Assembly: GCF_010730355.1 (NCBI RefSeq) | Contig: NZ_AP022576.1 | Location: 3,844,001-3,908,000 of the forward strand | DNA length: 64,000 nt | Source: Mycobacterium florentinum | GTDB taxonomy: Bacteria > Actinomycetota > Actinomycetes > Mycobacteriales > Mycobacteriaceae | Direction: 5' to 3' | Part shown: positions 1-64,000 of the stretch, piece by piece | Layout: each line of letters opens with the position of its first letter | How positions within the stretch are numbered: position 1 is the first letter of the stretch | Position numbers and translations under genes: made by a program | The notes under the pieces: model-generated | What the model saw: only the letters and a program-made list of their open reading frames with translations | Database searches by the model: none | What the model was told of the DNA's origin: nothing

Positions 1-303
1 CATCAATTGATCCAGACTGACGCCGGCGTCGACGTCGACCAACCGGGTGTCGGCGCTGATCGAGTGGATGCGGTTGAGCACCGTCATGTCGATCACCAGG
101 CCGCCGCCGTTTTGCGCGTTGTCTCCGTAGGAGCGGCCCAGCCCGCGCGCGATTACGCCTCGGCCGCCGGAGTCGGCGATCCGGGCCACTGCCTTGGCGA
201 TCACCTCGGGATCGGGCGTCGAGAGCACGTGCGCCACCGACGGCGCGGTGCGGCCGAAGCCCATCAGCCGGGTCGGGGTGGTCGGAAAGTCGGCGCTCAA
301 CAT
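1..303 (-). CDS. dprE1: DprE1, decaprenylphosphoryl-beta-D-ribose 2'-oxidase (N-terminal part)
   Basis: Only the first 101 codons are present; the gene runs off the left edge. The translation starts [20 protein letters not shown] and carries the FAD-binding segment [10 protein letters not shown] at residues 56-65, typical of the vanillyl-alcohol-oxidase-fold flavoenzyme DprE1. With DprE2 this enzyme epimerises decaprenyl-phospho-ribose to decaprenyl-phospho-arabinose, the arabinose donor for arabinogalactan and lipoarabinomannan. The start is the ATG at 303, 32 nt downstream of the GtrA-family gene stop, the same order as Rv3789-Rv3790 in M. tuberculosis. The catalytic C-terminal half cannot be assessed. 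Confidence 0.95.
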
Positions 304-335
304 CGTCAAAGAGGGTACCGCTTGCACGGTAGGGG

Positions 336-758
336 TCAGTGAATGCGGAAGATCACGACTCGCTGCACGATGAAGTTGATCACCGTGGCGGTGCCCTGTG
401 CGATCACGAACGCGACGATGGCCGCCCAGCCCGTGTAGTGCATCAACACCAGACACAGATGGTTCAGCCCGACCTGCACGGCGAAGGTGATGCCGTAGAG
501 AACCATGACCGCGATGAAGCGCGCGGTGCTCGGCTGTGCCTGGAAGGTCCATCGCCGGTTGATCAGATAGGCGGTGATGGTGCCCACGATGAAACTGATG
601 GCCTTGGACACGTCGACCTGAACGCCCAGCACCTTCCAGAGCAGCATGTATAGCCCGAAGTCGACGACGGCGGCCATCCCGCCGGTCACCACGAAACGCG
701 TGATCTGCGTGGTCAGACTCAGGCGCGCCGGAGCGGTGTCGGACTCGGGGGGAAGCAT
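336..758 (-). CDS. GtrA-family membrane protein, Rv3789-like
   Basis: 140 residues with four predicted transmembrane helices and a GtrA-like fold; the core ([16 protein letters not shown] near residue 22, then a segment containing YLINRRWTF) closely matches M. tuberculosis Rv3789. The family was proposed to flip polyprenyl-phosphate sugars, and Rv3789 has been linked to decaprenyl-phospho-arabinose handling or to anchoring arabinan enzymes. It lies just upstream of dprE1 on the same strand, consistent with one operon. The ATG at 758 gives about 20 extra N-terminal residues compared with the 121-residue M. tuberculosis annotation, so a later start is possible. Confidence 0.9.
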
Positions 759-797
759 TCGGGGAGTTTATCGGGGGCGGGCGGGCCCCAGCGGCGG

Positions 798-1277
798 CTA
801 GCGGGGCAGCTTCAGGGCGATCAGCTCGACCTGGCTTTCGCCCTGGGGGGTCGAGTAGGTGACGGTGTCGCCGGCCTTGTGGCCGGCCAGTGCCTGCCCC
901 AGCGGACTGTGGGAGGTCAGCGTCTCGGCCTCGCGACCGACAGGCGTCTCTTCGACGATGGAGATCACGTGCATCGTGACGACCTCACCGTCGGCGAACT
1001 TCAGGGTCACCTCGGTGCCGCTCGGCAGCGAATTGTCCTCTTCGTGGTGGGACGGCCCGGTCCGCAGCCGCCGGTCCAGTTCGTTGATCCGGTCGCCGAG
1101 GCCGACCAACTCCTCGGCCCGCTGGATCGCCTCCGCCGCGTCGCCGTGATCGCCGGTCATCCCGCGGTCGCCCTTGACCTCGGCCTCGAGAAGATCGCGC
1201 CGCTCCCGCAGCCGTTGCAGCTCGGCGGCAAGACTCTCCCGCGCCGCATCCGCCACTGATTGGACTTTTTTACTCAC
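798..1277 (-). CDS. GreA/GreB-family transcription elongation factor-like protein, Rv3788-like
   Basis: 159 residues. An N-terminal helical part (about 10-70, rich in Leu, Arg and Glu, coiled-coil-like) is followed by a GreA/GreB C-terminal FKBP-like domain ([18 protein letters not shown], then [11 protein letters not shown]). Rv3788 binds RNA polymerase near the secondary channel and inhibits transcription rather than rescuing arrested complexes. I chose the GTG at 1277 because GGAAGG lies 9-10 nt upstream and the resulting MSKKVQS-type N terminus matches Rv3788; an upstream in-frame extension to 1385 looks unrelated. Divergent from the repeat protein gene. Confidence 0.9.
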
Positions 1278-1344
1278 GTCCGTCGACCTTCCGCGGCGCC
1301 CCGTGTTAGTCGCGGGAGCGCACCAATTTGCTTGGTGATGAATT

Positions 1345-1369
1345 TGTGGTGCCTCAGTGTTGCACCACA
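1345..1369 (+). promoter_or_regulatory. Inverted repeat whose loop contains the putative GTG start of the repeat protein
   Basis: Arms TGTGGTGC (1345-1352) and GCACCACA (1362-1369) are perfect 8-bp complements. The 9-nt loop contains the first available start codon, GTG at 1357. In RNA this would present the start codon in a hairpin loop and leave no obvious Shine-Dalgarno. A shorter inverted repeat, CACCAA-TTTGC-TTGGTG, sits just upstream at 1321-1337. A regulatory role is inference. Confidence 0.35.
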
Positions 1370-2747
1370 CGAACTCGGCCGCCACCGATATTCGGCGCGC
1401 GCTTCATCGGTTATACACGCGCGCCGCCACCGGACGGCAGCACTTTTGGCACTGCCTGGGAGGCCCCACGCTGCCGAGCACCATCACCAACGGGCAAACC
1501 ATCACCATCGCGAATGGCTTTGCCTACGACGTCCCCGTAGGCGGAACCACGATCCAAAGCGGTGGCCAAATCATCGTCAACTCCGGCGGAGTGCTCACCG
1601 TCGACAACGCCCTGACGATTGACGCGGGCGGTTCCCTGACCGACAACGGCGGCATGATCATCAATGCCGCAACCACCCTGTCCGACAGCGGCAGCCTGAG
1701 CGTGACCGGTGGCGGCATGTTGACCGATGGCGGGACGCTCACGGTCAATAGCGGCGGCACACTGACCGTGAGCACTACCACCACCGGTGATACCGGCTTC
1801 CTCACCGTGACCGGCGGTGGTGCTTTGTCCGATGCCGGCCACTTGACTGTCAACACTGGCGGCTTGCTGACTGTAAGTCAGGGTGGCACCGACACGGGCA
1901 CCCTCACCGTGAGCAACGTTTTTACAGACGCGGGCACGGTCACCGTCAACGTCGGTGGCGCCTTCACCGATGCCAACGGGGGCAGCGTTTTCGTCAACGC
2001 CGGCGGCACCTTCACCGACGCCGGCACCCTCAACGTGAATGGTGGCCTGCAGGTCTTCGGCACGTTGAACGTCGACGGCGGCGGGGTTGTCAACGATGCC
2101 GGCTCATTCTCGGTGGGTCTCAACGGCAGCCTGACGATCGACCACGGCGGCATTTTCACGGTCGAGAACAATGGCTTCCTGCTCAGCAACTCGGGCACCA
2201 TCACCGACTCCGGCGCGATGTTTGTCGACAATGGCGGCCACGTGGGCTTTGCCAGTGCCGGCTTGAACGTCACCGATGGCGGCGCGCTGACCATTCAGTC
2301 CGGCGGCGCGCTCACCCTCAACGGCGACGCCGCCTGGACTCTCAACACAGGCGGCACGTTGACCGTCAACGGCGCCAGCATGGTCACACTTAACGACACC
2401 GGCATCTTGACCGTCGGCAACGGAACCACCCTGACGGTCAACGACGGCGGGTTCGTGACGGTGAATGCCGGTGCCACCCTGCCCATCCAAACCGGCGGAA
2501 GCTTGATCATCGGACCGGCGGCCCGGGGGGCTCGGCCGGGCCCCAGGGTTTGATCGGCACCGCGTTTATTGCTCCGGCGGTGCCGACGCCTGCCGCGAAT
2601 CCAGCGCTGAGCGCACTGGCTTCGCCGGGTCTGGCGGGAACCTCGGGACTCTCAGGGCTCTCGGGAATCCAAGTTCAGGCCAATACGGACGTGCTTAGGG
2701 ACGTGCGCTGGGACGCACTGTGGGATGTGCTGTTCGACGCGGTATAG
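1357..2747 (+). pseudogene. Repeat-built beta-solenoid-like protein, interrupted by a frameshift at a G6 tract
   Basis: The reading frame 1357-2553 encodes 398 residues made of about 25 degenerate copies of a roughly 14-residue unit of the form GG-x-L/F-T/S-D-x-G-x-L-x-V-N-x (examples GGTFTDAGTLNVNG, GGTLTVN, GGALTIQS). It is rich in Gly, Thr, Asn, Val and Asp, and Cys and Lys are almost absent, which suggests a stacked beta-solenoid as in bacterial adhesin passengers. It ends at TGA 2551-2553 just after GGGGGG (2525-2530). One extra G there would join it to a second frame, ending at 2747, that encodes a Pro/Ala/Gly/Ser-rich tail finishing VLFDAV, giving 463 residues. No signal peptide is visible after GTG 1357 or TTG 1360, the only possible starts. 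It may be a phase-variable gene, a programmed frameshift, a decayed gene or a sequencing error. Not recognised in M. tuberculosis. Confidence 0.6.
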
Positions 2748-2783
2748 CGAAATCAGTTGGTGCACTGCATCATTCGCGATGCT

Positions 2784-3908
2784 CTAGTGTGACGGCGCGT
2801 CCGTGGTCTCGGTGACCGTCGCGTTGTCGTCGTACTCGACGATCTCGCCGCGCAGCGCGTCGAAGATCGCCTTGCCCTGCGATACGAGTCCACTGGCCAC
2901 CTGGCTGAGGCCGTCCGCCCCGTTGAGCACGGTGAGGTTCGCGCCGGCGAGCCCGGCCGCGGCCCGCTCCACGATGTCGGGCAGCTGGTCGATGAGCGCC
3001 TTGTCCAAGGCAACCCGGTTGTGCGACGCCGCCGCCTCGGCCAGGATCTTCATTCGCTCCGCATCGGCGACGGCCAGGATCCGGACCCGCTCGGCTTCGG
3101 CCTCCGCGGGCTTGACCACCTCGGCGACCAGCTCTTGCTGGCGCAGTTCGGCGGCACGCTGGGCCAGTTCGGTGCGCATTGCCAGCACCTCGCGCTGGGC
3201 CTCGGCTTCGGCCAGCGGGCCCGCCTGGGCGGCCTCCGCCTGCGCCTTGTCGACCTCCGCTTTGTATTGGGCCTTGACGACCGCGGTCTGACGGGCGAAT
3301 TCGGCTTGCTGGCGCTGTGACTCCTGCTCGGCCTCGGCGGCCTTCTGGTTGGCCTGGGCCTGGGCGATCTGTGCCATCTGCTGGATGGCCGCGTTGTGCG
3401 GTGCCGACATCGCGTTGATGTAGCCCAGGCCGTCGTCGTCGATGGACTGGATCTGCAGCGCGTCGACGGCCAGGCCGATCCGGGCCATCTCCTCCTTGGA
3501 GCCGTCGAGGACCTCGGTGGCGAGCTTCTGGCGTTCCCGGATGATCTGCTCGACGGTCATCGACCCGATGATCGACCGGAGGTGACCGGCGAAGATCCGG
3601 CCGGTGAGTACCGACATCTGATCCTGCTCGGACAAAAATCGTTGGGCGGCGCTGATGATGCTCTCGGTGTCGTTGCCGACCTTGAACGCGATCACCGCCC
3701 GGACGTTGAGAGTGATTCCCTGTTGGGTGACGCACTTTTCGGCGACCTCGGACTCACACATGGCCAGCGTCAAAAAGCGCGCCTTGCGGAAGAACGGGAG
3801 GACGAAGGCGCCGTGGCCGGTGACCACCCGGAACGGGGCGTCGCCCTTGGCTTTGGCACCGGAGATCAGCATCGCCTCGTCCGGCGCGGGCACCCTATAA
3901 CCGAGCAT
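2784..3908 (-). CDS. Flotillin-like SPFH/band 7 protein
   Basis: 374 residues: an SPFH/band 7 domain at about 20-190, then a long Ala/Glu/Gln-rich coiled coil at about 190-300 with flotillin-type AEAE repeats, and a C-terminal segment ending ETTDAPSH. No N-terminal transmembrane helix is obvious, so membrane association may be by re-entrant or peripheral contact, as in eukaryotic flotillins. Flotillins organise ordered membrane domains. The ATG at 3908 has a strong site (AAGGAG, 8 nt upstream). The NfeD-like gene lies 42 nt upstream on the same strand, the classical partner arrangement. The gene converges on the repeat protein gene. Confidence 0.85.
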   Translation of the reverse strand: MLGYRVPAPDEAMLISGAKAKGDAPFRVVTGHGAFVLPFFRKARFLTLAMCESEVAEKCVTQQGITLNVRAVIAFKVGNDTESIISAAQRFLSEQDQMSVLTGRIFAGHLRSIIGSMTVEQIIRERQKLATEVLDGSKEEMARIGLAVDALQIQSIDDDGLGYINAMSAPHNAAIQQMAQIAQAQANQKAAEAEQESQRQQAEFARQTAVVKAQYKAEVDKAQAEAAQAGPLAEAEAQREVLAMRTELAQRAAELRQQELVAEVVKPAEAEAERVRILAVADAERMKILAEAAASHNRVALDKALIDQLPDIVERAAAGLAGANLTVLNGADGLSQVASGLVSQGKAIFDALRGEIVEYDDNATVTETTDAPSH

Positions 3909-3950
3909 TTCTTAGACTCCTTAGGTTGTGGTGTTGTGTAGCAGGGGAGT

Positions 3951-4160
3951 TCACTCGTTCCAAGGCTCGACCACCACCGTCCGTCCGCCCCGGGTCTCGA
4001 CCACCAGGACCATGCTGCCCTTCGGTAGTGGGTCGTCGGACCAGGCAAGGAAGGTCTCCTTGGACCCCCGCACGGTCACCAACACCTCGCCGGGGCCACG
4101 GTCGCCGCGGGTCGCCACGACCAGCTTCCCCACACAACCGATTGCCAAGGCGTCGCTCAC
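3951..4160 (-). CDS. Short NfeD-like OB-fold protein
   Basis: About 69 residues resembling the soluble C-terminal OB fold of NfeD proteins: GCVGKLVVAT, then PGEVLVTVRG, a Gly at the turn before SMVLVVE, and a final VVVEPW strand. Full-length NfeD proteins also carry membrane helices or a ClpP-like protease domain, which are absent here, so this is a minimal form. NfeD proteins accompany flotillins, and this gene directly precedes the flotillin gene. I prefer the GTG at 4160 because GGAGGA lies 10 nt upstream; an ATG at 4178 or 4244 in the same frame would lengthen it to 75 or 97 residues. Confidence 0.7.
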   Translation of the reverse strand: MSDALAIGCVGKLVVATRGDRGPGEVLVTVRGSKETFLAWSDDPLPKGSMVLVVETRGGRTVVVEPWNE

Positions 4161-4447
4161 GGTCGCATATTCCTCCATCGAGGGAGTTTCGGCACGTTTG
4201 CCGCAAGGATAGACGCCGGCGTCGCACTGCCGAACCGGATGCATAGGAAACCTTTCGCTGCGTGCCGACGTCGATCCAAATCACCTGTTATCCAGGGTTT
4301 TTCCTATCGACCCAGCGTCTGACCGGAGTCTTGGCGGATTCTCAAAGAATCCTTGGTGCCCCGCTTCCAAGGATTCGTAGAGGGCGATGGTCGAGCCTTT
4401 CCTCACGCACCTGAATCGCTAGGCGCAGATGAGCAAAGGAGCCCATC

Positions 4448-5179
4448 ATGATCACGACCAAGCTTGGCGCCGTGGCCGGAAAGGCCGCCCGGACTGTCGG
4501 TCTCGCGGTCTTCGCCGCTGGTCTCGCCCTCGGCTTGGCGACGGGGTTGGCCCACGCCGACGACACCACCACCGGTGGGATGTACGGCGACCCGATCACC
4601 GCGGCCGCGTTCTGGAAGCCCCAGACCTATGACGACTGCGCGCTGATGGCCGCCGCCGACGTGATCGGCGAGGTGACCGGGCACCCGGTCTCGGAGCAGG
4701 AGATCATCGCGGTGGCGCAGAAGCTGCCGAGCCGGTCCCACCCCGGATCGATCTACACCATTCCCAAGGACACCAGCGACCCGAACTCCGGCCAGGGCAC
4801 CAGCCCCGATGACCTGCCGCTGCTGCTGGCGCACTATGGCGTCACGGCCAAGCTGACCAACACCAGCGATGCGCCCACGACGGGAGTCTCCACCGGGATG
4901 GCCGCGCTCAAGCACTACCTGGCCGACGGTCGCAAGGTGATCGTCGAGGTGAACGGCGAAATGATCTGGGGCCAGCCGGTGGACGCCAAGGACCGCAATG
5001 GCCAGCCCTCCTCCGACCACGCGGTCGTCGTCACCGGGGTCGATGTCGTCAACGACAAGGTGCACCTCAACGACAGCGGCGCCGACGACGGTGCGAACGA
5101 GACGGTTTCCCTCGCACTCTTCACCAAGGCGTGGGCCACCAGCGACGACGAGATGATCGTCACCGACGCGGCCGCCTAA
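4448..5179 (+). CDS. Secreted C39-like (papain-fold) peptidase
   Basis: 243 residues. The N terminus is a Sec signal peptide (basic start, hydrophobic core, predicted cleavage after AHA, residue 37). The mature part has a papain-like triad in C39_2 style: Cys64 in YDDCALM, His191 in SSDHAVVVTG and Asn208/Asp209 in HLNDSG. It is probably an extracytoplasmic cysteine peptidase or a related amidase; the substrate is unknown. The ATG at 4448 follows AAGGAG by 6-7 nt. It converges on wzm, with the two stop codons overlapping. It belongs to the segment not shared with the M. tuberculosis order. Confidence 0.8.
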   Translation: MITTKLGAVAGKAARTVGLAVFAAGLALGLATGLAHADDTTTGGMYGDPITAAAFWKPQTYDDCALMAAADVIGEVTGHPVSEQEIIAVAQKLPSRSHPGSIYTIPKDTSDPNSGQGTSPDDLPLLLAHYGVTAKLTNTSDAPTTGVSTGMAALKHYLADGRKVIVEVNGEMIWGQPVDAKDRNGQPSSDHAVVVTGVDVVNDKVHLNDSGADDGANETVSLALFTKAWATSDDEMIVTDAAA

Positions 5180-6006
5180 ACCCAGTACGGCACCCGGGCG
5201 CGGTATTGCCGCATCGCGAACGCCGCCAGGATCCAGCCGACGACGGTCAGCACCAGCACCACCGCCCAGTGCCGCATCTCCTGGTGGGCGCCCAGCAGCG
5301 GCGCCCGCACGATGTCGAGATAGTGCAGCAGCGGGTTGAGTTCGACGATCTTCGACCAGCTGCCCGCGCCCTGCTGCCGCAACGTGTCGTCGTTCCAGAT
5401 GATCGGCGTCATGAAGAACAGCAACTGCACAATCGAGAACAGCAAGGGACCGATGTCGCGGTAACGCGTCGCCAGGATGCCGAAGCACAGCGACACCCAG
5501 ATGCAGTTGAGCACGATCAGCGCCAGCGCCGGAATCACCGAAAGATCGGCCCACGACCACGGCTTGGGGAAGATGATCGCGACGACGAGATAGATCACGA
5601 TGTTGTGCGCGAACAGGATCATCTGTCGCCACACCAGCCGGTACACGTGCACGCTCAACGGCGTCGGCAACTGCTTGATCAGACCCTCGTTGGCGACGAA
5701 CACGTCGGCGCCTTCCAGGATCGCGGCGTTGATCAGGTTCCAGATGATCAGGCCGAGCGTCACATACGGCAGGTGCACCGACAGGTCGAGGTGGAACAGC
5801 TTCGAATACAGCCCGCCCATCGCGACGGCCGTCGTGCCGGTCGCGATGGTGATCCAGAACGGGCCCAGCACCGAGCGGCGGTAACGCTGCTTGATGTCCT
5901 GCCAGCCCAGGTGCAGCCACAGCTCCCGGCGGCGAAATCCGTCCAGCAGGTCGGTGCGGGCCCGGGTAAAGGTCCGCGACTGTGCCGCGGCGTCGATGAA
6001 AGTCAT
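5176..6006 (-). CDS. wzm: Wzm, galactan ABC exporter permease (RfbD)
   Basis: 276 residues with about six transmembrane helices and the ABC-2 type permease pattern of polysaccharide exporters (WQDIKQRYRRSVLGPFW near the N terminus, LLFFMTPIIW near the fifth helix). It is equivalent to Rv3783. With the ATPase Wzt it forms the transporter thought to move the lipid-linked galactan precursor across the membrane before arabinosylation. Its ATG overlaps the glfT1 stop (ATGA), so the three genes wzt-glfT1-wzm are translationally coupled. Confidence 0.93.
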   Translation of the reverse strand: MTFIDAAAQSRTFTRARTDLLDGFRRRELWLHLGWQDIKQRYRRSVLGPFWITIATGTTAVAMGGLYSKLFHLDLSVHLPYVTLGLIIWNLINAAILEGADVFVANEGLIKQLPTPLSVHVYRLVWRQMILFAHNIVIYLVVAIIFPKPWSWADLSVIPALALIVLNCIWVSLCFGILATRYRDIGPLLFSIVQLLFFMTPIIWNDDTLRQQGAGSWSKIVELNPLLHYLDIVRAPLLGAHQEMRHWAVVLVLTVVGWILAAFAMRQYRARVPYWV

Positions 6007-6917
6007 GCCGATCCTCCAGGCTTGCCGAACTGCTCACGACGTCCCAAGCGGCGCAACCGAATCCACTCCATCAGGCCTCGGGGGTCGCGCTGGGATATCA
6101 GGAAGAACCAACCGAACCGCACCCACTCCTGGACCAGCAACTTGCGCAGACCCGGCTGAGACAACAGATAGCCGCGGTTGCGGTAGGTGTAGAACCGCTT
6201 CGTCGGGTTGTCGGGGTATTGCGTGTGCATGCGGCCGCCCAGGATCGGCCGGAACTCCTCGGATCCGCAGGGATGCAGGTAGATGGTGTCCAGGCAGGTC
6301 CCGAACGGCAGCCCGGAGCGCACCAGCCGGCGGTGCAGTTCGACCTCGTCGCCGCGGATGAACAGCCGCATGTCCGGGACGCCGACGGCGTCCAGGGTGG
6401 ACGCCCGGAACAGCGCGCCGTTGAACAGCGACGCGATCCCGGGCAGTAGGTCTTGTCCCGTTTCGGTGCGTAATTCGCTTGTGCGCCTGCGCCATACCAG
6501 GCCACGCCGCAACGGGAAGGCCAGCCGCTCCGGGTCGTCCATATTGCAGACCATCGGCGACACCTCGGCCAGGCCGTGCTTCTCGGCGCAGGCCAGCAGC
6601 GTGGCCAGCACCTGTGAGTCCTGTGGGCGGCCGTCGTCGTCGGCCAGCCACACCCAGTCGGCGCCCTGGGCCAGCGCGTGCAGCATGCCCAACGCGAAAC
6701 CGCCTGCGCCGCCGAGGTTGCGGCGCGACGCCAGGTAGGTGGTCGAGATCGGCTGGGCGGCAACCAGGTCACGGATCCGGCTATCCGCACCACCGTCGTT
6801 GTCGACGACGATCAGGTGATCGGGCAGCCGGGTCTGCGCGCTGAGCATGTCCAGCGACTTCGCGAGCTCGTCGGGACGCCGGTGGGTGACCACGACGGCG
6901 AAGATGGACTCACTCAT
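6003..6917 (-). CDS. glfT1: GlfT1, galactofuranosyltransferase 1
   Basis: 304 residues, exactly the length of M. tuberculosis Rv3782. A GT2-family nucleotide-sugar domain starts at MSESIFAVVVTHRRP and carries the DDD metal/UDP-binding motif at residues 93-95 (WLADDDGRP). The enzyme adds the first galactofuranose residues from UDP-Galf to the rhamnosyl-GlcNAc decaprenyl linker, starting the arabinogalactan galactan chain at the cytoplasmic face. The ATG at 6917 was chosen by homology; a longer frame to 7043 only translates the upstream gene out of frame. It overlaps wzt by 8 nt and wzm by 4 nt. Confidence 0.93.
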   Translation of the reverse strand: MSESIFAVVVTHRRPDELAKSLDMLSAQTRLPDHLIVVDNDGGADSRIRDLVAAQPISTTYLASRRNLGGAGGFALGMLHALAQGADWVWLADDDGRPQDSQVLATLLACAEKHGLAEVSPMVCNMDDPERLAFPLRRGLVWRRRTSELRTETGQDLLPGIASLFNGALFRASTLDAVGVPDMRLFIRGDEVELHRRLVRSGLPFGTCLDTIYLHPCGSEEFRPILGGRMHTQYPDNPTKRFYTYRNRGYLLSQPGLRKLLVQEWVRFGWFFLISQRDPRGLMEWIRLRRLGRREQFGKPGGSA

Positions 6918-7758
6918 CCCCGGAAGCGCTTTGCGCCAGCGGTTTATCGGCCTGAATCTGCAGCCGGGTCTCTTCCAGCACCTCGCGGACGTGCCGGGCC
7001 GCATCCTCGCCCTCGTACGCGCGCACCACGTCTTCGATGCCACCTGTCTGGCGGATCACGCCGTGGTCGATCCACATCGCGGTCTTGCACAGCCGGGCCA
7101 GGAATTCGTTGGAATGGCTTGCGAAGACCAGGATTCCGGACCGCTCCACCAGCCCTTGCAATCGCGACTGCGCCTTTTTCAAGAAGTCGGCGTCCACGGC
7201 GCCGATGCCCTCGTCGAGCAGCAGGATTTCGGGGTCGATGCTGGTGACCACTCCCATCGCCAGCCGGACCCGCATCCCGGTGGAGTAGGTGCGTAGCGGC
7301 ATCGACAGGTAATCCCCGAGCTCGGTGAACTCGGCGATCTCGTCGACCTTGGCCAGCATCTGCTTTCGGGTCTGCCCGAGAAACAGGCCACGGATGATGA
7401 TGTTCTCGTAGCCGGAGATCTCGGGGTCCATCCCGACGCCGAGGTCGAACACCGGCGCGACCCGGCCGGTGACCTTGGCCCAGCCCCGGGTGGGCTCGTA
7501 GATGCCCGAAAGCAGGCGCAGCAAAGTCGATTTGCCGGCCCCGTTGTGGCCGACCAGGCCGACCCGGTCGCCCAGCTCGAGCGACATCGTGATGTCCCGC
7601 AACGCCTCAACGACGACGACGTTGGAGTTGTTGCGGCCGATCGTGCCGCCCGCCTTGCCGAGGAAGGCCTTCTTCAGCGATCGCGACTTCGCGTCGAAGA
7701 TGGGAAATTCCACCCACGCGTTGCTGGTCTCGATATGCGGACCGCGAGGACCTGACAC
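6910..7758 (-). CDS. wzt: Wzt, galactan ABC exporter ATPase (RfbE)
   Basis: 282 residues with an ABC ATPase core: Walker A GHNGAGKST at 70-78, signature STGMR at about 159, Walker B ILLLDE at 178-183, and the H-loop segment FASHS. It corresponds to Rv3781 and lacks the long C-terminal carbohydrate-binding domain of some Wzt proteins. It powers Wzm for export of lipid-linked galactan. The start is GTG at 7758, 12 nt after the bpa stop, so bpa may lie in the same transcript. Confidence 0.93.
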   Translation of the reverse strand: MSGPRGPHIETSNAWVEFPIFDAKSRSLKKAFLGKAGGTIGRNNSNVVVVEALRDITMSLELGDRVGLVGHNGAGKSTLLRLLSGIYEPTRGWAKVTGRVAPVFDLGVGMDPEISGYENIIIRGLFLGQTRKQMLAKVDEIAEFTELGDYLSMPLRTYSTGMRVRLAMGVVTSIDPEILLLDEGIGAVDADFLKKAQSRLQGLVERSGILVFASHSNEFLARLCKTAMWIDHGVIRQTGGIEDVVRAYEGEDAARHVREVLEETRLQIQADKPLAQSASGDE

Positions 7759-7770
7759 CGACGCCTGCTC

Positions 7771-8304
7771 TTACAGGTACTGTCCGGTGCCCGAGCCCGG
7801 ACCGTGACGCCCAATTCCGTGGGGAAGGGCGCCCTGGCGCATCTGCTCGAGCTGCGCGCGGGCGGCCATCTGTTGGGCGAACAGTGCGGTCTGGATGCCG
7901 TGGAACAGCCCCTCGAGCCAGCCCACCAGCTGGGCCTGGGCGATGCGCAACTCGGCGTCCGACGGCTCGGCGTCGTCGCCGAACGGCAGGGTCAGGCGGT
8001 CGAGTTCCTCGCGAAGTTCCGGCGCGAGACCGTCTTCCAGCTCCCGGATGCTGGTGGCGTGGATGTCGCGCAGCCGCTTGCGACTGGCCTCGTCGAGCGG
8101 TGCCGCACGCACCTCTTCGAGCAATTGCTTGATCATGGTGCCGATGCGCATCACCTTGGCGGGCTGCTCGATCAGATCGGTCAGGGAGCGCTCGTCGGAA
8201 TCCTCGTCGTCGGCCGCCTGGCTCAGTGCCATGATCCGCGGATCGACGCCGCCGATCACCTCGACGCCGTCGTCGTCGTTGCCGTTAGTCAATCCGGTCA
8301 CCAT
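7771..8304 (-). CDS. bpa: Bpa/PafE, ATP-independent bacterial proteasome activator
   Basis: 177 residues, highly similar to Rv3780 through the helical core (VMRIGTMIKQLLEEVRAA, then GWLEGLFHGIQTALF). It ends in the GQYL peptide that docks into 20S proteasome alpha-ring pockets. PafE forms a dodecameric ring that opens the proteasome gate for unfolded or Pup-independent substrates such as HspR. The acidic N terminus is slightly longer than in M. tuberculosis. The start could be ATG 8304 or the adjacent GTG 8301. It lies between the Rv3779-like gene and wzt on the same strand. Confidence 0.95.
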   Translation of the reverse strand: MVTGLTNGNDDDGVEVIGGVDPRIMALSQAADDEDSDERSLTDLIEQPAKVMRIGTMIKQLLEEVRAAPLDEASRKRLRDIHATSIRELEDGLAPELREELDRLTLPFGDDAEPSDAELRIAQAQLVGWLEGLFHGIQTALFAQQMAARAQLEQMRQGALPHGIGRHGPGSGTGQYL

Positions 8305-8316
8305 CCTCTCGTACGT

Positions 8317-10290
8317 CTATGGCCGGGGCGCGGGGGCATTTCCGCGCCATTCGTAAATTCTGGCGCCGCCGTTGTCGTAGATCAGCGCCCACGACTTCGA
8401 CTTTTCCAGCGACACTAGTCCGTCGGGCACGGCGAACCCGCGAACCGTGGGCGAGCTGGTGTAGATGTACCGGATATTGAGCGCCTTGATCGCCTCGACC
8501 ACCTTCGGATCGTCAACACCCTTGCGGGCGGACAACCAGAAGATGTAGCGCTGCGGCCCCGGCCCGGTCTGCTGCGGGAAGTCGTAGTGGGTCCAGAGCG
8601 GATGCAGATCGGCCACCGCGTACATCCAGGCGGTGCCGTCGGTGTTCGCGTTGCCGATCAAGGTGTCGCGCGCGCCCGGCAGTTTCGCCAGATACGCCAT
8701 CGCCATCAGGTCGCGCTGGTCGATGATCACCGAGTCGTACTTATCGCCGAACAGCACGATGTGGCGATACAGATAGTGCCGCCCGATGAACACCGTCGAG
8801 AACACCAGCAGCACCGCGGTGGCCGAGACCCAGAAGGGTGAGGGTAGTTGCTTGAACCGGCCGGTGATTCGTTTGGCGATCGCGACCGCCAGCACGACCG
8901 CTCCGAACAAGGCGATGGCCGCCATCGGCGTCACCAGCATCGTCACCACTGAGGTGAGCCGGCGCGGATCGTTGTAGAAGAACTGACTGAACTCCTCGAT
9001 CACCGCCCCGGCCGCGTTGTGAAACGGGGCCCCCGAGTAGATCGTCGCCACGGTCAGCACCAGCCAGACCGCCACCGGCCACCAGATCCGCTTGTACAGC
9101 AGATACGCCATGCCGAGATACATCAGCACGACCAGTCCGTACTGGGTCGGAAAATCGTTGAGGTGGCGAGTGTGCAGCAGCAGCGCATCGATGACGCCCT
9201 GCTTGGCGCTCTTGAAACTGGGGAAGGCGTGCCCGGCGATGATGTCGGCCTGCCGGAGCACCCCGATGAACTGCGGCGCCAGGATCAGCCCGGTCGGCAC
9301 CGCCGTCGCGGCCAGGATTGCGGTGTCGGCGAGCCGGCCCCGCACCGGATGCCACAGCACGTCCAGCAGCCACCAGCCCAACAGGAACAAGACGACGATG
9401 AATCCGCCGGTCAGGTGTACCGACAGCACGCCGACCAGCGCCAGCACGGCCATCGGGATGCGATCGCGATGCCGCAACGTCGAGGTGGTCAACAGGAACG
9501 TCGGGATCGCGACTCCGTAGGCCGCCAGGTTGGGCATCGCGGCCACGCCGAACTCGACGTAGGGCACCGAAGTGAACGACGCCGACAGCGCGGCCGCGGT
9601 GGCCGCGATCGCGGCCGTGCGGCCCGGCGTCACCACCGGGCGCAGCAGATGCCAGGTGAGCATCGCCGCGCTGGTCGGGAACAGCCAGATCGAGGCCGCC
9701 ACCGAGCTCAGGGTGTAGCCCGTGGTCGGTGCCGCACCCGTGAGCTGGCAGAACACGGCGGTCAGGGCGTGGAACACCGAGGGGTAGTACAGCGCCTGGT
9801 GGGTCTCGACGTTGCGCAGCTCGCCCATGTGCGTGGAGGACGCCTGCCCGGTGTCGAGCATGAAGCGCACCTCGTTGGCGTGCCACACCGCATCCCAGGT
9901 GCTGGGGACGGTCTGCCAGTGGGCAGCCAGGCCCCGGTAGGCGGCCCACATGATCAGCAGCGTGCCCAGCAGCACCCCGGCCGCGACTGTCAGCGCCGGC
10001 AAGCGGGAGATCCCACGCGCCTCGGCGTCGGTGTCGCGGTAGCGGGCGAGCAGCAGCTGCAAACCCGTCGCCACCACACACACGACCGCGAGCGCCGCGA
10101 GCGCAGTCCAACCGTTCCAAGGAATTCCGAGCGCACCGTAAGGAATGATCGCCAGCGCGACGACACCGTAGGTCAGCGCCGGGCCAACTGCGACCGCGAT
10201 TGGCCACCTTAGCTGGGCGATACGCGCAACGATTGTCCCCGGAGCGATCAGCAAAAACAGTGCGAGCAGCGTTCCGATCCACAAGCCCAC
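8317..10290 (-). CDS. Polytopic membrane glycosyltransferase-like protein, Rv3779-like
   Basis: 657 residues with about ten to twelve transmembrane helices and a C-terminal extracytoplasmic tail, organised like GT-C glycosyltransferases. It matches Rv3779, which I recall being reported to affect polyprenyl-phospho-mannose synthesis and mannosylated cell-envelope glycans; the activity is less certain than the family. The GTG at 10290 (start GLWIGTLLALFLLI, the first helix) fits the M. tuberculosis N terminus. A longer frame to 10410 would overlap the divergent Rv3778c-like start and is rejected. It ends 12 nt before bpa. Confidence 0.85.
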   Translation of the reverse strand: MGLWIGTLLALFLLIAPGTIVARIAQLRWPIAVAVGPALTYGVVALAIIPYGALGIPWNGWTALAALAVVCVVATGLQLLLARYRDTDAEARGISRLPALTVAAGVLLGTLLIMWAAYRGLAAHWQTVPSTWDAVWHANEVRFMLDTGQASSTHMGELRNVETHQALYYPSVFHALTAVFCQLTGAAPTTGYTLSSVAASIWLFPTSAAMLTWHLLRPVVTPGRTAAIAATAAALSASFTSVPYVEFGVAAMPNLAAYGVAIPTFLLTTSTLRHRDRIPMAVLALVGVLSVHLTGGFIVVLFLLGWWLLDVLWHPVRGRLADTAILAATAVPTGLILAPQFIGVLRQADIIAGHAFPSFKSAKQGVIDALLLHTRHLNDFPTQYGLVVLMYLGMAYLLYKRIWWPVAVWLVLTVATIYSGAPFHNAAGAVIEEFSQFFYNDPRRLTSVVTMLVTPMAAIALFGAVVLAVAIAKRITGRFKQLPSPFWVSATAVLLVFSTVFIGRHYLYRHIVLFGDKYDSVIIDQRDLMAMAYLAKLPGARDTLIGNANTDGTAWMYAVADLHPLWTHYDFPQQTGPGPQRYIFWLSARKGVDDPKVVEAIKALNIRYIYTSSPTVRGFAVPDGLVSLEKSKSWALIYDNGGARIYEWRGNAPAPRP

Positions 10291-10408
10291 TCGACTAGTA
10301 TGGCTGGCCGGGTGACCTGGCTCGGGAAGCCACCGGCTGGCTCCAACGTCTGCGGCACCCGTTACCGTCACAATTTCGCTCAAGTGCGGAAGCTCTAAGG
10401 TGGCTGGC

Positions 10409-11605
10409 ATGGCTTATGACGTCGCCCGGGTGCGCGGACTGCATCCGTCACTGGGTGACGGATGGGTGCACTTCGACGCGCCGACGGGGATGCTGATCCC
10501 CGATTCCGTCGCGACCACGGTCTCGACGGCGTTCCGCCGCTCTAGTGCCACCACCGTGGGCGCGCACCCGTCGGCGCAGCGCAGCGCGGCCGTCCTGGAT
10601 GCGGCGCGCGCGGCCGTAGCGGATCTGTTCAACGCCGACCCGACGGCCATCGTGCTGGGCGCCGACCGCGCGATCCTGCTGTCTTCGCTCGCCGAGGCAT
10701 CGTCCTCGCGGGCCGGCCTCGGCTACGAGGTGATCGTCAGCCGCCTGGACGACGAGGCGAACATCGCCCCGTGGCTACGGGCGGCGCACCGGTATGGGGC
10801 CAAGGTGAAGTGGGCCGAGGTCGACATCGAAAACGGTGAGCTGCCGACGTGGCAGTGGGAGAGCCTGATTGGGAAGTCGACGCGGCTGGTCGCGGTCACC
10901 TCGGCGTCGGGAACGCTGGGCACGGTCACCGATCTGCGGGCGATGACCAAGCTGGTGCACGACGTCGGCGGGCTGGTGATCGTCGATCATTCCGCGGCCG
11001 CGCCCTACCGACTGCTCGACATCAAAGAGACCGAGGTCGACGTGGTGGCGGTGAACGCCCTCGCCTGGGGCGGCCCGCCGGTCGGCGCGATGGTGTTCCG
11101 CGATCGGGCGCTGATCAACTCGTTCAGCTCGGTTTCCACCGATCCCAACGCCACCGGCCCGGCCCGCCTCGAGGTGGGCGCGCATCAGTTCGGTCTGCTG
11201 GCCGGCGTCGTTGCCAGCATCGAATACCTTGCCGCGTTGGATGAGTCGGCCCGTGGCAGCCGGCGCGAGCGGCTCTCGGTTTCGATGCAATCGGCGGCCT
11301 CATATCTCAACCGGATCTTCGACTACCTGATGATCTCGTTGCGGTCGTTGCCGTTGATGATGCTGATCGGTCGCCCGGAGGTACGGATCCCGCTCGTCAG
11401 CTTCGCTTTGCAGGGCGTGCCCGCCGAGCGGGTCGTGCAACGCTTGGCGGACAACGGAATTCTGGCCGTCTCCAATGAGAGCTCACGCGTGCTGGATGCC
11501 CTGGGCGCCAACGATATTGGTGGTGCGGTGACGGTCGGGCTGGCGCATTACTCGACGATGGCCGAGGTCGATCAGCTGGTGCGTGCGCTGGCGTCGTTGG
11601 GCTAA
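10409..11605 (+). CDS. Class V aminotransferase/cysteine desulfurase-like protein without the PLP lysine, Rv3778c-like
   Basis: 398 residues with a fold-type I aminotransferase class V pattern (phosphate-binding [10 protein letters not shown], cofactor Asp in VIVDHSAAA). At the position where desulfurases have a Ser-Gly-His-Lys motif, this protein reads [14 protein letters not shown], so the Schiff-base lysine appears to be replaced by alanine. The M. tuberculosis protein, as I recall it, has a similar NAHAWGG sequence, which makes this a family trait. It is probably not a conventional desulfurase. The start is ATG 10409 with AAGG 8 nt upstream; a GTG at 10400 is less likely. Confidence 0.8.
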
Positions 11606-11656
11606 CCCGGCCTCGCGTTTACGCCGCCGCCCGCCCTCGACTGTGCGGCGACGGCC

Positions 11657-11755
11657 TTGAGTGTGCGGTCACGGCGGAGACACGCCGAGAAATGCCGTCC
11701 TCCGCGCACCGTCAAAGCCACAGGCGCACACCGGAAGCCGTGAGCGCACACTCAA
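11657..11755. repeat. Intergenic inverted-repeat element with CGCACACTCAA ends
   Basis: TTGAGTGTGCG (11657-11667) and CGCACACTCAA (11745-11755) are perfect 11-bp inverted ends. Between them are a smaller inverted repeat around CGGCG/CGCCG and further GCGCAC motifs. Related CGCACACTCA motifs recur at 18.80-18.88 kb, so this looks like an interspersed intergenic repeat family. It fills the 158-nt convergent gap between the Rv3778c-like and Rv3777-like genes, where no coding sequence is apparent. Confidence 0.6.
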
Positions 11756-11763
11756 CGGCAAAG

Positions 11764-12732
11764 CTAGACGGCCAGCACGATCTTTCCGTGCACGTCGCCC
11801 GACACCAGCTTCTGATGCGCTTCGCCGGCCTGCTGAATCGGCATGCGTGCGCCGATGATCGGCCGGACCCGACCGTCGGCGATCATCGGCCACACCGACG
11901 CCGTCACCGCGGCGACGATCTCCCCCTTGCTGTTCGGACCGGTCACCGGCCGGCCCCGCAGCGTCGTGCCGATCACGCGTAAACGCTTGGGCAGCAGCTT
12001 GCCGATGTTGAGCTCGCCCTTGAGACCCCCCTGCATGCCGATGATCACCAGCTGCCCGTCGGTGGCCAGGGCGTCGAGATTGCGGTCCAGATACGAGGCG
12101 CCCATGATGTCGAAGATCACGTCGGCGCCGCCGGACTCCTGTACCCGCGCGACGAAATCCTCGTCGCGATAGTTGATGGTGATCTCGGCACCCAGGTCGC
12201 GGCAGATGTCCAGCTTGGCCGCCGAACCGGCGGTGACCGCCACCCGGGCACCCAACGCGCGCCCGACCTGAATCGCGTGGGTCCCGATGCCGCTGGCCCC
12301 GCCGTGCATCAGCAGTAGCTGGCCCTTGCTCAGGTGCGCGGTCAGCACCAGATTCGACCACACCGTGCAGGCCACCTCGGGTAGCCCCGCGGCATCCTCG
12401 AGGGTGACGCCGTCCGGAATCGGCAGCACCTGGGGGGCGGGGACAGCGACGTATTCGGCGTAGCCGCCGCCGGCCAGCAGTGCGCAAACTTCTTGTCCGA
12501 CCGACCATTCCGTGACAGCGGAGCCAACTTCGGCGATGACGCCGGATACCTCCATGCCGATGGTGTCACTGGCTCCCGGCGGCGGCGGATACTTGCCGGC
12601 GGCCTGCAGCACGTCGGCGCGGTTGACGCCGGCCGCGGTGACCTTGATCAGCACCTCGTCGGCCGCCGCGGTGACATCGGGGACGTCTTGCCAGACGAGT
12701 TGGTCGGAGGATTCGGCGACGATGGCGCGCAT
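11764..12732 (-). CDS. NADPH:quinone oxidoreductase-type MDR protein, Rv3777-like
   Basis: 322 residues of the zinc-free medium-chain dehydrogenase/reductase type (quinone oxidoreductase, PIG3-like): an N-terminal GroES-like domain (about 1-110) and a Rossmann domain with GGASGIGTHAIQ (cofactor-binding glycine motif). No structural or catalytic zinc ligands are evident. It probably reduces quinones or enones with NADPH; the physiological substrate is unknown. The ATG at 12732 gives MRAIVAES, matching Rv3777. A longer frame to 12840 runs antisense through the neighbouring tRNA and is rejected. Confidence 0.87.
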   Translation of the reverse strand: MRAIVAESSDQLVWQDVPDVTAAADEVLIKVTAAGVNRADVLQAAGKYPPPPGASDTIGMEVSGVIAEVGSAVTEWSVGQEVCALLAGGGYAEYVAVPAPQVLPIPDGVTLEDAAGLPEVACTVWSNLVLTAHLSKGQLLLMHGGASGIGTHAIQVGRALGARVAVTAGSAAKLDICRDLGAEITINYRDEDFVARVQESGGADVIFDIMGASYLDRNLDALATDGQLVIIGMQGGLKGELNIGKLLPKRLRVIGTTLRGRPVTGPNSKGEIVAAVTASVWPMIADGRVRPIIGARMPIQQAGEAHQKLVSGDVHGKIVLAV

Positions 12733-12768
12733 GCGGGCCACGGTACTAGCCCCGTTACCCTTGTCTGC

Positions 12769-12855
12769 GGTGGCGTGGCAGAGCGGCCTAATGCACTCGC
12801 CTTGAAAGCGAGAGACGGCTAAAACCGTCCGGGGGTTCAAATCCCTCCGCCACCG
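12769..12855 (+). tRNA. tRNA-Ser(UGA)
   Basis: 87 nt: acceptor arms GGTGGCG/CGCCACC with G discriminator, anticodon loop CTTGAAA (anticodon TGA, reading UCA), a long class II variable arm GACGG...CCGTC, and T arm with GGTTCAAATCC. CCA is not encoded. Flanked by the Rv3777-like gene and the tandem baeRF genes. Confidence 0.95.
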
Positions 12856-12861
12856 CAGTGT

Positions 12862-13911
12862 TCAGCGGCGACCCTGATCGGGTGTCGGCGCACAGCGAAG
12901 AATCGCGCCGATACCGTCGGCCGGGGCGAGTCGCTCGTCGGTACGAACCACCGTCGCACCCGCCGAAATCGCGAACACGGGCAGCGCCTCGTCGGCGCGC
13001 AGCGTCTTGGCGCCGGCGGCGCTTTGCGCCGGCAGTGCCGCGATGGTGGGAGCGACCGTTGTCATCCCCTCGTCGGCGGCCACCGTGGCGTCGTCGATGT
13101 TGCCGATGATCAGGGTGTCGATTGTGCCCTGACGCAGGGCAGTACAGACCGCACCGAGTCCCTCGGCGGCCAGCCCGGATCGCCGGCCCAGCTCGGCGCT
13201 GAAGCGCGCAGCCGCGGTGTCCATCGCGCCCTGCCGTTGCCACAGCAGTGTGGTGTCGATGGCGCGCTGAATCTCCTCGAAGTCATATCCGCCGCGCCGG
13301 TCCGCGATCGGCAGCGATGTCGCCCGCTTGCGAATGGATTCCGGCAGCGCCGCGAGCAGGCTCGAGCGCGCGTCGGCATCGCCAACCATGTACAGCGCGC
13401 CGAACGCCGTGTCGTGAGTGAGTTCGATGATGCGATCCGCGACCGTGCGCAATTGCTGGCCCGGCGTGTGGCGACTATCGACGGACTCGGAGAACCGCGT
13501 CGCATCGAGGTGGCTGGTAATGATGGCGCCGGTGCGGTCGGCCACTACCAGCAAGTAGTCCGAATGGGCGACGCCGAACTCGAGAATGGGGACGATATAG
13601 GGCAATTCGGAGACTCGGACAATTGGCGCCGCGGTGGGCCGGAGCAGGTATTCATTGAGGACGACGCCGCCGGCGGTGGCCACTACCGCGCGCCCGCCGC
13701 GGCCGATCGGCAAACGCAATTCCATGACGGCGTGTTCGAGTGCGGCGGTGATCGATTCGGCCGCGCCCTGCCGCTTGAGCTCTTCGTGCAGTGCGCGCCA
13801 TTTCAGCTCGAGCGCCGGGCTGGGGTCGTCGTCATCATCGGAATCCTCGAAGTAGACCGACGCGAATGGTCCGGGCGCAGCGAGCAACTCGCGGAAGCGG
13901 TCCGAATCCAT
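12862..13911 (-). CDS. baeRF-family protein, copy A (release-factor-like, Rv2629-related)
   Basis: 349 residues. It resembles the bacterial archaeo-eukaryotic release factor-like family (baeRF group 2), which includes dormancy protein Rv2629: an N-terminal region with GRGGRAVVAT and VVLNEYLL, a central domain with LLVVADRTGA, and a C-terminal segment with DTLIIGNIDDATV. These proteins may act on stalled or hibernating ribosomes, but no biochemical role is established for this copy. It lies next to tRNA-Ser(UGA) and is followed upstream by a second copy; the two share most motifs, indicating tandem duplication. Confidence 0.8.
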   Translation of the reverse strand: MDSDRFRELLAAPGPFASVYFEDSDDDDDPSPALELKWRALHEELKRQGAAESITAALEHAVMELRLPIGRGGRAVVATAGGVVLNEYLLRPTAAPIVRVSELPYIVPILEFGVAHSDYLLVVADRTGAIITSHLDATRFSESVDSRHTPGQQLRTVADRIIELTHDTAFGALYMVGDADARSSLLAALPESIRKRATSLPIADRRGGYDFEEIQRAIDTTLLWQRQGAMDTAAARFSAELGRRSGLAAEGLGAVCTALRQGTIDTLIIGNIDDATVAADEGMTTVAPTIAALPAQSAAGAKTLRADEALPVFAISAGATVVRTDERLAPADGIGAILRCAPTPDQGRR

Positions 13912-13980
13912 GCATCATTGTTGCCCGAATCGCTTGGAGGTAAAGCACATTTGCATTTGCGCGCCGTTGTGCCGTCCCGC

Positions 13981-15003
13981 CTAATACGGCGCATAGCGCA
14001 GGACGGCACCGATTCCGTCGGCGGGAGTAATGCGCTCATCCGTGCGGACCAGCGACGCCCCGACGGAAATCGCCAACAGCGGCAATGCTTCGTCGGCCCG
14101 CAGCGTCTTGGCGGGCGCGGCGCCCTGTTCCGAGAGCGCGTCGGCGCTCGGCGCGACGGTCTTCATGCCCGCGTCGGCGACTACGGTGGCGTCCTCGATC
14201 TCGCCGATGATCATCGTGTCGACCGCCCCGTTCCGCAGCGCCGAACAGACGGCGCCGAGGCCCTCGGCGGCCAGCCCGGAATTGCGGCCGATCTCGGCGT
14301 TGAAGCGCGCCGTCGCGTTATCGATCAGACTGAGCCGTCGACGCAGCAGCGTTGTGTCGACGGCTCGTTGAATCTCCTCGAAGTCGTATCCGCCGCGACC
14401 GATGCCGACCGGTAGCGATGTGGTGCGGTTTCGGAGCCCTTCCGGCAGCGCGGCCAGCAATTTCGCCCGCAACTCCCCGTCGCCCACCAGGAACACCGCT
14501 TCCAATGACCAGTCATCGACCAGTTCGCCGACGCGGTCGGCGATCGCGCACCGCAGCGGGGTATCGCTCCCGTCGACCGTCTCCGAGCGCCGGATGACCT
14601 TGTGGATGGTGATCAGGGCCCCTCGGGGATCGACCACCACCAGCAGATAGTTCGAATGCTCGAGCCCGTTTTCAAGGATGGGGACGATGTAGGGCAGCTC
14701 GGACACCCGCACGATCGGTTCTGCTGCGGCCCGCAGCAGGTACTCGTTGAGCACGACCCCGGTGGCGCCCGCGACCACCGCGCGCCCACCGCGGCGTATC
14801 GGCGGATCCAGTTCCGTCACCACGTATTCGATTTCGGCGACGACCGAATCGTCGGCTCCCTGGCGCTTCAGTTGTTCGCGCAATGCCGGCCACTGACGAC
14901 GGGCCTGTGCGGCCGCGCCATCGGCATCCGCCGCGTCCGCGAAAAACACCGAGGCGAAGGGTCCCGGTGTGGCCAGCAGTGGCCGGAAGCGGTCGGATTG
15001 CAT
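13981..15003 (-). CDS. baeRF-family protein, copy B (Rv2629-related)
   Basis: 340 residues, a clear paralogue of the neighbouring gene. Both share the start DRFR-LLA-PGPFASV, RVSELPYIVPILE, YDFEEIQRA-DTTLL, GLAAEGLGAVC and TLRADEALP, with substantial divergence between these blocks. The ATG at 15003 aligns with the start of copy A; an upstream extension to 15060 has no counterpart there. The 69-nt gap on the same strand suggests co-transcription. The two proteins could have different specificity or form a heteromer. Function is inferred from family only. Confidence 0.8.
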   Translation of the reverse strand: MQSDRFRPLLATPGPFASVFFADAADADGAAAQARRQWPALREQLKRQGADDSVVAEIEYVVTELDPPIRRGGRAVVAGATGVVLNEYLLRAAAEPIVRVSELPYIVPILENGLEHSNYLLVVVDPRGALITIHKVIRRSETVDGSDTPLRCAIADRVGELVDDWSLEAVFLVGDGELRAKLLAALPEGLRNRTTSLPVGIGRGGYDFEEIQRAVDTTLLRRRLSLIDNATARFNAEIGRNSGLAAEGLGAVCSALRNGAVDTMIIGEIEDATVVADAGMKTVAPSADALSEQGAAPAKTLRADEALPLLAISVGASLVRTDERITPADGIGAVLRYAPY

Positions 15004-15108
15004 CCTGCTTGTTTGCCCGGCGCGTCCAGATGCAAAACACTTGGACGGTTGACCAGGCACGTTCGGTGTTGTCGGTCGGTGTTCCCGCCGGGCACCGTGG
15101 TACGCGGG

Positions 15109-16365
15109 CTAAACCGTCGGGATCTGTGCCGCGATGGTGTTCATCAGCGCCGTGTGACGGCGCAGTTCCGGGTCGCGGCCGGGTTTGCCGCTGCTGATCA
15201 GTCCGGCGGCCAGGCCGCGCTCGGGGTCGGCCCAGATCGCGATGTTGCTCAAGCCCAGACTGCCGAAGGCCGCCGGTGCGTTCCGCCCGAACGGCCCCCA
15301 TCGGTTCGTGCCGAGGATGAAGCCCATACCCCAGCGCGCCGGCATCAGACCCACCGCGAAATCCGGCCGCAGCCGCCGGCATTCGGTCACCGCGCCGCGC
15401 AGCGTTTCCGCCTGCAGTACCCGCACACCATCGAGTTCGCCGTAGCGGCGCCAGATTTCGGCGAAGCGTGACATCTCGTTGGCGGTCGACACGGTGTTCG
15501 ACGACGGGATCACCGTGGTCAAGTAGAACGGGGTGTTGGTCACCGGGATCATCTCGTGCACCGTTCCGCCGATCGCCTTGCGGAATATCTGCGCGATCAC
15601 CGGCGGCAACGGCTGGCCGGTGGCATGGCTCGGCGCGACCAGGGCGAGGTCCTGCTTTGCGACGCCGAAGTTGGTCCAGCGAAAGCCCAGCGGGTCGAGG
15701 ACTTCGGTGGCCAGGATCTCGCGGATTTCCTTGCCGGTGGCCGTGAAGACGATCTCGCGGATCAGCGGGCCCCAGGTCAGTGCGTGGTACATGTGCATCA
15801 ACCCCGGCCGGTACAGCGGCCGCAAATTGCTCAGCATCTCCTGCACGTACTCGTGATCGTCGGTGCGTTTGAGGTCCGGCAGCGGCCCGGTGGGAAACGG
15901 GAGGCCGGCGCTGTGGGTCAGTACGTGCCGGATCGTGATGCGGTGCTTGCCGTGGCTGGTGAAGCCGGGCATGTATTCGCAGACCCGGTCGTCGAGGGAG
16001 AAGACACCTCGCTCGACGAGCATGTGCACCACGGTCGCGGCGATGCTCTTGGCCGCGGAGTACACGCAGAACGGGGTGTCCGTCGCGACGGGTATCTTCT
16101 CGGCGTCGGGCTCGTCGGTGGGCGCATTGCCCCAGCCGTGGCCGATCGCGCGGTTGAGCACGACGCGGCCGCGATGCCGGATGCACAACTGGATCGCCGG
16201 GTGCATGCCCGCCTGGTACCAGTGCCGGGCGGCCTGCCAGATGCGGTCGACGGCCGCGCTGTCGATTTCCGAGTGGTCCTCGTCGCCGACCGCGGTCACC
16301 GCGTCCAGGTCGGCCGGGACGCGGATCCTGCCGTCCGGGGTCATGTGCGTGGTTGTGTTCGCCAC
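15109..16365 (-). CDS. lipE: LipE, beta-lactamase-fold esterase/lipase
   Basis: About 418 residues, equivalent to Rv3775. Serine beta-lactamase/class C esterase fold with the S-x-x-K nucleophile motif SAAK (in CVYSAAKSIAATV), the Tyr motif region MYHALTWGP and a C-terminal SSGKPG block. It probably hydrolyses acyl esters; mycobacterial LipE-type proteins are annotated as lipases. The start is uncertain: GTG 16365 is used here and ATG 16344 is the alternative, neither with a strong ribosome site. It lies 25 nt downstream of echA21 on the same strand. Confidence 0.88.
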   Translation of the reverse strand: MANTTTHMTPDGRIRVPADLDAVTAVGDEDHSEIDSAAVDRIWQAARHWYQAGMHPAIQLCIRHRGRVVLNRAIGHGWGNAPTDEPDAEKIPVATDTPFCVYSAAKSIAATVVHMLVERGVFSLDDRVCEYMPGFTSHGKHRITIRHVLTHSAGLPFPTGPLPDLKRTDDHEYVQEMLSNLRPLYRPGLMHMYHALTWGPLIREIVFTATGKEIREILATEVLDPLGFRWTNFGVAKQDLALVAPSHATGQPLPPVIAQIFRKAIGGTVHEMIPVTNTPFYLTTVIPSSNTVSTANEMSRFAEIWRRYGELDGVRVLQAETLRGAVTECRRLRPDFAVGLMPARWGMGFILGTNRWGPFGRNAPAAFGSLGLSNIAIWADPERGLAAGLISSGKPGRDPELRRHTALMNTIAAQIPTV

Positions 16366-16390
16366 CCCAGCGAGGGTACGTGGCGCCCGG

Positions 16391-17215
16391 CTACTCCCCG
16401 GTGAACTGCGGCGGACGCTTGGCGAACGTGGCCGAGATGCCCTCGGTGAGGTCTTTGGAGGGCAGGAATGCGGCGTTCCAGGCGGCGACATAGCGCAGGC
16501 TTTCCGAGACGGCGGCGATGCGCTGCTGGTCCAGTACGTCCTTGATGCCGTGCACCGTCAGCGGCGGGTTGGCGGCGATCTCGGCGGCGGTGGCGTGAGC
16601 GGCGGCCAGCGTGGCATCGGCGTCGTCGTACACGTCGTTGACCAGGCCGATCTTCTCGGCCCGGGCGGCGCCGATGTCCTTGCCCGTCAGCGCCAGCTCG
16701 CGCAGGTGGCCGTCGTTGAGGATCAGCGGCAGGCGGGCCAGGCTGCCGACGTCGGCGACGATGGCCAGTCGGACCTCACGCACCGAGAACTTGGCGTCGG
16801 CGCTCGCGTAGCGGATGTCGACCGCGGAGATCAGGTCGACGCCGCCGCCGATGCACCAGCCGTGCACCGCGGCGATCGTCGGGGTCCGGCAGTCGGCGAC
16901 CGCGGTGATCGCGCCCTGCATGCGCTTGATCTCGGCGTGGAAATGCGCGCGCGGACCGGCCAGCGCGTCGCCGGCCAGCAGCGGGGTAAAGGTGCCGCCC
17001 ATCGCGGGCACGTCCAGGCCGTAGCTGAAGTTCTTGCCGGAACCGGTGATGACGATGGCCCGCACCTCGGGGTCGGCATCCAGGGCTCCGAACAGCTCGG
17101 GCAACTCCGACCAGAAGGCGGGCCCCATCGCGTTGCCCTTGCCCGGCCCGATCAGCGTCACCTGCGCAACGTGATCTCTGATCTCGACGGTGACGGATTC
17201 GTATGTATCGCCCAT
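16391..17215 (-). CDS. echA21: EchA21, crotonase-family protein, probable dienoyl-CoA isomerase type
   Basis: 274 residues, the same length as Rv3774. Crotonase fold with CoA/oxyanion-hole segments FSYGLDVPAM (about 63-72) and HGWCIGGGVDL (about 118-128). The active-site block FSVREVRLAIVADVGSLARL matches the delta3,5-delta2,4-dienoyl-CoA isomerase (ECH1) pattern, with acidic residues Glu147 and Asp155, so isomerase activity is more likely than simple hydration. It probably acts in beta-oxidation of unsaturated acyl-CoAs. The ATG at 17215 matches the M. tuberculosis start. Upstream of lipE, divergent from the Rv3773c-like gene. Confidence 0.88.
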   Translation of the reverse strand: MGDTYESVTVEIRDHVAQVTLIGPGKGNAMGPAFWSELPELFGALDADPEVRAIVITGSGKNFSYGLDVPAMGGTFTPLLAGDALAGPRAHFHAEIKRMQGAITAVADCRTPTIAAVHGWCIGGGVDLISAVDIRYASADAKFSVREVRLAIVADVGSLARLPLILNDGHLRELALTGKDIGAARAEKIGLVNDVYDDADATLAAAHATAAEIAANPPLTVHGIKDVLDQQRIAAVSESLRYVAAWNAAFLPSKDLTEGISATFAKRPPQFTGE

Positions 17216-17238
17216 GTCGAGACCGTAGCGTGGCGAAT

Positions 17239-17823
17239 ATGCCTCGTGATCTGCGACCCGGACCGGATTCTCCACCGGCCGACGAGCTGCAGGGCGCCGA
17301 AGACACCCTCGGGGTGCTGCAGCATGTATTGCACACCATCGCCGGCGACGACATGTGCCGGCAGACCGGCTGCTCGGACTACGACGTGACCCAGTTGACC
17401 GAGCACCTGCTGAAATCCATCACCGGAATCGGCGGCATGGCCGGCGCGCAGTTCCCGGAGCGTGACCCCGGCGATTCGGTGGAAGGACAGATCATTCGCG
17501 CGGCGCGGCCCGCGTTGGACGCTTGGCACCACCGCGGCCTGGACGGCACCGTCCCGTTCGGCAAGACCGAGATGCCGGCCAAATCGGCCTGCGGCATCTT
17601 CTCGATCGAATTCCTGGTCCACGCTTGGGATTATGCGGTGGCAGTGGGTCGCGACGTCGAGGCTGCGGAGCCGCTGGTCGAGTACGTGCTGGACCTGGCG
17701 CACAAGACCATCAGGCCGGAATTCCGTGGCGCCGCCGGGTTCGACGACCCGGTCGACGTGCCCGCGGATGCGAGCACGCTGGATCAGCTCGTCGCGTTCA
17801 CCGGGCGCGATCCGGCCCGATAG
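17239..17823 (+). CDS. TIGR03086/DinB-like mycothiol-dependent isomerase-family protein, Rv3773c-like
   Basis: 194 residues, the same length as Rv3773c. Four-helix DinB/MDMPI-like fold with likely metal ligands His in LTEHLLKSITG and His/Asp in EFLVHAWDYAVAVGR. This family includes mycothiol-dependent maleylpyruvate isomerases, but many members have no known substrate. The ATG at 17239 is chosen; GTG 17230 is also in frame. Divergent from echA21 with 23 nt between starts, and it ends one base before the stop of the LysR gene (convergent). Confidence 0.83.
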   Translation: MPRDLRPGPDSPPADELQGAEDTLGVLQHVLHTIAGDDMCRQTGCSDYDVTQLTEHLLKSITGIGGMAGAQFPERDPGDSVEGQIIRAARPALDAWHHRGLDGTVPFGKTEMPAKSACGIFSIEFLVHAWDYAVAVGRDVEAAEPLVEYVLDLAHKTIRPEFRGAAGFDDPVDVPADASTLDQLVAFTGRDPAR

Positions 17824-17824
17824 T

Positions 17825-18736
17825 TCACACGGTCGATTCGGCCGCGCTGCGGACCATCTCTCGCAACCAGGTGTGCGAGGGATCCTGATCGAAGCGCGGG
17901 TGCCAAACGGCGTAGAACTCGAGCTCGGTCAACTCCCGCGGCGCCGCCAGGATGCGGGTCTGCGTGGGGTCGGCGTTCTTGTGCGCAACCCGGGCCGGAA
18001 GGGTCAGCACGAGGTCCGTGCCCGGCAAGATGCTTGGCGCCAGCCCGAAATACGGCATGCTGACCGCGACCCGGCGCGTGCCGCCGAGCGGCTCGAGCGC
18101 CCGGTCGATCCACGGCCGGCCGATGTCGATGGCCAAGTGGGACAGGCGCAGATACGTCGACAGCGATACGGATTTCTGGTCGGCGAGCGGGTGCTCGGCG
18201 GCGACAACGCAGACGAAGCGATCGCTGAAAAGATGTTGACTGCAATATTTTTCGGGTGCGACCCGGCCGTAGATCGCCAGGTCCAGCGTCCCGGCGTCAA
18301 GTTTGTCGAATGCGTGCTCGTCGAGAACTTCGCAACTCACCGTCGAATTGGGTGATTCGGCCAGGATCGTCCGCACCAGCTCGGGGCCGAAGGTCGCGAC
18401 GGTGTAGTCGCTGACGGCGAGGCGAAACGATTGCGTGGCCGTGGCCGGGTCGAACGTCTCGATTGCGAACAGCTGCTCCAAATGCGTTACGGCCGTGCTG
18501 AGTCGGTCACGCAGACGCTCGGCGCGCGGGGTCAGCGAGTAGCCGTCCGGCCCGCGCACCAGCAGCTCGTCGCCGAAGTGCCGGCGCAGTCGCTGCAGCG
18601 CCCTGCTCATCGCCGGCTGGCTCAACCGGACGCGCTCGGCCGCACGCGAGACGTGTTGTTCTTCGAGCAGCGCCACCAGCGGCGGCAACAGATTGAGATC
18701 GACCTGATCGATATGCGTAGTACGCATGCATGCCAT
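17825..18736 (-). CDS. LysR-family transcriptional regulator
   Basis: 303 residues. An N-terminal winged helix-turn-helix of the LysR type (LNLLPPLVALLEEQHVSRAA, then SQPAMSRALQRLRR) is followed by a periplasmic-binding-protein-like effector domain. The layout resembles the NodD/LeuO/PnbR subgroup. Starts at 18736 or ATG 18727. The target and effector are unknown; the gene is downstream of hisC2 and the GXWXG gene on the same strand, separated by 152 nt that hold repeats. It does not appear to have a counterpart at this position in M. tuberculosis. Confidence 0.87.
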   Translation of the reverse strand: MACMRTTHIDQVDLNLLPPLVALLEEQHVSRAAERVRLSQPAMSRALQRLRRHFGDELLVRGPDGYSLTPRAERLRDRLSTAVTHLEQLFAIETFDPATATQSFRLAVSDYTVATFGPELVRTILAESPNSTVSCEVLDEHAFDKLDAGTLDLAIYGRVAPEKYCSQHLFSDRFVCVVAAEHPLADQKSVSLSTYLRLSHLAIDIGRPWIDRALEPLGGTRRVAVSMPYFGLAPSILPGTDLVLTLPARVAHKNADPTQTRILAAPRELTELEFYAVWHPRFDQDPSHTWLREMVRSAAESTV

Positions 18737-18802
18737 GCTAACGATTCACATCACAAATAGCAGCAGGTGTCATATCGGCGGAACATCCGCCCGACGCGTC
18801 GA

Positions 18803-18877
18803 GTGCGCACTCAGGGCGGAAAAACCGCCGAAATCCCGCCATGGGCGCACACTCAAAACCCAGAGCGCACACTCAAA
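18803..18877. repeat. Intergenic cluster of CGCACACTCA repeats
   Basis: Two exact 13-nt copies of GCGCACACTCAAA (18845-18857 and 18865-18877) lie 20 bp apart, with a related GTGCGCACTCA at 18803-18813 and an inner hairpin GGCGG-AAAAA-CCGCC (18815-18829). They share the core with the element at 11.66-11.76 kb. They occupy the 152-nt gap between the GXWXG gene and the LysR gene, which contains no gene. Confidence 0.6.
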
Positions 18878-18888
18878 CGTCAAGGAGC

Positions 18889-19347
18889 CTATACGCGCTC
18901 GAGGTAGAAGTAGTAGTAGCGGCCGTTGTCCAGCACGCCCTTGCCGTTCATGATGCCCATCACGGCGTCGTCGTCGATCTTCTTGAAGTGGTCGTGCACG
19001 GGCTGCCCGTCGTAAACCATTGTGGCGGTGACCTCGCCGCGGAAGTCTTCGAGCCAGAGGCTGGCCTCGCCCTTGCCCATCTCCTTGTTGGAGAACTTGT
19101 TTCCGTCGGCGTCGAGGCAGACCAATGGCTGCACGTCGCTTACCGACGTGAACGTCTTGCCGAACCAGCCGACCTTCTCCAGCTGGCCGTTCATCATGTG
19201 GCCGGTGCGGAATTCGCCACCCTTCCACTCGCCGATCATCTCGTCGATGGTCGTGGGCGGCAGCGTCGCCCAATAGTCGTCGAGCTCGGCGTCGGCGATG
19301 TCGCTGCGTTCCTTGAACTCATTGAAGTGCTTGCGGGCCAGGCTCAT
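18889..19347 (-). CDS. GXWXG/DUF4334-domain protein
   Basis: 152 residues. The N-terminal GXWXG motif is visible (GEWKGGEF near residue 39), followed by the DUF4334-type region ending GRYYYFYLERV. Family members are small cytosolic proteins of unknown function, often beside oxidoreductases. The ATG at 19347 overlaps the hisC2 stop (ATGA), so it is translationally coupled to hisC2. No signal peptide. Confidence 0.8.
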   Translation of the reverse strand: MSLARKHFNEFKERSDIADAELDDYWATLPPTTIDEMIGEWKGGEFRTGHMMNGQLEKVGWFGKTFTSVSDVQPLVCLDADGNKFSNKEMGKGEASLWLEDFRGEVTATMVYDGQPVHDHFKKIDDDAVMGIMNGKGVLDNGRYYYFYLERV

Positions 19348-20417
19348 TCGTCAACCTCCGGGTGGGTAATCCAGTCGCGGGCAAAAGCCAGCAGCGCATC
19401 GTTTTCCGCCGGCGCACCGATGGAGACGCGGACCCCGTCGTCGCCGTACGGGCGAACCACGATTCCCGCGTCGGCCGCCCGCGTGACGAAATCCCGGGTG
19501 CGGGCCCCCAGCGGCAACCAGACGAAGTTCGACTGCGACGGCGGCAAGGTGTACCCGGCGGCCCGTAACTGCGCGCTCACCCGAACACGGTCGGCGACCA
19601 ATGCGTCGGTGCGGGCCAACAACTCGTCGGCGGCGTCCAGCGACGCGATCGCGGCGGCCTGCGAGATGTTGGTCACCGAGAACGGCACGAACACCTGGTC
19701 CAGTGCGGTGATCAGATCGGGGTGGCCGACGGCGTAGCCGATACGCAGGCCCGCCAGCCCGTATGCCTTCGAAAAGGTGCGCAGCACAACGACGTTGCGG
19801 CGGGCGCGGACCAGGCCCAGGCTGTCGGGCAGCATGCCGTCGCGGATGTATTCGACATAGGCCTCGTCGATCGCAACCACGATGTGCGGCGGAACGGCCT
19901 CGACGAAGCGGGTCAGCGTGTCCGGGTCGACGACGGTCGAGGTCGGGTTGTTGGGGTTGCAGACGAAGATCAGCCGGGTACGTTCGGTGACCGCGGAGAG
20001 CATCGCATCGAGGTCGAAGGTGTGATCGGTCAGCGCCACACGGATCGAGGTCGCGCCGGCCACCTGGACCAGCGGCGGGTAGAGCTCGAAGCTGCGCCAG
20101 CCGAAGATCACCTCGTCGCCGGCCGAGGCGGTGATCTGCACCAGCTGCTGGCACAGGCTGACCGAACCGGCGCCGACCGCAATGTGCTCGGGATCGAAGC
20201 CCGAACCGAGATGCTTGGCCAGTGCCGCCTTGAGCTGCACGCAGCCGTTGTCGGGATAGCGGTTGACGATGTCGGTCGCGTGTTCGATGGCGGCACGGAC
20301 ACTGGGCAGCGGGCCGAATACCGTCTCGTTGCTGGCCAGTTTGATCGAACCCGGCACGGTCTTACCAGGAACGTAAACCGGCAGCCCGGCCAGCTCCGGC
20401 CGTAGGCGGGCAGTCAC
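19344..20417 (-). CDS. hisC2: HisC2, histidinol-phosphate/aromatic aminotransferase
   Basis: 357 residues of fold-type I aminotransferase, subfamily II beta. PLP-binding features are SNET near residue 29, CNPNNPT at 153-159, DEAYVEY at 184-190 and the Schiff-base Lys217 in TFSKAYG. It corresponds to Rv3772, annotated HisC2; related proteins transaminate aromatic amino acids or their keto acids (phenylalanine aminotransferase, Pat). The start is GTG 20417. First gene of a minus-strand unit with the GXWXG gene. Confidence 0.9.
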   Translation of the reverse strand: MTARLRPELAGLPVYVPGKTVPGSIKLASNETVFGPLPSVRAAIEHATDIVNRYPDNGCVQLKAALAKHLGSGFDPEHIAVGAGSVSLCQQLVQITASAGDEVIFGWRSFELYPPLVQVAGATSIRVALTDHTFDLDAMLSAVTERTRLIFVCNPNNPTSTVVDPDTLTRFVEAVPPHIVVAIDEAYVEYIRDGMLPDSLGLVRARRNVVVLRTFSKAYGLAGLRIGYAVGHPDLITALDQVFVPFSVTNISQAAAIASLDAADELLARTDALVADRVRVSAQLRAAGYTLPPSQSNFVWLPLGARTRDFVTRAADAGIVVRPYGDDGVRVSIGAPAENDALLAFARDWITHPEVDE

Positions 20418-20507
20418 TTCGACAGCATATGTCCCGGCTGTGTACGCTATGCCTCCGGCGGTTCAGGGACGCCCGGGTTGTGTCGGGTACCCTTCATGAA
20501 GTCCAAG

Positions 20508-20596
20508 GGAGGCGTGCCAGAGCGGCCGAATGGGGCTCACTGCTAATGAGTTGTCCCCCTCAAAGGGGACCGGAGGTTCAAATCCTCTCGCCTCCG
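20508..20596 (+). tRNA. tRNA-Ser(GCU)
   Basis: 89 nt: acceptor GGAGGCG/CGCCTCC with G discriminator, anticodon loop containing GCT (CTGCTAA), a long variable arm GTCCCC...GGGGAC, and T arm GGAGGTTCAAATCCTCT. Followed 34 nt later by tRNA-Arg. Confidence 0.95.
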
Positions 20597-20630
20597 CTGA
20601 AGTCCTTTCGGGGACACAACTGAAGTACCG

Positions 20631-20703
20631 GCGCCCGTAGCTCAACGGATAGAGCATCTGACTACGGATCAGAAGGTTAGGGGTTCGAATCCCTTCGGGC
20701 GCG
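20631..20703 (+). tRNA. tRNA-Arg(ACG)
   Basis: 73 nt: acceptor GCGCCCG/CGGGCGC, D arm GCTCAACGGATAGAGC, anticodon stem TCTGA/TCAGA with loop CTACGGA (anticodon ACG, with A34 expected to become inosine through the TadA encoded at 46.5 kb), and T arm GGGGTTCGAATCCC. Confidence 0.95.
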
Positions 20704-20723
20704 CTCAGGACGAAGTCAGTCCT

Positions 20724-21131
20724 TCACTCCGGCGCCTTTTCGCTGAGGTTGACGACCTCGGACTCGGCCAGCTTGTCGCCGGTGTCAGCGCCACGCGCCT
20801 CTAGTTTCCATTCGCCGGAGGTCACGCCGCTGCTGTCCAACCATCCCCGGCATGCCTGGGTTAGCCCGGGCGCACTGTCCAGTTCGCGGCGCGTATACGG
20901 GTCGTGGTCGTACTCCGTCCAGCCGGCGCCGTCACGGCGCATCAGCACATGCGTCACCAGCAGATGCGCTTGGCACAGCGCGGCACGGTCGTTGGCACTC
21001 CCGGGCTTCGTCGGGAAATATCCGCCGCAGACTCCGCAGGTCCGCATGATGTGGTCGGGCTCTTCGTCGGCCGCGATCGGCGTGAACCCCAGCGCGTCGG
21101 AGGAGAATTCGAAGTCGTCTTCCGTGCTCAT
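20724..21131 (-). CDS. Conserved hypothetical protein with a CxxC motif
   Basis: 135 residues, acidic N terminus. A CGVCGGYFPTKPG segment near residue 32, followed by a Cys and His about 20 residues later (ALCQAHLLVTHV), could form a small zinc site. The rest (SGVTSGEWKLEARG) is not recognised. It ends 20 nt from tRNA-Arg on the opposite strand. The function is not known; the gene is considered real because of its good codon bias and motif structure. Confidence 0.65.
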   Translation of the reverse strand: MSTEDDFEFSSDALGFTPIAADEEPDHIMRTCGVCGGYFPTKPGSANDRAALCQAHLLVTHVLMRRDGAGWTEYDHDPYTRRELDSAPGLTQACRGWLDSSGVTSGEWKLEARGADTGDKLAESEVVNLSEKAPE

Positions 21132-21233
21132 CAGCAGCTCCTCGAGCCGGGCGCCTGGGGATTTTGACCTTACCCCGGGCGCGCGCCACGGCCGATGCTG
21201 TAATCCGTTGTTTCACAGCGCGTTAACGGCGGG

Positions 21234-21461
21234 CTATGAATCGCCTCCGTCGCGCTCGGCGGCGTCGGTGTCGGTCGGCTTGTCAGGCATCGGCCCAACC
21301 GTGGCGATCATCGGGATTCTCAGCGTCTTACCGCCGGCGATCGGCAGGTGGATCGCGACGAACACGATCTTCAGCTCCAGGCTCACTTGCCGCAAGGGCT
21401 GCTCGTACAGGTCAAAGCGCAGGTCCCGTAACCGCGCCAGGCCGCGCTCGAGCCGACTCAT
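21234..21461 (-). CDS. Small conserved hypothetical protein
   Basis: 75 residues starting MSRLERGLARLRDLRFDLYE, with an Arg/Leu-rich helical first third, a hydrophobic beta-like middle (LELKIVFVAIHLPIAGG) and an acidic tail. No known domain was recognised. It lies 21 nt downstream of the Thr/Pro-rich membrane protein gene on the same strand, probably in one transcript. Confidence 0.55.
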   Translation of the reverse strand: MSRLERGLARLRDLRFDLYEQPLRQVSLELKIVFVAIHLPIAGGKTLRIPMIATVGPMPDKPTDTDAAERDGGDS

Positions 21462-21482
21462 GTCCTTGACCCTACCGATCCG

Positions 21483-21959
21483 CTAGGGGCGGGGCTCGAA
21501 CGGCCGGCGCGTCGGCACGGTGACCGTTTGGGTAACCGTGCTGGTCTCCGTGCTCGGCGACAGCGTGACGGTGCTCGTGGTCGGCGGCACCGTCGTCGTG
21601 GGAGTGTCCGTGCTCGGCGGTGGCGGCGTTTCGGTCACGGTCTCGGTCGGCGCGGGGCCGCCGCCACCCGGTGGGTGATGCCGGGTGGGCTCCGCGGCCG
21701 TGGTGGTCACCGTCGTCGTCGGGGATGGCGTCGTCGTGGTCGTCGGACTCGGGGCCGGCGAACCGCTGACCAGCGTGACGATCGCGTAGATCGCCAAGCC
21801 GAGCACGATCACGCCGACAGCGCCCGCGGCGACCAGCGCCAGCGGGCGCCGGTACCACGGTGTCGGGGGCTCCGGCTCGGGCGCGGGGTCATAACCGCCG
21901 TATCGCGCCGCCGCCGTCGGCTCGGAGTAGTAGTCGGGTTCCTCGGGGTAAGGAGGCAC
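21483..21959 (-). CDS. Single-pass membrane protein with Thr/Pro-rich extracytoplasmic tail
   Basis: 158 residues: an acidic, Pro/Tyr-rich cytoplasmic N terminus (PYPEEPDYY), one transmembrane helix at about 42-63 (LALVAAGAVGVIVLGLAIYA), then a low-complexity tail dominated by Thr, Pro and Ser. Such tails are common on mycobacterial envelope proteins and may be mannosylated. The GTG at 21959 lies 11 nt after the stop of the phosphotransferase gene, indicating co-transcription. Function unknown. Confidence 0.7.
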   Translation of the reverse strand: MPPYPEEPDYYSEPTAAARYGGYDPAPEPEPPTPWYRRPLALVAAGAVGVIVLGLAIYAIVTLVSGSPAPSPTTTTTPSPTTTVTTTAAEPTRHHPPGGGGPAPTETVTETPPPPSTDTPTTTVPPTTSTVTLSPSTETSTVTQTVTVPTRRPFEPRP

Positions 21960-21970
21960 GTCAGAAGATG

Positions 21971-23002
21971 CTAGCCGTTACCGATCTGGGTCAGCGCGCG
22001 CTCGAACAGGTGCACCGTCGCCGCGTGCAGTTGATCGCCGACTTCCTTCTCGGCCTTGCCGGCACACGCCCGGGCCAGCGTGCCCTCGATGACGATGCCC
22101 AGCTTGAAGCGGGCCAGCACGGTGTACCAGGTGATGTGCGACAGGTCGCGGGTGGTGTTGGCGGCGTAGCGCTCGAACAGCTCGTCGGTGCTGGCTAACC
22201 CGTCCTGACCGCCCAGCGCGTGGCTGAATACGCTGGCGCCGTCCGGCTGGCGCCAGGTGGCCAGCAGCCAGCCCAGATCCAGCAGCGGGTCACCGATCGT
22301 GCACATCTCCCAGTCGACGATCGCGACCACGTCGGGCCCGGTCCGGGAGAACATCACGTTGGCGGCGTGGTAGTCGCCGTGCATGATGCCCGGTGTCCAG
22401 GTCGCCGGCCGGTGGCGTTCCAGCCAGGACGACACCTCCTCGATGCCCGGGATGTCGGGCCCCGGGTAGCCGTCGTACTCGCTATAGGAGTCCAGCTCCG
22501 AAAGCCAGCGCGGCACCTGGCGTTCCAGGAAGCCCTCCGGCTTGCCGAAATCGGCCAGCCCTACCGCGACGTGGTCGACGGCGCCCAGCTTCGCCAGCGC
22601 GTCGGCCATCGACAGGCCCATGCCGTGGCGCACTGCGGCATCGCCGGCGTGTAGCGGCAGCAGCCCCTCGCCGGCGTTGAATCCGTCGACGGGGTCCATC
22701 AGGTAGAAGACGGCGTCGCCGAGCACGCTGGTGTCGTCGCAGGCCGCGATCAGGTGAGGGTGCGGCACATCGGAACCAGCCAGTGCCGCAAGGACTTTGG
22801 TTTCCCGCAGGATCACGCTGTTGCTGCGCGGACGCAGGTGCCGTGGCCCGCGCCGCAGCACATAGGGCCGGCCGGATCGGGTGAACCGCAGCATCACGTT
22901 CTGCGTTCCACCCGTGACGGCCGAAACGTCCTCGAGCGGTCCCTCGCCCAGACCCTGTTCCGACATCCAATCGGCGACGGCGTTCAAGTCCACGTGCTCC
23001 AC
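21971..23002 (-). CDS. APH/ACAD10-like phosphotransferase-family protein
   Basis: 343 residues with an aminoglycoside phosphotransferase-like kinase fold: catalytic loop HGDYHAANV (about 208-216), metal-binding [12 protein letters not shown], and an N-terminal nucleotide-binding part with [10 protein letters not shown]. In actinobacteria these proteins belong to the ACAD10/11-associated group that phosphorylates hydroxyacyl-CoA or related metabolites, rather than antibiotics. It leads a minus-strand unit with two small genes. One of four related proteins in this window. Confidence 0.82.
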
Positions 23003-23027
23003 GTGGTGTGAACCTACTCGGGGGCGA

Positions 23028-23375
23028 TCAGCCCTTGGGTTTCGGTGTGTAGCGGACGGTCTGCGCGCGGATCATGCCGTCGCGGAAGACGAAGGTGTCG
23101 ACGCCGTCGTCGACCCGGTTGAGCACCGAATCGGCGGCCCATTCGAGGAACAACACATCGCCGTCGAACAACTGCGTCTTCAGGTCCCAGTCCGCGTTCG
23201 GCAGGTCGGCGAGCAGGGCGGCGAAGACGTTGCGGATGCTGTCCTTGCCGCGCGCGATTCCGGCGGGGCTGATCAGCACGGAATCGTCGGCGTAGTCGGC
23301 GACGATCTCGTCGAGATCGCCCGCGCCAAGCGCTTGCCCGTGGTGAGCGAAGACTTCCTCGGGCGTGCGTGTCAT
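23028..23375 (-). CDS. SnoaL-like/NTF2-fold protein
   Basis: 115 residues with the NTF2-like pattern: helix [26 protein letters not shown], then strands with [16 protein letters not shown] and a final [17 protein letters not shown]. Members can be small hydrolases, isomerases or ligand-binding proteins, and no catalytic assignment is possible here. The ATG at 23375 has a strong AAGGAG 7 nt upstream. It sits 25 nt before the phosphotransferase gene on the same strand. Confidence 0.8.
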
Positions 23376-23501
23376 CGTGGCGCTCCTTACCTGTGGGCCC
23401 TCTGTGAACACAGCGTAAGTCACCGTTCGCGGGTGCCAAGAGGCATCGGCGGCTGGAACAATAGTGAACGGAACCGACTATCAAGGTGGAGAGGACTGAC
23501 G

Positions 23502-24443
23502 ATGCCGCGTACCGACAACGATTCCTGGGACATCACTCAGAGCGTGGGGTCCACCGCGCTCGGCGTCGCGGCAGCCCGCGCCGCCGAGACCGAGAGCGCG
23601 AACCCGCTCATCAACGACCCGTTCGCGCGTGTCTTCGTCGACGCCGCGGGGGCGGGGATGTGGAGCATCTACGCCGATCCCGCGTTGTTGGCCAAGGCGG
23701 TCGAGATCGAACCCGAGGTACGCACCCGGACACAGCTGATGGTCGACTTCATGGCGACCCGGACGGCGTTCTTCGACGAGTTCTTCCTCGGCGCGGCCGA
23801 CGCCGGTGTGCGGCAGGTGGTGATCCTCGCGTCGGGTCTCGATGCTCGCTCGTGGCGGCTGCCGTGGCCCGATGGCACCGTGGTGTACGAACTCGACCAG
23901 CCCAAGGTGCTCGACTTCAAGACGGCCACCCTGCGAGACCACGGCGCGGATCCCACCGCGAAGCTGGTGACCATACCGATCGATCTGCGTCAAGACTGGC
24001 CAAAGGCGTTGCAGGAAGCTGGTTTTGATGTGTCGAAACCGACCGTCTGGTCCGCGGAGGGCTTGGTCCGCTATCTGCCGTCGCAGGCCCAGGACCTGTT
24101 GTTCGAGCGCATGCATTCGCTGAGCGCGCCGGGCAGTTGGCTGGCGTCCAACGTGCCGAGCCAAGGCTTTAACGACCCGGATCGGGTGCGGCGCCAGCGC
24201 GAAGACATGAAGCGCATGCGCGCCGCGGTCGCCGCGGTGGTCGACGCCGAGATCACCGATGTCGAGGACCTCTGGTATCCCGAGGAGCGCACCCCGGTCG
24301 ACGAATGGCTGCGCGAGCGTGGCTGGGATGTGGCGGCCGCGACCTTCCCGGAGCTGATGGCGCGCTACCACCGCACCGTCCCGGACGGCGCCGACGACGC
24401 CATGCCGCCCACCCTGTACGTGTCCGCACAGCGCCGGCGCTAG
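23502..24443 (+). CDS. Class I SAM-dependent methyltransferase, Rv3767c-like (UPF0677/LCM-like)
   Basis: 313 residues of the mycobacterial S-adenosylmethionine-dependent methyltransferase family related to leucine carboxyl methyltransferases: N-terminal [23 protein letters not shown]-binding [17 protein letters not shown], then [12 protein letters not shown] and [11 protein letters not shown]. It corresponds to Rv3767c. Substrate unknown; the family is expanded in mycobacteria. The ATG at 23502 follows GGAGAGGA. Its stop overlaps the convergent oxidoreductase stop by 4 nt. Confidence 0.88.
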
Positions 24444-25390
24444 GGCGTGATGACGATTCGCTGATCGGCGTCGGTGTCGTTCCACGCGGCCTCGACGTCG
24501 GCGAGCGGCACGGCGCGGGCGTCGAGTTCGAAACCGCCACTGCTGATTTCGGTCACGATGGCGGGAAGCTCGGCCAAAATGTCGCGGGTCGGGACCGAAC
24601 CCTGTCCGCTGCCGACGATCTGCAGGCGCACGGCACGCAGTGCCGCGGAGACGATCTCGGCCGAAGGGCCCGCGACCGAGCCGATTTCGATCCAGGTGAG
24701 TGGCTTGCCGCGATCGGTTCGGTGGCCGGCGATACCGGCCATCACGTCCGCCGTGACCGGACCCCACAGATAGTCGATCACCACATCGACGTCGCGTGCT
24801 GCCCGCGCGAGATCGTCTATCGCCGAGGCATTGTCGATCGCAGCGACGGTGTCGGCGCCCAATGCCGGCAGCGTCGCGAGTCGCCGCGCGTCGCGACCGG
24901 CTCCGATGACGTGACCGGCGCCAAGGTGTTTGGCTACCTGGACGGCCATGCGGCCCGAGCTTCCGGTCGCGCCCAGAATCAACACCGTTTGACCAGGCTC
25001 GAAATCGATGCGCCGGCGCAGGGCGAGCCAGGACGACATGACCGGGTTCATCGCCGCGGCCACCAGGATGGGGTCGGTGCCGTCCTGGAGCACGATGCTG
25101 CGGCGCTGGTCGATGACGGTCTGTTCGGCCATCGCGCCCATCGTGGTGTCGGGCAGCACGAAGTAGCGGATGGTGCCGTCGGGCGCGCGTCCCACCCCAT
25201 CGATGCCGGGGACCAGGGGTAAGGCCCCGGTGCTCGTGTAATGCGAGCCGTCGGCCTGAGACCGCACCCGCGGATGTAGGCCGGTGGCGATCACGTCGAC
25301 CACGAGTTCGTCGTCGGTTTGTGGAGTGGGACTGGGGAACTCGCGATAGGTGGGCGGGTGAGCGAATGTGATGACGACGGCTGCGTGCAC
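24440..25390 (-). CDS. MDR-family quinone oxidoreductase-like protein
   Basis: 316 residues: GroES-like N terminus ([30 protein letters not shown]) and a Rossmann domain with [19 protein letters not shown]. It lacks zinc-ligand motifs and resembles the zinc-independent quinone reductase/enone reductase group controlled by MarR-type regulators. The GTG at 25390 has AGGAG 8 nt upstream. It is divergent from the marR gene and probably regulated by it through the shared 94-nt intergenic region. Confidence 0.82.
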
Positions 25391-25421
25391 GATGACTCTC
25401 CTGATGCGGGTGGCTATGGAT

Positions 25422-25460
25422 TTAGGTGGTAACACGAATCAAATTAGATGGTATTACGAA
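25422..25460. promoter_or_regulatory. Putative MarR operator: two 17-bp direct repeats 22 bp apart
   Basis: TTAGGTGGTAACACGAA (25422-25438) and TTAGATGGTATTACGAA (25444-25460) match at 14 of 17 positions and start 22 bp apart, about two helical turns, on the same face. They lie between the divergent oxidoreductase and marR genes, and the second copy covers the expected -35 region of the marR promoter. Binding by the adjacent MarR protein is inferred. Confidence 0.6.
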
Positions 25461-25471
25461 CTTTTTCAAGG

Positions 25472-25477
25472 TATAGT
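25472..25477 (+). promoter_or_regulatory. Putative -10 box for a leaderless marR transcript
   Basis: TATAGT ends 7 nt before the GTG at 25485, so transcription would start at or next to the start codon, giving a leaderless mRNA. Leaderless genes are common in mycobacteria. Confidence 0.45.
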
Positions 25478-25484
25478 CGACGGC

Positions 25485-25895
25485 GTGGAGACGGACGACG
25501 ATCTCAGGGACAACCTCGTGCAGGTGTCGTTCGGAGTGATCGCGGTGCTCAACCGCGTTGCCGCCGAGCATGATCTGTCCCTGACCCAGTTGAGGGTGCT
25601 GGGGATACTGCGCGATCGCGAACCCGCGATGGCCGAACTTGCGACGTACCTGGGGCTGGAACGCTCGACCGTCAGTGGCCTCATCGACCGCGCGGTCCAA
25701 CGTGGACTGGTCCGCAAGACCACCGACGCCGTCGACGGCCGTTCGGTGCGGGTCAGCCTCACCGCACAGGCGCGGCGACTCGAGGGGCGGATCATCGCCG
25801 AGATCGGCGAGCTGATGGAGCCGATGACCGGCAGGCTCAACGCTGCCGACCAGAAGCGGCTCACCGAGCTGTTGGCGAAAGTGCTTGAGCGCTAA
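25485..25895 (+). CDS. MarR-family transcriptional regulator
   Basis: 136 residues with a winged helix-turn-helix of the MarR type: helix LTQLRVLGILRDREPAMAEL, recognition region LGLERSTVSGLIDRAVQRG, wing TTDAVDGRSVRVSLT. Probably represses itself and the divergent oxidoreductase and senses a small lipophilic or phenolic compound. The GTG at 25485 is preferred over upstream starts because the -10 element TATAGT lies 7 nt before it and the extension upstream runs through the operator. It is followed by the YjbR-type gene after 10 nt. Confidence 0.85.
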   Translation: METDDDLRDNLVQVSFGVIAVLNRVAAEHDLSLTQLRVLGILRDREPAMAELATYLGLERSTVSGLIDRAVQRGLVRKTTDAVDGRSVRVSLTAQARRLEGRIIAEIGELMEPMTGRLNAADQKRLTELLAKVLER

Positions 25896-25905
25896 GGTCG
25901 CCGCT

Positions 25906-26316
25906 ATGGCCGATCGACGTGCTCGGGTAAGCGATGTGCATCAGATTGTCGCGTCGATGCCGCACGTGAAACGGCTGGAGGGGCCGAAGGGCAACGCGAT
26001 CTATCAGGTGGGCGGAAAGTCGTTCGTGTTCTTCCGAACTCCGCAGCCCGATGCGACCGATCCGGATACCGGCGAACGCTATGCCGACGTGATCATGCTC
26101 TGGGTGGACTCGGAGAGCGACAAGCTGGCGCTGGTCCAGGATCCCGGCTCGCCGTTCTTCACCACCGGGCACTTCGACGGGCATCCGTCGGTGCTGGTGC
26201 GCGCCGCCCGGCTGTCGGAAATCACGACGACGGAACTGGCCGAGCTGATCCAGGACGCGTGGCTGGCCCGGGCCTCCAAGAAGCGGGCCGCGGAATGGCT
26301 GGCCGCCCACTCGTAG
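25906..26316 (+). CDS. MmcQ/YjbR-family protein
   Basis: 136 residues with the YjbR (CyaY-like) fold pattern: an N-terminal VHQIVASMPHVKRLEGPKG helix, strands with KSFVFFRTPQPD and VIMLWVD, and a C-terminal helix ELAELIQDAWLARASKKRAAEWL. The family is small, conserved and of unclear function, sometimes annotated as DNA-binding. The ATG at 25906 follows AAGG by 8 nt, and the gene may be transcribed with marR. Confidence 0.8.
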   Translation: MADRRARVSDVHQIVASMPHVKRLEGPKGNAIYQVGGKSFVFFRTPQPDATDPDTGERYADVIMLWVDSESDKLALVQDPGSPFFTTGHFDGHPSVLVRAARLSEITTTELAELIQDAWLARASKKRAAEWLAAHS

Positions 26317-26399
26317 CGCGCGGATCCGCGGATTGAGAGCGGTGCAGAAGTTAGCCAGCGCGATGTTTAGACATGAGTCCAACGGGTATCGCTACGCGA

Positions 26400-26416
26400 C
26401 GAGAAAATTTTTCTCG
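26400..26416. promoter_or_regulatory. Perfect AT-rich palindrome upstream of a small membrane protein gene
   Basis: CGAGAAAATTTTTCTCG has 8-bp arms around a single central T and ends 18 nt before the ATG at 26435. It stands out in GC-rich DNA. The position and symmetry fit a repressor or activator site; the binding protein is unknown. Confidence 0.4.
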
Positions 26417-26434
26417 GACACAACGGAGGTCACG

Positions 26435-26671
26435 ATGCGTGGGCGCGGAATAATCGGCGCGATCGTCTTGATTTGGCTAATCGTTGGAGTCTTCGCGGCG
26501 TGGCAGCGCGACTACTTCAAAACGGGGCAAACGAACTGTGTCACAGCGGGAAACATCGCACTGACAGTGATCGCAGGGCCGCTGAACTACGGGGGTGTCA
26601 ACCCCAAAGTCAAGGATTGCCATGTGCCGCAACCGAGTTCAATGCCAACTGGTTTAGTGCCCCTCACGTAA
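26435..26671 (+). CDS. Small membrane or exported protein
   Basis: 78 residues. One N-terminal hydrophobic helix (GIIGAIVLIWLIVGVFAAW, about 4-22) is followed by a short extracytoplasmic part with two cysteines (NCVTAGN and KDCHVPQ), which could form a disulfide. The ATG at 26435 has GGAGGT 4-5 nt upstream. The next small membrane gene starts 10 nt downstream, so the two form a pair. No family name is assigned with confidence. Confidence 0.65.
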   Translation: MRGRGIIGAIVLIWLIVGVFAAWQRDYFKTGQTNCVTAGNIALTVIAGPLNYGGVNPKVKDCHVPQPSSMPTGLVPLT

Positions 26672-26681
26672 AGGAAATGTC

Positions 26682-26837
26682 ATGATCGTTTTGGGCGTCG
26701 TCTTGCTTATTCTCGGATATCTGTTCGCTATTCCTTTGCTGTGGACGATCGGCATTGTTCTGATCGTCATCGGCGCGGTGATGTGGATCCTCGGCTCGGT
26801 CGGCCGCCCGGTCGGTGGCCGGCGGTACTGGTACTAA
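26682..26837 (+). CDS. 51-residue membrane protein (DUF6131-like)
   Basis: The translation starts MIVLGVVLLILGYLFAIPL, has two short hydrophobic segments with a central IPLLWTIG and ends GRPVGGRRYWY. This resembles a family of about 50-residue actinobacterial membrane proteins with a conserved GRRYWY-like C terminus, probably DUF6131, although the name is from memory. The site AAGGAA lies 5 nt before the ATG. It follows the preceding small membrane gene closely and is probably co-transcribed with it. Function unknown. Confidence 0.65.
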   Translation: MIVLGVVLLILGYLFAIPLLWTIGIVLIVIGAVMWILGSVGRPVGGRRYWY

Positions 26838-26949
26838 GCACCACCTGCGGTTTCACAGGACACACAAAGGAATGTCATAGCGTCGGCCCAGTCGGACGCG
26901 GATACTGGGATATGTGACGCAGCCTCGAACCTCCGTGGAGCGCGTTGTC

Positions 26950-27654
26950 ATGTGCCGTGCGGACGGCAATCCGATCAACGTGCTGGTCGTGGACGACGAA
27001 TCCGTCTTGGCCGAAATGGTGTCGATGGCACTGCGGTACGAGGGCTGGAATATCGCGACCGCCGGTGACGGATCATCGGCAATCGCCTCAGCCCGTGCCC
27101 AGCGACCCGACGTCGTCGTGCTCGACGTGATGTTGCCCGACATGAGCGGGCTCGACGTCTTACACAAACTGCGCGAAGAGAATCCGCAGTTGCCGGTGCT
27201 GTTGTTGACGGCCAAGGATGCGGTCGAAGATCGGATCGCGGGTCTGACCGCGGGCGGTGACGACTATGTCACCAAGCCGTTCAGCATCGAAGAGGTTGTA
27301 CTGCGATTGCGAGCGTTGTTGCGGCGCACCGGCGTTACGACGGTGGACAGCGGCGCGCAGCTCGTGGTCGGTGATTTGGTGCTGGACGAGGACAGCCACG
27401 AGGTCACCCGCGCCGGTGAGCCGGTGTCGTTGACCTCCACCGAGTTTGAACTGCTGCGGTTCATGATGCGCAACTCCAAGCGCGTACTGAGCAAGGCGCA
27501 GATTCTCGATCGGGTATGGAGTTACGACTTCGGCGGCAGGTCCAACATCGTCGAGCTGTATATCTCCTACTTGCGCAAGAAGATCGACAACGGCCGCGAA
27601 CCGATGATCCACACGTTGCGCGGCGCGGGTTATGTCCTCAAGCCCGCCAGCTAG
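26950..27654 (+). CDS. tcrX: TcrX, OmpR/PhoB-type response regulator
   Basis: 234 residues, the same length as Rv3765c. A receiver domain (VLVVDDE near 11-17, phospho-acceptor Asp59 in VVLDVMLP, Lys109 in VTKPF) is followed by a winged-helix DNA-binding domain (LTSTEFELLRFMMRNSKRVL, IVELYISYLRKK, RGAGYVL). In M. tuberculosis TcrXY responds to iron limitation and low oxygen. I chose ATG 26950, with GGAG 9 nt upstream, because it reproduces the known length; an in-frame GTG at 26914 is possible. Overlaps tcrY by 23 nt. Confidence 0.92.
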   Translation: MCRADGNPINVLVVDDESVLAEMVSMALRYEGWNIATAGDGSSAIASARAQRPDVVVLDVMLPDMSGLDVLHKLREENPQLPVLLLTAKDAVEDRIAGLTAGGDDYVTKPFSIEEVVLRLRALLRRTGVTTVDSGAQLVVGDLVLDEDSHEVTRAGEPVSLTSTEFELLRFMMRNSKRVLSKAQILDRVWSYDFGGRSNIVELYISYLRKKIDNGREPMIHTLRGAGYVLKPAS

Positions 27655-29149
27655 GGCACGGCGAGTCTGGTCGCTTCGGCTACGGCTCCTGGTTGGGCAG
27701 GTCATTGTGCTCGCCCTGGTTTGCATCGGGATCACTGCGGCGACCGAACTCTCGCTGAACCACCACTTGGTGCGCCAGCTCGACGGGCAGTTGGGCGGCA
27801 CTTCGCATCGCTCGGCGTTGATGTACCCCGAACCGAACCGTCCCGGGTGGCGTCACGACCACGGTTTCAACCCGCGGCCGGGCCCGGGCCCGCGGTTCCT
27901 CGACGCTCCCGGCCAGCCGGCGGGGATGGTCGCCGCGGTGGTCAGCGACGGCAAGACGGTCGACGCCGGCTACCTGACCAGCATTGGTTCGCGGGCCGCG
28001 CTGAGCGACAAGGCCCAGGACCAACTGGCGGCGATCGCCGGCAGCCGCAAGCCGGTGACCGTGGATCTCGACGGCCTCGGACGGTACCGCGTCGTGGCGG
28101 CCCCGAGCCGGCGCGGCGGCGATGTGATCGTCACCGGACTGTCGATGGACGACGTCGACGCCACGCTGATCCAGATGGCGGTGATTTTCGGGATCGTCAC
28201 CGTAATCGCCTTGGCTGCGGCGACGATCGCCGGAATGGTGATCATCAGGCGAGCACTCGCGCCGCTGCGTCGCGTCGCGCAAACCGCGCGCCGGGTTTCG
28301 AATCTGCCGTTGGACCGCGGTGAGGTCGAGCTGCCGGTGCGGGTTCCCGAGTCCGATGCCAACCTCTCCACCGAGGTGGGCCAGCTGGGATTTGCGCTGA
28401 ACCGAATGCTCGACCACATCGCGGCCGCGCTGTCGGCACGGCAGGCCAGCGAGACCCGGGTCCGGCAGTTCGTCGCCGACGCGAGTCACGAACTGCGCAC
28501 CCCGCTGGCCGCGATCCGCGGCTACACCGAACTCACGCAACGGATGGGCGACGATCGCGAGGCGGTGGCACACGCCATGAGCCGCGTCGCGTCGGAGACC
28601 GAGCGGATCACGCGGCTCGTCGAGGACCTACTGCTGTTGGCCCGGCTGGACTCGGGCCGCCCACTGGAACGAGAACCGGTCGACCTGTCGCGGGTGGCGG
28701 TCGATGCGGTCAGTGACGCGCACGTCGCGGGGCCCGACCACCAGTGGGAGCTCGACCTGCCCGAGGAACCGGTGGTCGTCGTCGGCGACGCGGCCCGGTT
28801 ACATCAGGTGTTGACGAATCTGCTTGCTAATGCCCGGATCCACACCGCTGCGGGGACTGTTGTCACGACGCGGTTGAGCACGGAGCCGACGCACAGCGTG
28901 TTGCAAGTGATCGACAATGGCCCCGGTATTCCGGCGGATCTGCAGTCGGAGGTGTTCGAGCGGTTTGCCCGTGGCGATACCTCGCGGTCCCGCAAGGGTG
29001 GTAGCACGGGGCTGGGGCTGGCGATCGTCTCCGCCGTCGTCAAAGCGCACGACGGGACGATCACCGTCAGCAGCTCACCCGGTCATACCGAGTTCACGGT
29101 GCGGTTGCCACTCAACGGGTGGCAACCGCCCGCGGCCTCGCCTAGCTAG
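27632..29149 (+). CDS. tcrY: TcrY, sensor histidine kinase
   Basis: 505 residues. Transmembrane helix 1 at about 19-38, a Gly/Pro/Arg-rich extracytoplasmic sensor region, helix 2 at about 181-206, a HAMP-like linker, the dimerisation/phospho-acceptor His286 in [10 protein letters not shown], and the catalytic domain with N box [14 protein letters not shown]1 DNGPGIP and G2 [10 protein letters not shown]. It corresponds to Rv3764c but is about 30 residues longer. It autophosphorylates and passes phosphate to TcrX. The stop overlaps the convergent lpqH end by 8 nt. Confidence 0.92.
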
Positions 29150-29618
29150 TGCAGGTGACGTCGATCTCGAAGGGCTTGTTCACCGGCTGTGTGGGGTTGG
29201 CCATGTCAACGCCAGTAGCCGTCCCGGTGATCTTGTAGCTGTTGCCGTTCTTGGTTGCCGAGGCGTTGCCGCCGCCGCCGGCCGACGCGTAGGCGAGCGT
29301 CACGCCGTTGACATTGCCCAGCCCGACCGAGGTCACGGTGGGCGGGTTGCCGTCGCTGAGCACGGCGGCGATGCCGGTCGCGGCCCCGCCGATCGCGATG
29401 TTGACCGTGCCGCCCACGGTTGTGCACACGACCGAGCCGCTGACGTTCTGGTCCTTGCCGTCAATGATCACCTTGGTGCCGCCACCCCCGCTGGAGCTGG
29501 CCGAAGTGCTTGCGCCCGACGAGGACCCACTCGAACTTTTCTTGTCGCTTGAACAGCCAGAAATGCCGGCGACCAGAATCGCCGCTCCGGCTATCGCGAC
29601 CGTCAGTTCACGCTTCAC
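29142..29618 (-). CDS. lpqH: LpqH, 19-kDa lipoprotein
   Basis: 158 residues. Lipoprotein signal with lipobox VAGISGC, lipidation at Cys22, then a Ser/Gly/Thr-rich O-glycosylation linker and the LpqH fold ([24 protein letters not shown]). It corresponds to Rv3763, a surface-exposed Toll-like receptor 2 agonist and abundant antigen. The two mature cysteines outside the lipobox probably form a disulfide. The GTG at 29618 follows AAAGGAG by 5 nt. Convergent with tcrY. Confidence 0.95.
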
Positions 29619-29792
29619 CTGTTCTCCTTTGCCCGATCGTTGCGGCCCTCAGCATTGAGGGCCGTCAACGCAGTATGCCGGGTTTGCCGTGCCGCATAAA
29701 AGAGGTTCACCGAAATTGTTTCGTCCGGGTTAACCGGGCGGCCCTGCGCACGTCCTTTCGGGCAAGGGTGGGTTAATGGCAAGGTATTGCCG

Positions 29793-31667
29793 GTGGACCA
29801 CAAACCTCCCACCGCGGTCATCGAGTCGGCGCAGCGCGAACATGCTCTGCCCTGGGATGACACAACGGATTTCGACAACGCTGATCGTGGATTCATCGCC
29901 TCGTTGTCTCCCTGCGTGATCAAGGCGGCCGACGGACGGGTGGTGTGGGACAACGATGTCTATGCCTTCCTCGAGGGTCCCGCGCCGACGTCGGTGAACC
30001 CCAGCCTGTGGCGCCAGTCGGGGCTGAACGCCAAACAAGGCCTGTACGAAGTGGTGCCGGGCATCTATCAGGTCCGCGGTTTCGACATCTCCAACATCAC
30101 GTTCATCGAGGGCGACACCGGGATCATCGTCATCGATCCGCTGGTGTCCACCGAAGTCGCCGCCGCGGCGCTGGACCTCTACCGCACCCACCGCGGCGCC
30201 GACCGCGCGGTCGTCGCGGTGATCTACACCCACAGCCATGTCGACCATTTCGGCGGCGTGCTGGGTGTGACCTCGCAGGCGGACGTCGATGCCGGCAAGG
30301 TCGCGGTGCTGGCGCCGGAAGGTTTCACCGCACACGCCGTGCAAGAGAACGTTTACGCGGGGCCGGCGATGACTCGCCGGGCGACCTACATGTACGGCAC
30401 TCTGCTGGAACGTGGGCCCCGGGGGCAGGTCGGTTGCGGCCTTGGTCAATCGCCGTCTACCGGCGAGGTGGCGATTATCGTGCCGACCATCGACATCCGT
30501 GAGACCGGTGAGACGCACACGATCGACGGTGTGGAGATCGAATTCCAGATGGCGCCCGGCACCGAGGCTCCCGCCGAAATGCATTTCTACTTCCCGCGTT
30601 TCCGCGCACTGTGCATGGCCGAGAACGCCACCCACAACCTGCACAACCTGCTCACCTTGCGCGGTGCGCTGGTCCGCGACCCACACGCCTGGGCGGGCTA
30701 CCTCACCGAGGCGATCGATACATTCGCCGGTCGCGCCGATGTCTTGTTCGCCTCGCACCACTGGCCGACCTGGGGCCAGGAAGCCATCGTCACGTTCTTG
30801 TCGTTGCAGCGCGACCTCTATGCGTACCTGCACGACCAGACGTTGCGCCTGCTCAACCAGGGCTACACCGGTGTAGAAATCGCCGAAATGTTCCAGATGC
30901 CACCGGCTTTGGACCGGGTGTGGCATACCCGCGGCTACTACGGATCGGTAAGCCACAACGTCAAGGCCGTCTACCAGCGCTACATGGGCTGGTTCGACGG
31001 CAACCCGGGCCGGCTCTGGCCGCATCCCCCCGAGGCCCTCGCGCCCCGCTACGTCGACGCGATGGGCGGGATCGACCGCGTCGTCGAGCTTGCCCAGACG
31101 GCTTTCGACTCCGGCGATTTTCGTTGGGCCGCAACGCTGCTTGACCACGCCATCTTCACCGACAGTGAGCACGCTCCGGCTCGCACGCTGTACGCGGACA
31201 CGCTGGAACAACTCGGCTATGGCGCCGAGAACGCGACGTGGCGCAACTTCTTCATGAGCGGGGCAACCGAGTTGCGCGAGGGCAACTTCGGCACCGCCAC
31301 CAATGCCACCTCAACGTCGATGCTCAGTCAACTGACTCCCGAGCAGATCTTCGACAGCCTTGCCATTAGCGTCAACGGGCCGCGCAGTTGGGATCTCGAC
31401 CTCACCATCGACATCACCTTCGCCGATCTCGCCACCAATTATCGGCTCGCCCTGCGCAATGGAGTGCTGGTTTACCGCAACGTCGCGGCAGACCCCGCGA
31501 CGGCGACCGTTACGGTCAAGCTGGACAGCAAGTCTCGCCTGTTGGCGGTGGCAATGGGTGATGTGACCTCGGCCGGGCTCGACATTTCGGGAGACCGGTC
31601 GGCACTGCAGTCGTTGCTGAGCGTGCTCGACAAACCGGACCCGAAGTTCAACATCGTCACGCCATAG
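29793..31667 (+). CDS. Alkyl/aryl sulfatase, SdsA1-like (type III), Rv3762c-like
   Basis: About 624 residues. A metallo-beta-lactamase domain with zinc ligands HSHVDH (about 147-152), Glu/Asn/His in AENATHNLHN and SHHWPTWG; a central helical dimerisation region; and a C-terminal SCP2-like domain (about 510-624) that binds alkyl chains. This is the SdsA1-type sulfatase architecture, releasing sulfate from primary alkyl sulfates such as SDS. No signal peptide is seen. GTG 29793 has AAGG 8 nt upstream; TTG 29787 is also possible. Confidence 0.88.
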   Translation: MDHKPPTAVIESAQREHALPWDDTTDFDNADRGFIASLSPCVIKAADGRVVWDNDVYAFLEGPAPTSVNPSLWRQSGLNAKQGLYEVVPGIYQVRGFDISNITFIEGDTGIIVIDPLVSTEVAAAALDLYRTHRGADRAVVAVIYTHSHVDHFGGVLGVTSQADVDAGKVAVLAPEGFTAHAVQENVYAGPAMTRRATYMYGTLLERGPRGQVGCGLGQSPSTGEVAIIVPTIDIRETGETHTIDGVEIEFQMAPGTEAPAEMHFYFPRFRALCMAENATHNLHNLLTLRGALVRDPHAWAGYLTEAIDTFAGRADVLFASHHWPTWGQEAIVTFLSLQRDLYAYLHDQTLRLLNQGYTGVEIAEMFQMPPALDRVWHTRGYYGSVSHNVKAVYQRYMGWFDGNPGRLWPHPPEALAPRYVDAMGGIDRVVELAQTAFDSGDFRWAATLLDHAIFTDSEHAPARTLYADTLEQLGYGAENATWRNFFMSGATELREGNFGTATNATSTSMLSQLTPEQIFDSLAISVNGPRSWDLDLTIDITFADLATNYRLALRNGVLVYRNVAADPATATVTVKLDSKSRLLAVAMGDVTSAGLDISGDRSALQSLLSVLDKPDPKFNIVTP

Positions 31668-31670
31668 CTC

Positions 31671-32639
31671 TCACGCGACGTCGATGACCACCTTGCCCAA
31701 CACCTTGCGGTCGGCGACGTAGCGCAATGCCGCCGGAGTTTCGGCCAGCGGGAATCGCGCGCCGATGTAGGGACGGACGGTGCCCGCGGCGAACATCGCC
31801 GTCAGTTCTTCGATGTCGCGGACAAACTCATCGGGGTAGTCGGCCATGAAGGTGCGGATCTCCATGCCGCGCACGCAAATATCCTTGAGCATCACGAGAT
31901 TGAGCGGAATCGCGGGTATGCTGCCCGCCGCGTAGCCCAGGGTGACAAAGGTGCCGCCGCGTGCCAGGCCCCGCAGCGCGGGCTCGGCATACGAGCCGCC
32001 GACCGGGTCCAGCACCACCCGCGCCGCATCGCCGGTGAGTTCGCGGATCCGCAGCTTGAGGTCCTCCCGGTCGTAGTCGACGACGGCCTCGGCGCCGCGC
32101 TGCCGGCACAGCTCGAGCTTCTCCGGGCTGGACGCCGCGGCCAGCACCCGCGCTCCCATTGCCACGGCCAGGTCGACGGCGGCCAGACCCACTCCACCGG
32201 CCGCGCCCAGCACGACGACCCAATCGCCTTGTTTCACAGCGGCAGTCGTGCGCAGCGCGTGGTACGCGGTGCGGTAGGTGACGCCGAAGGCCGCGGCCGA
32301 GGCGAAGTCGGCGTCGTCGGGTACCAGGGCCGCCTGGGTCGCGTCGAGCAGTGCCTGCTCGGCGAACGCTCCGAAGGTGGTCCCGGCCACCCGCTGGCCC
32401 TTCCGAAACGGCGCGCCCTCGCCGACCGAGATCACTTCCCCGGCCATCTCATTGCCCGGAATGAACGGCGGCGGAATCTTGACCTGGTACTTGCCGGCGA
32501 TGAACAGCACGTCGGGGAAATTGACCGCCGCGGCGTGCACCCGGACCAACACCTGGCCGGGCGCCGGGACCGGTTCGGGCACGTCGTCCAGCACCAAGCT
32601 CTCCGGAGGACCGTACGAGCGACAGACGACGGCACGCAT
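31671..32639 (-). CDS. Zinc-free quinone oxidoreductase-like MDR protein
   Basis: 322 residues: GroES-like domain with AAVNFPDVLFIAGKYQ and PGNEMAGEV, then a Rossmann domain with LGAAGGVGLAAVDLA. Zinc ligands are absent; it resembles quinone/enoyl thioester reductases. The ATG at 32639 overlaps the tetR stop by one base (TGATG). Last gene of the minus-strand operon starting at 36379; it converges on the sulfatase gene with 3 nt between stops. Confidence 0.85.
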   Translation of the reverse strand: MRAVVCRSYGPPESLVLDDVPEPVPAPGQVLVRVHAAAVNFPDVLFIAGKYQVKIPPPFIPGNEMAGEVISVGEGAPFRKGQRVAGTTFGAFAEQALLDATQAALVPDDADFASAAAFGVTYRTAYHALRTTAAVKQGDWVVVLGAAGGVGLAAVDLAVAMGARVLAAASSPEKLELCRQRGAEAVVDYDREDLKLRIRELTGDAARVVLDPVGGSYAEPALRGLARGGTFVTLGYAAGSIPAIPLNLVMLKDICVRGMEIRTFMADYPDEFVRDIEELTAMFAAGTVRPYIGARFPLAETPAALRYVADRKVLGKVVIDVA

Positions 32640-33250
32640 CAATTGACTCCCAATCCGTTGAGACAGAACCGCACCACATGCGCGATGTCGTCGGGCTCGG
32701 GCCGAACGGCCGATCCCATGTATCGGCGCATCGTCGCCGCCGTGCAGCAGAACACCGCTTCGACGTCGCGCTCGACATCGGTACTTCCCAGCGCCGCAAC
32801 GGGTTCGACCAGCAGGTCGCGCAGGGGGCCCATCATTGCGTGATCGACAGTGCGCCAGTTCGCCGCGGCCGACATCTGACCGGCCGCGGCGCGGCTTTTC
32901 CTGATCAGGTCGGGCTCGGCGACCTGTGCCAGCGTGCCCTCGATCCAGCGGGCGATCTTGTCCCGCGGTTGGGCCTCCTTGGCCATCTGGTGTTCGAGGT
33001 AGGACACCACGATCCCGACGCCGCGCTCCATCACGGCCAGGATGAGATCGTCCTTACCGGCGAAGTATCGGTAGAACGCCTTGTTCGACGTCCCGGCCTC
33101 GGTGACGATATCGCTGACGCGAGGCTCCTCGGGCGCCACGCGTTCCATCACCCGCACCGCGGCCGCGAGTATGCGTTCGACCTCCGCGGTCGCCCCCCGC
33201 TGCCGCTCGTCGAGGGCGCGTTCGACGGCTGCGGTGACCCTGTTGATCAT
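32639..33250 (-). CDS. TetR-family transcriptional regulator
   Basis: 203 residues. N-terminal helix-turn-helix (ILAAAVRVMERV, VSDIVTEAGTSNKAFYRYF) and a C-terminal ligand-binding domain with Cys-Cys near residue 169. It sits inside the operon it probably controls, with its ATG overlapping the acyl-CoA dehydrogenase stop (ATGA). The palindrome at 36405-36421 before the first gene is the likely operator. The inducer could be an acyl-CoA, as for related mycobacterial TetR proteins, but that is inference. Confidence 0.85.
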   Translation of the reverse strand: MINRVTAAVERALDERQRGATAEVERILAAAVRVMERVAPEEPRVSDIVTEAGTSNKAFYRYFAGKDDLILAVMERGVGIVVSYLEHQMAKEAQPRDKIARWIEGTLAQVAEPDLIRKSRAAAGQMSAAANWRTVDHAMMGPLRDLLVEPVAALGSTDVERDVEAVFCCTAATMRRYMGSAVRPEPDDIAHVVRFCLNGLGVN

Positions 33251-34554
33251 GGCGAATGTGGGTGTGCCGGAACGCTACCGACCAGGGCGCCGTATTTTTC
33301 CCGGGCGGCGTCGCGGCGGACGTCGAGCATCTCGCTGGGCCATTCGCCCTCTTCGGCTTCATAGCCCTTGAGCAGCATCCGGGCCAGGTTGACCTTGTGC
33401 GCCTCGGTAGGCCCGTCGGCGAGGCCGAGCGCGATGCCACCCAACAGCACGTTGACCAGCGGCAGCTGGTCGGTGAGTCCGAGCGCACCGTGCACCTGGA
33501 TCGCACGCAGCGCAATCGATTTCAGCACTTGCGAGGCAAGTATTTTGCAGGCGCCGATCTCGGTGCGGGCGCCGTGCTCGTCGCCGTTGTCGATCAACCA
33601 GGCGGCGTGCAGCACGGTCAGCCGAAACGGGATCAGCTCGGTGTAGGAGTCGGCGACGAACTCCTGAACCAGTTGCTTGTCGGCCAGCGGGCTGCCTTGG
33701 GTGAAGCGGCTTTTCGCGCGTCGTGCCATCATGTCGACGGCCCGCTGCGCCATCCCGATCGACCGCATCGCGTGATGCAGCCGCCCGCCGGCCAGTCGGG
33801 TCTGCAGGATCAGGAAGCCCTGACCGGGCTCGCCCAGCAGCGCGTCGGAGGGAACCCGGACCCCGTCGTAGTGCACCAGCGAATGCCCGGGCTCGTGCGG
33901 GTCCGCTCCCACCAGATGGTGGTTGGCCTCCAGCTTCAGCCCTTCGGCGTCGGCGGGGATCAGGAACGTCGAGGCGCCGCGATGGACGGGCACGTCGGGA
34001 TCGGTGATCGCCACGACGATGAAGAACGACGCGACAGCGGCGTTGGAGGAGAAGTACTTTCGCCCGGTGATCACCCAGTCGTCGCCATCGCGGACGGCGC
34101 GGGTGGTGAACACGCGCGGATCGGCGCCGCCCTGCGGCTCCGTCATCGAGAAGCAGGAGAAGATCTCCCCGGACAGCAGCCCGGACAGGTAGCGATCCTT
34201 CTGGTCCTGGGTTCCGAAGCGCGCGATGATCTCCGCGTTGCCGGTATCGGGCGCCTGAGTTCCGAACACGATCGGGGCCCACGGGCTGCGGCCCAGAATC
34301 TCGTTGATCAATGTCAGCTTGACCGCACCGAAGCCCTGCCCTCCGAGCTCCGGTCCCAAATGCGGTGCCCACAAGCCATTGTCGCGAACCTGCTGCTTGA
34401 GCGGGTCGACAATGCGGCGGCGTTCGTCATTGAGCGGCAGGAACTCGCAGCCCGGGAACAGCACCTCGAGTGGCTCCACCTCTTCGCGCACGAACTCGCG
34501 AACCCAGGCGAGCTTCTTCTCGAACTCGGGCTCGGTAGAGAAGTCCCATGACAT
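33247..34554 (-). CDS. Acyl-CoA dehydrogenase, ACAD10/11-like
   Basis: 435 residues with a complete acyl-CoA dehydrogenase fold: N-terminal helices, beta domain with FSMTEPQGGADPRVF and WVITGRKYFSSNA, and C-terminal helices with IQVHGALGLTDQLP. The length and pairing with an upstream kinase-like protein point to the ACAD10/11 group, which in known systems handles phosphorylated 4-hydroxyacyl-CoA. ATG at 34554 with AGGAG 9 nt upstream. Central gene of the TetR-controlled operon. Confidence 0.88.
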   Translation of the reverse strand: MSWDFSTEPEFEKKLAWVREFVREEVEPLEVLFPGCEFLPLNDERRRIVDPLKQQVRDNGLWAPHLGPELGGQGFGAVKLTLINEILGRSPWAPIVFGTQAPDTGNAEIIARFGTQDQKDRYLSGLLSGEIFSCFSMTEPQGGADPRVFTTRAVRDGDDWVITGRKYFSSNAAVASFFIVVAITDPDVPVHRGASTFLIPADAEGLKLEANHHLVGADPHEPGHSLVHYDGVRVPSDALLGEPGQGFLILQTRLAGGRLHHAMRSIGMAQRAVDMMARRAKSRFTQGSPLADKQLVQEFVADSYTELIPFRLTVLHAAWLIDNGDEHGARTEIGACKILASQVLKSIALRAIQVHGALGLTDQLPLVNVLLGGIALGLADGPTEAHKVNLARMLLKGYEAEEGEWPSEMLDVRRDAAREKYGALVGSVPAHPHSP

Positions 34555-34572
34555 TTCGAATACTCCTACCTT

Positions 34573-35331
34573 TTAAGGAATTCCGCCGTCGGTGCGCAGA
34601 ATCGATCCGGTCGTGAAACTGGACGCGTCGGACGCCAAGAACAGTGCGGCGCCGACAACTTCGCGCGGGTCGCCGGCGCGTTTCAGATGGAGGTGGCTGA
34701 AGTTGTTGCCGCCGGACAGATCCCAGGACTTGCTGACGTCGGTCAGGTAGGGCCCGGCCATCAGGGTGTTGACCCGCACCGCCGGCCCGAACGCCTGCGC
34801 CAGCCCTTCGGTCATCGCGTTGAGCCCGGCCTTGGCGGCCGAGTAGGGGATGATGCCGCCGTTGGGCCGCAGCGATCCGGTGGAGCTCACGTTGATGATC
34901 GAGCCGCTGCCCGCGGCCACCATCCGTTCACCCACCAACGCCGATAACCGAAACGGTCCTTTGAGGTTCAGGTTCACCACGGCGTCGAACAATTTCTCGG
35001 TCACGTTGCTCAGCTTGTCGTACAGCGGCGACATGCCCGCGTTGTTGATCAGGGTGTCGACCTTGCCGAACCGCTCGTAGCTGGCGTCGACCAGGCCGTC
35101 GAGTTGGTCCCAGCGTCCGACGTGCACGCCGTAGGGCATGGCGGAGCGTCCGGTCTCGGCCTCGATTTCCTTGGCGACGGCGACGCAGTTGTCGAAGTTG
35201 CGGCTGGCGATCACCACGTCGGCGCCGCAGTGGGCGGCGGCGAACGCCATTTCCCGACCCAGGCCGCGGCTGCCTCCGGTGATCAGCACCACGCGATCGG
35301 TGAGGTCGAAAAGCTGGTCGGCGTAACCCAT
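34573..35331 (-). CDS. Short-chain dehydrogenase/reductase
   Basis: 252 residues of classical SDR: cofactor motif TGGSRGLGR near residue 18, NNAGM, catalytic Ser in NVSSTGS, and YSAAK (Tyr and Lys of the active site). It ends with the usual DGGIP C terminus. Probably oxidises a hydroxyacyl-CoA or alcohol in the operon's pathway. The ATG at 35331 begins one base after the phosphotransferase stop, and the longer frame to 35391 is rejected. Confidence 0.9.
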   Translation of the reverse strand: MGYADQLFDLTDRVVLITGGSRGLGREMAFAAAHCGADVVIASRNFDNCVAVAKEIEAETGRSAMPYGVHVGRWDQLDGLVDASYERFGKVDTLINNAGMSPLYDKLSNVTEKLFDAVVNLNLKGPFRLSALVGERMVAAGSGSIINVSSTGSLRPNGGIIPYSAAKAGLNAMTEGLAQAFGPAVRVNTLMAGPYLTDVSKSWDLSGGNNFSHLHLKRAGDPREVVGAALFLASDASSFTTGSILRTDGGIP

Positions 35332-35332
35332 T

Positions 35333-36379
35333 TCAGCGGCACCTCGTCGGCAGGCTGCGAGCCAATTCGGCCGCTGTCGCGATGAGCCCAAGGATCATCG
35401 GCCCGAACGCGTCGGTGATCTTGGGGTCCACCTTTCCGGTGCGCACGCCGGCGGCGTAGGTCTTTTCCAGCACGATGCCGAGTTTCCAGTTGGCCAGCAC
35501 CAGGTAGTAGTCGATGTTCTCGGTGGAGAGCCCGCTGACTTTCTCGTAGTGCGCCAGCAATTCGCCGCGTGTCGGCATCCCGCTCATGTCGAGGTAAAAG
35601 CCGTCGCCCTTGGGGTTTTCGCCGTCATAGCCGAGCAGGCACCAGGCGAGGTCCAGCAGCGGATCGCCGACCGTCGTCATCTCCCAGTCCACGATCGCGG
35701 CGAGTCGAGCCTGGCTGCCATGCGCGAACATCACGTTGGCGAACTGGTAGTCGCCGTGCATGATGCCCGGCTTGTACTGCGCGGGCCGGTTGCGGCGCAG
35801 CCAATCGGCGGCCTCGTTCAGGCCGGGCAGATCGCGCACCTTGTAGGCGTCGAGAAACGCCAGCCAACGATCGACCTGCCGGTCATGGAATCCGTCGGGC
35901 CGGCCGAAGCCGTCGAGTCCTTGGCCGCGCCAGTCGACCCGGCCCAGCTTGGCGGCGCCCTCGATGAGTTCGAACGCGAGCCCGCGCCGCGCATCGAGGT
36001 CGGTGTCGAACGGTGGCTGCCAGCCGCCGTCCATCGGGCTCCATCCGTCGATCGCGCGCATGACGTAGAACGGCATGCCGAGCACGGTGCCGCTGTCGTC
36101 GGCGGCGATCAGCTCGGCGTGCGGCACATCGGTGCCCGAAAGCGCCCGCACCAGCCGGATCTCGCGCCGCAGGCCGTCGATGCGGGCCGCATCCGCGCGG
36201 GCGCCGGGCATCCGCAGCACCATGCGCTGGCTGCCGCGTCGAATCAGATACAGCGTGTTCTGCGAACCGCCCTTGAGCTGCTCCAGGCGCGGTTCTTCGC
36301 CATGTCCCGGAGCGTCGTTGTCATCCAGCCATCGACCCAGCACACCCGGGTCCAGTTGGGTTTCACCAGCAGTCGTCAT
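35333..36379 (-). CDS. fadE36: APH/ACAD10-like phosphotransferase, Rv3761c-like (annotated FadE36)
   Basis: 348 residues. Kinase-like fold with GGSQNTLYLIRRG, catalytic HGDYQFANV and IVDWEMTTVGDPLLDLAW. It corresponds to M. tuberculosis Rv3761c, which carries the name FadE36 but is a phosphotransferase of the ACAD10 N-terminal type, not a dehydrogenase. It probably phosphorylates a hydroxyacyl-CoA for the downstream ACAD. The start is ATG 36379; GTG 36388 is possible. First gene of the operon. Confidence 0.85.
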   Translation of the reverse strand: MTTAGETQLDPGVLGRWLDDNDAPGHGEEPRLEQLKGGSQNTLYLIRRGSQRMVLRMPGARADAARIDGLRREIRLVRALSGTDVPHAELIAADDSGTVLGMPFYVMRAIDGWSPMDGGWQPPFDTDLDARRGLAFELIEGAAKLGRVDWRGQGLDGFGRPDGFHDRQVDRWLAFLDAYKVRDLPGLNEAADWLRRNRPAQYKPGIMHGDYQFANVMFAHGSQARLAAIVDWEMTTVGDPLLDLAWCLLGYDGENPKGDGFYLDMSGMPTRGELLAHYEKVSGLSTENIDYYLVLANWKLGIVLEKTYAAGVRTGKVDPKITDAFGPMILGLIATAAELARSLPTRCR

Positions 36380-36404
36380 TGTCCGCACACCCCACTCTCT
36401 GTGT

Positions 36405-36421
36405 GGAGAATAGCATTCTCC
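36405..36421 (-). promoter_or_regulatory. Palindromic TetR-operator candidate overlapping a -10 box
   Basis: GGAGAATAGCATTCTCC has perfect 7-bp arms around AGC. On the minus strand it contains TATTCT (36413 to 36408), a good mycobacterial -10, which would start transcription near 36401, about 22 nt before the ATG at 36379. The position suits repression of the five-gene operon by its own TetR. Confidence 0.6.
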
Positions 36422-36462
36422 GCGGGTGCGCTAGTCCGGCTGGTGCACCGGCATCGGCGTCG

Positions 36463-36514
36463 AACGTGCTCTGAGGGTGAGAAATTCGCCAAAAAGCCGC
36501 CATGAGAGCACGTT
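36463..36514. repeat. Intergenic hairpin with 10-bp perfect arms
   Basis: AACGTGCTCT (36463-36472) and AGAGCACGTT (36505-36514) are exact complements separated by 32 nt. It lies between the phosphotransferase promoter and the end of the methyltransferase gene and lacks a T-run, so it is not a typical terminator. It resembles the inverted-repeat elements at 11.7 and 18.8 kb in general layout but not in sequence. Confidence 0.45.
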
Positions 36515-36553
36515 GGGCGAACGGCGGGCCGCCTGCCGTGGCCAATGCTGCCG

Positions 36554-37225
36554 CTAGTCCGGCTTGTGCCCGCTGAGCAGGAACCCCGGCACCATGAAAT
36601 GCCCGTCGCCATCGTGTTCGGCGTTCGGCAATTCGGTGTCGAGGGCAGCGTCGTTGCCGTAGACCTTTGCCGGCCGGACATCGTCGACCTGCCACAGCGT
36701 CGCGACCGCGTCATGCAATTCGGCCTCGGTGAAGCCGCGCGGTCCGGGCCGGTCGCCGGGTTCGCCGAGTGCCCCGGCCGCGAACGCCAGGATGTAGAGC
36801 GCCGCACCGGGTGCGGCCGCCCGAAAGATCGACTGCAGATAGCCCGGTCGCCCCTCGGGCAGCAAGGCGTGGAACAGTCCGCTGTCGACGATGGTGGAGA
36901 AGCGGCCTTGGGAACCGGGTGGGTAGCCGCCGAAGGAAGTGACGTCGGCTTGCGCGAAAGTCGCTGTTGTCAATCCTTGTTCGGCGGCGGAGGCGGTTGC
37001 CGCGTCGATCGCGGTCGCGCTCGCGTCCAGTCCGACGACCGTATAGCCGCGCGCGGCTAGGGCCAGCGACAGGGCGGCGTGGCCGCAGCCGGAGTCCAGC
37101 ACGTCGCTGCGAATCTTGCCCCGATCGATGAGCGCCGCCAGCTCGGGCTGTGGCCGGCCGATGCTCCATGGCGGTGGTGATTCTTGTCGGTAGGCGGCGT
37201 CCCAATCGATGCTCGGCTGGGTCAT
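36554..37225 (-). CDS. Class I SAM-dependent methyltransferase
   Basis: 223 residues. Starts MTQPSIDWDAAYRQE; SAM-binding motif I is VLDSGCGHAALSLALAARG, motif II VVGLDASATAIDAA, and an acidic motif follows (FSTIVDSGLFHAL). It resembles thiopurine/DUF-type small-molecule methyltransferases; substrate unknown. The ATG at 37225 has a near-perfect AAGGAGG 4 nt upstream, so strong translation is expected. The frame extends upstream to 37294, but without support. Confidence 0.82.
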   Translation of the reverse strand: MTQPSIDWDAAYRQESPPPWSIGRPQPELAALIDRGKIRSDVLDSGCGHAALSLALAARGYTVVGLDASATAIDAATASAAEQGLTTATFAQADVTSFGGYPPGSQGRFSTIVDSGLFHALLPEGRPGYLQSIFRAAAPGAALYILAFAAGALGEPGDRPGPRGFTEAELHDAVATLWQVDDVRPAKVYGNDAALDTELPNAEHDGDGHFMVPGFLLSGHKPD

Positions 37226-37298
37226 CTGTCCTCCTTGAGTGGGCCTCCCTTGCAGACTAGGCGGGGGCCGCGCCCGGGGCAGCGGAGCCAGCACCCGA

Positions 37299-37937
37299 TT
37301 ACTGGCTTTTCACAACCGAGTCAGCCAGTTGGATGATCGAGTCGAATTTACTGTCGACGAATTTTGCGGCGCGCCTCACATTCGCGAGCATGCGGGCTTG
37401 TGCAATCCTGCGCGATAGTAGCTCGGCGTCGATTTGAGCGCCATGGAATTGGTTGATCGCCGATTCGGTCAGACGGACCACGCGTGCCATGGCCTCCACA
37501 ACACGTTCGTTACCGAGGACCTTGGTTGCCGGTAGGTGTCCGACATTGCCGATTATCGTCGCCACGAACCAGCGATTGACGACGTCGTCGGGATCTTCCA
37601 ACACGCAGAGAGCCGCCGGCGAGTAGAAACCATTCTCACCGTTGGACAGCAGTTCCATCACCGAAGGCCATGTCTCCTGAAAGGTCTGCAGGATCGCGGG
37701 TTGGCTGTCGGGATGCGCGGCAACGTACGCATCGACGATGTACGCGAACGTATCGAGCATGCATGCGCACGCAATAAATGACTTGGCGTCGCGCGGCATG
37801 AGATAAACAATTCCGAACGACCCGTCGGCTAGAGGTACCTCGAACTCCGTATACGAGGGTGTCTCGAGGTACCGTATGCCGTTCGCGCCGCTGCGATACG
37901 CTCCTGACGACTGCCGTTGCTGCAAAAAATACCGCAC
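37299..37937 (-). CDS. Hypothetical protein, accessory
   Basis: 212 residues, no recognised domain. The N-terminal third is basic with a beta-like stretch (YTEFEVPLADGSFGIVYLMP), the middle is helical with two cysteines in IACACMLD, and the C-terminal 70 residues are a long helix ending IIQLADSVVKSQ. It has no signal peptide. Lower GC and less biased codons than neighbours suggest acquisition. GTG 37937 with AGGGG upstream. Followed by another accessory gene upstream on the same strand. Confidence 0.55.
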   Translation of the reverse strand: MRYFLQQRQSSGAYRSGANGIRYLETPSYTEFEVPLADGSFGIVYLMPRDAKSFIACACMLDTFAYIVDAYVAAHPDSQPAILQTFQETWPSVMELLSNGENGFYSPAALCVLEDPDDVVNRWFVATIIGNVGHLPATKVLGNERVVEAMARVVRLTESAINQFHGAQIDAELLSRRIAQARMLANVRRAAKFVDSKFDSIIQLADSVVKSQ

Positions 37938-37983
37938 TTCTACCCCTGGTTGTCGGTCATCCGCGCATTCTCTGCGGGCTTAA

Positions 37984-38463
37984 CTAGTATCCGAACACCC
38001 TCTTGCAAATAGAATTCGCAACGGACGAACCCTTTTTCCCGTCGTACCAAATCTGCTCGAGGCTCTTATGCATATCGAAGACCCGTTCACGGTCATACCC
38101 GAAGAGTTGATACTCCTGTAAAACTTGCTCGACCTTAAATCCTCGGTGGACCTGCTTATTTACCTTGCAACCGCTCCGCCAGTAGCGCGTCCACCTGTCG
38201 TTGTCGTCGTCACTGCGGACCGTGGAGGAAAGAATGCCTCGAGTCCGTGTGACGAGTGATTCTGCCTCGGTCGGGCTGACCGGGATATGGCTGCCTTCCG
38301 ACAAAATTTGACCGGCCAGCGGACGGAATTCGTTGATGACAACGTCCAGTGCATCCCAGCCGCTCGCCGAGGCGCTGCCGCAGGTAAATACCGCACCGCC
38401 GGTCAACACTGCGGAGACCGCGGCGGTCGCTGCTGCTTTTCGCAATAGCGCGTTGAGATTCAT
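37984..38463 (-). CDS. Secreted hypothetical protein
   Basis: 159 residues. Clear signal peptide (MNLNALLRKAAATAAVSAVL, cleavage near ASA about residue 34); the mature part has Cys in the segments SGCKVNK and SICKRVF, plus a basic C terminus. No family recognised. The ATG at 38463 has AAGG 9 nt upstream; the reading frame extends upstream of it but without signal-peptide sense. It lies in the same accessory pocket as the gene at 37299-37937 and may be its partner. Confidence 0.65.
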   Translation of the reverse strand: MNLNALLRKAAATAAVSAVLTGGAVFTCGSASASGWDALDVVINEFRPLAGQILSEGSHIPVSPTEAESLVTRTRGILSSTVRSDDDNDRWTRYWRSGCKVNKQVHRGFKVEQVLQEYQLFGYDRERVFDMHKSLEQIWYDGKKGSSVANSICKRVFGY

Positions 38464-38644
38464 GAGATATGCCTTCCCGCCGAGTGCTGCGATTGTCGAA
38501 ATGAACGTAGGCAGCTGACCCATGGGTGGGCACGAGTAGTTGGCTACTCGACTTGTCCCTCCGGGATGGGCCGGCCGCACGCGGCGGCGTCGCGCGATGA
38601 GAAACTGCGAACCGGCCACCGAACACCCGACGACAGGGAGAGAC

Positions 38645-39253
38645 ATGCAAGTGCTTCTGGTCCGGCATGCGTTGCCGCTGCGCAGCGAACACGGCCAGGG
38701 TTCCGATCCGGACTTGTCGGAAGAGGGGGTGGCCCAGATCGCGCGCCTGCCCGAGGCGCTAGCCAGATTCCCGATCTCCCGCGTGATCAGCAGCCCACAG
38801 CGGCGTGCCATCCGGACCGCCGAACCGGTCGCGGCGGCCCGGGAACTGTCCGTCGAGATTGATGATCGCTTCGCCGAATACGATCGCGACCTTCCGGTCT
38901 ATATCCCGATCGAGCAGATCCGTCAGGAAAACCCGAAGGAGTGGGAGCGGCTGGCGCAGGGCCACCTGCCCAGTGCGGTCGACGAAGACGCGTTCCGGGC
39001 GCGGATCCGCGCGGCGATCGACGATCTGGTCGCCTCGGCCGATCCCGACGACACCGTCGCGGTGTTCAGCCACGGTGGGGTGATCAACCTGCTCCTGCAC
39101 GAAATCCTCGGCACGGCCCGACTTTTGTCGTTTCCCGTCGACTACGCATCGGTGACCCGCCTGCTCTACTCGCGGACCGGCCAGGCGACCGTGGCGGGCG
39201 TCAACGGCGTCGAACACGTATGGGACCTGTTGCCGCGCAACCAGCGATGGTAA
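38645..39253 (+). CDS. Histidine phosphatase-family protein (phosphoglycerate mutase-like)
   Basis: 202 residues. Histidine phosphatase fold with nucleophile His8 in LLVRHALP (RHA instead of the usual RHG), SSPQRRAIRTAE, and second His in FSHGGVINLLLHE. Such proteins are phosphatases on small metabolites rather than mutases when alone. ATG 38645 with GGGAG 4 nt upstream. The phosphotransferase gene follows 9 nt downstream on the same strand, an intriguing kinase-phosphatase pair. Confidence 0.85.
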   Translation: MQVLLVRHALPLRSEHGQGSDPDLSEEGVAQIARLPEALARFPISRVISSPQRRAIRTAEPVAAARELSVEIDDRFAEYDRDLPVYIPIEQIRQENPKEWERLAQGHLPSAVDEDAFRARIRAAIDDLVASADPDDTVAVFSHGGVINLLLHEILGTARLLSFPVDYASVTRLLYSRTGQATVAGVNGVEHVWDLLPRNQRW

Positions 39254-39262
39254 ACAAGTGCG

Positions 39263-40309
39263 GTGACTTCGGCTGATCGACTCGACGGGCTGGACCTGCC
39301 CGCCCTGGACCGGTATCTGCGTTCGCTCGGTATCGAGCGCGATGGTGAACTGCGTGGGGAGTTCATCTCCGGCGGCCGCTCCAATCTGACGTTCCGCGTC
39401 TATGACGACAAAACGAACTGGCTGGTGCGGCGGCCACCGCTGCACGGGCTGACCCCGTCGGCGCACGACATGGCCCGCGAGTACAAAGTGGTGGCGGCAC
39501 TGCAGGACACGCCCGTTCCGGTGGCGCGTGCGATCGCGCTGTGCGAGGACGAATCGGTGCTGGGCGGACCATTCCAGATCGTCGAGTTCGTCGCCGGCCA
39601 GGTGGTGCGACGCCGCGCTCAACTCGAAGCCTTCAACCACACCGTCATCGACAAATGCGTCGACGCCTTGGTCCGGGTCCTGGTCGACTTGCACAACGTC
39701 GACCCGAATGCCGTGGGACTGGCCGACTTCGGCAAGCCCAGCGGTTATCTAGAGCGCCAAGTGCGCCGCTGGGGGTCGCAATGGGAACTGGTGCGGCTGC
39801 CCGACGACCATCGCGATGCGGACGTCGAACGATTGCATTCCGGTCTGCAGCAAGCGATTCCACCGCAAAGTCGCACCTCGATCGTGCATGGCGACTACCG
39901 GATCGACAACACCATCCTGGACGTCGACGACCCGACGCGGGTGCGCGCCGTGGTGGATTGGGAGCTCTCGACGCTCGGGGATCCGCTATCCGACGCGGCC
40001 CTGATGTGTGTCTACCGCGACCCGGCGCTGGACCTGATCGTCAATGCGCAAGCCGCCTGGACCTCACCGCTGCTGCCGACGGCCGACGAGCTGGCCGACC
40101 GGTATTCGCTTGTCTCCGGATTGCCGTTGGCGCATTGGGAGTTCTACATGGCGCTGGCGTACTTCAAGCTCGCCATCATCGCCGCCGGCATCGACTTCCG
40201 CCGGCGCATGTCGGATCAGGCCAGCGGTAAAGACACCGAGCACATGCCCGAGGTCGTCGCGCCGCTGATCTCCCGCGGCCTGGCGGAACTGGCCAAGCTT
40301 CCTAGCTAG
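39263..40309 (+). CDS. APH/ACAD10-like phosphotransferase-family protein
   Basis: 348 residues, GTG start. Kinase-like fold: GGRSNLTFRV near residue 35, catalytic HGDYRIDNTIL, metal-binding VVDWELSTLGDP. Similar to the N-terminal kinase part of human ACAD10/11 and to Rv3761c. Probably phosphorylates a CoA-linked or free hydroxy acid. Its stop overlaps the end of the convergent LapA-like gene by 8 nt. Confidence 0.83.
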   Translation: MTSADRLDGLDLPALDRYLRSLGIERDGELRGEFISGGRSNLTFRVYDDKTNWLVRRPPLHGLTPSAHDMAREYKVVAALQDTPVPVARAIALCEDESVLGGPFQIVEFVAGQVVRRRAQLEAFNHTVIDKCVDALVRVLVDLHNVDPNAVGLADFGKPSGYLERQVRRWGSQWELVRLPDDHRDADVERLHSGLQQAIPPQSRTSIVHGDYRIDNTILDVDDPTRVRAVVDWELSTLGDPLSDAALMCVYRDPALDLIVNAQAAWTSPLLPTADELADRYSLVSGLPLAHWEFYMALAYFKLAIIAAGIDFRRRMSDQASGKDTEHMPEVVAPLISRGLAELAKLPS

Positions 40310-40721
40310 CTGTCTGGCGCGCGGCAGCGGCGTGCTGTTTCTTGGCTACGCGACGCAGCTGCAGGATTCGAGCGGTACCGACGGCCACGGTAAGCAGACC
40401 GCCGACCACTGCCGCCAGCAGGATGGCCACACCCAGTGGCAGGCTCCAGTGCCAGCCCAAGAACTGAAACGCCGTCGACGTCGTGTTCTGGGTGATGAAA
40501 ATCAGCAACAGGATCAGGATCAAGAAACCCGCGATCAGTGCCGACCACAGCGCGCCGGCGCGGGTGAACCCGATGGCCGGTTCCTTGGGTTGCCCACCGG
40601 CATGGGGCGGTTTCGCCCCGGCAGGGGGCGCTGGAGGAGGCGGTGGGGCAGGCTTGGCGGGAGGCGCCGGAGTCGGCTTCGGCGGCGGGTTACCCGGCGA
40701 GCCCGGGTTGGTGCTGCTCAT
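40302..40721 (-). CDS. LapA-domain membrane protein with Pro-rich N terminus, Rv3760-like
   Basis: 139 residues: a Pro/Ala/Lys-rich N terminus (about 1-48), two transmembrane helices at about 57-77 and 95-118, a short loop with TQNTTSTAFQFLGW typical of LapA (DUF1049) proteins, and a basic C-terminal tail. LapA-like proteins in E. coli act with LapB in envelope assembly; the mycobacterial role is not known. ATG 40721 chosen. Divergent from proX. Confidence 0.8.
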   Translation of the reverse strand: MSSTNPGSPGNPPPKPTPAPPAKPAPPPPPAPPAGAKPPHAGGQPKEPAIGFTRAGALWSALIAGFLILILLLIFITQNTTSTAFQFLGWHWSLPLGVAILLAAVVGGLLTVAVGTARILQLRRVAKKQHAAAARQTAS

Positions 40722-40823
40722 GTCTCCATCTTTGTCCCCTCCTGCCCAGAATGAAACCAAACCACGCAAACCGCTGCGTCATGGCCGCAGCGCCCGGCCG
40801 ATTCTGCCGTTACTGTCAGCGTT

Positions 40824-41771
40824 ATGAGGATGCTGCGGCGTCTGCACCGCGCGATCATCCCCGCAGCAGTGTGCTTCGTGGTCACCTGCTTGGTTGCGGC
40901 CTGCAGCAATTCCGACCCGCTGGCGCCGGAGATTCGCAGCATGAAATCCATCGTTGTCGGATCCGCTGACTTCCCGGAATCTCAGATCATCGCCGAGATC
41001 TATGCACAAACGTTGCAGGCCAATGGTTTCGACGTGGGAAGGCGCATGGGCATCGGCAGCCGCGAGACGTATGTCCCGGCGCTCAAAGACCATTCCATCG
41101 ATTTGGTGCCGGAGTATGTCGGCAATCTGCTGCGGTACTTCGCCCCCGATTCGACCGCGACGATGCTCAACGCCGTGGAGTTGGAGCTCTACCAGAAATT
41201 GCCGGGGGACCTGTCGGTTCTGACGCCGTCTCCGGCCTCCGATACCGACACGGTCACTGTCACCGGCGGTACCGCTGCCGCGTGGAATCTCAAGACCATC
41301 GCGGACCTGGCCGCCCATTCGCCCGAAGTGAAGTTCGGCGCACCCTCAGACTTCGAGAACCGCCCATCGGGCCTGCCTGGGCTGCGGCAGAAGTACTCGC
41401 TTCACATCAGTCCCGGCAATTTCATCGCGATCAACGACGGGGGCGGCGCGGTGGCGGTCCGCGCACTGGTGCAGGGAAAGGTGAACGCGGCCAACATCTT
41501 CACAACGTCGCCGGCAATTCCGCAAGACCATCTGGTGGTGCTCGAGGACCCCGAACACAACTTCGTGGCCGGCAACATTGTGCCGCTGGTGAATTCGCAG
41601 AAGAAGTCCGATCGCCTCAAGAATGTCCTGGATGCGGTCTCGGCGAAGCTGTCGACATCCGGCCTGGCCGCACTCAACGCGGCCGTGGCGGGCAACTCCG
41701 GTATCGATCCCGACCAGGCGGCACGAAACTGGGTGCGGGACAACGGCTTCAACCACCCGATCACACAATGA
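40824..41771 (+). CDS. proX: ProX, glycine betaine/proline-type substrate-binding lipoprotein
   Basis: 315 residues. Lipoprotein signal with lipobox LVAAC, lipidated Cys27, then an OpuAC-like periplasmic binding domain (VVGSADFPESQIIAEIYAQ, VPEYVGNLLRYF). It corresponds to Rv3759c. Collects compatible solutes such as betaine for the ProV/ProW/ProZ ABC importer. First gene of a four-gene operon, 22 nt before proV. Confidence 0.92.
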   Translation: MRMLRRLHRAIIPAAVCFVVTCLVAACSNSDPLAPEIRSMKSIVVGSADFPESQIIAEIYAQTLQANGFDVGRRMGIGSRETYVPALKDHSIDLVPEYVGNLLRYFAPDSTATMLNAVELELYQKLPGDLSVLTPSPASDTDTVTVTGGTAAAWNLKTIADLAAHSPEVKFGAPSDFENRPSGLPGLRQKYSLHISPGNFIAINDGGGAVAVRALVQGKVNAANIFTTSPAIPQDHLVVLEDPEHNFVAGNIVPLVNSQKKSDRLKNVLDAVSAKLSTSGLAALNAAVAGNSGIDPDQAARNWVRDNGFNHPITQ

Positions 41772-41793
41772 CGGTAGGCTGGGGGGTGGCACG

Positions 41794-42885
41794 GTGATCG
41801 TGTTCGACGATGTCTGCAAGACATTCGCCGACGGGACCACCGCTGTTCATCGGCTGAGCCTGGTGGTTCCCAACGGTAAGTTGACGGTCTTCGTCGGTTC
41901 CTCGGGAAGCGGCAAGACCACCGCGCTGCGCATGATCAATCGGATGATCGAGCCGACGTCGGGCACCATCACCGTCGACGGGGCGGACGTTTCGGCCGTC
42001 GACCCGGTGAAGCTGCGGCTCGGAATCGGTTACGTGATCCAGCATGCCGGGCTGATGCCGCATCAACGGGTCATCGACAACGTCGCGACGGTGCCGGTGT
42101 TGCGCGGGCAGTCCCGCCGGGAGGCCCGCAAGGCGGGCTACCAGGCGCTCGAACGCGTCGGGCTGGACGCCAAACTCGCCAACCGTTACCCGGCGCAGCT
42201 CTCCGGCGGTGAACAACAACGCGTCGGCGTGGCACGAGCACTTGCCGCGGATCCGCCAATCCTGTTGATGGACGAGCCGTTCTCGGCCGTCGATCCGGTG
42301 GTTCGTCTCGAGCTGCAGAACGAAATCCTGCGCCTGCAAAGCGAATTGCACAAAACCATCGTGTTCGTCACGCACGACATCGACGAGGCGCTCAAACTCG
42401 CCGACCAGGTCGCGATCTTCGGTCGCGGCGGCGCGCTGCAGCAGTACGACGAACCCACCCAACTGCTTTCGCAGCCGGCCAACGATTTCGTGTCGAAATT
42501 CATCGGCCTCGGCCGCGGCTACCGGTGGCTGCAGCTGATCGATGCGAATGGTCTGCCGCTGCACCCCGTCGACACCGTACCGGTCGGCGACCTGACCGAT
42601 CGTGTGCTCACCGGATGGGCGGTGGTGGTCGACGACGACGGCCTCCCGCTGGGCTGGATCGATGCCGAGGGTCTGCGGCGGCACGTCGCCGGGGCGCCGT
42701 TGACCGACAGCTTGAGCGGCGTCGGCGCGTTGTTCCGGCCCGGCGGCAATCTCAGCCACGCGCTGGACGCGGCGCTGTCGTCGCCGTCGACCGTGGGGAT
42801 CGCCGTGGACGCCGACGGCAAGGTCATCGGCGGGGTGCTGGCCGCGGACGTGCTGGCCGCGGTGGAATCGCAGCGGCGGAGCTGA
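41794..42885 (+). CDS. proV: ProV, osmoprotectant ABC importer ATPase
   Basis: 363 residues, GTG start. Walker A GSSGSGKT, signature LSGGEQQRVGVARAL, Walker B ILLMDEPFSAVDP, H-loop FVTHDIDEAL, then a regulatory CBS-like C-terminal part (about 250-363). It corresponds to Rv3758c. Energises uptake of glycine betaine/proline-type solutes. Tightly followed by proW (2 nt). Confidence 0.93.
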   Translation: MIVFDDVCKTFADGTTAVHRLSLVVPNGKLTVFVGSSGSGKTTALRMINRMIEPTSGTITVDGADVSAVDPVKLRLGIGYVIQHAGLMPHQRVIDNVATVPVLRGQSRREARKAGYQALERVGLDAKLANRYPAQLSGGEQQRVGVARALAADPPILLMDEPFSAVDPVVRLELQNEILRLQSELHKTIVFVTHDIDEALKLADQVAIFGRGGALQQYDEPTQLLSQPANDFVSKFIGLGRGYRWLQLIDANGLPLHPVDTVPVGDLTDRVLTGWAVVVDDDGLPLGWIDAEGLRRHVAGAPLTDSLSGVGALFRPGGNLSHALDAALSSPSTVGIAVDADGKVIGGVLAADVLAAVESQRRS

Positions 42886-42887
42886 CC

Positions 42888-43574
42888 ATGCACTACCTGC
42901 TCAACCACCTGGGCGACGCCTGGACGCTGACCATCATCCACCTGCGGCTGTCGTTGGTGCCGGTGCTGATTGGCCTCGTCATCGCGGTGCCGCTGGGAGT
43001 GCTGGTGCAGCGCGCACCGATCCCGCGGCGGCTGACGACGGCGACCGCGAGTGTCGTGTTCACCGTTCCGTCGCTGGCGTTGTTCGTGGCCCTGCCGGTG
43101 ATCATCGGAACCCGGATCCTCGACGAGGCCAACGTCCTGGTCGCGTTGACCGCCTACACCACCGCGCTGATGGTGCGCGCGGTGCTGGAAGCACTCGACG
43201 CGGTGCCAGCCCAGGTGCGTGACGCCGCCACCGCGGTCGGCTACTCGAACGTCAAACGCATACTGAAAGTTGAACTGCCACTGTCGATCCCGGTCATGAT
43301 CGCGGGGTTACGCGTGGTCGTGGTGACCAATATCGCGATGGTCTCGGTGGGTTCGGTGATCGGGATCGGCGGCCTGGGCACCTGGTTCACCGAGGGGTAT
43401 GCGACCGACAAGAGCGATCAGATCCTGGCCGGCATCATCGCGCTGTTCGTGTTGGCCGTCGTCATCGACATGTCGATCATGCTGGCCGGCCGGCTCGCCA
43501 CGCCCTGGTCCCACGCGGGTGCCGCGCCGCGCCGGCGGTCCGTGCTGGCTCCCGTCGTCGGTGGTGCGCGATGA
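42888..43574 (+). CDS. proW: ProW, osmoprotectant ABC importer permease
   Basis: 228 residues, about five to six transmembrane helices with the binding-protein-dependent transport signature (AATAVGYSNVKRILKVELPLS, EAA loop). It corresponds to Rv3757c. Overlaps proZ by 4 nt (ATGA). Confidence 0.92.
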   Translation: MHYLLNHLGDAWTLTIIHLRLSLVPVLIGLVIAVPLGVLVQRAPIPRRLTTATASVVFTVPSLALFVALPVIIGTRILDEANVLVALTAYTTALMVRAVLEALDAVPAQVRDAATAVGYSNVKRILKVELPLSIPVMIAGLRVVVVTNIAMVSVGSVIGIGGLGTWFTEGYATDKSDQILAGIIALFVLAVVIDMSIMLAGRLATPWSHAGAAPRRRSVLAPVVGGAR

Positions 43575-44314
43575 ACTTCATCCAGCAGGCGGTGTCCTAT
43601 CTGCTGACCGTCGACAACTGGACCGGTCCGGTCGGGCTCGCGGCGCGCATCTTGGAGCACATGGAGTACACCGCGATAGCGGTGGGCGCCTCGGCGCTGA
43701 TCGCGGTCCCGATCGGGATGGTGATCGGCCACACCGGCCGCGGCACTCTGCTCGTCGTGGGCGCCGTCAACGGACTGCGCTCACTGCCGACACTCGGCGT
43801 GCTGCTGCTGGGCGTGCTGCTGTTCGGACTGGGTCTCGGGCCGCCGCTGGTCGCCCTGATGCTGCTCGGTGTGCCGTCGCTGCTGGCCGGCACCTATGCG
43901 GGCATCGCCAACGTCGACCCGGTGGTGGTCGACGCCGCCCGGGCGATGGGCATGACGGAGGCCCAGGTGCTGCTGCGCGTCGAGACGCCCAATGCGATGC
44001 CGTTGATTCTCGGCGGGCTGCGCAACGCGACGCTGCAGGTCGTCGCCACCGCCACCGTGGCGGCCTATGCCAGCCTGGGCGGCCTGGGCCGCTACCTGAT
44101 CGACGGGATCAAGGAACGCGAATTCCAGCTCGCTCTGGTCGGCGCGCTGATGGTGGCTGCGCTGGCGCTGATCCTCGACGGCCTGCTGGCGATGGCGGTC
44201 TGGATCTCGGTGCCGGGCACCGGACGGTTACGCAGGCCTCATCGGCGCGAGGATGTGACGGTGACCCCAGTTGCCGACCAGCCTGCCGCGTCCGGTGGGC
44301 ACGTTTTACGGTAG
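43571..44314 (+). CDS. proZ: ProZ, osmoprotectant ABC importer permease
   Basis: 247 residues, five to six transmembrane helices, EAA-loop AARAMGMTEAQVLLRVETPNAM. It corresponds to Rv3756c, slightly longer at the C terminus. Second permease of the ProXVWZ heterodimer. The Rv3755c-like gene starts 5 nt later. Confidence 0.92.
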   Translation: MNFIQQAVSYLLTVDNWTGPVGLAARILEHMEYTAIAVGASALIAVPIGMVIGHTGRGTLLVVGAVNGLRSLPTLGVLLLGVLLFGLGLGPPLVALMLLGVPSLLAGTYAGIANVDPVVVDAARAMGMTEAQVLLRVETPNAMPLILGGLRNATLQVVATATVAAYASLGGLGRYLIDGIKEREFQLALVGALMVAALALILDGLLAMAVWISVPGTGRLRRPHRREDVTVTPVADQPAASGGHVLR

Positions 44315-44319
44315 GGGGT

Positions 44320-44916
44320 GTGAACAGCCCCCCTGACCCGACCGCGGGCGTCTGGCCCGCGATGCTGACCTGGCGCGCGCCAGACATCTCCCGCATGGAA
44401 TCGGTGCGAGTGCAGTTGTCCGGCAAGCGAATTAAGGCCACCGGACGCATCGTGGCCGCGGCAACCGCGACGAACCCGGCATTCGGCGCCTTCTACGAAG
44501 TGCAGACCGACGAGAGCGGCGCCACCAAGCGGTTCGGGCTGACGATCACCCTCGCCGAGCGGGAACGCCAACTCGCCATCGCCCGCGACGAGGAAAACAT
44601 GTGGATGATCACCGACCACCAGGGCGAGCGGCGCGAGGGATACAACGGCGCGCTCGACGTCGACGTGGTGTTCAGTCCGTTCTTCAACGCGCTGCCCATC
44701 CGCCGGCTGGGGCTACACGAGCGGGCCGAAACGATCACGCTGCCCGTGGTCTACGTCAACGTGCCCGACATGACCGTCACGGCGGCGACGGTGAGCTACA
44801 CCGGGCAGGGTGGCCCCGCCGGGATCAAGCTGCGTTCACCGGTCGCCGACACCACGGTGACCGTCGACGCCGAGGGGTTCATCGAGGACTATCCCGGATT
44901 GGCAGAGCGGATCTGA
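44320..44916 (+). CDS. Putative glycolipid-binding (DUF1089) protein, Rv3755c-like
   Basis: 198 residues, GTG start 5 nt after proZ. The pattern of beta strands ([65 protein letters not shown]) matches the putative glycolipid-binding family. It corresponds to Rv3755c. Probably transcribed with proXVWZ although the function is unlinked. Its last 38 nt overlap the convergent tyrA end. Confidence 0.82.
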
Positions 44917-45850
44917 TCACCCCACCGGCCCGGCCGGCGGCGGCCAGCTCCTCGCGCCAATTGTCCGCGCCGATCGTGACGGTGAAGATGTCGGAGCGGG
45001 GGAAGCGGTCGTAGCGCGTTCGCGCGGCATGGCCCGCCTCGACGAGGTCGGCCACCGAATTGTCCCAATCCAACGAGTCGCGCGCACGGCTGAGCAGGTC
45101 CATCACGCGGTCGACCGCCGTGAGCAGGTGGGCGGTGTTGCTTTCGCACATCGCACGCACCAGGTCCGGGGCGCTGCCCGCCACCCGGGTGCCGTCCCGG
45201 AAAGACCCGGCAGCCAGCGCGAAGGCCAGCGGAACGTCTGCGGCCGTCACCGCCAGCGCCTCGGCGAGCAGGTGCGGCAGATGCGAGATGGCGGCTGCCG
45301 CGGCATCGTGCTCGTCGGATTTGGCCGGCACCACCACCGCGCCGCAATCCAGGGCCAGCGTCATCACCATCCACCACACCACCGGGTCGACGTGGTCGTC
45401 CACGCTGACCACCCACGGTGCCGCCGTGAACAATCCGGCGTGGCCGGCCGCCCAACCCGAGCTCTCGGTGCCCGTCATCGGATGACCGCCAACAAAGCGG
45501 TCCTGTAGACCGGCAGCGACAACCTCATCGAGGACCGCCGTTTTGACGCTGGTGACGTCGGTGAGCGGGCATTTCGGGGCCAATTCGCTGACATGGGCGA
45601 GCATCGCCGGCAGGGCGGGCATCGGCACGGCCAGCACGATCAGGGCGCCGGTATCGGCGGCGCGGTTCAACGTGTCCGAGAGCTCGGTCGTCGCCGCAAA
45701 GCCGTCGACGAGTGCTCCGCGCGCACCCTCCACCGAGCGGTTGTAGCCGAACACTTCGCGGCCGGCGGCCGCGGCCGCCCGCATCACCGAACCGCCGATA
45801 AGTCCCAACCCGAGAACACACACCGGGGTCCTCGTCGCAGTCCAAGACAC
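44879..45850 (-). CDS. tyrA: TyrA, prephenate dehydrogenase
   Basis: 323 residues. N-terminal NAD(P) Rossmann domain with [11 protein letters not shown], then catalytic His in [13 protein letters not shown] and the C-terminal helical dimerisation domain containing [19 protein letters not shown]. It corresponds to Rv3754 (301 residues); here the C terminus is a little longer. Converts prephenate to 4-hydroxyphenylpyruvate in tyrosine synthesis. GTG 45850 chosen by homology; it could start higher at 45880. Confidence 0.92.
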
Positions 45851-45954
45851 AGTCCAAGGTTTGCACAGTTGAATCGGCAACCGCGGCCCGAGGTCCCGTC
45901 GCCGGCTGGCGCTGTCTGGTCAAGCCGCCAGGTCAGCGACTAGCGTAGGCGCCC

Positions 45955-46476
45955 ATGGGACGAGAGCGGGCCGCAATGCAAGGCCCGTCCGTGGATACAC
46001 CGGACGGCTTTGGCGTCGCCGTCGTGCGCGAAGAGGGCCAGTGGCGGTGCTCGGTGATGGCCCCCAATTCGCTGACGAGCCTGGCTGCCGCGGAGACAGA
46101 GCTGCGTGAACTGCGGAGTGCGGGAGCGGTCTTTGGGCTGCTCGACATCGACGACGAATTCTTCGTCATCGTGCGGCCCGCACCGTCGGGAACGCGGTTG
46201 CTGCTGTCGGATGCCACGGCGGCATTGGACTACGACATCGCCGCCGAAGTTCTGGACAACCTGGACGCCGACATCGATCCCGAGGACCTCGAGGACTCGG
46301 AGCCGTTCGAAGAAGGCGACCTCGGGTTGCTCTCCGATATCGGTCTGCCCGAGGCGGTGCTGGGCGTCATCCTCGACGAGTCCGACCTCTACGCCGACGA
46401 GCAACTCGGCCGCATCGCTCGCGAGATGGGCTTTGCCGACCAGCTTTCGGCGGTGATCGACCGTCTCGGTCGGTGA
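45955..46476 (+). CDS. tRNA adenosine deaminase-associated protein, Rv3753c-like
   Basis: 173 residues (166 if ATG 45976 is used). Conserved actinobacterial protein located immediately upstream of tadA, here with 16 nt between them. The C-terminal half is strongly acidic (DADIDPEDLEDSEPFEEGD) and ends with helix MGFADQLSAVIDRL. Thought to assist TadA, but the mechanism is not known. Divergent from tyrA. Confidence 0.82.
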   Translation: MGRERAAMQGPSVDTPDGFGVAVVREEGQWRCSVMAPNSLTSLAAAETELRELRSAGAVFGLLDIDDEFFVIVRPAPSGTRLLLSDATAALDYDIAAEVLDNLDADIDPEDLEDSEPFEEGDLGLLSDIGLPEAVLGVILDESDLYADEQLGRIAREMGFADQLSAVIDRLGR

Positions 46477-46492
46477 CCGCTGACGAACATCG

Positions 46493-46951
46493 GTGACCAC
46501 TGACGAAGATCTGATCCGAGCCGCGCTGGCGGCTGCCGCAACGGCGGGCCCCCGCGATGTGCCGATCGGCGCGGTGGTTGTCGCCGCCGACGGAACCGAA
46601 CTCGCCCGCGCGGTGAATGCCCGTGAGGCCCTTGGTGATCCGACCGCACACGCGGAAGTCTTGGCGATGCGCGCGGCGGCCACGGTGCTGGGTGACGGGT
46701 GGCGGCTGGAGGGAGCCACGCTGGCGGTCACCGTCGAACCCTGCACCATGTGTGCGGGCGCCCTGGTGCTGGCGCGCGTCGCGCGGCTGGTGTTCGGTGC
46801 GTGGGAACCGAAAACCGGCGCGGTCGGATCGCTGTGGGACGTGGTCCGCGACCGCCGGCTCAATCACCGCCCCGAGGTGCGCGGCGGTGTGCTCGCCGCG
46901 GAGTGTGCCGCGCCGCTGGAGGAGTTCTTCGCCCGCCAGCGATTGGGGTGA
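46493..46951 (+). CDS. tadA: TadA, tRNA-specific adenosine deaminase
   Basis: 152 residues, GTG start. Zinc deaminase motifs HAEVLAM (His53, catalytic Glu55) and PCTMCAGAL (Cys84, Cys87). It corresponds to Rv3752c. Converts A34 to inosine in tRNA-Arg(ACG), the tRNA encoded at 20.63 kb in this window. Follows the associated-protein gene and precedes tRNA-Ser(CGA). Confidence 0.92.
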   Translation: MTTDEDLIRAALAAAATAGPRDVPIGAVVVAADGTELARAVNAREALGDPTAHAEVLAMRAAATVLGDGWRLEGATLAVTVEPCTMCAGALVLARVARLVFGAWEPKTGAVGSLWDVVRDRRLNHRPEVRGGVLAAECAAPLEEFFARQRLG

Positions 46952-46980
46952 GCGGGTCCCGGTTGGGTAAGCTGCTCGGC

Positions 46981-47070
46981 GGTGGCGTGTCCGAGCGGCC
47001 TAAGGAGCACGCCTCGAAAGCGTGTGACGGCTAAAACCGTCCGAGGGTTCAAATCCCTCCGCCACCGCCA
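46981..47070 (+). tRNA. tRNA-Ser(CGA)
   Basis: 87-nt body plus encoded CCA (47068-47070): acceptor GGTGGCG/CGCCACC, anticodon loop CTCGAAA (anticodon CGA), long variable arm GACGG...CCGTC and T arm GGTTCAAATCC. In M. tuberculosis integrase remnants follow the tRNA-Ser at this place; here it marks the change from conserved order to accessory genes. Confidence 0.95.
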
Positions 47071-47357
47071 CAGCTACCGGCGAGAAATCGCAGGTAGTTG
47101 AATATTTTGCTGTTTGCTACGGTCGGCCGTGCGTACCTGGTGGCCACATTTCGGCCACCATTTCGGGTGAATACCGGTGATCCAGAGTTGTAGCGAGCGC
47201 GTCAAGATCGCCGTCGAACAAGTCGCTGTCGGTGTCGAGGGGTCGACGCTGTCGACAAGCTGCGATCCGAATCACCGAAACGACCCCGCCAATGGTGGGC
47301 TGAAGTTACTGTTTTGCACGATTGAGGCTCAGGTCACCGGGGGAGGCAGGGGAACGC
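47071..47357. other. Non-coding gap after tRNA-Ser(CGA), with a short hairpin
   Basis: No convincing gene. It contains a perfect inverted repeat GGTGGCC (47139-47145) and GGCCACC (47153-47159) with a 7-nt loop. There is no T-run after it. No copy of the tRNA 3' end was noticed downstream. The kinase promoter should lie in this region, but no clear -10 was identified. Confidence 0.4.
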
Positions 47358-47363
47358 TTGGTC

Positions 47364-48857
47364 GTGGATGAGGTCGCGTTCGGGCGTTACCGGCTGATCG
47401 AGGTGATCGGCCAGGGCGGCATGGGCAAGGTGTACAAAGCCCACGACACCGTCATTGACCGCGATGTCGCGGTCAAGGTGTTGTCCACCGAACTCGCCAC
47501 CGAACCCGGATTCCGAGAACGCTTCCGCCGTGAGGCTCATACGGCGGCTCGGTTGACCGAACCGCACATCATCCCCGTCCACGACACTGGCGAAGTCGAC
47601 GGCCGGTTGTATCTGGTCATGCCGATCATCGACGGTGTCGACGTAGGAACCTTGCTCGAGCGCGAGGGCCCGATGGGCCCGCGGCGAGCCGTGCTAGTCA
47701 TCGAGCAGCTGGCATCCGCACTAGACGCCGCACATACCGCGGGACTCGTTCACCGAGATGTCAAGCCTTCCAACGCATTAATGACCAACCGCGACTTCAC
47801 TTACTTGATCGACTTTGGTATAGCCCACGACGTCGCCGCCACCAGAGTGACCAAAACCGGTGCCATCATTGGGACATTGGCGTACATGGCCCCCGAACGT
47901 TTCACCACCGGGGTCGCAGATGCCCGGTCCGATGTTTACTCGTTGGCCTGCGTGCTGCACGAATGCCTCACCGGCACACAGCCATATCCCGGTGACAGCG
48001 CCGAGCAGCAGATCACCGGCCATCTCACCCTCAACCCTCCGAAACCCTCGATGCTCAACACCGGTGTTCCGGCCGCCTTTGACGATGTCGTTGCCCGCGG
48101 CATGGCGAAGCAGCCGACGGAGCGTTTCGCTTCAGCGGGCGAACTCGCCAGGGCGGCAAGTGCTGCGGCGTCGTTGTCGGAGTCACCAACGATGGTTGCC
48201 GCCGGCCTTGGCCAGCAAGTCGGCACCCGCCAGTTCTCAGATCACTGGCCTAATCCGGAGGGGACCGGATACACCCCGTACGCCGAGCATGTTCGCGCCC
48301 CCGAATCAACAGAACGCAAATTCGGGACCGGGCGACTCGTGCTGGTCGGCGGGGCAATGACTGCGTTCGTGGCAGCCGCGCTGATTGCCGGGTTGCTGAT
48401 CTTCCGGGACAATCAGGGATCCTCGAGCACTTCCGACTCAGCGGTGTTGACGGCACCAACTACTAGCGTCGTCACGGCCGAATCGCCCAGTACCCGAGCG
48501 TCTTTGACGACGAGGGCGAAGCCTCAACTTAGCTTGCCAGATACCGATGCACAGGGGTTCGTGGGTTATCCCGCCGGTCGTTGTGACCCGGGAAGTACGC
48601 CGGCGCTGATGGGACGCAGCAGCCAATCGTTAGTTGTGGTGTGCGAGGACGGGCCAGCCAATTACTACTATCGCGGTCTCCGGCTCAGCGACGGTGCCAG
48701 CATTGAATTGGCCAACGCGGTGCGATCTTCGGGCGGATTCGATGTCACCAATCCCGTCGACGGAACCCGATACCAGGTCCGGCCCACCGGCATATCCATC
48801 ACATCGCCGAACGGTCAGGTGTTTTCCGAACCAATGATTGAGTACGCGGCAAGGTGA
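47364..48857 (+). CDS. Receptor-type serine/threonine protein kinase (Pkn family)
   Basis: About 497 residues. Kinase domain: glycine loop GQGGMGKVY, ATP-binding Lys38, catalytic loop HRDVKPSN (about 130-137), DFG at 150-152 and APE. A juxtamembrane region leads to one transmembrane helix at about 325-347, then an extracytoplasmic part of about 150 residues with a Thr/Ser-rich stalk and a globular end containing two cysteines (GRCDPGS, VVCEDG). The sensor part resembles PknH-type ectodomains only loosely. The start is uncertain (TTG 47358 or GTG 47364). Not in the M. tuberculosis order. Confidence 0.87.
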   Translation: MDEVAFGRYRLIEVIGQGGMGKVYKAHDTVIDRDVAVKVLSTELATEPGFRERFRREAHTAARLTEPHIIPVHDTGEVDGRLYLVMPIIDGVDVGTLLEREGPMGPRRAVLVIEQLASALDAAHTAGLVHRDVKPSNALMTNRDFTYLIDFGIAHDVAATRVTKTGAIIGTLAYMAPERFTTGVADARSDVYSLACVLHECLTGTQPYPGDSAEQQITGHLTLNPPKPSMLNTGVPAAFDDVVARGMAKQPTERFASAGELARAASAAASLSESPTMVAAGLGQQVGTRQFSDHWPNPEGTGYTPYAEHVRAPESTERKFGTGRLVLVGGAMTAFVAAALIAGLLIFRDNQGSSSTSDSAVLTAPTTSVVTAESPSTRASLTTRAKPQLSLPDTDAQGFVGYPAGRCDPGSTPALMGRSSQSLVVVCEDGPANYYYRGLRLSDGASIELANAVRSSGGFDVTNPVDGTRYQVRPTGISITSPNGQVFSEPMIEYAAR

Positions 48858-48958
48858 TCCCTAGGATGCGCCCAGGCCTTTAGCCAGCGGGCAGACCTTC
48901 GCCGGGTGCACAATTATTCGCGTGCTGGGCGCCGCGAGCACATGAATCAGGTGTGATA

Positions 48959-49783
48959 TCACGTGCGAACCAGGAACCCTGCGTCGACGGGCAGCTCCAC
49001 CCCGGTAACATAGCGCGATCTGTCCGAGGCGAGCCACACGACGGCATCGGTGATGTCTGCAGCGTCCAGCAGGGGCTTGGGTAGCGCATTGCGCAGTTGG
49101 CCGACGAGATCGGGGTGCTCTGCGGTGAAGCTTTGGAACGCGGAGTTGCGAACCATTGGAGTATCGACCCCGGTCGGGTGCACGGTATTAACTCGGATGC
49201 TATGTGGCGCGAGAATATTGGCGTACATGCGCATCAAGCCGACGACTCCATGTTTGGCCGCTACGTAGCCGGCCGATCCCGCCTCGAGATGGGTGTGCAA
49301 GCCCCGCATGCCGGCTGTCGAACTCGTGATGATGATCGACCCGCCTTCACCTCCGTCAACGAGGGCAGGTGCGGTAGCGCGCAAGGTGTGCCAGACACCG
49401 TTCAACATCACGTCGACGGAGTCGTAGAACGCTTGATCGTCGTCGCCGTGTTCGCCGACTGTCGCCATAATGCCGGCATTCGCCACCACGATGTCCAGCC
49501 TGCCCAGTTCGGCGATGCAATGATCAACCGCCGCAAGCATTGTCGAGAGACTGCGCACATCGCCCTCGACAGGCAACGCCCGGACACCTAGACGCTCGAT
49601 GCGCTCGACAGTTTCGACGAGGTCCGCGCGCGAAGACATGGGATAGCCGACCGTGTCGATCTGCGAGCAGATGTCCAACACGACGACGTCCGCCCCACCC
49701 GCAGCAAGGCCGACGGCGTGTGAGCGACCCTGTCCCCGCGCGGCCCCCGTCACGAACGCGACCTTGCCCGACAGATCTGTCAC
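48959..49783 (-). CDS. Mycofactocin-coupled SDR-family oxidoreductase
   Basis: 274 residues. SDR with cofactor motif TGAARGQGRSHA and the signature block LDICSQIDTVGYPMSS that distinguishes the mycofactocin-coupled subgroup (TIGR03971 type), which keeps its NAD tightly bound and recycles it through mycofactocin. Catalytic Ser in SSTAG and Tyr/Lys in YVAAKHG. Probably oxidises an alcohol in the divergent pathway. GTG 49783 has AAGG 7 nt upstream; a longer start at 49846 is weaker. Confidence 0.88.
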   Translation of the reverse strand: MTDLSGKVAFVTGAARGQGRSHAVGLAAGGADVVVLDICSQIDTVGYPMSSRADLVETVERIERLGVRALPVEGDVRSLSTMLAAVDHCIAELGRLDIVVANAGIMATVGEHGDDDQAFYDSVDVMLNGVWHTLRATAPALVDGGEGGSIIITSSTAGMRGLHTHLEAGSAGYVAAKHGVVGLMRMYANILAPHSIRVNTVHPTGVDTPMVRNSAFQSFTAEHPDLVGQLRNALPKPLLDAADITDAVVWLASDRSRYVTGVELPVDAGFLVRT

Positions 49784-50023
49784 GTCGACACCTTCCCGTG
49801 GCAATGACTGGGTTGATTCGATTGCCGGCGTGGGCGATTCGGTCACTCAAACAGGTTCGCCGCAAACCTGGCCTGGTGCGAAAGATAACAGCCGAAGCGC
49901 TACCGGCCGTCAGCAGTAACTACGACAGCCGCGGGGAACCAGCCGTACGTTGCACGGATGACAGGCCTTTTGGAGTGGGGCGACGATGGAATCTCGCGGC
50001 CCCGTTGACGAAAGGCGGACGAC
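49784..50023. promoter_or_regulatory. Divergent control region between the SDR and the 12-kb operon
   Basis: 240 nt with no credible gene. It holds an inverted repeat CAGGTT-CGCCGCA-AACCTG (49852-49870), a possible operator. Promoters for the SDR gene and the plus-strand operon must lie here, but no unmistakable -10/-35 pair is visible. No regulator gene is adjacent. Confidence 0.35.
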
Positions 50024-51148
50024 ATGCACTTTGGCGTGCTGTTGCTCCTGGCAAATGCCAGCTCCGGAAAGACAGACCCCGAACTGTGGAAGGAGGAGAT
50101 GGAACTGGGCGTGCGCCTCGAGGACCTCGGTTACGACTCGGTATGGGTCCCCGAGCATCACTTCGACCGGCCTTACTGCATCTCTCCCGACCCGCTTCAG
50201 GCGCTGACGTACCTGGCGGCGAAGACGTCGACAATCAAACTAGGTACCGGCGCCATCATCCTGCCTTGGTGGAAGGGCCAGACCGATCCGATCCGGCTAG
50301 CGGAGCGGATATCGATGCTCGACGCGCTCTCGGACGGCCGACTTCTACTTGGCCTCGGCCGCGGTCTCGCCCGCGATGAGTATGAGGGCTTCGGCGTGGA
50401 GATGTCCGAATCCCGCGAGCGGTTTTTCGAGGCTGCGACCATGATTCTCGACGGGCTGGAAAACGGTTATATCGACCATGATGGCAAGTACTACAAGCAG
50501 ATTCGTCGTGACGTATTCCCCAAACCTGAGCGGGGTTTCCGGGACCGGATTTACAACATCGCGATGTCCCCCGAATCGACCCTGGCTTGCGGCGACTTCG
50601 GCGGCACGATGATGTGTTTCAACTACCAACATGAGATCGACAAGCAGGCCGAGCAGTTCGAGACCTGGCGCGCGCGCTTCCGCGAGAAGCAAGGCAGCGA
50701 GCCGCCACCACCGGTCCTGCTCGACTTCGCCTACTGCCACGAAGACGCTGAGATCGCGGATCGGACTATGCGAAATCATCTGGCGCCGTTCTACTCGGCG
50801 ATGGTCGACCACTACGAGTTCGACGGACTGCACTTCGGCAAGAGCAAGGGGTACGAGTCCTACCAGGAGGGCGCGACGCTGTTGCTCGAATCCGGGCGCG
50901 AGGCCGGATTCGAGAAGTTCTACGGCCTCCAGTGGAAGGGCACGCCCGAGGCGATGATCGAGCAGATGCGTAGGCGCATCGCACTCATCGGGGAGTTCAA
51001 GCAGATGCTGCTCGTTTCCTACGGTGGCCTTCCGTTGGAAACCGTCCAACGGAGTCTGAAGCTGATCGCCGACGAGGTCATTCCCGAGGTGAACAAGATC
51101 GCCGCGGAGGCCGCGAGGGCCCGGACTGAAGCGCCCGTCGGGGCGTAG
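50024..51148 (+). CDS. LLM-class flavin-dependent monooxygenase, Rv1936-like
   Basis: 374 residues of the luciferase-like TIM-barrel family: MHFGVLLLLANASS, VWVPEHHFDRPY (typical EHHF), LGTGAIILPWW, GRLLLGLGRG. It uses reduced flavin (FMNH2) or F420H2 and, with O2, can insert oxygen (Baeyer-Villiger or hydroxylation). A flavin reductase is encoded in the same operon, which favours FMNH2. First gene of the operon; ATG 50024 with AAAGGCGG upstream. Related to Rv1936, which also sits near a flavin reductase and RibA1. Confidence 0.85.
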   Translation: MHFGVLLLLANASSGKTDPELWKEEMELGVRLEDLGYDSVWVPEHHFDRPYCISPDPLQALTYLAAKTSTIKLGTGAIILPWWKGQTDPIRLAERISMLDALSDGRLLLGLGRGLARDEYEGFGVEMSESRERFFEAATMILDGLENGYIDHDGKYYKQIRRDVFPKPERGFRDRIYNIAMSPESTLACGDFGGTMMCFNYQHEIDKQAEQFETWRARFREKQGSEPPPPVLLDFAYCHEDAEIADRTMRNHLAPFYSAMVDHYEFDGLHFGKSKGYESYQEGATLLLESGREAGFEKFYGLQWKGTPEAMIEQMRRRIALIGEFKQMLLVSYGGLPLETVQRSLKLIADEVIPEVNKIAAEAARARTEAPVGA

Positions 51149-51155
51149 TGAGTCG

Positions 51156-52526
51156 ATGACCGGACACGGACACGTGCGCGACGAGGCCTCACGCTATTGG
51201 AATCCCGAACGCGAACTTCGCGATCCCAAAGAGCGCAACGAGGCAGCACTAGCACAACTCGTCATCCAGCTCGAGCGATGCTACCGGCTGCCGTTCTACC
51301 GAAAGCTATGGGATTCCCATGGCTTTCGGCCAGAACAGGTTCGTGGCTTCGACGACTTCACCAAGCGCTGCCCTGTGGTGACCAAGAAGTTGCTGATCGC
51401 TGATCAGGTCGAAAACCCGCCGTTCGGTTCGTATCTGGGCGTCCCGCCAACGGAGATATGTCGCATCCACGGATCCAGCGGTACCTCGGGCACACCCACG
51501 ATATACGGCGTCTCACAAGCGGACTGGGATAGCGCGCGGGAGATATTTGCACTCACGCACTGGGCGGCGGGTGTAAGGCCCTCCGACATCGTTCATTTCG
51601 CGTTCCCATTCGGGATGTTCTTCGGAGGCTGGGCCATGCTCTATGCGGCGCAGTCCGTCGGTGCGGCCGTTTTTCCAATGGGCGCTGCGGATACCCGCCG
51701 GCACGTTGAGATGATCTACAAACTCGGTTGCACAGTCATTGAGGGCACGCCGTCGTATCTGCTGCACATGGGCGAGGTGGCCCGGGAGATGGGATACGAT
51801 CCGGCCGCTTCGCCGCTGCGGGTCTTTCTCAGCGGCGGCGAGCCGGGTGGGTCCATCCCGTCTACGCGCAAACTGCTACTGGATACGTGGGGTCTGCAGA
51901 CAGTCTGTGACGCGGGCTCATCCTCAGAGATGTTCCCGTTCGTCAGCAACGCTGAATGCGCGGAAATGACTGGGATGCATGTGTATAACGACGAGGTCTG
52001 GACCGAGATTGTTGATCCGGACGATCCACACAAATCGGCGGCGGAGGGGGAGGTCGGCAACCTCGTCTACACGCATTTGCGACGGGAGTCGCAGCCGATG
52101 ATCCGGTTCGCGGCGAACGACCGTAGCTTTATGACTTCCGAGCCGTGTGCCTGCGGAAGGACATACCCGCGGTTGCCGTTGGGGCTGCTCGGTAGAGCGG
52201 ACGACATGCTTGTGATACGCGGTGCGAACATCTTCCCGTCCGCGGTGGAACACGCGCTACGCAACGTTGACGGGCTCGGCGTCGAGTTCCGGATACGAGT
52301 CACCAGCAGGGGCCGACTCGACGAGATCATCGTGGAAAGCGAGATCGATCCGGAGTTCTCGCAAACCGAACAAAGCCTCGCCGACTTGCGACACAGGGCG
52401 GAGGAAGAGCTCAAATACCGGTGCCTGATTCGCATTCCGGTCAAGTTGGTTGAGTCGGGAACATTCCTGCGAGCCAATGGCAAGGCTCGGCGCGTCATCG
52501 ATGAGCGAGAGCTGGTGAATAGTTAG
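51156..52526 (+). CDS. Phenylacetate-CoA ligase-like AMP-forming acyl-CoA ligase
   Basis: 456 residues. PaaK-like architecture: N-terminal RNEAALAQLVIQLERCYRLPFYRK, P-loop GSSGTSGTPTIYG, adenine-binding CDAGSSSEMF, RFAANDR and GRADDMLVIRGANIFPSAVE. Activates a carboxylic acid substrate with ATP and CoA. Second gene of the operon, 7 nt after the LLM gene and 2 nt before the P450. The exact substrate is not predictable. Confidence 0.85.
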   Translation: MTGHGHVRDEASRYWNPERELRDPKERNEAALAQLVIQLERCYRLPFYRKLWDSHGFRPEQVRGFDDFTKRCPVVTKKLLIADQVENPPFGSYLGVPPTEICRIHGSSGTSGTPTIYGVSQADWDSAREIFALTHWAAGVRPSDIVHFAFPFGMFFGGWAMLYAAQSVGAAVFPMGAADTRRHVEMIYKLGCTVIEGTPSYLLHMGEVAREMGYDPAASPLRVFLSGGEPGGSIPSTRKLLLDTWGLQTVCDAGSSSEMFPFVSNAECAEMTGMHVYNDEVWTEIVDPDDPHKSAAEGEVGNLVYTHLRRESQPMIRFAANDRSFMTSEPCACGRTYPRLPLGLLGRADDMLVIRGANIFPSAVEHALRNVDGLGVEFRIRVTSRGRLDEIIVESEIDPEFSQTEQSLADLRHRAEEELKYRCLIRIPVKLVESGTFLRANGKARRVIDERELVNS

Positions 52527-52528
52527 CC

Positions 52529-53764
52529 ATGACAGCGTCACTATCTGATGTCAACATTCTCAGTCCGGACGCGGTAAGCGATCCGTACTCGTATTTCGCA
52601 CCCTTGCGTGATACGCGTCCGGTGTTCTGGGATGCCCGCTACAAGTCGTGGCTTCTCACCAGCCACGACGTAGTGTCGAGAGCTCTTAGAGACGACCACT
52701 TTTCGTCGAACCGAATTGTGCCGTTCATCGACAACAAGCTCACTGGGCCCGATGCTGACCCGCTGATTCTTCAGGCGTTCACAGTTCTGAAGGACTGGAT
52801 GGTGTTCCAGGACGAGCCAGGCCACGCGCGGTTACGCGGCCTGGTGCGAACGGCTTTCACGCCGCGGGCGATCGCGAAGATGGAAGAGGGCGTGCGAAAG
52901 CTGTCCGAGCAACTTCTCGCCGCCATCGACTACGGTTCGGAGTTCGACCTCATCGAACACTTTGCCTATCCGCTGCCGGCCATGGTGATCGCCGAAATGC
53001 TCGGCGTACCACTAAAGGACCGAGGTATGTTCCGCCGATGGGCGGAGGACATCGGGCCGCTGGTTTCGGGCGGCCTCGACGACCCGGACCGCTATCAGCG
53101 TGCCGCGGGCGCAATGGCGGAACTGGTTGAGTTCTTCGCCGACATGTTGCGTCATTACCGCGCGCAACCTGCCGACAATCTGATCACCGCGCTCATCCGC
53201 GCCCGCGACGCCAATGACAGCCTGACTGAGGCAGAGGTCATCGCGACCTGCACGCTGTTGATGTTTGGCGGACACGAGACTACGGCCAACCTGATCGCGA
53301 ATTCCGTCCTCGCACTGATCCGTCATCCCGACGAGATGGACGCATTCTGTGAGGGTTTGATCACCCCCGCTGATGCGGTGGAAGAGTTTCTCCGTTATGA
53401 CGGACCGGGCAAGGCCGTCGTGCGGCTGGTCGGTGAGGAGGTCGAGTACGGCGGTGAGGTGCTGCGTCCTGGTCAACGCGTGTTCATAGTGCTGGCCGCG
53501 GCCAATCACGACCCCGCGGTGTTCGGCGATCCGGACGCTCTGCGCCTGCGCCGAAACGCCAAACAGCACTTGTCATTCGGATTCGGCTCACACTTTTGTC
53601 TGGGCGCCCCCTTGGCCCGACTGGAAGGCCGGATTGCGTTGCCATTGCTGGCCAACGCACTTCGTCGATTTGAGCTCGCCGACCGGGAGCTGAAGTGGCA
53701 ACCTGTTTTCCTGACCCGGGGCCTGCAGGAGCTTTGGATCAAACCCGGTCGGGGAGCGGTGTGA
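52529..53764 (+). CDS. Cytochrome P450
   Basis: 411 residues. I-helix GGHETT (247-252), ExxR EFLR (286-289), heme-binding FGFGSHFCLGAPLARLE with Cys357. Class I bacterial P450, needing ferredoxin and reductase not encoded in this window. Probably hydroxylates the starting compound. Its stop overlaps the next start (GTGA). Confidence 0.93.
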   Translation: MTASLSDVNILSPDAVSDPYSYFAPLRDTRPVFWDARYKSWLLTSHDVVSRALRDDHFSSNRIVPFIDNKLTGPDADPLILQAFTVLKDWMVFQDEPGHARLRGLVRTAFTPRAIAKMEEGVRKLSEQLLAAIDYGSEFDLIEHFAYPLPAMVIAEMLGVPLKDRGMFRRWAEDIGPLVSGGLDDPDRYQRAAGAMAELVEFFADMLRHYRAQPADNLITALIRARDANDSLTEAEVIATCTLLMFGGHETTANLIANSVLALIRHPDEMDAFCEGLITPADAVEEFLRYDGPGKAVVRLVGEEVEYGGEVLRPGQRVFIVLAAANHDPAVFGDPDALRLRRNAKQHLSFGFGSHFCLGAPLARLEGRIALPLLANALRRFELADRELKWQPVFLTRGLQELWIKPGRGAV

Positions 53765-55401
53765 GCGCTCCGAAGATCCCCGCGGAACTCGCACACCGGA
53801 TTCCGGTCGGTCCGGGGCTAGGGAATGCCTTCTGGACGGCCGGTTCGGTTGGTCTGTTGCTGGTTCAGCGCTGTAGTTCGTGCGACACGATGGTGCATCC
53901 GTCGCATGAGTTGTGCCCGTACTGCAGCTGCGCGGATCTATGCCCCGCTCCAGTGTCAGGCGATGCGACGGTGGTGGCCGCGACGGTGAACCACCAGCAG
54001 TGGATTCCGGAACTCACCGAGCCTTATGTGGTGGCCGTAGTGTCGCTTGACGACGCTGCACATCTGCGGCTCGCGACCAACATCGTTGACTGCGCGCCCA
54101 ACGAGGTGCGGATCGGGATGCGGGTACGTGTGCAGTTCCGCCGACTCGACGACGTCTGGATTCCGGTATTCGGACCCACTCGCGACGCGCCGTCTGCAGC
54201 GACCATCGACGAACCGATGACACTGAGGCCACCGACGCCGTCGCGCCGACGTTTCGAACACGAGGTTGCGATCACCGGCCTGGGCAAGTCAGAGTTTGCT
54301 CGCCACGCAGAGAGCCCGGCAGCTGACTTGGTGTTGTCTGCGTGCCGCGCCGCGATCGGCGATGCCGGGTTGGAACCCGCTGACATCGACGGGATCTCGG
54401 CATATCCCGGGCGAGCCGATTTGGCAGCCGTTGAGATCGGAAAGCTGGCTGGAGAGCTCGGTATCGATCAGGCCTGGCACGACGGGGCGCACGAGGTTGC
54501 GGGGCAGACCGGCGCGGTGATCGCAGGGATGTTGAGTGTGGCCGCCGGCTTCTGTCGTCATGTCCTGTGCTGGACCGCGGTGACCACGCACACGCGTCCT
54601 GGCCTGTACACCTGTAGCGATACCGGACGGGTGAGCGGAGAACCGCAGTGGTACGAGCCGTTTGGCGCGTTATCCCCAGCGAACTGGATCGCTTTGGCAG
54701 CGTCGCAATACCAGCACAGGTACGGAGTTTCACGCCAAGCGCTGGGGTGGGTCGCGATCTCGGCCCGACGGCACGCCGCACGCAACCCGGATGCGCTGTA
54801 TAGATCTCCGCTAAGTATGAGTGATTACCTTGCAGCACGCCCTATTTCGACTCCGTTCGGTCTATATGACTGCGACGTGCCGTGCGACGGCGCGATCGCC
54901 GTGGTGGTGTCCAGCGCCGCCACCGCAGCAGATCTGCGACACCCAGTGGTCGGTGTCGACGCCGTCGGCACCCGGATTACCGAGGAACAGTCGTGGATCA
55001 GCGGGACATTGACCCACCAACCGAACCTGTTTGGGCCAGCCGAGCATCTGTGGAGCCGGGCCAGCGTGGGACGAGACGATGTCGACTTCGCCAACCTTTA
55101 CGACGGCTTCACGTTCAACGTGCTCTCCTGGTTGGAGGCGCTTGGGTTCTGCGGACTTGGCGAGGCCGGCGACTTCGTCTTGGGCGGAACCCGAATCGGA
55201 CCTGGGGGACTGTTACCGGTCAACCCGCACGGCGGTCAGCTGACCGCCGGACGAAGCAACGGCTTCGGCCAGCTTCACGAGGCTGTTGTCCAGCTTCGTG
55301 GGGACGCCGGCGCCCGTCAGATCGATCGCGCGCAGGTAGGGCTGGTGACCAGCGGTGGGGGAATACCCGCGAATTGCATGCTACTAACCCGGGCGAGCTG
55401 A
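53761..55401 (+). CDS. DUF35 OB-fold fused to Ltp2-like thiolase/aldolase
   Basis: 546 residues in two parts. Residues about 1-160 are a DUF35 domain: zinc ribbon CSSC (38-41) and CPYC (52-55), then an OB fold. Residues about 170-546 are a thiolase-like domain of the lipid-transfer/SCPx type with ANLYDGFTFNVLSWLEALGF, NPHGGQLTAGRSNGFGQL and VQLRGDAGARQ. In steroid side-chain degradation the aldolase Ltp2 works with the separate DUF35 part of ChsH2; here both are one chain. It probably performs retro-aldol or thiolytic C-C cleavage of a CoA ester. Confidence 0.82.
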   Translation: MSAPKIPAELAHRIPVGPGLGNAFWTAGSVGLLLVQRCSSCDTMVHPSHELCPYCSCADLCPAPVSGDATVVAATVNHQQWIPELTEPYVVAVVSLDDAAHLRLATNIVDCAPNEVRIGMRVRVQFRRLDDVWIPVFGPTRDAPSAATIDEPMTLRPPTPSRRRFEHEVAITGLGKSEFARHAESPAADLVLSACRAAIGDAGLEPADIDGISAYPGRADLAAVEIGKLAGELGIDQAWHDGAHEVAGQTGAVIAGMLSVAAGFCRHVLCWTAVTTHTRPGLYTCSDTGRVSGEPQWYEPFGALSPANWIALAASQYQHRYGVSRQALGWVAISARRHAARNPDALYRSPLSMSDYLAARPISTPFGLYDCDVPCDGAIAVVVSSAATAADLRHPVVGVDAVGTRITEEQSWISGTLTHQPNLFGPAEHLWSRASVGRDDVDFANLYDGFTFNVLSWLEALGFCGLGEAGDFVLGGTRIGPGGLLPVNPHGGQLTAGRSNGFGQLHEAVVQLRGDAGARQIDRAQVGLVTSGGGIPANCMLLTRAS

Positions 55402-55429
55402 AAATGGCTGTGAGATGGGGAGTTCCACG

Positions 55430-56539
55430 ATGATCGGACCCGCGGACGACTATCTGATCCATCAGACCCACGAGCCCGTCCGATACGTGGGCACCAGCGA
55501 CCGGCGGTTCTATGACCGACACTTCCTCACCGGCCACTGTCAAGACCAGCCCATCTTCTTCCTCCTCGGGATGGGGTGCTACCCGAACCTCGGCGTGATC
55601 GACGCGTTCGCCTCCGTCGCCACCGCCGACGCCCAGCACACCACGCGCGGTTCGCGGGAACTGACCGCCGACCGGTTCAACACCGCCGACGTCGGCCCAC
55701 TGACCCTTGAGGTAGTGGAAGGACTGCGGCACTTGCATTTTGAGGCGAAGCCCTGCGGTCAGACGGTCGAGTTGGACCTGCGATGGCAGGCAGCCGCAGT
55801 CCCACTCGAAGAACCGCCGCTGTTCAGCCGCGTACTGGGCCGGGTCATGGACCAGGGCACTCGCATCATCCAGACCGGAACCTGGAGCGGGCATCTGAGC
55901 GTAGCCGGGCAGCGTTACGAGGTGACGCCGGACAAGTGGTGGGGAGCGCGGGACCGGTCCTGGGGTGTGCGATCGATGGGTCTAGAACGTGAACCCGCCG
56001 GTATCGCCCAGGCGCACCAGGTCGGTCGAGATCGACCTCCGCTGTGGATCTGGTCGCCGATGCAATTCGAAAAACGAACAATACATTTCAGCCTCTCGGA
56101 GCACGCGGACGGTCGCCGCGAGGTTGAAACCGTGCTGCAGGCACCGACGTCGGATTCCTCGGTCGGTGATGTGATCACCCTCGGCGAACCCGAACACGAT
56201 CTGAAGTTCGACGCCGAGACCCGGGAACTGCTGGAGGGATCCTCGGTGTCGTTCCGCGACGTCGACGGACGACGGTGCACCGTCGCGCTGACTCCGTTGC
56301 ATCGCGCGTACCTGCGCGCCGGCACCGGATACGGCGGTCCAGACCCCTGGCGACACGGCGCGTATCGCGGGCAGTCCTGGACAGATTCGGTGTCCTTTGA
56401 CATCACCGATCCGGCAGTGACGGCCAAAATCGGCCCCACCCACGTCCTGTGCCGCATGGAGGCAAGCACCGGTGAGGTCGGCTACGGCACGTTCGAGACC
56501 CAGGTTTTCGGATCCTTCCCCCGTTACGGGTTGTACTGA
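55430..56539 (+). CDS. AttH/CrtC-like (DUF7065/DUF7064) protein
   Basis: 369 residues, rich in beta structure, with the motif ARDRSWGVRSMG typical of the hydroxyneurosporene synthase (CrtC)/AttH-related lipocalin-like proteins (DUF7064/7065, named from memory). No signal peptide. CrtC hydrates carotenoid double bonds, but for this family the reaction is unknown; binding or hydrating a terpenoid- or steroid-like substrate is possible. ATG 55430 has GGGGAG 7 nt upstream. Its stop overlaps the next ATG by one base. Confidence 0.65.
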   Translation: MIGPADDYLIHQTHEPVRYVGTSDRRFYDRHFLTGHCQDQPIFFLLGMGCYPNLGVIDAFASVATADAQHTTRGSRELTADRFNTADVGPLTLEVVEGLRHLHFEAKPCGQTVELDLRWQAAAVPLEEPPLFSRVLGRVMDQGTRIIQTGTWSGHLSVAGQRYEVTPDKWWGARDRSWGVRSMGLEREPAGIAQAHQVGRDRPPLWIWSPMQFEKRTIHFSLSEHADGRREVETVLQAPTSDSSVGDVITLGEPEHDLKFDAETRELLEGSSVSFRDVDGRRCTVALTPLHRAYLRAGTGYGGPDPWRHGAYRGQSWTDSVSFDITDPAVTAKIGPTHVLCRMEASTGEVGYGTFETQVFGSFPRYGLY

Positions 56540-57564
56540 TGACCACCACGGTGTGCGGGTCGGTATCGCGGACCTACGAGACTGAACTTGCCGGTGCGCT
56601 AAAGGATTACGTCCGCAGCCGGCTGGGTCGCAGCGTCGAGATCGCCGGTCTGCGCAAGCTCTCCGGCGGCACCTCACACGAAACTTGGGCGTTCGACATG
56701 CACGACACCAGGGCCAGCGAAGTGCGCCATCTGGTTCTGCGCCGAGACGTCGAAGGTGGAATGCTTGACGGGGACCTCGGCACCGAATTTGACTTGCTCA
56801 CAGCGTTGACCAGATCCGGGTTTCCCGTCCCGCGGCCGTGGTGGTGTGAGGCCCAGGCGTCCCCACTGACGACACCATTCATGATCATGGAACGGGTTGA
56901 CGGCACCGACATCCGCAAATACCTGGCCGCTCACCCCAAAACTGACCGTGGATGGCTTGGCACCGAACTCGTCACGTTGCAGAGCCGGCTTCACCGACTT
57001 GATTGCCGCCAGCTACCGCTGCCGGCCGGTTCGCACGCCGGGGCCGTCGCCGAACTAGATAAATGGACCAGGGCGATCGACGCCACCGATATCGACCCCG
57101 GACCGCTGATCAACGCTGCGACGTCGTGGCTGAGCCGAAACCTGCCGCACACACCACGGCTGACGTTGGTGCACGGCGATTTCAAGTCGAACAACCTGGT
57201 GTTCGGGGTGGACGGCACTGTCACCGTGCTCGACTGGGAACTGGCGCATATCGGTGATCCGTTGGAGGACATCGCCTGGACGTTGTTGTGGACAACCCGC
57301 TTCGACCTCGTGGGCGGACTGCTCACGGCAGCCGACTACCAGGAAGCCTACGAGAAAGCCACCAACGTCACAGTGGATCCGGCGGCGCTGCTGTTCTGGC
57401 GGATCCTGGCACTCGTCAAACTCGCCGCGATCTTCCTGACCGGCGTCTCCCGCGGTTCAGCGACCAGCCCAACGCTGGCGCTGATGGGTCGTGGGGTCTA
57501 CCGCCTCGAAGCCGATCTCGCCGATTTACTAGAACTGTCGCTGGACGAGGCGCAACACCGATGA
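56539..57564 (+). CDS. APH-type phosphotransferase (LvaA/ACAD10-like)
   Basis: 341 residues. Kinase-like fold: GGTSHETWAF near residue 43, catalytic HGDFKSNNLVF, metal-binding VLDWELAHIGDPLEDIAW. Its partner gene 57561-58061 overlaps by 4 nt. This order recalls LvaA-LvaB of the levulinate pathway, in which LvaA phosphorylates a 4-hydroxyacyl-CoA. No acyl-CoA dehydrogenase is in this operon, so another gene in the genome would have to complete such a route. Confidence 0.82.
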   Translation: MTTTVCGSVSRTYETELAGALKDYVRSRLGRSVEIAGLRKLSGGTSHETWAFDMHDTRASEVRHLVLRRDVEGGMLDGDLGTEFDLLTALTRSGFPVPRPWWCEAQASPLTTPFMIMERVDGTDIRKYLAAHPKTDRGWLGTELVTLQSRLHRLDCRQLPLPAGSHAGAVAELDKWTRAIDATDIDPGPLINAATSWLSRNLPHTPRLTLVHGDFKSNNLVFGVDGTVTVLDWELAHIGDPLEDIAWTLLWTTRFDLVGGLLTAADYQEAYEKATNVTVDPAALLFWRILALVKLAAIFLTGVSRGSATSPTLALMGRGVYRLEADLADLLELSLDEAQHR

Positions 57565-58061
57565 GCATCGACGCCCTCGCGGCCTTAGGGGTGGTCAGGA
57601 CGTTCCTTAGCGCCGACATCGTGCCGGTGGTGCCTGAGGCTTCGGCCGGTGAACTGCGCGCTGCGGTGAAACTGCTTGAGACAGCAGCCATTGAACTCGC
57701 CGACCGGCACAGTTCCGTTCGTGCCGAGAGCGTCGATCTCATTGGCTTGTGTGCGCGGGCAGCCACATTGCTCGGTCTTGACACGGTGTCGCTGGAGGCG
57801 ACCGCACAGGGCCGCCGTACACAAGCCGAGCCGAGCAGTCCCGCGATGGAGCTGCTGTGGGCCGACGCCCGGTCGTTGACGACAACCGTCGTGTCCCGAC
57901 TACAAGACCAGGCCACCGCATCCGAGCAAGCCCGTTGCCTGCTCAGACAGTTTTACCGCTGCCTGGGTGACCACGCCCGGTCACGGCTGGCCTGGCAATC
58001 GGTGTTCCCGGCGGCAGGGAGCAACACGGGCGTCGAAGAACCTCTAAAAGGAGGCGCATGA
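57561..58061 (+). CDS. Small hypothetical protein paired with the phosphotransferase (DUF6285/LvaB-like?)
   Basis: 166 helical residues with an N-terminal MSIDALAALGVVRTFLSADI that loosely resembles the small DUF6285-type partners of APH proteins, such as LvaB. No catalytic motif is evident. It starts inside the stop of the phosphotransferase gene and ends in overlap with the aldehyde dehydrogenase gene (ATGA), so it is certainly part of the operon. Function by association only. Confidence 0.55.
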   Translation: MSIDALAALGVVRTFLSADIVPVVPEASAGELRAAVKLLETAAIELADRHSSVRAESVDLIGLCARAATLLGLDTVSLEATAQGRRTQAEPSSPAMELLWADARSLTTTVVSRLQDQATASEQARCLLRQFYRCLGDHARSRLAWQSVFPAAGSNTGVEEPLKGGA

Positions 58062-59491
58062 CCACGATCGAAACGGACACCCTGTTGGTGGCCGGAACCC
58101 AGGTGCGTGCGAAAAATCAGACCGCTGTGGTCAATCCGGCAACAGGCCGGGCATTCGCGCAGTGTCCCGTCGCATCGGATGCACACTTGCAGCTGGCGGT
58201 CGAATCTGCCGACGCAGCGCGGGCTGCCTGGGCTCGCGATGCCGATCTGCGCCGTCGCGTCCTCCTCGGGATGGCCGAGATGCTCAGCAAGAACCGGGAC
58301 CTGCTGGCCAAGACGCTGACCCAGGAAATCGGTGTTCCGTTGCGCGACACCACCATCGAAGTAGCCGGTGCCGCGGCCTTCGCGAAGTTCCGAGGGGCCG
58401 CCCCGCTGCCCGTGGAGCAGATCCACGACGACGCCCGCCAGAGCGTCCAGGTAAACCGCGCCCCGGTCGGCATCGTTGGTGCGATCGTGCCGTGGAACGC
58501 GCCGCTTCTCATCTCCGCCGAAAAGATCGCCACCGCGTTCGCGGCGGGCAATGTTGTAGTGCTCAAGCCCTCGTTGCTGGCTCCACTGACCACCGTCTTG
58601 CTCGGGTCACTGCTGGCCGACATCGTGCCGCCGGGCGTACTGCACGTGCTACCCGGCGACGACGACCTCGGCAAGGCTCTGGTGGCACACCAGAAGGTCG
58701 GCATGATCTCGTTCACCGGAAGTATCGCCGCCGGCCGCGCGATCATGGCCGCGGCGGCCCCCAGGCTCAAGCGGTTGTCACTGGAACTGGGCGGCAATGA
58801 CGCCGCGATCGTGCTGCCCGATGTCGACATTCCCCGGGTTGCCTCGCAGATCTTCCGGAGCGCCTTCTACCGCAGCGGGCAGGTCTGCGCGGCGATCAAG
58901 CGGCTATACGTACACAAGGACATTCGCGACGAGTTCGTCGCAGCACTGGCCGACGTCGCCGACAACGCCGCCGTCGGCGACCCATTCGATCCAGACGTCA
59001 CCATGGGCCCGATCTCCAACCGGCCGCAGTTCGACCGTGTCCGTCGCCTCGTCGCCGATGCGGTCGCCGCTGGCGGCACCATCGTCGCCGGCGGGCACCC
59101 CATTGCGCGCGACGGCTATTTTCACGCGCCGACCCTAGTGACCGGCGTGGGTCCCGGTATCGCGGTGGTCGACGAGGAACAGTTCGGTCCGGTGCTGCCG
59201 ATCCAATCGTTCACCGATATCGACGCGGCGGTGGCGGCCGCCAACGACAGCGACTACGGGTTGGGTGCGTCAGTGTGGACCGCCGACACTACCGCTGGCG
59301 CCGCGATCGCCGCCGATCTGGACGCCGGGTCGGTGTGGGTGAACCGCCACGGCATCGTCTCCCCGGAGGTTCCGTTCGGCGGAATGAAGCAAAGTGGCGT
59401 CGGCCGTGCCAACGGAGCTCCCGGCCTGGACCAATACAGCGAACTCAAGACCGTCAGCGTGGCGATCCACGCCAGGAAACCCACACCCTAG
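58058..59491 (+). CDS. NAD(P)-dependent aldehyde dehydrogenase
   Basis: 477 residues. Catalytic Cys277 (SGQVCAAI), general-base Glu243 (LELGGN) and Asn147 (PWNAPL) are all present. Cofactor region includes FTGSIAAG. Oxidises an aldehyde intermediate of the pathway to the acid, possibly feeding the acyl-CoA ligase. In translational coupling with the preceding gene. Confidence 0.9.
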   Translation: MTTIETDTLLVAGTQVRAKNQTAVVNPATGRAFAQCPVASDAHLQLAVESADAARAAWARDADLRRRVLLGMAEMLSKNRDLLAKTLTQEIGVPLRDTTIEVAGAAAFAKFRGAAPLPVEQIHDDARQSVQVNRAPVGIVGAIVPWNAPLLISAEKIATAFAAGNVVVLKPSLLAPLTTVLLGSLLADIVPPGVLHVLPGDDDLGKALVAHQKVGMISFTGSIAAGRAIMAAAAPRLKRLSLELGGNDAAIVLPDVDIPRVASQIFRSAFYRSGQVCAAIKRLYVHKDIRDEFVAALADVADNAAVGDPFDPDVTMGPISNRPQFDRVRRLVADAVAAGGTIVAGGHPIARDGYFHAPTLVTGVGPGIAVVDEEQFGPVLPIQSFTDIDAAVAAANDSDYGLGASVWTADTTAGAAIAADLDAGSVWVNRHGIVSPEVPFGGMKQSGVGRANGAPGLDQYSELKTVSVAIHARKPTP

Positions 59492-59508
59492 ACGAAGGCG
59501 GTGCAGCC

Positions 59509-60393
59509 ATGGACAAGCTACTTGACGGGGGGATGTTCTTCGAGGGTCCTCGGTGGCGCGACGGCAACTGGTACGTCTCGGACCTCTACGCTCGTCACGT
59601 ACTGCGGGTCACCGTCGACGGAATCGCTGAGCAATTCGTCGAAGTGCCCAACCAGCCTTCGGGGTTGGGCTGGCTGCCCGACGGGTCGCTCGTGGTGGTC
59701 TCGATGAAGGACCGGCGCATACTTCGCCGGCTCCCGGACGGCACCACCATCGAACACGCTGACCTATCGCCCCTGTCCCCGTACTTCATCAACGACATGG
59801 TCGTGGACGGACGGGGTCGCGCTTACGTCGGCACCTTCGGCTTCGACCTATTCGCCGGTGGCAAGCCAGAACCCGGCGAAATTGTGCGCGTCGATCTGGA
59901 CGGCTCGGCGCACGTCGCCGCGAGCGGTCTGCGATTTCCCAATGGGATGGCGGTGACGCCCGACAGCGGGACCCTCATCGTCGCCGAGTGCTTCGGCGGC
60001 CGGTTCACGGCATTCGACATCGAGTCTGACGGCGCCCTGAGCGGCCGTAGGCAGTGGGCCCGGCTGGCGGACGCGCCATCTTACGAGTCGGTCGAGACCA
60101 TCGTCGCAACCGACTTTGCCCCGGACGGCTGTGCCCTCGACGCCGACGGGCACATCTGGGTGGCCGACGCCCTCAATGGCCGGGTCTGCCGGGTCGCGCC
60201 GGGCGGCGAGATCACCGACGAACTACGTCCACCAGGAGAACTCGGGCTTTACGCGTGCGCACTCGGCGGTCACGACGGCCATACGCTGCTGGTCTGTACC
60301 GCACCGAGTTTCGCCGAGCACGAACGAAAAGCGGCCAAGGAGGCCGAGTTGTACATCCAGCGGGTGGACGTGCCGCGGGCAGGCACACCGTGA
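59509..60393 (+). CDS. SMP-30/gluconolactonase-family lactonase
   Basis: 294 residues of a six-bladed beta-propeller: FFEGPRW (metal-binding Glu), FINDMVVDGRGRAYVG (Asn-Asp), FPNGMAV (Asn) and FAPDGCALDADGHIWVAD (Asp). Metal-dependent lactone or ester hydrolysis is expected; the lactone could come from Baeyer-Villiger oxidation by the LLM monooxygenase. ATG 59509, AAGGCGG upstream. Overlaps the flavin reductase start by one base. Confidence 0.85.
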   Translation: MDKLLDGGMFFEGPRWRDGNWYVSDLYARHVLRVTVDGIAEQFVEVPNQPSGLGWLPDGSLVVVSMKDRRILRRLPDGTTIEHADLSPLSPYFINDMVVDGRGRAYVGTFGFDLFAGGKPEPGEIVRVDLDGSAHVAASGLRFPNGMAVTPDSGTLIVAECFGGRFTAFDIESDGALSGRRQWARLADAPSYESVETIVATDFAPDGCALDADGHIWVADALNGRVCRVAPGGEITDELRPPGELGLYACALGGHDGHTLLVCTAPSFAEHERKAAKEAELYIQRVDVPRAGTP

Positions 60394-60926
60394 TGGCCAC
60401 CGGCCCCAAACCCAAGACCATCGGTGGGCTTCAGATCCGAGCCGTCGCGGAGGACCCCACAGAAATCCGCCGCGCCTTCGCGTGCTTCCCAAGCGGTGTG
60501 ACCGCGTTGTGCGGCCTCGCTGACGGGATCCCGGTGGGAATGGCGGCGAGTGCATTCACTGCGGTATCGATTGCGCCGCCGCTAGTTTCGGTGTGCATGC
60601 AGATCAGCTCGACGACATGGCCCAAGCTTCGGCAGCTACCCAGGCTGGGCGTCAGCATGCTCGCCCGCCACCAGCACAACGCCTGTCGCGCTCTGTCGGT
60701 GAACGATGGCGACCGGTTCACCGACGTGCCCTGGGACGCGTCAGAAAACGGCGCTGTATTCGTCAATGAGGCCACTGCATGGCTGGACTGTTCGGTGGAC
60801 GACGAGGTGGCCGCCGGCGACCACGTCATCGCCCTACTGGCCATCCATGGACTGCGCGCCGACCCTGACCAAGACCCGCTGGTGTTCCATCTCAGCCGAT
60901 TCCGCCAACTGACCCCGACGTCCTAA
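60393..60926 (+). CDS. Flavin reductase-like (split-barrel FMN-binding) protein, Rv1939-like
   Basis: 177 residues. Split-barrel flavin reductase pattern: FACFPSGVTALCGLADGIPVGMAASAF and VCMQISSTTWPKLRQ, then a C-terminal HVIALLAIHGLRADPDQDPLVFH. Supplies reduced flavin to a two-component monooxygenase, most likely the LLM protein at the start of the operon. ATG 60393 (GTG 60390 adjacent). Confidence 0.85.
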   Translation: MATGPKPKTIGGLQIRAVAEDPTEIRRAFACFPSGVTALCGLADGIPVGMAASAFTAVSIAPPLVSVCMQISSTTWPKLRQLPRLGVSMLARHQHNACRALSVNDGDRFTDVPWDASENGAVFVNEATAWLDCSVDDEVAAGDHVIALLAIHGLRADPDQDPLVFHLSRFRQLTPTS

Positions 60927-60936
60927 CGGTGTCGCA

Positions 60937-62076
60937 GTGAGACATTCACCAATCCAAGCGGAAGCCCGCAACCCTGACACAGCGATGGGTAACCCGCACA
61001 ACCGCCGAGTCCGAGTGGCGCGCGCGCTAGACGACCTTCGTGCGGGCCGACCTATCCTCATCTTCGGCGAACCCGTCACGCCCGGTGGCGCGCCCGCGAC
61101 CCTCGTGTTCGCCGCGCAGTACGCGACAACGGCGACGCTGGCGTTCGTGATCAGGCACACGTGTGGTTTCGTGTGTATTGCGCTGCCGGACAGGGAATGT
61201 GACCGACTCATTCTGCCCGCGATGTCGACACTCGGCGCCCGACTGCCCGCCACCCAATTCAGGGTGAGCGTAGACGCCGCCGACGGCGTGACCACCGGAA
61301 TATCGGCGGCGGACCGGGCACATACCATGCGGGTGCTCAGCGACCCGACGGCCACCCACCAAGCTCTCACGCGACCGGGTCATGTCGTGGTATGTGGCGT
61401 CGCCGGACGGGCCCTGTCGAGGCCGCTCTTGCCCGAACACGCAGCGTTAAAGATGGTTGCGGCCGCAGGCCTGCGGCCGGCAGCCGGGTTCAGCGCCATC
61501 GTCAACGACATCGACCACGACGAGATTCTGCCCGCGGAGATGGTCGATCGCTTTGTGGCCGAGCACGATCTGAGCATGATCAGCATGGCCGATCTATGGG
61601 GACAAGACCGACTCCACAACTGCACGCCAGAACCGCGATGTCACGCACGGCCACTGGGCATTGTCCAAACACAGTCCGGTGCCTTCAACGCAACCGGCTA
61701 CCGATGGGGTTCACCGCACCACGTCGAGGACCTCGTGTTCACCTTCGGCGATCTGGCCGGCGCTGCTCAGATACCAGTCGCAGTGCATGCTGAGTGCGCA
61801 TTCGCCCCAATCCCAGATGTGCTCGGCTGTCAATGCGGACCCCGGCTGAACGAGTCCTTCGACCAGATCGCCGCGGCCGGGCGGGGGGTCCTCGTCTACT
61901 TGCGTAGCAACGCGGAAGCGCTGTGTCCGGTCAGCGCGGCGAGCCGCCGCGACCACATTCTGGCAACTATCGGCCTTTCCTCCGTGCACCTGTTGCGCGA
62001 CAACGCGTGCGGCGCTCAGCGGTGCATCCGGTTGGAGTCGCCCGACGTATCCGGTCTGTCGACGTTCAGCCGTTGA
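60937..62076 (+). CDS. Degenerate RibBA-like protein (DHBP synthase + GTP cyclohydrolase II), RibA1-like
   Basis: 379 residues, GTG start. The N-terminal RibB-like part keeps FRVSVDAADGVTTGISAADRA and RPGHVV but lacks the acidic catalytic loop DDEDREN of RibB (here FGEPVTPGGAPA) and the HTEA motif (LPEHAAL). The C-terminal RibA-like part keeps zinc cysteines (HAEC, GCQCG) but lacks the downstream GRGIGL substrate loop. So neither canonical reaction looks intact. M. tuberculosis RibA1 (Rv1940) is likewise in a flavin-monooxygenase cluster. A cofactor-related or new reaction is possible. Confidence 0.75.
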   Translation: MRHSPIQAEARNPDTAMGNPHNRRVRVARALDDLRAGRPILIFGEPVTPGGAPATLVFAAQYATTATLAFVIRHTCGFVCIALPDRECDRLILPAMSTLGARLPATQFRVSVDAADGVTTGISAADRAHTMRVLSDPTATHQALTRPGHVVVCGVAGRALSRPLLPEHAALKMVAAAGLRPAAGFSAIVNDIDHDEILPAEMVDRFVAEHDLSMISMADLWGQDRLHNCTPEPRCHARPLGIVQTQSGAFNATGYRWGSPHHVEDLVFTFGDLAGAAQIPVAVHAECAFAPIPDVLGCQCGPRLNESFDQIAAAGRGVLVYLRSNAEALCPVSAASRRDHILATIGLSSVHLLRDNACGAQRCIRLESPDVSGLSTFSR

Positions 62077-62296
62077 CCGCCGAGACAGACGCAGGTCATC
62101 GCCGGCGCATCGTCCGCGATCCGTACTTCATACGACCCCAAGTTTGGGCCGGTTACGTACTTTCCCCGGTTGTTGGTGACTCAGGACACAGCAACGATAT
62201 AAACGCGTAGTCAGAATATGACCGGCTTGAATCGAATGCCGTGCACTTTCGTATCGGCGAAACGGCCGTGGAAAATTGAATCCCGGAGGGATAGCG

Positions 62297-63043
62297 ATGG
62301 ATAGAATCACACAACACAGGCTTAACCTCGCGATTGCCTGGTGTGGACCGGCATTCGTGCTCGGATATGTTATCTTCTGGGGGATTTTCGGACATAACGT
62401 ACCCCCGCCAAATATGATCGGGCTGAGTGGCCAGGAACTTGTCGCGCAATACTACGGCGCGCACCAGCAATCGATCATGATCGGTATGGCGGTCTCTATG
62501 GTCGTGGCTTTCCTTTACCTGCCCTGGTGCTGCCTACTCAGTGGTTTGATCAACGATGAAGAACGCGGTGCCACCAACGTCCTGAGCCGGATGGAACTGA
62601 CCGGCGGCGCGCTCACAGCGTGGTCGCTCGGTTTCTGCCCGGGTTTATGGCTGCTGGCCGCCACTTTCGTCCACGACCTGGACCCGAATATCGTCAAAGC
62701 CTTCCACGTGTTCGGCTGGTTCACCTACGACATGACGTTCGGGATCACAACCGTCCAGTGCGTGGGCGTAGGGCTATGGACCGTGCTGAACAAGCGCCAG
62801 ACGATGTTCCCGGCGTGGGCAGGTTGGTGCACCATCGCCGTGGGAACCATATTCCTGACGCTTGTCGTCCTGCCCTGGATCAAAGCAGGACCGTTCACCG
62901 TGTCGGGCACGTGGAACTTCTTCGTAGTCTTCGGCTCCTGGTTGTTCGCCTTCTTCGGCTTGTATAGCTACTTCATTGTCAAGGAGCTGACCGGGCGGCT
63001 GAAGGACGCTACTTCACCATCGGCCGCAGTGAGCGTGGCGTAG
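62297..63043 (+). CDS. Polytopic membrane protein
   Basis: 248 residues with about six to seven transmembrane helices; extracellular-facing loop NVPPPNMIGLSGQELVAQYY, aromatic and Gly-rich helices (WLFAFFGLYSYF). No confident family. ATG 62297 has GGAGGG 6 nt upstream. It precedes the oxidase-like subunit genes by 52 nt on the same strand and is probably transcribed with them. No histidine pattern for heme was evident. Confidence 0.65.
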   Translation: MDRITQHRLNLAIAWCGPAFVLGYVIFWGIFGHNVPPPNMIGLSGQELVAQYYGAHQQSIMIGMAVSMVVAFLYLPWCCLLSGLINDEERGATNVLSRMELTGGALTAWSLGFCPGLWLLAATFVHDLDPNIVKAFHVFGWFTYDMTFGITTVQCVGVGLWTVLNKRQTMFPAWAGWCTIAVGTIFLTLVVLPWIKAGPFTVSGTWNFFVVFGSWLFAFFGLYSYFIVKELTGRLKDATSPSAAVSVA

Positions 63044-63095
63044 CCCAATTCGGTGGTCTGATATCGCGCCCGCAATATAGGCGGAGGGAGCAAAC

Positions 63096-63692
63096 ATGGA
63101 CGGCGACATAGCCGAAGAACTTGCCGACGAGCCTCGCGCAAAGACGTTCCCGGTGGGGAGTGAAGGCATCTGGACCTTCGTCTTCATCGACATGATCGTG
63201 TTCCTGCTGATATTTTTCGTCTTCACCACGCAGCGGATTGATCAATACTCCCTGTACCGAGATGCGCACCACCATCTCAGCGTCATATTTGGATTCGCCA
63301 ATACCATTATCCTTTTGACAAGCTCTTTATTTGTGGTGCGTGGTGTGCGCGCCGCACGCGCGGGAATTGCGACGAAAGTCATGAGCCAGCTGCAATTTGC
63401 GCTTGGATGTGGGCTTCTCTTCTTCGCCAGTAAGGCGATCGAGTATTATGGCAAATTCGCGGCGGGGATCGGTATCGCGACATCGTCCTTTTTCACATTC
63501 TACTTCTTCATCACATTCTTACATCTGCTGCATTTGTTCGGCGCCGTGATATTCGTAATCGCATACCGACGGGGCGCTCGCGACGGAGTTATGGATCCGC
63601 GCTATGTGACGGGTGTCGAGAATGTCGGACTGTTCTGGCATTTCGTCGACCTGTTGTGGGTCTTTATATTCACGCTGCTCTATCTGATGTGA
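63096..63692 (+). CDS. Cytochrome c oxidase subunit III-like/NorE-like protein
   Basis: 198 residues with five transmembrane helices in the COX3/NorE arrangement: an acidic cytoplasmic N terminus, WTFVFIDMIVFLLIFFVFTT, HHLSVIFGFANTIILLTSS and a final VGLFWHFVDLLWVFIFTLLY, the hallmark subunit III motif. NorE-type proteins accompany nitric oxide reductases or act with small heme-copper oxidase modules. No catalytic subunit lies within the window. 8 nt before the subunit IV-like gene. Confidence 0.82.
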   Translation: MDGDIAEELADEPRAKTFPVGSEGIWTFVFIDMIVFLLIFFVFTTQRIDQYSLYRDAHHHLSVIFGFANTIILLTSSLFVVRGVRAARAGIATKVMSQLQFALGCGLLFFASKAIEYYGKFAAGIGIATSSFFTFYFFITFLHLLHLFGAVIFVIAYRRGARDGVMDPRYVTGVENVGLFWHFVDLLWVFIFTLLYLM

Positions 63693-63700
63693 GGACACGC

Positions 63701-63991
63701 ATGACTGACAACGGACCCACGAGCGTCGCGGCCGATCCTGCCGTTTCAGTGTGGCTAGGACTTGTGCTGCTCAGCGGGGTCTCGTTCGCGGTGATCGAAG
63801 GCGGACTGGTCACCGCAATCGCGTCGGCGGTGGTCGTGCTAATCGCCGGATTAAAGGTTCGGCTTATCATGGTCTATTTCATGGAACTGAAGTCGGTTCC
63901 CCGAAATTGGCAGGTGATGTACACGGTCTGGATCATCGCCGCATCAGCGCTACTGATGATCGGCAATGTTGTTGCCATGGTGAAAGGCTGA
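63701..63991 (+). CDS. Cytochrome c oxidase subunit IV-like/NorF-like protein
   Basis: 96 residues with three transmembrane helices of the small COX4_pro/NorF type (WLGLVLLSGVSFAVIE, KVRLIMVYFMELKSVP, YTVWIIAASALLMIG). The VYFMELK loop between helices is typical. Pairs with the subunit III-like gene upstream. The ATG at 63701 is chosen over a longer frame from 63656, which would overlap the upstream gene. The window ends 9 nt after its stop. Confidence 0.8.
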   Translation: MTDNGPTSVAADPAVSVWLGLVLLSGVSFAVIEGGLVTAIASAVVVLIAGLKVRLIMVYFMELKSVPRNWQVMYTVWIIAASALLMIGNVVAMVKG

Positions 63992-64000
63992 CACCACGGC

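What the first reader, a model, noticed from the sequence alone, without database searches (positions are those of the whole stretch)
48959..62076. Twelve-gene catabolic system with mycofactocin SDR, LLM, P450, aldolase fusion and lactonase
Eleven plus-strand genes are spaced from a 4-nt overlap to 28 nt over 12 kb, divergent from a mycofactocin-type SDR. The gene set supports a route such as P450 hydroxylation, SDR oxidation, LLM Baeyer-Villiger oxygenation with the flavin reductase, lactone opening by the SMP-30 protein, aldehyde oxidation, CoA activation and C-C cleavage. A terpenoid, steroid-like or alicyclic substrate is plausible, but the substrate and order are inference. I do not know a described pathway with this gene set.
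Basis: partly seen in the sequence, partly recalled or inferred. Interest (0 to 1): 0.75.

Follow-up and report, generated by a model that had tools for sequence, protein, structure and literature searches.

The report
Mobile catabolic operon with kinase–lyase pair
A tightly packed set of genes, shared in much the same order by unrelated soil and water bacteria and once found on a plasmid, probably breaks down a terpene-like compound and includes a kinase and a lyase that together would strip a stubborn hydroxyl group off the molecule at the cost of ATP.

Summary
In detail: eleven plus-strand genes (50024-62076), spaced from a 4-nt overlap to a 28-nt gap, divergent from a mycofactocin-class SDR. 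It is a real conserved unit.
The Rv3169-family protein is homologous to crystallised 25-phosphosteroid lyase (E 3e-68) and lies beside an APH-type kinase. That pair is the logic of ATP-dependent dehydration of tertiary alcohols, known from anaerobic sterol degradation; here it sits in an aerobic P450/LLM operon. Of 70 lyase-family loci, 58 (49 with a rebuilt model) have a same-strand kinase within 1.5 kb.
Most likely: catabolism of a cyclic isoprenoid that carries or gains a tertiary alcohol, with retro-aldol cleavage. Substrate and step order are inference; steroid specificity is not favoured but not excluded. The unit extends past the window to a sensor kinase and response regulator. New variant of a known kind.

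The parts
48959..49846 (-). Mycofactocin-class SDR (divergent; accessory)
   Evidence: TIGR03971 352 bits, cut-off 300; close orthologue (53-89%) in 3 of 8 other loci
50024..51148 (+). Luciferase-like (LLM) flavin monooxygenase; core
   Evidence: PF00296; in 8 of 8 other loci, 43-92%; 4 of 396 phylum genomes match at E<=1e-80, own included
51156..52526 (+). PaaK-type acyl-CoA ligase, closest solved relative 2-hydroxyisobutyryl-CoA synthetase; core
   Evidence: 6hdw E 1e-99 against PaaK 4r1l 1e-66; in 7 of 8 other loci
52529..53764 (+). Cytochrome P450; core
   Evidence: PF00067; haem-ligand Cys in 9 of 9 loci
53761..55401 (+). DUF35 (zinc ribbon + OB) fused to a thiolase-fold aldolase-like domain; core
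   Evidence: PF12172, PF01796, PF22691; best solved match Ltp2 + ChsH2(DUF35) 6ok1; YDGF and Arg498 in 108 of 108 aligned sequences, own included
55430..56539 (+). Rv3169-family protein, homologue of 25-phosphosteroid lyase; core
   Evidence: 9fzn E 2.7e-68 with shared motifs; NF053593 348 bits, cut-off 150; 9 of 9 loci
56539..57564 (+). APH-type small-molecule kinase; core
   Evidence: PF01636; ACAD11 kinase 8v3v E 1.8e-20; HxDxxxxN and LDWE/IDWE motifs in 9 of 9 loci
57561..58061 (+). Small helical protein, possibly an LvaB/DUF6285-like kinase partner; core
   Evidence: in 8 of 8 other loci, 32-75%; hhalign to DUF6285 prob. 49%, E 1.8e-4, 20 column shuffles at most 1.2%; model pLDDT 83.8
58058..59491 (+). 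Aldehyde dehydrogenase; core
   Evidence: PF00171 E 1.2e-141; in 7 of 8 other loci
59509..60393 (+). SMP-30/gluconolactonase-type protein; core
   Evidence: PF08450; metal-site Glu/Asn/Asn/Asp motifs in 9 of 9 loci (site recalled)
60393..60926 (+). Flavin reductase (start 60390 also possible); accessory
   Evidence: PF01613; 3pft E 3.5e-41; in 4 of 8 other loci, one of them only 36%
60937..62076 (+). RibAB-like paralogue that lacks the DRENEGDL acidic loop; accessory
   Evidence: PF00926, PF00925; alignment with three own-genome paralogues; in 4 of 8 other loci
62297..63043 (+). Membrane protein of unknown family
   Evidence: 79% identical neighbour in Protofrankia L038
63096..63692 (+). CoxIII-like membrane protein
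   Evidence: PF00510; 56% in L038, 34% in L021; CoxIII and CoxIV genes also on pRB98, about 15 kb from the cluster
63656..63991 (+). CoxIV-like small membrane protein
   Evidence: PF03626 E 2.4e-11; 38% in L038

Best explanation
This is a regulated, horizontally moving catabolic operon for a cyclic isoprenoid-type compound that carries, or is given by the P450, a tertiary alcohol. Shown: the conserved unit and the family of each enzyme. Inferred: the kinase (with the small protein as partner) phosphorylates the tertiary hydroxyl and the phosphosteroid-lyase homologue eliminates phosphate, giving an alkene (ATP-dependent dehydration). The P450, an SDR and the LLM monooxygenase oxidise the skeleton, the LLM probably by Baeyer-Villiger or epoxidation chemistry. 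The SMP-30 protein opens the resulting lactone, ALDH and the CoA ligase make an acyl-CoA, and the DUF35 fusion cleaves a beta-hydroxyacyl-CoA by retro-aldol reaction. A sensor kinase and a LuxR-type regulator just downstream probably control it. The order of steps and the substrate are not known.
For: Same gene set, mostly in one order, in other genera. Cluster members group together in the D35T tree (11 tips, support 0.997, of 108 taxa; L038 left out) and the lyase tree (9 tips, 1.0, of 73 taxa); the two unexpected tips of the lyase tree led to two further clusters. Lyase homologous to 25-phosphosteroid lyase with shared motifs GTSDRxFYDR, YPNLGVxDAF, GxRDRSWGVR, GTGYG..WRHG. The kinase-lyase tandem for tertiary alcohols is described in PMC8449060 (passages). 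Lyase-family genes have a same-strand kinase domain within 300 nt in 46 of 70 and within 1500 nt in 58 of 70 loci (42 and 49 with a rebuilt model), against about 0.009 expected per locus. Aldolase features: DUF35 with zinc Cys4, YDxF Tyr, no Cys at the thiolase sites by inspection (PMC12329534 passages). Sensor and regulator. Plasmid copy with transposase genes in the same stretch; GC 62.8% against 66.0% in 1-48958.
Against: No substrate evidence at all. The characterised kinase and lyase act on 25-hydroxysteroids, and low-molecular tertiary alcohols were hardly used by 25-HSK (PMC8449060). The window kinase matches the ACAD11 kinase domain (1.8e-20) better than 9fsg (5.7e-7), an APH-like kinase whose function I could not check, so the hydroxyl could be on an acyl-CoA. 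The D35T family lacks the second catalytic residue (Tyr344 or Cys304) of Ltp2 and Sal. 12 of 70 lyase-family loci have no kinase found nearby, 21 with the rebuilt model. The 70 loci are the 30 best matches and 40 picked by hand, many of them related, so they are no random or independent sample.
Confidence: 0.6

Rival explanations
1. The kinase acts at the CoA-ester level, as LvaA/LvaB and ACAD10/11 do: a hydroxyacyl-CoA is phosphorylated and the lyase homologue removes phosphate to give an enoyl-CoA, so the substrate need not hold a tertiary alcohol.
For: Kinase best matched among solved structures by the ACAD11 kinase domain; a CoA ligase is in the operon; the 166-aa protein looks LvaB/DUF6285-like; LvaB is a 12-kDa partner of LvaA (PMC6692424 passages).
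Against: No LvaC-type acyl-CoA dehydrogenase among the eleven genes; the lyase is of the 25-phosphosteroid lyase family, whose known substrate is a tertiary phosphoester without CoA (PMC8449060 passages).
Confidence: 0.2
2. Steroid or sterol side-chain pathway: an aerobic counterpart of the Sterolibacterium route acting on 25-hydroxysteroids.
For: 25-PSL homology; Ltp2-type aldolase; KshA_C over Pfam's cut-off in 5 of 8 cluster-bearing genomes, strongly in 3.
Against: KshA_C is weak in 2 and not found in 3 of those 8 genomes (several are draft or metagenome genomes and may be incomplete). LLM and SMP-30 have no place in the known side-chain route (recalled).
Confidence: 0.14
3. One reading: P450 hydroxylation, SDR oxidation, LLM Baeyer-Villiger, lactonase, ALDH, CoA ligase, C-C cleavage, with kinase and lyase incidental.
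For: These enzyme families are present.
Against: Kinase, lyase and small protein are in 9 of 9 loci, more constant than the mycofactocin-class SDR.
Confidence: 0.1
4. Specialised-metabolite biosynthesis or tailoring rather than catabolism.
For: LLM and P450 match tailoring enzymes of natural-product clusters in part.
Against: No scaffold-building enzyme among the operon's genes or the annotated genes of the pRB98 stretch; the other loci were not annotated gene by gene. ALDH, CoA ligase and aldolase point to breakdown, and acyl-CoA dehydrogenase and crotonase genes lie beside the plasmid copy.
Confidence: 0.04

Closest known systems
25-hydroxysteroid kinase / 25-phosphosteroid lyase of Sterolibacterium denitrificans (PMC8449060 and PMC11061730, passages; PDB 9fzn, name of the entry only)
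   Same: Lyase homologous over almost its whole length with shared motifs; an APH-type kinase beside it; the same dehydration logic
   Different: Here kinase and lyase are adjacent inside an aerobic P450/LLM operon; the 2021 paper reports no lyase candidate near the kinase gene; substrate here unknown
Ltp2-ChsH2 and Sal-Shy steroid aldolases (PMC12329534 passages; PDB 6ok1)
   Same: Thiolase fold, DUF35 zinc ribbon and OB domain, Tyr of the YDxF/Y motif, no thiolase nucleophile
   Different: DUF35 fused in one chain; YDGF instead of YDHF/YDCY; Arg498 in place of Tyr344/Gln352
lva (levulinate) operon and ACAD10/11 (PMC6692424, PMC12440821 passages)
   Same: APH-type kinase with a small partner protein (lva); phosphorylation turns a hydroxyl into a leaving group
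   Different: Elimination by a phosphosteroid-lyase homologue instead of an acyl-CoA dehydrogenase
Mce3R-regulated Rv1936-Rv1941 region of Mycobacterium tuberculosis (content recalled; only a search listing seen)
   Same: LLM, flavin reductase, RibA paralogue and SDR together (recalled)
   Different: No kinase-lyase pair, P450, aldolase or SMP-30 there (recalled; not compared by sequence)
BphST-type sensor kinase/response regulator pairs of rhodococci (recalled)
   Same: Giant Ser/Thr-kinase-like, ATPase, histidine-kinase sensor with LuxR-type regulator beside a catabolic operon
   Different: Inducer and target unknown; not compared by sequence

Membership tests
25-HSK/25-PSL dehydration tandem | Lyase homologous to 25-phosphosteroid lyase | tested here: met
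   9fzn E 2.7e-68 over residues 4-366
25-HSK/25-PSL dehydration tandem | APH-type kinase with catalytic motifs | tested here: met
   PF01636 E 1.6e-31; motifs in 9 of 9 loci. Orthology to 25-HSK itself not tested
25-HSK/25-PSL dehydration tandem | Acts on a tertiary alcohol and its phosphoester | not testable with these tools
   Needs an assay
25-HSK/25-PSL dehydration tandem | Steroid substrate | tested here: inconclusive
   KshA_C over cut-off in 5 of 8 cluster-bearing genomes (3 strong, 2 weak), none in 3
Ltp2/Sal retro-aldolase | Thiolase fold with DUF35 partner | tested here: met
   Sequence match to 6ok1 chains A and B; fused; Cys4 zinc ribbon in 104 of 108 sequences
Ltp2/Sal retro-aldolase | Catalytic Tyr of the YDxF/Y motif | tested here: met
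   Tyr447 in YDGF, 108 of 108
Ltp2/Sal retro-aldolase | Second catalytic residue: Tyr344 (Ltp2) or Cys304 (Sal) | tested here: not met
   Arg498 and Gly449 at those places, so not filed as Ltp2 or Sal; it may still work like them
lva operon | LvaB/DUF6285-type kinase partner | tested here: inconclusive
   hhalign prob. 49% over 47 columns; one of six orthologues shows DUF6285, at E 0.61; that LvaB is DUF6285 is recalled
lva operon | LvaC-type acyl-CoA dehydrogenase | tested here: not met
   None among the eleven genes
Mycofactocin-dependent SDR | TIGR03971 above cut-off and mycofactocin maturase in the genome | tested here: met
   352 against 300 bits; TIGR03962 E 2.5e-201
SMP-30 lactonase | Family match and metal-site residues | tested here: met
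   PF08450 E 1.7e-42; Glu/Asn/Asn/Asp motifs in 9 of 9 (site recalled)
SMP-30 lactonase | Lactonase activity | not testable with these tools
   Needs an assay
Type II Baeyer-Villiger monooxygenase | LLM family with flavin reductase partner | tested here: met
   PF00296 and PF01613; reductase not found in 4 of 8 other loci, one of which (L202) ends near that place
Type II Baeyer-Villiger monooxygenase | Ketone-to-ester reaction | not testable with these tools
   Needs an assay
Mce3R regulon Rv1936-Rv1941 | Orthology gene by gene | not tested
   Recalled resemblance only

The most novel reading that the evidence does not exclude
Kinase plus phosphosteroid-lyase-family pairs are a general bacterial module that removes tertiary hydroxyl groups with ATP, present in mycobacteria (including the Rv3168-Rv3169 pair) and beyond; in this mobile operon the module has been joined to P450, LLM monooxygenase and a retro-aldolase to mineralise cyclic tertiary-alcohol terpenoids such as the odorants geosmin or 2-methylisoborneol.
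Probability: 0.25. Interest if true: 0.78.

Novelty: new variant of a known kind. Interest (0 to 1): 0.56.

Why it matters
Tertiary alcohols block ordinary alcohol oxidation and beta-oxidation, and few bacterial solutions are known (general knowledge). ATP-driven dehydration was described for an anaerobic sterol degrader; finding a homologue of its lyase beside a kinase in an aerobic operon that also occurs on a plasmid suggests a wider strategy. It gives a testable function for the Rv3169 family, which NCBIfam names only after a locus tag, and a nine-gene marker for finding degraders.
Full report
Observation. The window lies at G000:C1:3844001-3908000 of a 6.22-Mb single-contig genome. I take it as Mycobacterium because the closest named match is a Mycobacterium genome (L021). 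The eleven plus-strand genes and the divergent SDR are present with the stated spacing. Families: SDR (TIGR03971), LLM (PF00296), PaaK-type ligase, P450, DUF35 plus thiolase-fold fusion, NF053593 (Rv3169 family), APH kinase, a protein without a Pfam family, ALDH, SMP-30, flavin reductase and a RibAB-like protein.

A conserved unit. Gene-by-gene comparison showed the genes in one order in Mycobacterium sp. nzgw95 (L021, metagenome genome), an Acidimicrobiales metagenome genome (L022), Pseudonocardia eucalypti (L023) and Protofrankia coriariae (L038), and in changed order in a Sphingomonadaceae metagenome genome (L092). A plasmid search added Rhodococcus oxybenzonivorans pRB98 (L103), where the LLM and RibAB genes stand apart from the rest and transposase genes lie in the same stretch. 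The lyase tree placed two unnamed loci, of which I had only 5-kb stretches, among the cluster members; longer stretches fetched afterwards hold the cluster too (L201, L202). Across the nine loci the core is LLM, ligase, P450, fusion, lyase, kinase, small protein, ALDH and SMP-30: all nine genes in 7 of 9, L201 without ALDH and L092 without an orthologous ligase (L092 has another AMP-binding enzyme nearby). Flavin reductase and RibAB are in 5 of 9 each, window included; L202 ends near that place, so its lack there says little.

Distribution. In 198 same-genus genomes, own included, 157 hold a relative of the fusion at E<=1e-100, but the best listed apart from the window's own is 53% identical. 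In a tree of 108 fusion sequences the 11 of the cluster clade, five of them database proteins, separate from the other 97 (support 0.997). The LLM is matched at E<=1e-80 in 4 of 396 phylum genomes, own included, and the other three loci lack the lyase in the 12-20 kb fetched. Among the 120 listed protein relatives of the LLM, full-length ones fall from 55% to 47% identity after P0164. GC is 62.8% in 48959-63692 and 66.0% in 1-48958. Patchy occurrence, the plasmid copy and composition fit horizontal transfer; this is inference.

Extent. Downstream lie a membrane protein, CoxIII-like and CoxIV-like genes, then, outside the window (L101), a sensor with protein-kinase, AAA, TPR, GAF and histidine-kinase domains, a LuxR-type response regulator, a second thiolase-fold protein and an SDR. 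A related sensor is near the cluster in L021, L022, L023 and L038, L103 has an AAA-family ATPase followed by a response regulator, and L201 has protein-kinase, AAA and histidine-kinase domains in one frame with a LuxR-type regulator. None was seen in L092 or L202, which were only partly annotated.

Kinase and lyase. The Rv3169-family protein matches crystallised 25-phosphosteroid lyase at E 2.7e-68 with shared motifs; these motifs are largely kept in the cluster members. In Sterolibacterium a kinase phosphorylates the tertiary C25 hydroxyl and phosphate is then eliminated; the lyase gene was unknown in 2021 and no candidate lay near the kinase gene (PMC8449060, passages). I tested the pairing with 70 lyase-family loci, the 30 best matches plus 40 picked by hand further down its list: 46 have a same-strand kinase domain within 300 nt (35 upstream, 11 downstream) and 58 within 1500 nt, against about 0.009 expected per locus from 8 kinase domains in 1.38 Mb of 75 control loci. 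A model rebuilt with the loci's own hits gave 42 and 49. The M. tuberculosis pair Rv3168-Rv3169 is an operon under Rv3167c (PMC5340868, passages). The 166-aa protein behind the kinase resembles DUF6285 weakly but above shuffles; LvaB, a 12-kDa partner of the kinase LvaA, is the model (PMC6692424, passages; that LvaB is DUF6285 is recalled).

Aldolase. The fusion is best matched by Ltp2 and its DUF35 partner. Tyr447 stands at the catalytic base of Ltp2 and Sal; the second catalytic residue differs (Gly449, Arg498), the same in all 108 aligned sequences. I infer retro-aldol cleavage with an unassigned acid.

Other parts. The ligase is closer to 2-hydroxyisobutyryl-CoA synthetase than to PaaK, which would suit a hydroxy acid. 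The RibAB-like protein lacks the DRENEGDL loop in the window, L021, L022 and L023 and keeps it in L103, so a riboflavin-supply role is doubtful for four of the five copies.

Mechanism and substrate. Tertiary-alcohol dehydration combined with ring oxidation, lactone opening, CoA ligation and retro-aldol cleavage suits a cyclic isoprenoid. Steroids are less likely but not excluded: of 8 cluster-bearing genomes, KshA_C is strong in 3, weak but over Pfam's cut-off in 2 and not found in 3, some of them possibly incomplete. Geosmin and 2-methylisoborneol are offered as test substrates because both are cyclic tertiary alcohols and bacterial dehydration products have been reported (recalled, not found).

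Verdict. A real, conserved catabolic gene unit that I did not find described; each enzyme type is known, and the combination and the aerobic setting of the kinase-lyase pair are new as far as the searches named above show. On checking I lowered the main confidence from 0.62 to 0.60 and raised the steroid rival from 0.12 to 0.14, because KshA_C is over its cut-off in 5 and not only 3 of the 8 genomes.

Noticed in passing
window 60937-62076; L021, L022, L023: The RibAB paralogue lacks the acidic DRENEGDL loop of its dihydroxybutanone-phosphate synthase domain in 4 of 5 cluster copies compared (kept in L103), and another own-genome paralogue (L192) lacks it too: a possible pseudo-enzyme kept beside LLM monooxygenases.
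   Followed up: partly
70 lyase-family loci, L104-L173: Rv3169-family genes often pair with APH-type kinases: within 300 nt, 35 upstream and 11 downstream of 70; 12 of 70 have none found within 1.5 kb.
   Followed up: partly
L101:7607-8752 (outside the window): A second thiolase-fold protein downstream reads DDSS where the aldolase fusion reads YDGF, so it may be an inactive partner; relatives (43-47%) lie within 10 kb of the cluster in L022, L023 and L038.
   Followed up: no
108 DUF35-thiolase fusions: The YDGF motif and the Arg at 498 are invariant in all 108 sequences aligned, including the paralogue common in the genus: probably a large uncharacterised aldolase-like family.
   Followed up: partly
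window 62297-63991; L038:3018-4861; L103:1-450: CoxIII-like and CoxIV-like small membrane proteins recur within about 15 kb of this cluster in three genera; whether other oxidase subunits lie nearby was not checked.
   Followed up: no
L176 and L184: DUF6285 is read in one open frame with what looks by eye like an APH-type kinase, which suggests fused kinase and partner proteins.
   Followed up: no
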